From Nitrosomonadales bacterium (lineage in GTDB: Bacteria; Pseudomonadota; Gammaproteobacteria; Burkholderiales; Gallionellaceae): 33,893 nt of DNA. The stretch covers positions 1-33,893 of the forward strand of contig JACREB010000138.1 in assembly GCA_016218475.1 (NCBI GenBank), given 5' to 3'. Below, piece after piece: positions 1 through 33,893 of this stretch; within the stretch, counting starts at the first letter, position 1, and every line of letters begins with the position of its first letter. The translations under genes and the position numbers were made by a program. The notes below the pieces were generated by a model. That model saw only the letters and a list, made by a program, of their open reading frames with translations. It did no database searches and was not told the DNA's origin.

Positions 1-106
1 GAACCTCAATCTAACTGATTGATTTTATTAGAACCGTGTAAGCGCAAAATTATGCTCATTCTTCTATACAGTCTCCGGTTCATGGGACTCAATTCGGGCG
101 AAAAAA

Positions 107-2155
107 TTGGCGACTGCGTTCTCTCCCGCAAGCGGGCGAGGAGGCGAACGAGAAAAGCAATCTTCAATCCTCGGGAGAGGAGGCAATCGTGAAGTGGGGC
201 AAGCAGGCAATCCGCGAAGCGGATGCTCGCAAAATCACTCTTCAAATCTTGCCCGCTCGAAAAATCTCGATGAACTACTCGCCGCATTCCCTTACGTCAA
301 CGGCAAGCTGTTTGAGGAAGCACTACCTATCGCCTCGTTTGACGCCGCGATGCGCGAAGCGCTGCTCGACTGCTGCGCGCTCGACTGGAGCGCCATCTCG
401 CCCGCCATATTCGGCGCGCTGTTCCAGAGCATCATGGATGCCAAGTCGAGGCGCAATATCGGCGCGCACTACACCAGCGAAGAGAACATCCTCAAACTCA
501 TCGGGCCGCTGTTCCTCGATGCATTATGGGAAGAATTTAACCGCGTCAAAGGCAACAAGAACAAGCTGTTCGAATTCCACAAGAAACTGCGCACGCTGAC
601 CTTCTTCGACCCCGCCTGCGGCTGCGGCAACTTCCTGGTGATCGCCTACCGCGAATTGCGCAAGTTGGAACTGGAAGTGCTGCGCATCGTGCATGAAGGC
701 ACCGGCTCGCGCTTTCTCGACATCCATCAGGAAATCAGCGTGGACGTGGACCAGTTCTACGGCATCGAGATCGAAGAATTTCCGGCGCAGATCGCACAGG
801 TTGCAATGTGGCTGATGGATCACCAGATGAACGTGCGCGTGTCGGAAGAATTCGGCATATACTTTGCGCGCATCCCGCTCAAGACCTCGCCGCACATCGT
901 CAACGGCAACGCGCTCACGCTGGACTGGAACGATGTTCTCTCGGCTGAGCGCGCAAGCTATGTGCTGGGCAATCCGCCGTTTGTCGGCGCGAAATTCATG
1001 GACGATGCCCAGCGCGAAGACGTACAGCGCGTGTTCGCGGATATCAAGAGCGGCGGCCTGCTCGATTTCGTCGCCGCGTGGTATGTGAAAGCGGCGCGCT
1101 ACATGACCACCCCCTCTCCCGCCCTATCGGGCACCCTCCCCCGCGCGGGGGGAGGGACGGCACTCCCCTCTCCCTTGACGGGAGGGGCAAGGGTGAAAGC
1201 CGCCTTCGTCTCCACCAACTCCATCACCCAGGGCGAACAAGCCGGTGTGCTGTGGAGCTGCTTGCTCGCGCAAGGCATCCGCATCCACTTCGCCCACCGC
1301 ACCTTCCAGTGGAGCAACGAGGCCAAAGGCATGGCGGCGGTGCATTGCGTCATCATCGGTTTCGGCGCGTTTGATGCGGAGAAAAAGACCATCTACGAAT
1401 ACGGGGATATTCGCGGCGAAGCACACGCCGTCGCCGCGCGCAACATCAATCCTTATCCGGTGGATGCGCCGGATGTGGTGCTGGTCAACCGCCAGCACCC
1501 GATTTGCGCCGTGCCGGAAATAGGCATCGGCAACAAACCGATTGATGGCGGACATTACCTGTTCACACCGGAAGAAAAAGATGAGTTTCTTTCGCGCGAA
1601 CCAAAGGCGGAAAAATGGTTTCGTCGCTGGATCGGCGCGGACGAATTCATCAATGGCTACGAGCGCTGGTGCCTGTGGCTGGGCGACTGCCCGCCCGACG
1701 AATTGCGCAAAATGCCGGAAGCGATGAAGCGCGTAGAAGCGGTGCGCGAGGTGCGTCTCGCCAGCAAGAGCCCACCAACACAAAAACTCGCTGCAACACC
1801 GACACGTTTTCATGTGGAAAATATTCCCGATGCGCCCTATCTCCTCATTCCGAGACATTCCTCCGAAACGAGGCGTTACCTTCCGATGGGGTTTGTTGAT
1901 CCCGCTTCACTTTCTGGTGATGCCAATCTGATTATCGGTGAAGCAACGCTTTTCCATTTCGGCGTTTTATCCAGCGCCATGCACAACGCTTGGATGCGCT
2001 ATACCTGCGGGCGAATCAAGAGCGATTACCGTTATTCGGCGGGCATCGTCTACAACAACTTCCCGTGGCCTGCCTCACCCTCTCCCTCTTGCGGGAGAGG
2101 GGCTATTCAGCCCGCACAGTGTGCGATAACAAAAAAGCATTACCAACACTTTTGA
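107..2155 (+). pseudogene. MmeI-like / type IIG-type DNA adenine methyltransferase; N- and C-terminally truncated, with repeat-derived segments embedded
   Basis: Motifs GAHYTSEENILKLIGPLF, FFDPACGCGNFLVIAYREL, VLGNPPFVGAKFM (NPPF) and STNSITQGEQ are typical of MmeI-like methyltransferases. The ORF opens only at TTG, with repeat-derived sequence before the first homologous segment (AAFPYVNGKLFEEALP). The C-terminus stops in another repeat right after YSAGIVYNNFPWP. Confidence 0.75.
1111..1194. repeat. G/C-rich palindromic repeat cluster (ctctcccgc... family 'E') within the methyltransferase ORF
   Basis: cccctctcccgcc...ggcaccctcccccgcgcggggggaggg...cccctctcccttgacgggaggggcaagggtg. Confidence 0.75.
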
Positions 2156-2200
2156 TTGCACCCCACTCGTAACTTTGAACCCTATTCTTTTGGAGCAAGC

Positions 2201-2932
2201 TTACAATTTACACCCCCGATGCACCGCCACGACGCCGCCAGTCAGGTTGAAGTATTCGACGCGCTCCAGCCCGGCTTCTTCCATCATCTGCTTCAGTTCT
2301 TCCTGCCCCGGGTGCATGCGGATGGATTCGGCGAGATAGCGGTAGCTGTCGGCATCGTTGGCGACGAGCTCGCCGATTTTGGGTAGCAGCTTGAACGAAT
2401 AGGCATCGTAAAGCGGCTCCAGCGCTTTGGCGACTTTTGAGAATTCCAGCACGATGACACGTCCGCCCGGCCTGAGCACGCGGTGCATCTCGCGCAGCGC
2501 CACATCCTTGTGCGTGACGTTGCGCAGGCCGAAGGCGATGCTGACGCAGTCGAAGTAATTGTCGGGGAAGGGCAGGCGTTCGGCGTCGCATTGTGCGACC
2601 GGCGCGGTAACGCCTTCGTCGAGCAAACGATCGCGGCCGACGCGCAGCATCGCGTTGTTGATGTCGGTGAGCACCACTTGCCCGCTGCCGCCGACTTTCT
2701 TCAGGAACAGTCGCGACAAATCGGCCGAGCCGCCCGCCACATCCAGCACGCGCTGCCCCTCGCGCACGCCGCTGACGCCGACCGCGAAGCGTTTCCACAG
2801 GCGGTGCAGCCCGAGCGACATCAGGTCGTTCATCACATCGTATTTTCCGGCGACCGAGGTGAATACGCCCGCGACCCGTTTGGCTTTCTCTTCCTCGGCG
2901 ACGGTCTCGAAACCGAAATGGGTATCGGCCAT
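2201..2932 (-). CDS. ubiE: Bifunctional demethylmenaquinone methyltransferase / 2-methoxy-6-polyprenyl-1,4-benzoquinol methylase
   Basis: [47 protein letters not shown]...[13 protein letters not shown]...; the start placed at MADTHF is more plausible than the longer ORF, which reads through a repeat. Confidence 0.95.
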
Positions 2933-2958
2933 TTTTATGCTCCTGTTGTACTGGTTAG

Positions 2959-3070
2959 CCCCTCCCGCAAGCGGGGGGTTGGGGTGAGGGACGGCGATCA
3001 TGACTCGCGCTCTTATAAGCTCACAAACCCTCATCCCCTGCCCTTCTCCCGCCTGCGGGAGAAGGGAGAT
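2959..3070. repeat. Two family-E repeats (cccctcccgcaagcggggggttggggtgaggg and cccttctcccgcctgcgggagaaggg) between ubiE and rfaE2
   Basis: Direct reading; same core as 121-142, 2076-2101. Confidence 0.8.
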
Positions 3071-3081
3071 ACCCCCATTAT

Positions 3082-3567
3082 TTATGGCGAGCGGATTTTA
3101 TTCAGCAGCGCGGTGGTGGAGCGCTCGTGCAGGAACGGGATGCTGTGCATCTTGCCGCCCCAGCCTTGTACTTCGCGAGCGCCGACGATGTTTTCGGCCT
3201 GCCAGTCGCCGCCCTTCACCAGAACGTCCGGACGGCAGGCGAGGATCAGGTTCAGCGGCGTGTCTTCATCGAACTCCGTCACCAGGCTGACCGATTCCAG
3301 CGCGGCAAGCACCGCCATGCGGTCGGCCAGCGGGTTGACCGGCCTGTCGCTTTCCTTGCCCAAGCGCTTCACCGAGGCATCGCTGTTCACGCCGACAACT
3401 AACGATGATCCCAGTGCGCGCGCCTGCGCGAGATAGGTCACATGGCCACGGTGCAGTACGTCGAAGCAGCCGTTTGTGAACACCAGCGGGCGCGGTAGCG
3501 CGACGATACGCACGGCAACCTCGCCGGGCTTGCACAGTTTGCGTTCAAAGTCCGGCGCGGGATACAT
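3082..3567 (-). CDS. rfaE2: D-glycero-beta-D-manno-heptose 1-phosphate adenylyltransferase (nucleotidyltransferase domain only)
   Basis: [25 protein letters not shown]...[14 protein letters not shown]: HxGH nucleotidyltransferase of the RfaE/HldE C-terminal type. Confidence 0.93.
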
Positions 3568-4125
3568 CTAATCAAGGTACTCGAACAATTTCACCACGCC
3601 CTGAACGCCCCCGGTGGTGCTGGCAACTTCGGTGGCGGCATCGGCTTCGGCGCGGTTGACAATGCCCATCAGGAATACCTTGCCGTTTTCCGTGACGACT
3701 TTGACGTGGTTGGCGCTGAAACGCGAATCATTCACAAAGCGCAATTTTACATTCGAGGTAATCATGCTGTCGTTGCTGCGCGAGGTCAGCGAGGTAGTGC
3801 CGGAAACGGCCAGTTCGTTATTGATGTTGCGCACATTTTCAATGCTTGTCATGAGCCTGCCGACTTCAGTTTTCGCCGCATCGGTTGGCACTTCGCCGCT
3901 GATCAGCACATTGCGGTTGAAACTGGTGATGTTGATATGCACGCCGTCCTTGAATTGTTTGCCGATACGGTCAAATGCTTTGGCTTCAATCGCTATATCT
4001 TCGACATAAGCGCCGCTGGTGCGGCGATCCTGCACCATCATTGCACCCGAGCCCACGGCGGCTGGAACGCATCCCTGCAACGAGCCCGATATCAACAAAA
4101 CCAACAGCATGTAGGCAATACGCAT
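3568..4125 (-). CDS. BON domain-containing lipoprotein (DolP/YraP-like)
   Basis: Lipobox-like N-terminus (LLISGSLQGCVP) and two BON-like domains; synteny with the SIS protein, yraN, lpoA and rsmI matches the yraP-diaA-yraN-lpoA-rsmI block. Confidence 0.88.
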   Translation of the reverse strand: MRIAYMLLVLLISGSLQGCVPAAVGSGAMMVQDRRTSGAYVEDIAIEAKAFDRIGKQFKDGVHINITSFNRNVLISGEVPTDAAKTEVGRLMTSIENVRNINNELAVSGTTSLTSRSNDSMITSNVKLRFVNDSRFSANHVKVVTENGKVFLMGIVNRAEADAATEVASTTGGVQGVVKLFEYLD

Positions 4126-4127
4126 CG

Positions 4128-4748
<621 letters not shown>

Positions 4749-4757
4749 TTAACCGAA

Positions 4758-5099
4758 TCAGGACTCGAACGCATTCTTGAGCCACTGCACGTTGACGCCT
4801 TGCGCATCATCCATCAGCACGGCATCGAAGCGGCACGGCGGTATGCGTGCGAGACTGGCGAGATATTGCTGCGCGGTGCGGATGAGGCGTTGCTGTTTGC
4901 GGGCATCGATGCTGGCTGCCGCACCGCCGAAATCCGCGCTGCGCCGCAAGCGCACCTCGACGAATACCAGCGTTGCGCCATCCTGCATGATCAAATCGAT
5001 TTCGCCAAAACGGCTGCGGTAATTTTCTGCAACCGGTTTCAAACCCTGTTGCCGCAAATATTGCGCTGCCCACTGCTCGGCCAGCGCACCGTTGTTCAT
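4758..5099 (-). CDS. yraN: YraN family (UPF0102) endonuclease-like protein
   Basis: GALAEQWAAQYLRQQGLKPVAENYRSRFGEIDLIMQDGATLVFVEVRLRRS; a classic YraN sequence. Confidence 0.92.
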   Translation of the reverse strand: MNNGALAEQWAAQYLRQQGLKPVAENYRSRFGEIDLIMQDGATLVFVEVRLRRSADFGGAAASIDARKQQRLIRTAQQYLASLARIPPCRFDAVLMDDAQGVNVQWLKNAFES

Positions 5100-6241
5100 G
5101 GCTTGCCGATGGCATAGTCTGGAATTACCTGCAGTGCAGGCGCAGCATGTCCGTTGCGTGTCTGTGCGTGCCCCTGCACAAATACCGCCGGAATCGGCAC
5201 GCGCTGAAAAATGTGGCCGTTAAGCTTTATATGGCCGCTCACCCCATCGAGCGGCAAAGCGTCGTCAATTTTGCCCGCAAGCAGCAATTGGATCAGGCGG
5301 AAAGCGTCAATACCCAGAGCATAAAGCCGCTCATTGTCGGCTGAAAGCGTCTGGGCGGGACGCGGGTAGATCATCACCGCCGGATGGTCGGCCTGCAGCA
5401 GCCACGGCATATCCACAAAACGTATACTGTTCAAATCGAAATTGGTCAGGGTATTATCGTTGCCGACAAAAATTTGCGAGGTACCATAAATCGGTAATTT
5501 ATTCGGGAGGTAAGGGCGGACCAGGCGCGCTTTTTCGGCTTCAACAGCAAGGAATACCGCGGTATCAGGCATATCGGTGATGCCCGCAAAAACAGAATAG
5601 TCGCCGTTGAATTCGATCTCATGCAGCAGCGCGCCACCCAAACGATTCCATTCCTCCTCAAAAGCGAATTGCAAACGCTTGGATAGCTGCGCGTGTGTCG
5701 TAATGGCGAATGCCTGGCGCAACCCCTGCTGCATGGCCAGTTGCGCGACTTGCCTTGCCTCCGCTTCCGCCGACATGCCGAAAAAATACAACTGTCCGGC
5801 CGATTTTTCTTCCGCCACGTTCAGGGCCAGGGTCGGCACGGGAATATTTTGCTCCGCCGCCAGCGTGCTGACACCGCTGCGCGTAAGCGGGCCCACCACT
5901 GCGCGTGCTCCGCCGGCAACCGCCTGCCGATACAGCGCGACAATATCCTTGCTCTCGTCAAAACAGCTATACACGCGCACAGGCAATCTTTCCGGCAGTT
6001 GTATTTCCAGCTCTGCCGCCGCCTGGAAACCCTGCTGCACCGCTTCGGCTGCGGATTTGAAAATCGCCGATTTCAACGGCAACAGCAGCGCGATATGCGG
6101 CACAGGCTTTTCACTGCCGGGCGCCAGCTCGGTGGTGGCGCAAGCAAAACCGCTCACGTATAGTGCGAGCAAAGCCGAAAGCCAGGTTAAAAACCGCTTG
6201 TAATGTAAATGGGACACGCCTTGCATAACAGACATCCGCAA
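5096..6241 (-). CDS. lpoA: LpoA-like penicillin-binding protein activator (periplasmic ligand-binding fold)
   Basis: IALLLPLKSAIFKSAAEAVQQGFQAA... VVGPLTRSGVSTLAAEQNIPVPTLALN; N-terminal hydrophobic signal; located between yraN and rsmI as expected. Confidence 0.85.
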   Translation of the reverse strand: MRMSVMQGVSHLHYKRFLTWLSALLALYVSGFACATTELAPGSEKPVPHIALLLPLKSAIFKSAAEAVQQGFQAAAELEIQLPERLPVRVYSCFDESKDIVALYRQAVAGGARAVVGPLTRSGVSTLAAEQNIPVPTLALNVAEEKSAGQLYFFGMSAEAEARQVAQLAMQQGLRQAFAITTHAQLSKRLQFAFEEEWNRLGGALLHEIEFNGDYSVFAGITDMPDTAVFLAVEAEKARLVRPYLPNKLPIYGTSQIFVGNDNTLTNFDLNSIRFVDMPWLLQADHPAVMIYPRPAQTLSADNERLYALGIDAFRLIQLLLAGKIDDALPLDGVSGHIKLNGHIFQRVPIPAVFVQGHAQTRNGHAAPALQVIPDYAIGKP

Positions 6242-7084
6242 AAACTGGAACCCGCATTATATGTAGTTGCCACCCCAATTGGTAATCTGCGTGACATTAC
6301 CCTGCGCGCGCTGGACGTGCTGACGGCGGCTGACGTGGTCGCGGCGGAGGATACGCGCAACACCGCGCATCTGCTGACGCACCACGGCATCGGCGCGAAC
6401 CGGCTGATGGCGGTGCACCAGCACAACGAGCGGGGCGCGGCGGAAAAGATCATCGCGCTGCTCCGGGCGGGACAAAGTGTGGTGTTTGTCAGCGATGCGG
6501 GCACGCCCGCCGTCAGCGACCCCGGCGCGTTGCTGGTGCAGGCAGTGCTGGAAGCGGGGTTGCGCGTCATCCCGATTCCCGGCGCGAATGCGGCGCTAGC
6601 GGCGTTGTCGGCGGCAGGCCTGGCCGAACCGCATTTTTTGTTCTACGGGTTTCTGCCCAACAAATCCGCCGCGCGGCGCACCGTCTTGCAAGAGCTGTGC
6701 GGTTATCCCTATACCTTGGTGTTTTACGAAGCGCCACACCGCATCGTCGAATGCGTTGCCGATTTATGCGCGATGCTGGGCGGAGACCGGCAGATCGTGC
6801 TGGCGCGCGAAATCACCAAACTTTTTGAGACCATTCATACTTGTTCATTAAAGGATGCCGGAGCGTGGCTGCTGGCAGACGGCAACCGGCAGCGCGGCGA
6901 ATTCGTCGTGCTGGTGTCCGGTGCGCCGCCACAAACGGGTTTGTCAATTGAAACGATGAATACGCTATCGCTGTTGCTCGGCGAATTGCCGCTCAAACAG
7001 GCGGTGCAGCTCGCCGCAAAAATCACCGGGGCTAACCGTAGCGATCTCTACCAGCAAGCATTACAGATGAAAAACACAGCCTGA
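6209..7084 (+). CDS. rsmI: 16S rRNA (cytidine(1402)-2'-O)-methyltransferase
   Basis: LYVVATPIGNLRDITLRALDVLTAADVVAAEDTRNTAHLLTHHGI...VSDAGTPAVSDPGALLV. Confidence 0.96.
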   Translation: MGHALHNRHPQKLEPALYVVATPIGNLRDITLRALDVLTAADVVAAEDTRNTAHLLTHHGIGANRLMAVHQHNERGAAEKIIALLRAGQSVVFVSDAGTPAVSDPGALLVQAVLEAGLRVIPIPGANAALAALSAAGLAEPHFLFYGFLPNKSAARRTVLQELCGYPYTLVFYEAPHRIVECVADLCAMLGGDRQIVLAREITKLFETIHTCSLKDAGAWLLADGNRQRGEFVVLVSGAPPQTGLSIETMNTLSLLLGELPLKQAVQLAAKITGANRSDLYQQALQMKNTA

Positions 7085-7162
7085 AGGGGAAATTACTACT
7101 TGTAGCTAACATCTTCGTCAAATTACTGGACAATTCACCCCAATTTGCGGCAAACTGCGCGT

Positions 7163-7624
7163 ATGGAAACGAGTCAATCGAGTTCTGCCAGAAACATCCT
7201 TGTGTTGCATGGCCCTAACCTGAACCTGCTCGGTAGCCGCGAGCCGGATATGTATGGACGCGTCACGTTAGACGAAATTAACGTACGTTTGGCGACATTA
7301 GCCAAGGAAAACGACGCTAATCTGACTTGCTTCCAGAGTAATTCCGAGACAGTGCTGGTAGAACGCGTCCAGCAGGCGAGAACCGATGGAGTGCAGTTCA
7401 TCGTCATCAATCCGGCGGCATTCACCCATACCAGCGTGGCCTTGAGGGACGCGCTGGCGGCGGTTGCCATCCCGTTCATTGAAGTGCATCTTTCCAACGT
7501 GTTCGCGCGGGAAGCGTTCCGAAAAGAGTCGTTTTTCTCCGATCTCGCCGTTGGTGTAATCAGCGGCTTGGGCGCGGCAGGCTACGAATTCGCCGTGCAA
7601 TTCGCATTAAACAATAAAAACTAG
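7163..7624 (+). CDS. aroQ: Type II 3-dehydroquinate dehydratase
   Basis: [21 protein letters not shown]...[20 protein letters not shown]...[14 protein letters not shown]. Confidence 0.96.
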
Positions 7625-7642
7625 AGTTTCAAGGAGGGCATC

Positions 7643-8080
7643 ATGGATTTGCGTAAACTCAAGACACTCATTGAGTTGGTGGAAAGTTCCGGCATTGCCG
7701 AACTGGAAATCAGCGAGGGCGAAGAGCGCGTCCGTATCACGCGCACCGCCGCATCCGCGATGCAAACCTCCTATGCGGTTGCACCGCAGCAAACCGTCAT
7801 TGCCGCCGCACTGGCTGCGGAACCCGCCAAACCCGCAGCAGCGGAAGGCCATGTGGTGAAATCGCCGATGGTCGGCACGTTCTACCGTTCGGCCTCGCCG
7901 GGTTCCAAGGCGTTTGTGGACGTCGGCCAATCCGTCAACAGCGGCGACACTTTGTGCATCATCGAGGCCATGAAGCTGCTGAACGAAATCGAGGCGGATC
8001 AAAGCGGCGTCATCAAGGCAATTTTGGTGGAAAACGGCCAACCTGTGGAATTCGGGCAACCGTTATTCGTCATCGGTTAA
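7643..8080 (+). CDS. accB: Acetyl-CoA carboxylase biotin carboxyl carrier protein
   Basis: [28 protein letters not shown]...biotinylation motif [12 protein letters not shown]. Confidence 0.97.
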
Positions 8081-8131
8081 CCCTGCAATGGCGCGAATCA
8101 CCAGCCGCATCCAAGTTCGGAGCCAATATTA

Positions 8132-9484
8132 ATGTTTGAAAAAATCCTGATCGCCAACCGTGGCGAGGTTGCCCTCCGTATTCAGCGCGCCTGCCGCGAA
8201 ATGGGCATTAAAACTGTCGTGGTGCATTCCGAAGCGGATGCCGACGCCAAGTATGTGAAGCTGGCCGACGAGTCGGTTTGTATCGGCCCCGCGCCTTCTT
8301 CGCAAAGCTACCTGAACATCCCCGCCATCATCAGCGCGGCAGAAGTCACCGACGCGCAAGCCATCCATCCCGGCTATGGCTTTCTTTCCGAGAACGCCGA
8401 TTTTTCCGAGCGCGTCGAGAAATGCGGTTTTGTCTTCATCGGGCCGCGCGCCGAAACCATCAGGCTGATGGGGGATAAGGTGAACGCCAAGATTACCATG
8501 AAAAAAGCAGGTGTTCCCTGCGTGCCGGGCGTGGAGGGCGCGTTACCGGATATACCGGCCGAAATCGTCAAGATCGCGCGCAGCATCGGCTACCCGGTCA
8601 TCATCAAGGCTTCAGGCGGCGGCGGCGGGCGCGGTATGCGCGTGGTGCATACCGAGGCGGCATTGCTCAACGCCGTCACCATGACACGCACCGAGGCGCA
8701 GGCGGCCTTCAATAACCCCATGGTATATATGGAAAAATTCCTGGAAAACCCGCGCCACATCGAATTTCAGGTGCTGGCCGACCAGCATGGCAACGCGGTT
8801 CATCTGGGTGAGCGCGATTGTTCGATGCAACGCCGCCACCAGAAGATTATTGAGGAAGCGCCTGCCCCGTTGCTCAATTTGCGCCTGCGCAACAAGATCG
8901 GCGAACGCTGCGCCGAAGCCTGCCGCAAAATCGGTTATCGCGGCGCCGGGACATTCGAATTTTTATACGAGAAAGGCGAATTTTTCTTCATCGAAATGAA
9001 TACCCGGATGCAGGTAGAGCATCCCGTCACCGAGATGATTACCGGCATCGACATCGTGCAGCAGCAGATCCGTATCGCCGCCGGAGAAAAACTGCCGTTC
9101 AAGCAGCGCGATATCCAGTTCAGGGGGCATGCCATCGAATGCCGCATCAACGCCGAGCATCCTTATAAATTCACCCCGTCGCCCGGACGCATCACCTCCT
9201 GGCACGCCCCGGGTGGCCCCGGCATCCGTGTGGATTCCCATGCCTACAACAACTACTTTGTGCCGTCGCATTATGACTCGATGATCGGCAAGATCATCGC
9301 CTATGGCGACACGCGCGACCAGGCTATGGCGAGGATGTGTACCGCCCTGTCCGAGATGTGGGTGGAAGGCATCGACACCAACATTGCGCTGCATCGCGAA
9401 TTGTTGCAGGACGCGGCCTTTGTGCGTGGAGGCACCAATATCCACTATCTTGAAGAGCGGCTGGCCGAGCGAACAAAAGATTAA
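8132..9484 (+). CDS. accC: Acetyl-CoA carboxylase biotin carboxylase subunit
   Basis: [52 protein letters not shown]; full length, 450 aa. Confidence 0.98.
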
Positions 9485-9578
9485 TAATTTCATTTTTCAA
9501 TCACATAGTGCGTATTGTATGGGCGCGATAAATTACGCCCCCTGCTTGGTCATTTGACCTTCAAAATGGAATTGATAA

Positions 9579-10658
9579 ATGCCGTGGCTGACCCTCACCG
9601 TTGACGCTGACGAGGAACATGCCGAAGCGCTGAGCGAAGCATTGCTGGAGTTCGGCGCGCTGTCGGTGGATTTGCTGGATGCCGATGCGGATACACCGGA
9701 CGAGCAGGCGATTTTCGGCGAACCCGGCGAAGCGCCGCCCCGACGCGGTGCGGTGGAACCGTCTGGTGCGGGAGGGGCGGCTGGGCGGTTGCTCCCGCAA
9801 TCGGCTGGCTTCGCCATAACCAGCGACTTGGCGAGTGTAGTTGACTCGCCTAGTCGAATGGCTAGTGGTTATATCAGTAACGTGTCGCAACTACCGCACG
9901 GCGTGTGGCAACACAACCGTGTAAGCGCATTATTCGATAATGACCGTGATGTGGCGGCAATCTTGCACAAAGCCGCCGGCAGCATCGGCCTGAAGAACCT
10001 CCCCGAGCACCGCATCGAGACACTGGCCGACAACGACTGGGTGCGCCTCACCCAATCGCAGTTCGAGCCGATCCGGATTTCGGCGCGGCTGTGGATCGTG
10101 CCGACCTGGCATGTTCCCGGCGACCCGGATGCCGTCAACATCGTGCTTGATCCCGGCCTGGCATTTGGCACCGGCAGCCACCCCACCACGCGGCTCTGCC
10201 TGCGCTGGCTTGATGACAACCTGCGGGGCGGTGAGAGCGTACTGGATTACGGCTGCGGCTCCGGCATCCTCGCCATTGCCACAATCAAACTGGGGGCTGC
10301 ACGCGCCACCGGTGTTGATGTAGACTCGCAGGCTGTGACCGCCAGCCGCGATAACGCCGCCGCGAACCGGGTCGAAAACGTACAGTTTTACCAACCCGAC
10401 AACGCGCCGCAAGGCAGCGCCGAAAAACTTTTGGCCGTGTACCCGTACGATCTGGTGGTGGCGAATATTTTGACCAACCCTCTGCGCATGCTCGCCCCGT
10501 TGCTGGCAGGTGCGACGCGGCAAGGCGGGCAAATCGTGCTATCGGGAATCCTTGAGGAGCAGGCGCAAGACGTGATGGACATATACCGGCAATGGTTCGG
10601 CCTGAACACTCCGGTTTTTGAGGAGGGATGGGCATGTCTGTCCGGACGGAAGCGTTAA
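9579..10658 (+). CDS. prmA: Ribosomal protein L11 methyltransferase carrying a 49-codon in-frame repeat insertion
   Basis: LDPGLAFGTGSHPTTRLCLRWLD and LDYGCGSGILAIATIKLGA motifs; 359 aa versus about 290-300 aa usual for PrmA. The excess corresponds to codons of elements A+B at 9741-9887. Confidence 0.95.
   Translation: MPWLTLTVDADEEHAEALSEALLEFGALSVDLLDADADTPDEQAIFGEPGEAPPRRGAVEPSGAGGAAGRLLPQSAGFAITSDLASVVDSPSRMASGYISNVSQLPHGVWQHNRVSALFDNDRDVAAILHKAAGSIGLKNLPEHRIETLADNDWVRLTQSQFEPIRISARLWIVPTWHVPGDPDAVNIVLDPGLAFGTGSHPTTRLCLRWLDDNLRGGESVLDYGCGSGILAIATIKLGAARATGVDVDSQAVTASRDNAAANRVENVQFYQPDNAPQGSAEKLLAVYPYDLVVANILTNPLRMLAPLLAGATRQGGQIVLSGILEEQAQDVMDIYRQWFGLNTPVFEEGWACLSGRKR
9741..9887 (+). repeat. 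Element A (87 bp) interrupted by element B (60 bp), inside prmA
   Basis: Left 75 nt (9741-9815) and right 12 nt (9876-9887) align to the 87-bp element at 32476-32562. Confidence 0.92.
9816..9875 (+). repeat. Element B (60 bp), nested in element A within prmA
   Basis: ataaccagcgacttggc-gagtgtagttgactc-gcctagtcgaatggctagtggttatatc. Confidence 0.92.
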
Positions 10659-10725
10659 ATGGTATCGCCATGAACCCAGACAATTTATTATTCCATTTCT
10701 CCTTCAATAGAAAAATAATAATCAG

Positions 10726-10784
10726 TAGGTCGGGCTCTGCCCGACATTTATATCGGCGGGTAGAACCCGCCCTACAATATTGCT
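10726..10784. repeat. Paired hairpin repeat gtaggtcgggctctgcccgac ... ggcgggtagaacccgccctac
   Basis: Two adjacent hairpins flanked by gtag/ctac between prmA and the DUF3426 gene. Confidence 0.75.
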
Positions 10785-10920
10785 CTATTGATATAGAATT
10801 AAAATCAGACGTAATTCGTGTGATGACGGCGCATTCCCCCCTTTGTGAAAGGGGGGGGTGGGTTGAATTTCCCCACGCGTCATTTGGGAGATTATTTGGG
10901 ACGAATTTAGAGAGAGCGCC

Positions 10921-11931
10921 ATGAGCGGAACGACACTCTGCCCGCACTGCGACACGCGCTTCAAGATCGCCGAGCCGCAACTGGAAGCGCATCACGGCAT
11001 GGTGCGTTGCGGGAGTTGCCTGAAAGCCTTCGACGCCCGCCCCAGCTTCGTTCCAGATCAGCCCAGCCCGCAGCTTGAATTGCCGATACCGGATGAGTCA
11101 GGCTCTGCTGAAGAAACCGATTTGAAAGAAGCAATTCAGACTGCCGGTGAAGCTGATGCTGCGGAAACCGTGCCCCCGGAAGCACCGGGTACGGAAATCC
11201 AAAGCACGGAAGCACAGAGCGCGGAAGCACAGAGCGCGGAAGTCACGCACCTTGAAACCCTGCCCCCTGAAACCCCTCATGGTGAAACACCCGATTCCAG
11301 CCAGCCCGGTACTGCTCACGCCGAACAGGATGGCGATGCTTCTCCAACTGGTCGGCAACCTTCAAAGGTTGTCGTTTTACACCCTAGGACGCTGGCCGAG
11401 CAAGTCGTCATCGTGCGAGATGAGAATATCAGCGAGCCGAAACCCGAATATCGCCGCTGGCCGTGGGTGGTCGCTTCCGTTCTGCTTGTTCTGCTGATGT
11501 TCGCACAAGCTGTCTATTTTTTTCGCAGCGACCTCGCCGCGCGCCTGCCCGGCTTGAAACCGGCACTCATGGTCTATTGTCGGGTGCTCAGGTGCAGCGT
11601 GCCGCTACAGCAAAGAACAGACTTGATGGGCATCGAGTCCTCCGACCTCGAAACCGAACCAGAGCATGAAAACCAGATTACCCTGAACGCCCTGCTGCGC
11701 AACCGCGCATCGTACCCGCAGGCATTTCCAAATCTTGAGCTCACGCTCAACGACACGCAGGACAAGCCGGTGGCGCGACGCATATTCAAGCCGAAAGATT
11801 ATCTGCCGCCGCAGGAAAGCGAACAGACCGGCCTGTTGCCCGATCATGAACTCATCGTCAAGCTGTACCTCAATACAGCCGACCTCAGGCCGACCGGTTA
11901 TCGCCTGGTGCTGTTTTATCCCCGGCAGTAG
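10921..11931 (+). CDS. Zinc-ribbon (MJ0042-type) and DUF3426 domain protein, single TM segment
   Basis: N-terminal [10 protein letters not shown]...[15 protein letters not shown] zinc ribbon, [24 protein letters not shown] helix, DUF3426-like C-terminus; follows prmA as in many betaproteobacteria. Confidence 0.88.
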
Positions 11932-12532
11932 TATCGCGTTTGCCGATTCGTGCCTCTTTTCCAGCCAGCAGATTCCGAATATTTTTCTTGTGCCGCCAGA
12001 TCAACAGCATCGCCAGAATGCCTGACGCAAGCGCCCACTCACGCGGCAAGCCAAGCAGTACCGCGTAAACCGGCACGATGACGGCAGCGGTCAACGCGGC
12101 CAGCGACGAAATGCGGAAAAGCGCAGCCATCAGCATCCAAGTCGCCAGTGCGCTCAGACCTAGCCAGACATTCAGCGCCAGCAACACACCCAGCGCCGTC
12201 GCCACGCCCTTGCCACCCTTGAAGCGCAGGAACACCGGGAACACGTGACCGAGGAATACCGCCAGCGTCACCGCCGCAACCAGCAGCACTCCTTGCTCAT
12301 CGCGCCCGGTGAATTGCATCGCGACAAACACCGCCAGCCAGCCCTTGGCAGCGTCGCCGAGCAGCGTCAGCACCGCCGCCGCCTTCTTGCCGCTACGCAG
12401 CACGTTGGTCGCGCCGGGATTGCCGGAACCGTAACTGCGCGGATCGGGCAAGCCGAACGCCTTGCTCATCAGCACCGCGAACGAAACCGAACCCAGCAGG
12501 TAGGCGGCGACTATAAAAACTATGGTCAACAT
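11885..12532 (-). CDS. plsY: Glycerol-3-phosphate acyltransferase PlsY
   Basis: [50 protein letters not shown]...[12 protein letters not shown]. Confidence 0.96.
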
Positions 12533-12619
12533 CGGGAATGCCTTAGAATTCGACAGGCACGAATTCTACGCGAATCGCCACTTGGCCACCAACCGGCAAA
12601 AACTCAACCAGCGAAACTC

Positions 12620-12976
12620 ATGGACATCATCTTTCTGCGCGAACTCAAGGTCGAAACCCTGATCGGCATCTACGAATGGGAAAAGCGCGTGCCGCAAACC
12701 CTGCAACTCGACCTCGACATCGCCCTGCCCGGCAGCCGTGCCTGCCAGACCGACGACATCAAGGATGCGCTGGATTATGCGGAAGTCGCGCAACACATCC
12801 AGACCGTGCTGAGCGAAGGGCATTTTTCGCTGCTGGAAACCCTGGCCGAACACATCGCCCAGATCATCCTCAAGGACTTCGACGCCCCGTGGGTCAAGGT
12901 CAGTGTCGCCAAGCTGCAGGCGATCAGGAATTGCAAGATGGTGGGGGTTTGTATTGAACGGGGGCAGATTAAGTAA
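12620..12976 (+). CDS. folB: Dihydroneopterin aldolase
   Basis: MDIIFLRELKVETLIGIYEWEKRVPQTLQLDLDIAL...; the ORF track starts further upstream, but homology begins at ATG 12620; divergent from plsY as usual. Confidence 0.93.
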   Translation: MDIIFLRELKVETLIGIYEWEKRVPQTLQLDLDIALPGSRACQTDDIKDALDYAEVAQHIQTVLSEGHFSLLETLAEHIAQIILKDFDAPWVKVSVAKLQAIRNCKMVGVCIERGQIK

Positions 12977-13039
12977 TCTGGGGTGACCGTTCGCCCTGAG
13001 CTTGTCGAAGGGCATAGCTCACTAACATCAAAGTCAACT

Positions 13040-13075
13040 TCGCCGGGCTACCCCCGGCGGTGTTGCTTTTGTTTA
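13040..13075 (+). terminator. Possible rho-independent terminator downstream of folB
   Basis: Hairpin cgccggg-ctac-ccccggcg followed by a T-rich tract (tgttgcttttgttt). Confidence 0.45.
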
Positions 13076-13090
13076 GGCGCAGCGCAAAGG

Positions 13091-13492
13091 CTACAAAAAC
13101 ATCGCCGCCGAAACTCCAAATCTCGCTGCCAACGCCTTGGCCTGGCGAGCATTGAAATCGCGCCGCCCGGACAGCAATTCTGACACTGCACCTTGGCTGC
13201 CCAGCTCGGGCAGATCAATCTGGCGCAAGCTATCCCGCTGCATCAGGTAACGCAAGATCTCGGCTCCGGTCGCTCTTGGCGGCATTTTGTCTTTGGCTTC
13301 GTATTCGGCAATCAACTCCCCCAGATATTCCGCCAGCCGGGCGAGCGGGTGGTTTTCGTTTGCACCGCCCGCATCGAGAGCCGCATCGAGCGCTTCGACC
13401 AGAGCGGCATATTCTTTCGCATTGCGCGCCGGTTGCAGCAGTGGCGCGACATAGCTCCAGTGTTGTATGGCTGCCTTAAGTCGTGCGTTCAT
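13091..13492 (-). CDS. higA: HigA-family antitoxin (HTH/XRE)
   Basis: EYAALVEALDAALDAGGANENHPLARLAEYLGELIAEYE...LRQIDLPELGSQGAVSELLSGRRDFNARQAKALAARFGVSAAMFL; overlaps the 3' end of higB by 4 nt. Confidence 0.9.
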   Translation of the reverse strand: MNARLKAAIQHWSYVAPLLQPARNAKEYAALVEALDAALDAGGANENHPLARLAEYLGELIAEYEAKDKMPPRATGAEILRYLMQRDSLRQIDLPELGSQGAVSELLSGRRDFNARQAKALAARFGVSAAMFL

Positions 13493-13773
13493 TTCCAGCC
13501 TCCTCCGTCATATTCCTTGTGCGTCAAGACTGCCCGGATAAACACTCGCCCCGTGTTGAAGTGAATCGCGGCAATCAGGCGCAGTTTGTTTCCTCCGATG
13601 TCGAACACGAATACATCGCCCACTTTATCGGTGCTGGGAAAGAGCATTCGCAATTCTGCAAAATTGCGCCACCCGGCTTTTTTGCAAAGGCGATACCACT
13701 GATCCAGCGCACTGGCGCACTGCGGATGCGCCTTCTGTGCCGCCACAATCCGGCGATGGGTGATGATGTGCAT
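13489..13773 (-). CDS. higB: HigB-family mRNA interferase toxin
   Basis: MHIITHRRIVAAQKAHPQCASALDQWYRLCKKAGWRNFAELRMLFPSTDKVGDVFVFDIGGNKLRLIAAIHFNTGRVFIRAVLTHKEYD. Confidence 0.92.
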   Translation of the reverse strand: MHIITHRRIVAAQKAHPQCASALDQWYRLCKKAGWRNFAELRMLFPSTDKVGDVFVFDIGGNKLRLIAAIHFNTGRVFIRAVLTHKEYDGGGWK

Positions 13774-13780
13774 ATAAATA

Positions 13781-13803
13781 ATTATATCTCAAAAAGAGAT
13801 ACG
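13781..13803 (-). promoter_or_regulatory. Candidate higBA promoter -10 (TATAAT) with adjoining palindrome ATCTCTTTTTGAGAT (possible HigA operator)
   Basis: Minus strand reads gtatctctttttgagatataattatttatATG; perfect atctc/gagat dyad overlapping a TATAAT hexamer just upstream of the start codon. Confidence 0.45.
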
Positions 13804-13809
13804 GCGACA

Positions 13810-14703
13810 TTACCCCCTCGGATGATGCTTCGCATGCAACTGCTTCAACCTCTCACGCGCCACATGCGTGTAAATCTGCGTGGTGGAAATATCCGCATGT
13901 CCCAATAACATCTGCACCACGCGCAAGTCCGCCCCGTGATTCAGCAGGTGCGTGGCGAAGGCATGGCGAAGGGTGTGCGGCGACATCGGTTTGTTCAGCC
14001 CGCCTGTTCTGGCGTGTTTCTTGATCAAATACCAGAACATCTGCCGCGTCATGCCTTCGCCTTTGGCGGTGACGAACAGCGCGTCGCTGACCTGCTTGCC
14101 GAGCAATACGCCGCGCCCGTCCGTGAGATAGCGGCGCAGCCAGTCCAGCGCTTCTTCGCCGAGCGGCACGAGCCGCTCCTTGCTGCCCTTGCCCATCACG
14201 CGCACCACGCCCATGTCCATGCTCACCTGGGTGATGCGCAGCGTCACCAGCTCCGATACGCGCAGGCCGGTGGCGTACAGCACCTCGAACATGGTGCGGG
14301 CGCGCAAGCCGAGCGGGGTCTGGGTGTCAGGCGCGTCGAGCAACCGCTCGACATCCTGTTCGGTGAGGCTCCCGGGCAGGTTGCGCGGCAGCTTGGGCGT
14401 GTCGATCTGCAAGGTGGGATCGGTGGTGATCTTGCCTTGCCGCAACAGATAGCGAAACAGGCGCTTGAGGCTGGAGATGGCGCGCCCGGTGCTGCTCGGC
14501 TTGGCTTTCTGGGTATACAAATAACCGAGATAGCCCTGTATGTCGGCATGCGTGGTTTGCTGGATAGAGGCGTCGCGCTGCTTTTCCAGCCAGAGCGCGA
14601 ACTTGGCGAGGTCGCGCCGGTAGCTGTCCAGCGTGTTGCGCGACAGGCCATCTTCCAGCCACAGGTTGTCGCAGAATTCGTCGAGGAGGTCGGCGTTGTT
14701 CAT
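13810..14703 (-). CDS. xerD: Site-specific tyrosine recombinase XerD
   Basis: 297 aa; catalytic motifs ATGLRVSEL, HTLRHAFATHLL, LGHADISTTQIYTH. Confidence 0.95.
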   Translation of the reverse strand: MNNADLLDEFCDNLWLEDGLSRNTLDSYRRDLAKFALWLEKQRDASIQQTTHADIQGYLGYLYTQKAKPSSTGRAISSLKRLFRYLLRQGKITTDPTLQIDTPKLPRNLPGSLTEQDVERLLDAPDTQTPLGLRARTMFEVLYATGLRVSELVTLRITQVSMDMGVVRVMGKGSKERLVPLGEEALDWLRRYLTDGRGVLLGKQVSDALFVTAKGEGMTRQMFWYLIKKHARTGGLNKPMSPHTLRHAFATHLLNHGADLRVVQMLLGHADISTTQIYTHVARERLKQLHAKHHPRG

Positions 14704-14800
14704 CCCCCTCTCCCCTACCCCTCTCCGTGCGTGGTTGTTGCCGCTTCAGCGGCCTTACAACCACGGCCTACTCCTTGCGGGTGCACGAGGGGAGAGGGGA
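14704..14800. repeat. Composite inverted repeat (ccccctctcccc...ggggagagggga) with internal cgtggttgt/acaaccacg hairpin; encodes the Ogt C-terminal tail
   Basis: Visible dyad symmetry; abuts the xerD start codon and lies within the 3' end of the ogt ORF. Confidence 0.8.
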
Positions 14801-15260
14801 TGGCATGTTCATGCGCCAGCAGCCAGCGCTTGATGTCCAGATGTGTACCGCTCGTGTGGCGGGCAAAGCCGCCCAGGCCGCCCTTGCCTACTATGCGATG
14901 GCAAGGGATGATGATGGGAATGGGGTTTGCGCCACAGGCTTGCCCGACGGCTTGCGCGCAGGATTTCAGCTCTGAGGCCAGTTCGCCATAGCTGCGCGTC
15001 TGGCCGCGCGGGATCGCCTGCATGGCTTGCCAGACTTTTTTCTGGTGCGGGGTTCCGTTCAATTCGAGAGGCACGGAAAACTGCGCGTCGGGTTTTTTTA
15101 GATAATGTAGCAATTGTTCGCACACGGTTTGGGCAAACGCATTGGTGGCACGCTGCGGTTTTTCACTCGCAGGCAGGAAGTCGATGCCGGTCAGCGCATC
15201 GACGGTGCAGCGGATGCCGAGCACGCCAAACGGGGTGGATAGTTTTGCCTGGTAGTCCAT
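14715..15260 (-). CDS. ogt: Methylated-DNA--protein-cysteine S-methyltransferase with repeat-derived C-terminal tail
   Basis: Active site IPCHRIVGKGGLGGFA; N-terminus MDYQAKLSTPFGVLGIRCT at 15260. Confidence 0.92.
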   Translation of the reverse strand: MDYQAKLSTPFGVLGIRCTVDALTGIDFLPASEKPQRATNAFAQTVCEQLLHYLKKPDAQFSVPLELNGTPHQKKVWQAMQAIPRGQTRSYGELASELKSCAQAVGQACGANPIPIIIPCHRIVGKGGLGGFARHTSGTHLDIKRWLLAHEHAIPSPLVHPQGVGRGCKAAEAATTTHGEG

Positions 15261-15295
15261 GCCGCGATGATAGCGCACCATGAATAAAAGATGGC

Positions 15296-15326
15296 AATAA
15301 AAACGGGAGCCGCGGCTCCCGTTTTG
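15296..15326 (-). terminator. Rho-independent terminator downstream of rplS
   Basis: Minus strand: acgggagccgcggctcccgt stem followed by TTTTATTG. Confidence 0.75.
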
Positions 15327-15424
15327 CCGTGCCGAAAAGCCGTTCCTTATTCGGCGACGCGCGCTGCCAGTTTTTAGTTCCGGCATAACGCATGCTGACG
15401 CAGGCATTAGCCTTCTCTGAAAAC

Positions 15425-15784
15425 TCACCTTGCGGCGAGTTTTTCCTTGATACGCGCCGACTTGCCGGAGCGCTCGCGCAGGAAGTAGAGCTTGGCGCGG
15501 CGCACCGAGCCGCGACGCTTCACTTCGATGCTGGCGATGATCGGCGAATAAGTCTGGAAAGTGCGTTCCACGCCTTCGCCGGCGGAAATTTTGCGCACGA
15601 TGAATGCGGAATTCAACCCGCGGTTGCGCTTGGCAACCACGACACCCTCGAAAGCCTGAACGCGCTTGCGTTCGCCTTCGACCACGTTCACGTTGACAAT
15701 TACGGTGTCGCCGGGCGCGAAAGCCGGGACGGTTTTGCCCAGGCGGGCGATTTCTTCTTTTTCCAATGTTTCGATCAAACTCAC
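15425..15784 (-). CDS. rplS: 50S ribosomal protein L19
   Basis: [67 protein letters not shown]. Confidence 0.97.
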
Positions 15785-15849
15785 TTTACTGCTCCTTTTT
15801 TTTAAGTCTTGTTCCTTCTGCAGGACACCTCTATAAATCCAAACCCCGT

Positions 15850-15935
15850 CGCGATACTGCGTTGCTCAAAAAATTTTATCGCTTACATATAACTCATATG
15901 CCGCGCACTAAAATTTCCTTCGCGCCTTGTCCCGC
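15850..15935. repeat. Repeat family 'D' (gcgatactgcgttg...cgccttgtcccgc) between rplS and trmD
   Basis: Both end sequences recur at 22773-22956, where the interior holds element A. Confidence 0.65.
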
Positions 15936-16721
15936 TTAGGATTTTAAATTTTTAGTGGCGTCCTGAAACGCCGCCAGAAGCCCAGACTCCTCTTTTGTCA
16001 AATCGCGCACGGCCAGCAAATCCGGCCTGCACAACCACGTCCTGCCCAAAGACTGCTGAAGCCGCCAGCGCTGTATCTCGGCATGATTGCCGGACAGCAG
16101 CACCGGGGGCACGGCTTCCGCATTAAACAATTTCGAGTTGGTAAACTGTTCCGGGCGGGTGTAGTGCGGGCAATCCAGCAGGCCCTGCACGAACGAATCC
16201 TGCTCCGCCGATCCGGCATCGCCCAATACTCCGGGCAGTTGCCGCACTACGCTGTCCATCAGCACCATCGCCGCCAACTCGCCACCGGACAACACGTAGT
16301 CGCCGATGGAAATTTCTTCATCCACATACTGGCGGATCAGGCGCTCATCCACGCCTTCATAACGCCCCGCCAGCAGGATCAAGCCTTCCTCCGGCTGTGC
16401 CACCAATTCCTTGACCACCGCATGGGTCAGCAACCTGCCCTGCGGCGACAGATACACCATGCGGCTCTTTTTCACGCCGCTTGCCGCCTGCCGCTGCCTG
16501 GCCGCGCTGATCGCGCCTGCCAGCGGCTCCGCCAGCATCACCATTCCGGGGCCGCCGCCGTAGGGGCGGTCGTCGATGGTGCGGTAATTGTCCGTGGTGA
16601 AATCGCGCGGATTCCACGTATGTAAAACAAAACTGCCCTGTTCTGCCGCACGCCGCGTGATGCCGTATTGCGTCAGCGCATCGAACATTTGCGGAAATAA
16701 CGTGATGACATCGAAGATCAT
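15936..16721 (-). CDS. trmD: tRNA (guanosine(37)-N1)-methyltransferase
   Basis: [29 protein letters not shown]...[11 protein letters not shown]...[10 protein letters not shown]. Confidence 0.97.
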
Positions 16722-17218
16722 CTCAGGTAATCCGCCGCCCAATTCACCCGGATGGTCTTGTTTTTCAAATCCACTTGCTTGATGGCCGAAGCCACAAACG
16801 GAATCAGGGTTTCGCCGCTGTCACCCTGCACGCTCAACACTTCGTTCGCGCCGGTTTCCAGCAAGCTTGTTACCGTTCCCAATGTTACGCCCGCTTCATT
16901 CACCACCGCGAGCCCGATCAGATCCGACCAGTAGTATTCGTCTTTATCCTGCTTCGGCAAGCTGCTGCGCGGCACGGCAATCAGCATGCCTTTCAGCTTT
17001 TCGGCTGCGGTGCGATCCGGGCAGTCCGGCAACTGTGCAACCAGTGTTTTGTTGTGCGCTTCGCCTTGCTCTACTTTTACCTCGCGCCACGGGCCGTGCT
17101 CGTGGCCGATCCACCAAGATTCATAATCCAGCAGGCTGTCGAGATATTCGGTAAACGGCTGGATTTTGACCAACCCGCGAATACCATGTGCGGCTGCTAT
17201 ACGCCCCATGATTACCAT
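16718..17218 (-). CDS. rimM: Ribosome maturation factor RimM
   Basis: [32 protein letters not shown]; 4-nt overlap with trmD. Confidence 0.95.
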
Positions 17219-17231
17219 GGAGCTTGTGTCA

Positions 17232-17486
17232 TTAGGCGGCAGCTGTGGCACCGGCGCGCTTGACCAGCTTGGCAACGGTGTCGCTCAGCTGCGCACCCTT
17301 GCTTTGCCAATGGCTCACGCGCTCCAGTTGGATGCGAAGCGCTTCCTGGCCTTCCGCTACCAGCGGATTGTAAAAACCGATGCGCTCGATGAAACGACCG
17401 TCGCGGCGATTGCGCGAATCCGCCACTACCACATTGAAAAATGGACGGTTCTTGGAGCCGCCACGTGAAAGACGAATAATGACCAT
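17232..17486 (-). CDS. rpsP: 30S ribosomal protein S16
   Basis: [41 protein letters not shown]. Confidence 0.97.
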
Positions 17487-17678
17487 AAAAAACCTATAAA
17501 GTGATTAGCCTAGCGAAAGGGCGCGAATTCTACGTTATTTTGAGCACTTCTTGCAACAAAACTTCGTGTGGCGAATTGGCTCAGGATAAAAGTTGCGGAG
17601 AGTAATCGCAAGAAGGGGTATCAGCCACCGCCCTAATGTATAATGCGCGCCTTTGAAAACAACCCGATAGGGGGCGTT

Positions 17679-17966
17679 ATGCCTATTTATGCTTATGCGT
17701 GCAGCGATTGCGGTTTGCAAAAGGACGTGATGCAGAAAATGAGCGATGCGCCGCTCACAACCTGCCCTGAATGCGGAAAGGAGACTTTTACCAAACAACT
17801 GACTGCCGCCGGTTTTCAACTGAAGGGAAGCGGCTATTACGCTACCGACTTCAAGAATGGCAGCCAGCCGAAGGCCGAACATAAGACTGAGCCGAAGGCT
17901 GAACCCGCTTGTGCGTCTTCTTGCGCCAGTGCCGATACCTGTCCGATGGCAAGCGGCGTTGCTTAA
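17679..17966 (+). CDS. FmdB family zinc-ribbon protein
   Basis: MPIYAYACSDCGLQKDVMQKMSDAPLTTCPECGKETFTKQLTAAGFQLKGSGYYATDF. Confidence 0.93.
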   Translation: MPIYAYACSDCGLQKDVMQKMSDAPLTTCPECGKETFTKQLTAAGFQLKGSGYYATDFKNGSQPKAEHKTEPKAEPACASSCASADTCPMASGVA

Positions 17967-17970
17967 CCTG

Positions 17971-18591
17971 ATGAAAAAATACCTTATCACCGGCCTGCTG
18001 GTCTGGGTTCCGCTCGGCATCACCTTCTGGGTGCTGGATCTGACCATCGGAACGATGGATCAGACGTTGCTGTTGCTGCCGGAACAATGGCGCCCGGACA
18101 AGGTGCTGGGCATGCATATTCCAGGGCTGGGTATCATCCTGACGCTGGGGGTCGTGCTGCTCACCGGCTTGCTGATCCGCAACGTGTTCGGCCAGAAGCT
18201 CTGGGATGCGTCGGAGAAAGCGATGCTGCATGTGCCGTTTGTCGGCAGCATCTACAAAGGCGTCAAGCAGGTCAGCGATACCTTGCTGTCCGGCAGCGGC
18301 AATTCCTTCCGCAAGGTGCTGCTGGTGCGTTACCCCCACCCGCAAGCATGGTCGCTGGCGTTTCAGACCAGCGTGCCGGGCGAGGTGGCGGACAAGCTCG
18401 ATGATCCCTACGTCGCGGTGTTCATCCCGACTACGCCCAGTCCGGTGAACGGATTTTATTTTTATGTGCGCAAGGCCGACACGATCGAGCTTGACATGAC
18501 GGTGGATGTCGCATTGCGCACCATCGTTTCGATGGGTGTGGTGGCGGATCAGGAAACCGGAAAGCAACGCGCCCCCGCCCAAAGCCCTTGA
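17971..18591 (+). CDS. DUF502 family membrane protein
   Basis: MKKYLITGLLVWVPLGITFWVL...LLLTGLLIRNVFGQKLWDASEKAMLHVPFVGSIYKGVKQVSDTL. Confidence 0.92.
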   Translation: MKKYLITGLLVWVPLGITFWVLDLTIGTMDQTLLLLPEQWRPDKVLGMHIPGLGIILTLGVVLLTGLLIRNVFGQKLWDASEKAMLHVPFVGSIYKGVKQVSDTLLSGSGNSFRKVLLVRYPHPQAWSLAFQTSVPGEVADKLDDPYVAVFIPTTPSPVNGFYFYVRKADTIELDMTVDVALRTIVSMGVVADQETGKQRAPAQSP

Positions 18592-18603
18592 AACAGCATT
18601 TGA

Positions 18604-18733
18604 ACCACGAAGAACACGAAGGCTGCGAAGAAAAACTATGCATTGCTCCAAAAATGAATGTTGCCTTGCAGGTGAGCGCCCAATGTTATACAACTTTACA
18701 AAAAACCTTCGTGATCTCTGTGATCTTCGTGGT
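18604..18733. repeat. Inverted-repeat element (accacgaagaacacgaagg ... ccttcgtgatctctgtgatcttcgtggt) between DUF502 and aspS
   Basis: Ends are complementary: accacgaaga..cacgaagg versus ccttcgtg..tcttcgtggt. Confidence 0.7.
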
Positions 18734-18797
18734 GAAATGCTTTTTATAGAATAACCTCTAATCAAATAAACCTGTTTTTATCCTTAGAAACCGAATC

Positions 18798-20600
18798 ATG
18801 CGAACTCATTACTGCGGACTGCTCAACACAGATCAACTCGACCAAATCGTCAGCCTGTGCGGCTGGGCGCATCGCCGCCGCGACCACGGCGGGGTGATTT
18901 TCATCGACCTGCGCGACCGCGAAGGCCTGGCGCAGATTGTCTGCGACCCTGATCGCCCGGAGATGTTCAGGATCGCCGAACAGGTGCGCAACGAGTTCGT
19001 GCTGCGCGTCACCGGCAAGGTGCGCCACCGGCCAGCCGGCACGACCAATGCCAACATCACCAGCGGCGCAATCGAGATACTGTGCCACGAGATCGAAGTG
19101 CTGAACATATCGGTGGCCCTGCCGTTCCAGATGGACGACGAAAACCTCTCCGAAAACGTGCGCCTGACGCATCGCGTGCTCGATTTGCGCCGCCCTCAGA
19201 TGCAGAAAAACATGATGCTGCGCCACAAGGTGGCGATGGCGTTCCGCCGTTTCCTCGACAGTCGCGGCTTCATCGATATCGAAACACCGATGCTGACCAA
19301 GTCCACGCCGGAAGGCGCGCGCGACTACCTGGTGCCGTCGCGCGTCCATCCCGGCGAATTTTTCGCACTGCCGCAATCGCCGCAGTTGTTCAAGCAGTTG
19401 CTGATGGTGTCCGGTTTCGACCGCTATTACCAGATCACGAAATGCTTCCGCGACGAGGATTTGCGCGCCGACCGCCAGCCGGAATTCACCCAGGTGGATA
19501 TCGAGACTTCGTTCCTGACCGAGACGCAAATCACCGCGCTGATGGAAGAACTGATCCGCAACGTATTCAAGGAATCGCTGGATGTCGATCTGCCCAACCC
19601 GTTCCCGCGCATGACTCATGCGGAAGCGATGGCGCGCTACGGTTCGGACAAACCCGATCTGCGCATCACGCTGGAACTGACCGAGGTGACCGACACGGTG
19701 AAGGATGTCGCGTTCAAGGTGTTCGCCGGGGTCGCCAATCAGGCCAATGGCCGCGTGGCGGCGTTGCGTATTCCCAACGGCGCAAGCCTGACCCGTGGCG
19801 AGATCGACGCCTATACCGAGTTCGTGAAGATTTACGGCGCGAAGGGACTGGCCTATATCAAGATCAACGATGTGACGCAGCTCAACGAGACCGGCCTGCA
19901 GTCTCCGATCGTGAAGAACCTTCACGAGGCGGCGCTGAAGACCATCGTCGAACGCACCGGCGCACAGAATGGCGACCTCATCTTCTTCGGCGCCGACAAG
20001 ACCAAGATCGTCAACGACGCGCTCGGCGCGTTGCGCAGCAAGATCGGCCACGAAAAAGGTTACGTCAACGGCAAGGCGTGGAAGCCGCTGTGGGTGGTGG
20101 ACTTCCCGATGTTCGAATACGACGAGGAGGCCAAGCGCTGGACGGCCTGCCATCACCCGTTCACCGCGCCAAAGGACGAACATCTCGCACTACTGGAAAG
20201 CGATCCGGGCAAGTGCTTGGCGAAGGCTTACGACCTCGCGTTGAATGGTTCGGAACTTGGCGGCGGCTCGGTGCGTATCCATAAGGAAGCGGTGCAGTCG
20301 CAGGTGTTCCGCGCGCTCAACATCGGCGCGGAAGAAGCGCAGCTCAAGTTCGGCTTCCTGCTCGACGCGCTGCAATACGGCGCGCCGCCGCATGGTGGCC
20401 TGGCGTTCGGGCTGGATCGCATCGTCACGATGATGACCGGCTCCGAATCGATCCGCGACGTGATCGCCTTCCCCAAGACGCAGCGCGCACAATGCCTGCT
20501 GACCCAGGCGCCGAGCGCGGTGGATGAGAAGCAGTTGCGCGAACTGCACATCCATTTGCGCAAGCAGGTGCAGACGTCGGTGGAAGTAGCGAAGGGCTAA
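18798..20600 (+). CDS. aspS: Aspartate--tRNA ligase
   Basis: [43 protein letters not shown]; full length, 600 aa. Confidence 0.98.
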
Positions 20601-20602
20601 AC

Positions 20603-21517
20603 ATGGCGATTCCTGATTTTCAATCGTTGATGTTGCCTTTGTTGAGGATGTTGGCGGGTGGGCGCGAATACTCGGTGCAGGAAACGGTTGATTTGCTTGC
20701 GTTGCAATATCAATTGACTGAAGAAGAAAAAAGCCAATTATTGCCAAGCGGTCGTTCCCCAATTTTCTACAACCGTATTGCTTGGGCAAAGGCTCATTTG
20801 AAAAGGGCAGGACTGATTGAGCGACCGCGAAGAGGCTATTACAAAATTTCCGAAATAGGTGAGAAGGTTCTGGAATCTTCGCCTGCTGTAATCAATTTGA
20901 GGTTTCTGAAACAATTTCCTGAATATGTAGCTATCCGGGAGCGCGAAGAGCCAAGTGGAGAGTCGCAGCAGGATTCAACTATTTTTGCGGATCAACTTGA
21001 AACTCCAGAAGAGTTAATTGAGGATGGTGCGAGGGAGATACGCAGGAATTTGGCTGAAGAAATCTTGCAGCGCATCAAGGGGTGTTCACCCGCATTCTTT
21101 GAACGGCTCGTTGTGGAGTTGCTGGTCAAGATGGGCTACGGCGGCACGCGCCAGGATGCCGGGCGCGCTATCGGGCGCAGTGGCGACGAAGGGATCGACG
21201 GCGTCATTCACGAAGACCGCTTGGGTTTGGATGTAATTTATCTCCAAGCAAAACGTTGGGAAAGCGTAGTGGGGCGCCCGGAAATACAGAAATTCGTCGG
21301 TGCGCTGCAAGGGCAACGCGCCAAGAAAGGTGTGTTCATCACCACCTCCGATTTCACCAAGGAAGCCGTCGAATACGTTCGCAACATCGACAACAAGGTG
21401 GTGCTGATTAACGGCACCTTGCTGGCTAACCTGATGATGGATCACAACGTCGGCGTGTCGCTTGCGGCAACCTACGAAATAAAGAAGATCGATTCGGATT
21501 ATTTTCTGGAAGAGTAA
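20603..21517 (+). CDS. mrr: Mrr-like restriction endonuclease (winged-helix N-terminal + Mrr catalytic domain)
   Basis: C-terminal FFERLVVELLVKMGYGGTRQDAGRAIGRSGDEGIDGVIHEDRLGLDVIYLQAKRWESVVGRPEIQKFVGALQGQRAKKGVFITTSDFTKEA: Mrr_cat D...QAK core. Confidence 0.94.
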   Translation: MAIPDFQSLMLPLLRMLAGGREYSVQETVDLLALQYQLTEEEKSQLLPSGRSPIFYNRIAWAKAHLKRAGLIERPRRGYYKISEIGEKVLESSPAVINLRFLKQFPEYVAIREREEPSGESQQDSTIFADQLETPEELIEDGAREIRRNLAEEILQRIKGCSPAFFERLVVELLVKMGYGGTRQDAGRAIGRSGDEGIDGVIHEDRLGLDVIYLQAKRWESVVGRPEIQKFVGALQGQRAKKGVFITTSDFTKEAVEYVRNIDNKVVLINGTLLANLMMDHNVGVSLAATYEIKKIDSDYFLEE

Positions 21518-21543
21518 ACCAGGTCAATCGAAGGAGCGCAATC

Positions 21544-21924
21544 ATGGGTGTGACTTACGCGGATTTGAAAATTACCAATCTGTTCAGCAAGCAAAGTATC
21601 AATGCGCATGCATTGGTCGATACCGGCGCGACCTTCATGTGCGTGACCGAGGAAATGGCGCTGCAACTGGGCTTCGATACGGCAGAGGTCGCCGGGCATG
21701 TCGTGACGCTGGCAGATGGGCGGCAAATCAGGGTGCCGCGCATTGCCCCGATCGAAATAGAATTTGGCAACCGCTCATATGTCACGGAGGCGCTGGTGTT
21801 GGGCGACGAGCCGCTGATGGGGGTATTGCCGCTGGAGGCGATGGACTTGATGGTTGATCCGTTGCGCCAGCAAGTCATTGTCAACCCGGCCCATCCGAAT
21901 TTTCCGGTGGCATCGGCAAAGTAG
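21544..21924 (+). CDS. Clan AA (retropepsin-like) aspartic protease
   Basis: ALVDTGATFMCVTEEMALQLGF (DTGA active-site motif) ... GVLPLEAMDLMVDPLRQQVIVNPAHP. Confidence 0.88.
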   Translation: MGVTYADLKITNLFSKQSINAHALVDTGATFMCVTEEMALQLGFDTAEVAGHVVTLADGRQIRVPRIAPIEIEFGNRSYVTEALVLGDEPLMGVLPLEAMDLMVDPLRQQVIVNPAHPNFPVASAK

Positions 21925-21941
21925 CAGCGCGCGAATTGAGC

Positions 21942-22358
21942 ATGGCGACAGCATTTACCGGAACCACGGCATTCTTCCGTAATAGATCGGCGACGCATCT
22001 CCCGCTGTGGTGGGTTCTGTTCGCATTTTTGTTGGCACTGATGCCAACCCCGGTTAATGCGGCTGGCGCGGGCGGGATTCCGCTGCAAAGCATCGCGGTG
22101 GCCGAACTCCCCGCCGAGGCGCACGACACATTGCGCGCGATCGAGCAGGGCGGGCCGTTCGCCTATGAGCGCGACGGCACGATGTTCAAGAATTACGAGC
22201 GTGTGTTGCCGCAGCAGGCGCGCGGTTACTATCGCGAATACACGGTGAAAACGCCGGGCGCGCGCAACCGCGGCGCCCGGCGCATCGTATGTGGGAAGTT
22301 GCCAGAATGTTATTACAGCCCCGATCATTACCGGACTTTCAAACGCATCAGAGAATAG
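21942..22358 (+). CDS. Secreted guanyl-specific ribonuclease of the N1/T1 (barnase/RNase Sa) family
   Basis: Signal-peptide-like N-terminus (WWVLFAFLLALMPTPVNAAG) then FAYERDGTMFKNYERVLPQQARGYYREYTVKTPGARNRGARRIVCG...YYSPDHYRTFKRI; ribonuclease core with Glu/Arg/His arrangement. Confidence 0.9.
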   Translation: MATAFTGTTAFFRNRSATHLPLWWVLFAFLLALMPTPVNAAGAGGIPLQSIAVAELPAEAHDTLRAIEQGGPFAYERDGTMFKNYERVLPQQARGYYREYTVKTPGARNRGARRIVCGKLPECYYSPDHYRTFKRIRE

Positions 22359-22360
22359 CC

Positions 22361-22759
22361 ATGAATCCGCTGGCACAACAATTGAACGATGTCGCCGCCG
22401 CTGGCAGTTACACGCTGGCATGCAGCGTGGACGAGTTGCGCGCCGCCGCCAACGGGGCGAATTTCGCGCTGTTCGAGGCTGACCTCAAGGGTGTCAAAGG
22501 CAAGCAGAACCTGCTCAACACGCTGGCGCACGCCGCCGCTTTTCCGGCGGAGTTCGGCGCAAACTGGGATGCGCTGACCGATGACCTGTGCGACCTGTCC
22601 TGGTGCGGCGAGAAGGTCGGCTATGTGCTGTTGTTGCGCAATGCCAGCGACACGCTCGGCCTTTCCGCCAACGACAGGGAAATCGCACAGGACATCCTGG
22701 CAGACACGGTGGTGTACTGGCGGCAGCGCAACAAAGCCTTTTGGATATTCTTCTCCTGA
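22361..22759 (+). CDS. Barstar family ribonuclease inhibitor
   Basis: FALFEADLKGVKGKQNLLNTLAHAAAFPAEFGANWDALTDDLCDLSW; start ATG 22361, 2 nt after the RNase stop. Confidence 0.92.
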   Translation: MNPLAQQLNDVAAAGSYTLACSVDELRAAANGANFALFEADLKGVKGKQNLLNTLAHAAAFPAEFGANWDALTDDLCDLSWCGEKVGYVLLLRNASDTLGLSANDREIAQDILADTVVYWRQRNKAFWIFFS

Positions 22760-22772
22760 CTTCATTTCATTG

Positions 22773-22956
22773 GCGATACTGCGTTGGCTTCTTCGTTCGC
22801 TCCTAGTCGTGTAACGGCGACACGTTACTGGCAAAACCAGCCGATTGCGGGAGCCGTTACTTGGCCGTTCCTCCCGCACCGGAGGGCTACGCCCACACCG
22901 TCTCGGAACGGCACAAGCACTGCCAGCGTCGCTCACTCGTTGCCGCCTTGTCTCGC
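22773..22956. repeat. Repeat family 'D' copy, interrupted by element A
   Basis: Ends gcgatactgcgttg and cgccttgtctcgc match 15850-15935. Confidence 0.55.
22818..22905 (-). repeat. Element A, intergenic copy (88 bp)
   Basis: cgacacgttactggc...cagccgattgcgggag...ctcccgcaccgg...accgtctcg; same arms as 9741-9887 and 32476-32562. Confidence 0.85.
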
Positions 22957-22977
22957 CTTCGAACCGAAGCCAGGAGT

Positions 22978-23430
22978 ATGATGCAACGCTACAAACAGCC
23001 GGTCTCGGTGCTGGTGCTGATCTACACCGACAAGCTGGAGGTACTGTTGCTGGAGCGCACCGACCATCCCGGCTACTGGCAATCCGTCACCGGCAGTTGC
23101 GAAGCGGGAGAAACACCGGTTGAAACGGCGCTACGCGAAGTGCGCGAGGAAACCGGGCTGGACGCGCGCCAATACGCGCTTGCCGACTGGCAGGTGCAAA
23201 ACGTCTATGAGATTTACCCGCAATGGCGGCACCGTTATCCTCCCGGCATCACACACAACACCGAGCACGTGTTCGGCCTGAAACTGCCGCGCCCTGTTGC
23301 TATCCGGATCGCGCCGGGCGAGCATTTGAATTCTCGGTGGCTGGCATGGCAGGATGCCGCAGAAAAAGTTTTTTCACCGAGCAACCGTGCGGCGATAATG
23401 CAATTGCCGCAGCATGTTTTTGCCGGTTAG
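22978..23430 (+). CDS. nudB: NUDIX hydrolase, dihydroneopterin triphosphate diphosphatase-like
   Basis: MMQRYKQPVSVLVLIYTDKLEVLLLERTDHPGYWQSVTGSCEAGETPVETALREVREETGL; the longer ORF start reads through element A/D. Confidence 0.92.
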   Translation: MMQRYKQPVSVLVLIYTDKLEVLLLERTDHPGYWQSVTGSCEAGETPVETALREVREETGLDARQYALADWQVQNVYEIYPQWRHRYPPGITHNTEHVFGLKLPRPVAIRIAPGEHLNSRWLAWQDAAEKVFSPSNRAAIMQLPQHVFAG

Positions 23431-23467
23431 CTGTTCCGCGTGGGCTACAATGAAGGTGACCTCTTAA

Positions 23468-23641
23468 CCGTAGGGTGGGCTATGCCCACCATGCCTGTCC
23501 TGAGCTTGTCGAAGCGGTCGGGCGCAGCCCGACCTTGTATCGTTCCCACGGTCACCGTGGGAACGCCTCTGCGGACGCTCTGCGTCCCGTGCCGCAGGAG
23601 CGGCACAACTGCATTCCCACGCTCCAGCGTGGGAACGATAG
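23468..23641. repeat. Mosaic of at least four short palindromic repeat families upstream of obgE
   Basis: gtagggtgggctatgcccacc; cctgagcttgtcgaagc; gtcgggcgcagcccgac; cgttcccacggtcaccgtgggaacg ... cattcccacgctccagcgtgggaacg. Confidence 0.85.
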
Positions 23642-23645
23642 CTAA

Positions 23646-24752
<1,107 letters not shown>

Positions 24753-24756
24753 CAAC

Positions 24757-25875
24757 ATGAAAACCATATTAACCCAATGCAAACGCATCGTCGTCAAAGT
24801 CGGCAGCAGCCTGGTGACCAACCAGGGCGCGGGACTTGACCTTGGCGCGCTCGGCAACTGGGCACGGCAGATCGCCGCGCTCAACGCGGGAGGCCGCGAG
24901 GTGGTGCTGGTATCCTCCGGCGCGATTGCCGAAGGCATGCAGCGTCTCGGCTGGGAAACCCGTCCCACTTCTATACACGACTTGCAGGCCGCCGCCGCAG
25001 TCGGGCAAATGGGGCTGGTGCAGGCCTATGAAAGCTGCTTCCGCAAGCATGACCTGCATGCGGCGCAAGTGCTGCTGACCCACGCAGACCTGGCCGACCG
25101 CGAACGCTACCTGAACGCGCGCACCACGCTGACTACGCTGCTATCGCTGCGCGTCATCCCGATCATCAACGAAAACGACACGGTCGTCACCGACGAAATA
25201 AAATTCGGCGACAACGACACGCTGGGTGCATTGGTCGCCAACCTGATCGAGGCCGATGTGCTCGTTATCCTCACCGACCAGCGCGGCCTCTACACCGCCG
25301 ACCCGCGCAAAGATCCGAACGCCACGCTGATCGGCGAGGCGCAGGCAGGCGACGCGCAACTGGAAAGCGTGGCCGGCGGCACAGGCAGCCAGATCGGGCG
25401 CGGCGGCATGATCACAAAAATACTCGCGGCGAAACGCGCGGCGCGTAGCGGGGCGCATACCGTCATCGCTTCCGGGCATGAGCGCGATGTGCTGTTGCGC
25501 CTGCTGCAAGGCGAGGCCATCGGCACGCTGCTCACCGCGGCCACTCCCACTTTGGCGGCGCGAAAACAATGGCTCGCGGATCATCTTCAGGTCGCGGGAA
25601 AACTGGTGCTGGATAACGGCGCGATCAAGGCGTTGCGCTCCGAAGGCAAGAGCCTGCTGCCGATAGGCGTCAAAAGCGTGTCCGGGGAATTCGAACGCGG
25701 AGCCGTCGTCGCCTGCATCGGCGAAGACGGCAGCGACATCGCGCACGGCCTGACCAACTACAACGCCGAAGAAGCGCGGCGCATTGTGCGTCACGCCAGC
25801 CAGGAAATCGAGTCCCTGCTAGGATACGGCGGCGACGAAGAAATCATCCACAGGGATAATTTGGTTCTTTTGTGA
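24757..25875 (+). CDS. proB: Glutamate 5-kinase
   Basis: [58 protein letters not shown]-terminal PUA domain. Confidence 0.97.
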
Positions 25876-26252
25876 AACGGCAGGACTAGCAGATCGTTCC
25901 GCTAAAACAGTTACAAATAAACCGTTCGGACTGACCCTTCGACTACGCTCAGGACTAAAGGCCTTGTCGAAGGCCAGTATTGGCGCGGGACCAGCGGTTC
26001 GACAAGCTCTGATGGAACAACTAACCGCGAACGGTAACGGTTTTGCTGGAGCGCACTGCTAGATTGCGGCGTAGACTGACTTGCGCAGCAAGTTAAGCCG
26101 CACAGCAATGGTCGGAGCCGAAATTCCCCATTTGGTTACGTTCATGAATGCCGGCTTTCGGGCAATAAAATACGGGCCCCAACATTTCGCTGTGTGCCAT
26201 AGGCTCTTGGGGCGGGGAAAATACTGCATGTGTTTGTAAGTTTTCCTCGATC

Positions 26253-27017
26253 TTAGTTTTTGTCCAATTCCTGATTGAAAAAATTGATCAATGTCGCGAT
26301 TTCATCTGGCCTTTGAACGAAGCGAAGGCCAACCCGATGAGTCAACGTGCCGTCTGGGAGGTTTGCCATCGTTGTGTTACGTAATTCAAGATCGGCGACA
26401 ACAGCCTTGCCGTTTGGAACGAAGATGCGACAACCTTTCAGCACTGTCCCCGGGGCGAGTCTGATGTCGCAATCATAAAGCATGCATCCCAAGCCATCGC
26501 GGCTGACGTCGCTAATACGAGATTCAAAAGAAATAACACCACTCGCTTCGGCAATACAACACAGCGAAGATACGGCAGAAACCGGCGCTTCAGTAATGCA
26601 ACGCAACGTCGATATTCCAGAAATCGGTATGCGCGGATGCTCGCGTCGATTGGAGGAGATGAGCGTCTCGGGCATGGCAAACTGAATAGCCGGTTGATTC
26701 TCAAACAGAGTCTCAGTGGGGTTTGAACACCCGAATTCGAGGTGCGCATCCTGATAGTTTGTAGTGAAAGTCAGGGAAGGCAATTTAAGCAGCTTTTTGT
26801 TCAGTAATTTGTTCGCACAATATGAGACGGCAAAGCAACTCTTGTGTGGATCAACAAAAATAATTTTTGATATAAACGTCCAGCTATTTCCGATTTCCAC
26901 ATAAATCGAACAGCGTTCCTTCGCCAGCGCCTGCAGAACACGGCAGATTTCGATGCGGGAACGATATAGTATGTTCTTGGGAGGCTTGGTCTTGTCGTAT
27001 GCGGCAGGAGCGTTCAT
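26253..27017 (-). CDS. PilZ domain protein (YcgR-like c-di-GMP receptor)
   Basis: SSNRREHPRIPISG (RxxxR) and RISDVSRDGLGCML ([DN]xSxxG) PilZ signatures; YcgR-like N-terminal domain. Confidence 0.85.
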   Translation of the reverse strand: MNAPAAYDKTKPPKNILYRSRIEICRVLQALAKERCSIYVEIGNSWTFISKIIFVDPHKSCFAVSYCANKLLNKKLLKLPSLTFTTNYQDAHLEFGCSNPTETLFENQPAIQFAMPETLISSNRREHPRIPISGISTLRCITEAPVSAVSSLCCIAEASGVISFESRISDVSRDGLGCMLYDCDIRLAPGTVLKGCRIFVPNGKAVVADLELRNTTMANLPDGTLTHRVGLRFVQRPDEIATLINFFNQELDKN

Positions 27018-27192
27018 GATTTGTCGTTGTGATGAGCATTTACGCCAACATCGGGGTTTCGATTTGACGATTATATATGTTGGCGTATTCCGTGCATTCT
27101 GACTACGGCATGATCTTTTCTATGTTTGATGCCAATCAGAGAGCCTCACGATAAATTTGTTCTCTGAAATTTATGATAAAAATCAATGATGG

Positions 27193-27327
27193 TAGGGTGG
27201 GCGCGCTTTTGTGCCCACGCGGATACCAAACCGCGTGGGCATAACCAGCGACTTGGCTGTCGTCTTTTGACAGCCTAGTCGAATGGCTAGTGGATATATC
27301 AGACGATAAACCTGTCTGCCTACCCTG
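27193..27327. repeat. gtagggtgggc...-type palindromic repeat, interrupted by element B
   Basis: tagggtgggcgcgcttttgtgcccacgcgg..ccgcgtgggc [B] ...gcctaccct. Confidence 0.65.
27241..27300 (+). repeat. Element B (60 bp), intergenic copy
   Basis: ataaccagcgacttggc-tgtcgtcttttgaca-gcctagtcgaatggctagtggatatatc; arms match 9816-9875. Confidence 0.9.
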
Positions 27328-27417
27328 CGCTATTCTTTGAGAACAAATTTATCCTGCAGAGAGCCTTGTGAGTTCTTGACTTCCGGAGGCTTTTCATTTT
27401 TGAACCATCCGGTTTTT

Positions 27418-28041
27418 CTAAAGTGGCTTTATCTCTGGCTTAGCGCTCAAACCGAGACTTATACGCACAAGCTGCGGAATCCCATGTACGCCGAGCTTGC
27501 TCATCATGCGCGCCTTGTGGACTTCCACAGTGCGTACGCTGATGCCCAGCTCAGCGGCAATATCGCGGTTGTGTTTGCCGCTTACGACAGCTTGCATAAC
27601 TTCTTTTTCTCGCTGGGTCAGATGAGCCATGCGTTCGACAAATTGAGCTTCACGCCGATAAGCATTCTTCCTCTCTTCTTGACGGGACAGCGCCTCTTCT
27701 ATTGAGGCCAGCAGGTGGTTTTCATCCAATGGTTTTTCAATAAAATCAACGGCCTCCGAGCGAAAAGCTGCGCAGGCCGAGGTGACGTCCCCGTGCCCGG
27801 TAATGATTATTACCGGTAGGGTGCTTCCCATTTCGCGCAGCTTTTGCTGCAGGGTCAATCCATCCATTTCATCCATGCGAAGGTCGACGAGCAGGCAGCC
27901 ATACCAATCGTCCCGCCTGGAGGCGAGGAAGCTTTCGGCGCTGGCGAAAATGGCCGTGCGATATCCGTGAAGGCCGAGCAGCAGGCTGAGGGAATCACGC
28001 ACTGAGGGATCATCGTCGACGATGAATACGGTTTTATCCAT
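27418..28041 (-). CDS. FixJ-family response regulator (receiver + LuxR-type HTH)
   Basis: MDKTVFIVDDDPSVRDSLSLLLGLHGY...LLVDLRMDEMDGL...LTQREKEVMQAVVSGKHNRDIAAELGISVRTVEVHKARMMSKLGV. Confidence 0.93.
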   Translation of the reverse strand: MDKTVFIVDDDPSVRDSLSLLLGLHGYRTAIFASAESFLASRRDDWYGCLLVDLRMDEMDGLTLQQKLREMGSTLPVIIITGHGDVTSACAAFRSEAVDFIEKPLDENHLLASIEEALSRQEERKNAYRREAQFVERMAHLTQREKEVMQAVVSGKHNRDIAAELGISVRTVEVHKARMMSKLGVHGIPQLVRISLGLSAKPEIKPL

Positions 28042-29638
28042 GAGTTGGATGGCCGGAAGCAAGGGGGAGATAGAGTTTGAAACAGCCGTGTTGCCCGGCT
28101 TCAGCCACCAGCGCACCACCATGCGCTTCAACGATTGCGCGGCTGATGGCCAAACCCAAGCCGAGGCCTTTAGCCTTGGTCGTAGCGAATGGTTCAAACA
28201 AATTTTTGGCGATTGATTCGGGGATGCCGGGGCCGCTATCCTCTACGGTTATGCACAGTCTGCCGTTTGCCACGCGCTCGCTTCTTACCCATATTTCGCG
28301 CAGCACTTTGGTGTGTTCGGCGACGGACTCCACGGCATTGGCGAGCAGATTGCGTAATACCAAATCAAGTTGCATTCGGTCAGCTACAAGTATCTGGTCA
28401 GGCGCCGCCGTTACGTTCAGAGCGATTCCTGCATCGGTGCATTGGTCGCGAACAGATGTTGCAGCAGATTCAATCAGATCATGCAGCGCAAAGCGTTCCA
28501 TGAGAGTCGAGCCGGAGCGAAAAAAATCCCGCAGGCGAACTACAATCTTCGCAGCCCGGCTTGCCTCATTTGTCATGCGGTTTATGGCCAAACGCAGCGC
28601 TTCGACATCGGCGTTCTGGCTGAGCATTTTTTGGCAAGCTGCGCCATAAGTGCCCAGCGCTGACAGTGGTTGGTTCAGTTCGTGCGCCAACGCCGCAGCC
28701 ATCTCTCCAGCGGCCGATAGCCGTAGCGATTGCTTGAGCATTTCGGCATCGCGACGCTGCGTATCGACGACAACGCCTATAAAGTAACCCACCAGAGCAA
28801 ATACGGTAGCGCGCATCTGCACATCGAACAGTTCTATCAGCACACTATTCCCGAATTGTTCGGCAATGACCATCCCCAGTTGTAACGCTACCGAACAAAG
28901 TATGGCTCCGCATAAACCCTGGCGTGAGGACGCCCAGACTATTGGCAGGAACAGCGTAAAAAAATAACCGAAAGAGGTGGGTTTACTCTCGTTGAATGCT
29001 ATCCATATCAACAGAAAGGTCAGGGCAAGATAACCCAGTGTTTCCACTTTGACGGTTGCAGCATAATACGCGCGTCTTCGTTTTGCATCACGCAAGTGCC
29101 AGAGAAGCGGCAATCCGATGATTATGCCGGAGGCGTCGGACCAGAAGAAATGCAAAACGGCAAATCCCCAGTTTCCCAATCCGCCGAAAGTATTGGCTGC
29201 CGAGTAAACTGTGGCTACCAAGACGCCGTTGAATATGGAACCGAGAGCGATGATAATCACCCAGGCAAACAGGTTCTCACGGTTATTGAACATGCCGCCA
29301 TCCGGGCAAAATCGCAGCAGGATCGATGCAAGCATTAAATAATCGAAGGTCATCAGGATGCAGACCAAAAACTTCGCCGCAAAATTGTCGCTATAGCCAA
29401 AAATCAACAACTCGGCGCTGAGCATGGAAACAAAGACTAGACCCGCTGCCCTCGCACCATTTTGCAGGAAAAGGAACACGATCAACGCCGCCGCCGGATT
29501 CCAGGGCGTAATGTTGACGTTGTGGAATGAGTCGATATTGCTAACCCATTCAGTAAAAACGTAAATCAACAAAAAAGAGATGTAGGTAATTCCTTTTTGC
29601 CACAAAAATTTCCGATTTTGCACTCGACCAACCTCCAT
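28034..29638 (-). CDS. MASE1-domain sensor histidine kinase
   Basis: Multi-TM N-terminal MASE1-like region; AAALAHELNQPLSALGTYGAACQKML H-box; VEDSGPGIPESIAKNLFEPFATTKAKGLGLGLAISRAIVEAHGG; overlaps the RR start by 8 nt. Confidence 0.92.
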   Translation of the reverse strand: MEVGRVQNRKFLWQKGITYISFLLIYVFTEWVSNIDSFHNVNITPWNPAAALIVFLFLQNGARAAGLVFVSMLSAELLIFGYSDNFAAKFLVCILMTFDYLMLASILLRFCPDGGMFNNRENLFAWVIIIALGSIFNGVLVATVYSAANTFGGLGNWGFAVLHFFWSDASGIIIGLPLLWHLRDAKRRRAYYAATVKVETLGYLALTFLLIWIAFNESKPTSFGYFFTLFLPIVWASSRQGLCGAILCSVALQLGMVIAEQFGNSVLIELFDVQMRATVFALVGYFIGVVVDTQRRDAEMLKQSLRLSAAGEMAAALAHELNQPLSALGTYGAACQKMLSQNADVEALRLAINRMTNEASRAAKIVVRLRDFFRSGSTLMERFALHDLIESAATSVRDQCTDAGIALNVTAAPDQILVADRMQLDLVLRNLLANAVESVAEHTKVLREIWVRSERVANGRLCITVEDSGPGIPESIAKNLFEPFATTKAKGLGLGLAISRAIVEAHGGALVAEAGQHGCFKLYLPLASGHPTHG

Positions 29639-29957
29639 TAACTACGCAGCAAATTATCTGCCAAATGACATGATTCTGTCAGCGCAAAAAAGCGATTTTC
29701 CTAGCAAAAGTGTCTCAGGATAGCCTATTCAGGCAATTTCTTAAAAGCGGTAAAGCCTGGCTGTAAGTAAAACCCTTAGTGATGCCCCTAATTATATTTG
29801 CAACATCAATCGGATAGTATTCTTCGCCATTAAAGAAAAGGGTTGGAAAGACAGCCAGATGGACGACTTGGTGCATAATTTTATTTTAATTTGATGCTGC
29901 AAGTATGAAACCTGCTTCTTGGAAGACGAGAAATCGAGAAAACCTCAGGAGAAAAAT

Positions 29958-30509
29958 ATGAAAAAAATAGCGGTTGTTTTATTCCCCATTTTGCTTGCGG
30001 CTTGTGCTTCCGAACCGAAAACGGGCTCTCAGCCCTCCCAATCAGGAGGCGCTGCAAATAAATCTCCGGCTGTAGCCCATTCAGGGGCAAGTGGAATTAA
30101 TCAAGCAGAAATTGAAGCGCGCAAACTGGAAGAAGCACGCAAACTGGAAAAAGCGCGCAATGAAGCGCGGGAACTGCAAAAACAGAGTGTTTATTTCGAT
30201 TTCGACAAGTATGTTGTCAAACCAGAGCACCAGAATATTGTTCAGCGACAAGCGGAATTCGTCAAAACGCACAAAAATGTCACTGTTACCCTGGAAGGAA
30301 ATGCAGATGAGCGCGGAAGCAATGAATATAACCTTGCGCTAGGCGATAAGCGCGCCAATGCCGTTCGGAAAGATCTCGAATTACTGGGCGTCCCTGCAAC
30401 GCAAATCAGGGTTGTAAGCATGGGTGAAGAAAATCCACGGCTCTCGTGCCATGAAGAGAAATGCTGGAAAGAAAACCGCAGAAACGACTTTATCCATAAG
30501 TTTGATTAA
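29958..30509 (+). CDS. OmpA/Pal family peptidoglycan-associated lipoprotein
   Basis: Lipobox ILLAACAS; VYFDFDKYVVKPEHQNIVQRQAEFVKTHKNVTVTLEGNADERGSNEYNLALGDKRANAV. Confidence 0.93.
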   Translation: MKKIAVVLFPILLAACASEPKTGSQPSQSGGAANKSPAVAHSGASGINQAEIEARKLEEARKLEKARNEARELQKQSVYFDFDKYVVKPEHQNIVQRQAEFVKTHKNVTVTLEGNADERGSNEYNLALGDKRANAVRKDLELLGVPATQIRVVSMGEENPRLSCHEEKCWKENRRNDFIHKFD

Positions 30510-30773
30510 CCCGGATAATCCATTAGTGCCAAACAATGCCGCAATTGGAGGGTAGGCGAATTTCTCTAATGAACTATTTGGAATTAATGGATTTCAATTG
30601 CCAAACTGTATTGGGCAGTGACCGTCACCCTGTTCCGCTTTTGGGAAATGTGAATTTCTGGTTTGGGCTTTGCCGCGTTCAACCCAGCCTGCGGTGACTG
30701 GTGTAAACGGATTTGGTGTCTGGCTAAACGACAGGGTTGGATGCGGCACAGCCTCTCAGGCCTGTGGGTTGCA

Positions 30774-31712
30774 TCAACTGCGCGCTGTCGCGCGAATTCG
30801 CGCATTGCTGCTTTCCATCCACTTCTTGATGCGGTTGGCATCGCCGATGCGGCTGTTTTTCCCCCATGAGTCGAGCAACACGATGATCACCGGGCGCCGG
30901 TTGATTGTCGCCTCCATTACCAGGCAGCGTCCCGCCTCGCTGATGTAACCGGTCTTGCTCACACCGATATCCCACGAGGCGCTCTTGACCAAAGGATTGG
31001 TGTTGACAAACCGCATTTCGCGCCCTCTCCAGCCATCCACGGAATGCGACGCGGCAGTCGTGTATTGATGTATCAAAGGGTAGCTGCTTGCCGCCTCGAC
31101 CATCTTGACGAGATCATATGCGGTCGAAACATTGTTGCTGTTTAATCCGGCGGGGTCCAGGAAGCGCGTATTTCGCATTCCAAGTTCGTAGGCCTTGTTG
31201 TTCATCGCCATGATTGCCGCGCTGTACCCGCCGGGGTAAGTGCGCGCCAGGGCGGCGGCGGCGCGATTTTCAGAGGCCATCAATGCCAGCTTGAGCAATT
31301 CGTTGCGCGTCAATTTCATGCCGACGCGCAGACGCGAGCGCGTGCCTTTTAGCGTATCGACGTCCGCCGCATCGATACTGATTTCTTCATTCGGCGGTTG
31401 TTGCGCGTCCAGCACCACCATTGCCGTCATCAATTTGGTAATGGAGGCTATGGAAGTCAGTGTGTCGGAGTTTTTGGTGTACAGCGTACTCTGTGTTTTT
31501 TGGTCATAAATAAGCGCGATCGAGGAATGCAGCCTCGGCGAGGAATTGGTGCTTGATATTGCGCCGGACTGGGTCCGCTCGGACTTGAAGGCAACGCGTG
31601 TCGCGTTATGTTCCCCCGCATGAGCTACCAGCATTTGTCCGAACAGCAGACAAATCAGTAATATTTTTTTCACAAACAACTCCCCCTGAACCCTCTTATT
31701 GCCGCGTAGCAT
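30774..31712 (-). CDS. pbpG: D-alanyl-D-alanine endopeptidase (PBP7/PbpG-like)
   Basis: SIASITKLMTAMVVLDAQQPPNEEISIDAADVDTLKGTRSRLRVGMKLTRNELLKLALMASENRAAAALARTYPGG; SxxK, S-x-N and KTG motifs. The true start may be an internal GTG (VKKILLICLL). Confidence 0.92.
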   Translation of the reverse strand: MLRGNKRVQGELFVKKILLICLLFGQMLVAHAGEHNATRVAFKSERTQSGAISSTNSSPRLHSSIALIYDQKTQSTLYTKNSDTLTSIASITKLMTAMVVLDAQQPPNEEISIDAADVDTLKGTRSRLRVGMKLTRNELLKLALMASENRAAAALARTYPGGYSAAIMAMNNKAYELGMRNTRFLDPAGLNSNNVSTAYDLVKMVEAASSYPLIHQYTTAASHSVDGWRGREMRFVNTNPLVKSASWDIGVSKTGYISEAGRCLVMEATINRRPVIIVLLDSWGKNSRIGDANRIKKWMESSNARIRATARS

Positions 31713-31731
31713 ACATTAAAATTGATATAAA

Positions 31732-33627
31732 TCAATAGTCAGGATGAATTTTCTCCTCTCGCTTCTGAAGGCTCCACATTTGCGCATAAAGCTTGCCCTG
31801 CGCCATCAATTCGCGGTGCGAGCCGCGCTCGACGATGCGCCCCTTGTCCATCACCAGTATCTGGTCGGCATCCACCACGGTGGACAGGCGATGCGCGATG
31901 ATTAAAGTGGTGCGATCCCGTGCAATCGCATGCAGTTCGGCCTGGATCGCCTTTTCCGATTTTGAGTCGAGCGCGGAAGTGGCTTCGTCGAAAATCAGTA
32001 TCGCCGGGTTTTTCAGGATGGCGCGCGCAATCGCCACGCGCTGCTTCTCGCCGCCTGACAGCTTCAGGCCGCGCTCACCCACCATGCTCCCGTAACCCTG
32101 CGGCAGCGATTCGACGAACTCGTGGATATGCGCGGCCTGCGCCGCAGCGATGATTTCATCGCGCGTCGCATCGGGACGCCCATAGGCGATGTTGTAGTAA
32201 ATCGTATCGTTGAACAGCACGGTGTCCTGCGGCACGATGCCGATCGCCGCGCGCAGGCTGCTTTGCGTCATCTGGCGGATGTCCTGGCCGTTGACGAGGA
32301 TGCGCCCCTGCCGAACATCGTAAAACCGGAACAACAGGCGCGACAGCGTGGACTTTCCGGCACCGCTCGCCCCTACCACCGCAACGGTGTGCCCCTCCGG
32401 AATCGCAAAGCTCACGTCGAACAGTATCTGCCGATCCGGCGCATAACCGAAACTGACCCGCTCGAAGCGCACCTCCGACACGTTACTGGCGCAGCCAGCC
32501 GTTTGCGGGAGGAGGTGCGATGCGGCCACTCCCGCACCAGACGGCTCCGCCGCACCGTGTCGTGGCCGCACTTCGGCCTTGCCCACCGACAAGGCCTGCG
32601 CGTCCGGCGCGTCGGCGACTTCGCGGTGTTCGCGCAGCAGTCCGAACATTTTCTCCATATCCGCCAGGGCGTGGCGGATTTCGCGGTAAACATATCCGAG
32701 AAAATGCAGCGGCATGTACAACTGGATCATGAACACGTTGACCAGCACCAGATCCCCCAGCGTCATCGTCCCTTCCACTACACCCTCTGCCGCCAGCAGC
32801 ATCAGCGCGGTGATGCCGGCGGCAACGATACAGCTCTGCCCGGCATTCAGGTAGGCCAGAGAAGTCGTGTTGCGCACCGCCGCGATTTCCCAATGCTGCA
32901 TATTCTCGTCATAGCGCCGCGCTTCATATTGTTCGTTGCCGAAATATTTCACCGTTTCGTAATTCAGCAGGCTGTCGATGGCGCGGCTGTTTGCCTTGGA
33001 GTCGAGATCGTTCATGGAGCGGCGCACCACCATGCGCCACTCGGTGACAAACAGGGTGAACGCGACATACATCAGCAAGGTGATAAACGTGATCACCGCG
33101 AACCGGATGTCGTATTTGCTGATCAGGATTGCGGCCACCAGGAATATTTCCAGCAGGGTGGGCAGGATATTGAACAGCATGAAGTTCAGCAGAAAACCGA
33201 TGCCGCGCGTGCCGCGCTCGATGTCGCGCGACACCCCGCCGGTCTGCCGGTCGAGGTGGAAGCGCAGGCTCAAGCTGTGCAGATGCGCGAACACCTGCAA
33301 CGCCACGCGCCGGATCGCGCGCTGCGTCGCCTTGGCGAACACCGCATCGCGCAATTCGCCGAACAACGTGCTGAGCAGGCGCAGCACGCCATAACCGACA
33401 ATCAGGAATACCGGCACCGCCAGCGCCGCATGGGGCTTATCCAGCGTGTCGACAACCTCCTTGAGCACCAGCGGGACGGATACATTGGCGAGCTTGGCCA
33501 GCACCAGCAAGCCCAGCGCAATCACCACGCGCCACTTGAATTCCCAAAGATAAGGCAACAGGGAGCGCAGGGTCTGCCAGTCGGAACGGTTGCCGCTATT
33601 TGGCGGCCGGATCGGGGAAGGGCACAT
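31732..33627 (-). CDS. ABCB7/Atm1-type ABC transporter (permease-ATPase) carrying a 29-codon in-frame repeat insertion
   Basis: VGASGAGKSTLSRLLFRFYDV, LSGGEKQRVAIARAILKNPAILIFDEATSALD; insertion between GKAEV and RFERVSFGYAP just before the ATPase domain. Confidence 0.94.
   Translation of the reverse strand: MCPSPIRPPNSGNRSDWQTLRSLLPYLWEFKWRVVIALGLLVLAKLANVSVPLVLKEVVDTLDKPHAALAVPVFLIVGYGVLRLLSTLFGELRDAVFAKATQRAIRRVALQVFAHLHSLSLRFHLDRQTGGVSRDIERGTRGIGFLLNFMLFNILPTLLEIFLVAAILISKYDIRFAVITFITLLMYVAFTLFVTEWRMVVRRSMNDLDSKANSRAIDSLLNYETVKYFGNEQYEARRYDENMQHWEIAAVRNTTSLAYLNAGQSCIVAAGITALMLLAAEGVVEGTMTLGDLVLVNVFMIQLYMPLHFLGYVYREIRHALADMEKMFGLLREHREVADAPDAQALSVGKAEVRPRHGAAEPSGAGVAASHLLPQTAGCASNVSEVRFERVSFGYAPDRQILFDVSFAIPEGHTVAVVGASGAGKSTLSRLLFRFYDVRQGRILVNGQDIRQMTQSSLRAAIGIVPQDTVLFNDTIYYNIAYGRPDATRDEIIAAAQAAHIHEFVESLPQGYGSMVGERGLKLSGGEKQRVAIARAILKNPAILIFDEATSALDSKSEKAIQAELHAIARDRTTLIIAHRLSTVVDADQILVMDKGRIVERGSHRELMAQGKLYAQMWSLQKREEKIHPDY
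32476..32562 (-). repeat. Element A (87 bp) inside the ABC transporter gene
   Basis: Minus strand cgacacggtgcggcggagccgtctggtgcgggag...ctcccgcaaacggctggctgcgccagtaacgtgtcg. Confidence 0.92.
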
Positions 33628-33748
33628 ACTCAGTGGGTGAAAAAAATCAGTCGGTGATTATAGCCGCACACATCGTGCCAATACTCGTAGGGTGGGCAGG
33701 TTTTTGGTTACATCAAACGATGAAAGCGTTTACCCTACGGAGCTTATT

Positions 33749-33889
33749 CTTACTGTGTCACAAAGCGCTGAAGGGCGCATTGCGGCGTTAAAATCAGGCT
33801 CAAAATGCTCATTTACTATATGTAAACTCCGCTTTTTCGCCCGATTTTGCCTTGCACTGCATCCCTTGATCGCTTTGTGACACAGTAAG
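33749..33889. repeat. Approximately 141-bp imperfect palindrome with 19-bp perfect terminal inverted repeats
   Basis: cttactgtgtcacaaagcg ... cgctttgtgacacagtaag, with further complementarity towards the centre tttactatatgtaaa. Confidence 0.85.
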
Positions 33890-33893
33890 ATTA

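What the first reader, a model, noticed from the sequence alone, without database searches (positions are those of the whole stretch)
32476..32562. Same element in the same orientation and reading frame in an unrelated gene (ABC exporter)
The ABCB/Atm1-type transporter has 29 extra codons between the membrane domain and the ATPase domain: GKAEV-RPRHGAAEPSGAGVAASHLLPQTAGCASNVS-EVRFERVSFGY. The DNA is 87 bp and aligns end to end with the A element of prmA, with 5 mismatches by hand count in the 70 nt outside the core. The translation frame is identical, giving a shared peptide R[RH]GA[VA]EPSGAG[GV]AA..LLPQ[ST]AG[FC]A..SNVS. The flanks read gaagtgcg / gaggtgcg, a possible imperfect target duplication.
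Basis: seen in the sequence. Interest (0 to 1): 0.8.

Follow-up and report, generated by a model that had tools for sequence, protein, structure and literature searches.

The report
Self-matching hairpin element inside bacterial genes
A short mobile DNA element in iron-oxidising Gallionella bacteria inserts in frame into working genes, adding about 33 amino acids, repeatedly at exactly the same spot in different species, and each copy carries an inner sequence that is the mirror match of its own two ends.

Summary
The genome is a Gallionella MAG with about 39 matches. Homologues occur in 23 of 61 genomes searched (own included) and, with a structure model, in 11 genera of the order.

Among about 31 insertions inside confirmed genes, 23 use one sense frame and 7 one antisense frame. 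Shared frame is not chance (P = 6.5e-8 even after allowing for stop-free frames). This resembles Rickettsia palindromic elements.

Two further findings:
1. Each copy is a double hairpin. Its central 17-19 nt is complementary to its own left end (9 bp) and right end (7 bp). The pairing is exact and covarying (15 of 16 pairs doubly changed, one one-sided change in 208 cells), with no G-T excess, pointing to DNA-level copying rather than RNA selection.
2. The same base pair is hit independently in different species. Filled ABC alleles are not one clade (AU p = 3e-64), and same-site elements are more alike than the genes around them.

No transposase partner was found. Best reading: a new variant of the in-frame palindromic MITE; the mechanism is inferred.

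The parts
32468..32566 (-). Net insertion in the ABC exporter gene (99 bp, 33 codons) relative to empty congeners, including one copy of the 8-bp target duplication
   Evidence: Empty sites in 26 Gallionella genomes; filled in 4
32530..32562 (-). B arm (33 nt, CGACACGGTG...GTGCGGGA), loop of the left hairpin
   Evidence: Conserved in 97 parsed copies
32511..32529 (-). Core (19 nt): first 9 nt complementary to the left end, 7 nt complementary to the right end
32476..32510 (-). A arm (35 nt, TCCCGCAA...GTAACGTGTCG), loop of the right hairpin; roughly reverse complement of B
32562..32570 (-). Left end L9 (TGCGGCCAC), pairs with the core
   Evidence: GGCCAC is absent from the empty site, so element-borne
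32469..32475 (-). Right end R7 (GAGGTGC), pairs with the core; overlaps the target duplication
31732..33627 (-). Host gene: ABCB/Atm1-type ABC exporter
9741..9887 (+). Copy of the element in prmA (B arm 9741-9773, core 9774-9792, A arm 9793-9887)
   Evidence: empty in 29 congeners
9817..9876 (+). Second, 60-bp palindromic element nested in the A arm of the prmA copy, in frame (encodes ITSDLASVVDSPSRMASGYI)
   Evidence: the same unit sits in the A arm of other long copies
22818..22905 (-). Third copy of the element in the window; no Pfam-supported host gene

Best explanation
SHOWN: the insert is one copy of a mobile, palindromic, double-hairpin element of about 90 bp (ends L9 and R7, two conserved arms B and A that are roughly reverse complements of each other, and a 17-19 nt core complementary to L9 and R7). 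It is dispersed through Gallionella and present in related Burkholderiales-type genera of the same order. It is flanked by target duplications of about 2-11 bp. It is stop-free in one sense frame, with a net length divisible by three at the genic sites examined, so insertions into permissive protein loops survive as in-frame inserts of about 33 residues. It occupies the same base pair of the same gene in non-sister species. INFERRED: it moves as a single-stranded hairpin or circle whose joined ends (R4-overlap-L6) recombine with short target sequences resembling them. The core stays complementary to the ends because one side of each stem is used as template for the other during movement or replication (snap-back, quasipalindrome-type copying). 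The acting enzyme is unknown and presumably supplied in trans. The host protein tolerates the peptide; no benefit is implied.
For: Empty versus filled sites at more than 20 loci. Core/end pairing: each of the 9+7 pairs formed in 51-65 of 66 distinct copies, stopping sharply at left position 10 (7/66) and right position 9 (5/66). Covariation 0.732 versus 0.217 +/- 0.029 shuffled; 57 both-side changes against 1 one-side change. RNAalifold finds the same double hairpin unprompted. Mismatches: G-T 11, A-C 15, so no RNA-like G-U tolerance. In-place concerted change in LigA orthologues: right end CAA/CGG together with core TTG/CCG. Frame bias. Recurrence: AU p = 3e-64, at least 3 changes forced. Same-site elements are less diverged than the genes: DapF 0/86 vs 37/300, Pgi 0/86 vs 72/300.
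Against: No transposase or recombinase partner was identified: Y1_Tnp, IS110 Transposase_20 and RVT_1 do not track element presence, and the window's own (86% complete) genome has none of the three. The G008 orthologue of the ABC copy has two core changes not compensated in the ends, so copying is not continuous. Independent insertion has not been fully separated from precise loss or from conversion between copies at each site. Copy counts come from draft MAGs.
Confidence: 0.62

Rival explanations
1. Guided homing: the core (L9' + R7') works as an RNA or DNA guide that anneals to the target, so a given core sequence sends the element to the same site in every species, as bridge RNAs or group II intron EBS sequences do.
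For: Exact 9+7 pairing with the ends. Same-site recurrence in non-sister species. Native flanks resemble the element's ends: left 4 nt 141/284 vs 115.5 +/- 6.1 shuffled, right 6 nt 170/426 vs 128.7 +/- 7.3. Native target matches 7-8 nt of R in ABC, RNase II and the DUF3418 gene.
Against: Within subfamilies the left-side match is not above shuffles (p = 0.16) and the right-side excess is modest (p = 0.008). Several targets match little beyond the 3-nt overlap (AceE, Pgi, RnfC). Core order is rc(left)-nn-rc(right), permuted relative to a contiguous antisense guide. No IS110 or reverse transcriptase gene tracks the element.
Confidence: 0.2
2. Functional RNA, or removal at the RNA or translation level (splicing or ribosome bypass): the double hairpin is kept by selection on the transcript.
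For: Strong covarying stems and conserved loops; sense copies predominate in genes.
Against: Only 1 one-sided (G-U type) change in 208 cells and G-T not above A-C. About a quarter of genic copies are antisense. The frame is open throughout, so removal is not needed. Pairing is partly lost in an orthologue. No Rfam family in the window.
Confidence: 0.07
3. A plain member of an already described class (CGTC-tagged REP or Rickettsia palindromic element), with nothing special about the core.
For: Small, palindromic, in-frame intragenic insertions are known for RPEs, ERIC and some REPs (PMC2229807, PMC10969869, PMC3733652).
Against: Arms lack the CGTC-tagged 8-9 bp stem with a 4-5 nt loop and CCA tail described for CGTC repeats. 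No end-complementary core is described for either class in the passages read. RPEs are reported from Rickettsia.
Confidence: 0.1
4. Assembly or binning artefact of a metagenome-assembled genome.
For: The window genome is a fragmented MAG and several contigs end in element copies.
Against: Same element and same ABC site in independently assembled genomes, including loci from named GTDB records; precise in-frame junctions at more than 20 genes.
Confidence: 0.01

Closest known systems
Rickettsia palindromic elements (RPE)
   Same: About 105-150 bp, palindromic, dispersed, many copies inside unrelated protein genes in frame with a conserved peptide (PMC2229807, PMC10969869)
   Different: Different organism group; no RPE sequence was compared here. 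The core-to-end covarying stems and the independent same-site recurrence shown here are not described for RPEs in the passages read
Other in-frame bacterial MITEs (ERIC/RU-1, YPAL/RU-2, short Correia/NEMIS)
   Same: Small non-autonomous elements whose ORF can fuse in frame to host genes (PMC2229807)
   Different: Described as one long stem-loop formed by the two ends; here the variable stems join each end to the core, giving two hairpins
GTAG/CGTC REP elements and RAYT-mobilised REP dimers
   Same: Hairpin units used singly or as inverted pairs; solo half-elements also occur here; some lie inside genes
   Different: Here conserved loops with variable stems, not a tagged stem; presence of Y1 transposase genes does not follow presence of the element
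Mitochondrial double-hairpin elements (Allomyces DHE)
   Same: Two adjacent hairpins, evidence for mobility (cited in PMC7218506)
   Different: Eukaryotic organelles; the original DHE paper could not be read, so stem covariation there was not compared
IS110 bridge RNA and group II intron EBS guides
   Same: An internal sequence complementary to the element's own ends or target (own knowledge)
   Different: No protein partner found, no contiguous antisense order, far smaller element

Membership tests
In-frame intragenic palindromic MITE (RPE-like) | Small dispersed palindromic element with many copies | tested here: met
   39 matches in own genome; 23 of 61 genomes searched have matches; arms reverse complementary
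In-frame intragenic palindromic MITE (RPE-like) | In-frame insertion in unrelated conserved genes with a shared peptide | tested here: met
   empty sites
Rickettsia palindromic element (the family itself) | Sequence similarity to an RPE family | not tested
   No RPE sequence was at hand to compare; the element is found in Gallionella and other genera of its order
MITE in the strict sense | Ends shared with an autonomous transposon that moves it | tested here: inconclusive
   No larger relative encoding a transposase found around half-elements or by family presence
CGTC-tagged REP | CGTC (or TGTC/CCTC) tag, 8-9 bp stem, 4-5 nt loop, CCA tail | tested here: not met
   Arms compared by eye with the description in PMC3733652
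GTAG REP mobilised by RAYT | Associated Y1 tyrosine transposase | tested here: not met
   Own genome 0 hits; presence does not track the element
IS110-type (bridge RNA) element | DEDD transposase in the genome | tested here: inconclusive
   Only Transposase_20 searched: 0 in own 86%-complete genome, patchy elsewhere
Structured RNA known to Rfam | Match to a curated covariance model | tested here: not met
   No Rfam match in the window

The most novel reading that the evidence does not exclude
A minimal element of about 90 bp, with no transposase of its own, that homes to the same base pair in different species by a 16-nt internal guide complementary to its own ends, the guide being rewritten by templated copying when it lands in a new target. 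That would be a guided mobile element far smaller than those I know of.
Probability: 0.15. Interest if true: 0.92.

Novelty: new variant of a known kind. Interest (0 to 1): 0.7.

Why it matters
In-frame selfish palindromes in essential genes are best documented in Rickettsia, and how they move is unresolved in the papers read. Here a free-living lineage offers dozens of filled/empty pairs, a fixed and measurable anatomy (9+7 bp end-to-core pairing) and independent hits at identical base pairs. That makes the mechanism, including whether an internal sequence directs target choice, directly testable. It also shows a route by which core enzymes repeatedly acquire the same roughly 33-residue peptide.

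Tried and rejected
1. That the core is simply a reverse copy of the target made at insertion. First impression; empty sites then showed L6 is usually element-borne (GGCCAC, CGGCAT, GCCGCYCC) and stems are constant within other species. Only some sites (ADH, the gene-end GTTAT site, NiFe hydrogenase) keep native bases that the core also matches, so this is kept as a partial effect.

2. Association with Y1, IS110 or reverse transcriptase genes: no correlation.

3. Half-elements as ends of an autonomous transposon: none found; they are solo A hairpins or B arms joined to other palindromes.

4. Rfam match, plasmid or phage carriers: none.

5. Shared ABC insertion by simple descent without loss: rejected by tree and AU test.

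6. Horizontal transfer of the filled ABC allele: local flanks of filled alleles are no more alike than those of empty ones.

Full report
The finding. The insert is there (window 32476-32562, minus strand, ORF 31732-33627), and its arms match the prmA copy with 5 mismatches in 68 nt outside the core. The prmA copy also carries a second, nested 60-bp palindrome in its A arm (9817-9876), also in frame. A third copy lies at 22818-22905.

Where it lives. Orthologues of the ABC protein place the window in Gallionella (relatives include Gallionella MAGs and Ca. Ferrigenium straubiae). The window's genome is a 2.3-Mb MAG, 86% complete, with 39 matches to the element. Matches occur in 23 of 61 genomes searched, the own one included. 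A covariance model built from 13 copies finds the same architecture in 20 of 300 genomes and 11 genera of the order. In more distant families the arms and double hairpin are the same but the stem sequences differ and are nearly constant within a species; most of those copies lie outside clear genes, with at least one in frame in a 635-aa ORF.

Insertion sites. Empty orthologues define the insertion exactly. In the ABC gene the empty site reads GCC-GAGGTGCG-CTTCGAG and the filled one GCC-GAAGTGCG-GCCA-element-GAGGTGCG-CTTCGAG: 99 bp net, 33 codons. Similar comparisons were made for prmA, nine further genes of this genome and a dozen genes of congeners. Target duplications range from about 2 to 11 bp, usually with a TGC, GG or TGG overlap.

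Frames and hosts. Host genes include RNase II, RNase R, DapF, SucA, Pgi, PrmA, an RND pump, UvrD, LigA, MurG, ArgS, a RelA/SpoT protein and a fumarase-type lyase. Of about 31 sites with domain or orthologue support, I count 23 in sense frame 0, 7 in antisense frame -1 and one in another antisense frame; two further antisense copies change frame inside the element. The chance of 23 or more in that frame is 6.5e-8 even when frames are weighted by how often the element is stop-free in them. The frame is open in 19 of 25 copies without a host ORF, so openness is a property of the element and not only of selection at each site.

Anatomy. In nearly every copy the core is complementary to the element's two ends: 9 bp on the left and 7 bp on the right. 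Across 66 distinct copies each pair forms in 51-65, and pairing stops sharply at the next positions (7/66 and 5/66); at most pairs this is far above shuffles, the few exceptions being nearly invariant columns. On 13 own-genome copies, 15 of 16 pairs show changes on both sides, with 57 double-changed cells and one single-changed cell. RNAalifold recovers the same two hairpins unprompted. Mismatches show no G-T excess (11 G-T, 15 A-C), as expected for DNA-level copying followed by neutral decay and not for selection on an RNA fold. In LigA, one insertion shared by two genomes differs by CAA/CGG at the right end and TTG/CCG in the core, a concerted change. In the G008 orthologue of the ABC copy two core changes are not compensated.

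Recurrence. The ABC site is filled in four genomes that do not group together. The species tree needs four changes and starred branches force three. The ABC gene tree rejects the filled alleles as one clade (AU p = 3e-64), and local flanks of filled alleles are not especially alike. At shared sites the elements are less diverged than the genes: DapF 0/86 vs 37/300, Pgi 0/86 vs 72/300, lyase 6/87 vs 75/300. Independent insertion at the same base pair is the simplest reading. Precise loss or conversion between copies is not excluded site by site.

Mechanism. Shown: mobility over evolutionary time, target duplication, in-frame tolerance, end-to-core complementarity, same-site occurrence in non-sister species. 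Inferred: movement through a hairpin or circular form whose joined ends recombine with short similar targets, with stem sequences renewed by templated copying. Native flanks resemble the element's ends overall, but mostly at subfamily level, so true guidance by the core is possible, not shown. No partner enzyme was found.

Known relatives. RPEs of Rickettsia and some ERIC, YPAL and REP elements also insert in frame in genes (PMC2229807, PMC10969869, PMC3733652). None of the passages read describes end-to-core covarying stems or independent same-base insertion. The element fails the CGTC-REP description and the RAYT association. Membership in RPE proper was not tested by sequence. I file it as a new variant of a known kind.

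Noticed in passing
window 27237-27303: A second short palindromic repeat (TAACCAGCGACTTGGCTGTC...GACAGCCTAGTCGAATGGCTAGTGG) outside the studied genes, of the same kind as the 60-bp unit nested in the prmA copy; its hairpin stem varies between copies (GGCGAGC/GCTCGCC, GGCTGTC/GACAGCC).
   Followed up: partly
L006 (G000:C186:4300-4607): Two element copies in tandem in one ORF (GHMP kinase, probably IspE), one of them with two nested 60-bp units, adding about 100 residues in frame.
   Followed up: partly
L321, L323, L325, L326, L327, L329, L330: Solo half-elements, mostly a single A-arm hairpin closed by the right-end stem, suggesting that the single hairpin may be the basic unit.
   Followed up: partly
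L008, L041, L042, L043, L044, L126, L131, L159: A similar gene-end site (GAGGTGCGGTTATG, ribosome-binding site plus start codon) is filled in eight loci, with the site duplicated on both sides of the element and one copy in tandem.
   Followed up: partly
L170 and L173 (ADH-like gene): Left end and core both resemble the native target sequence (TGTTGC) and not the subfamily sequence GGCCAC, hinting that the core can be rewritten from the target.
   Followed up: partly
L320, L322, L333: Elements whose core has been replaced by, or extended with, other palindromic repeats between the same B and A arms.
   Followed up: no
window 33745-33893: A 31-nt inverted repeat (90% complementary, 87 nt apart) at the contig end.
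   Followed up: no
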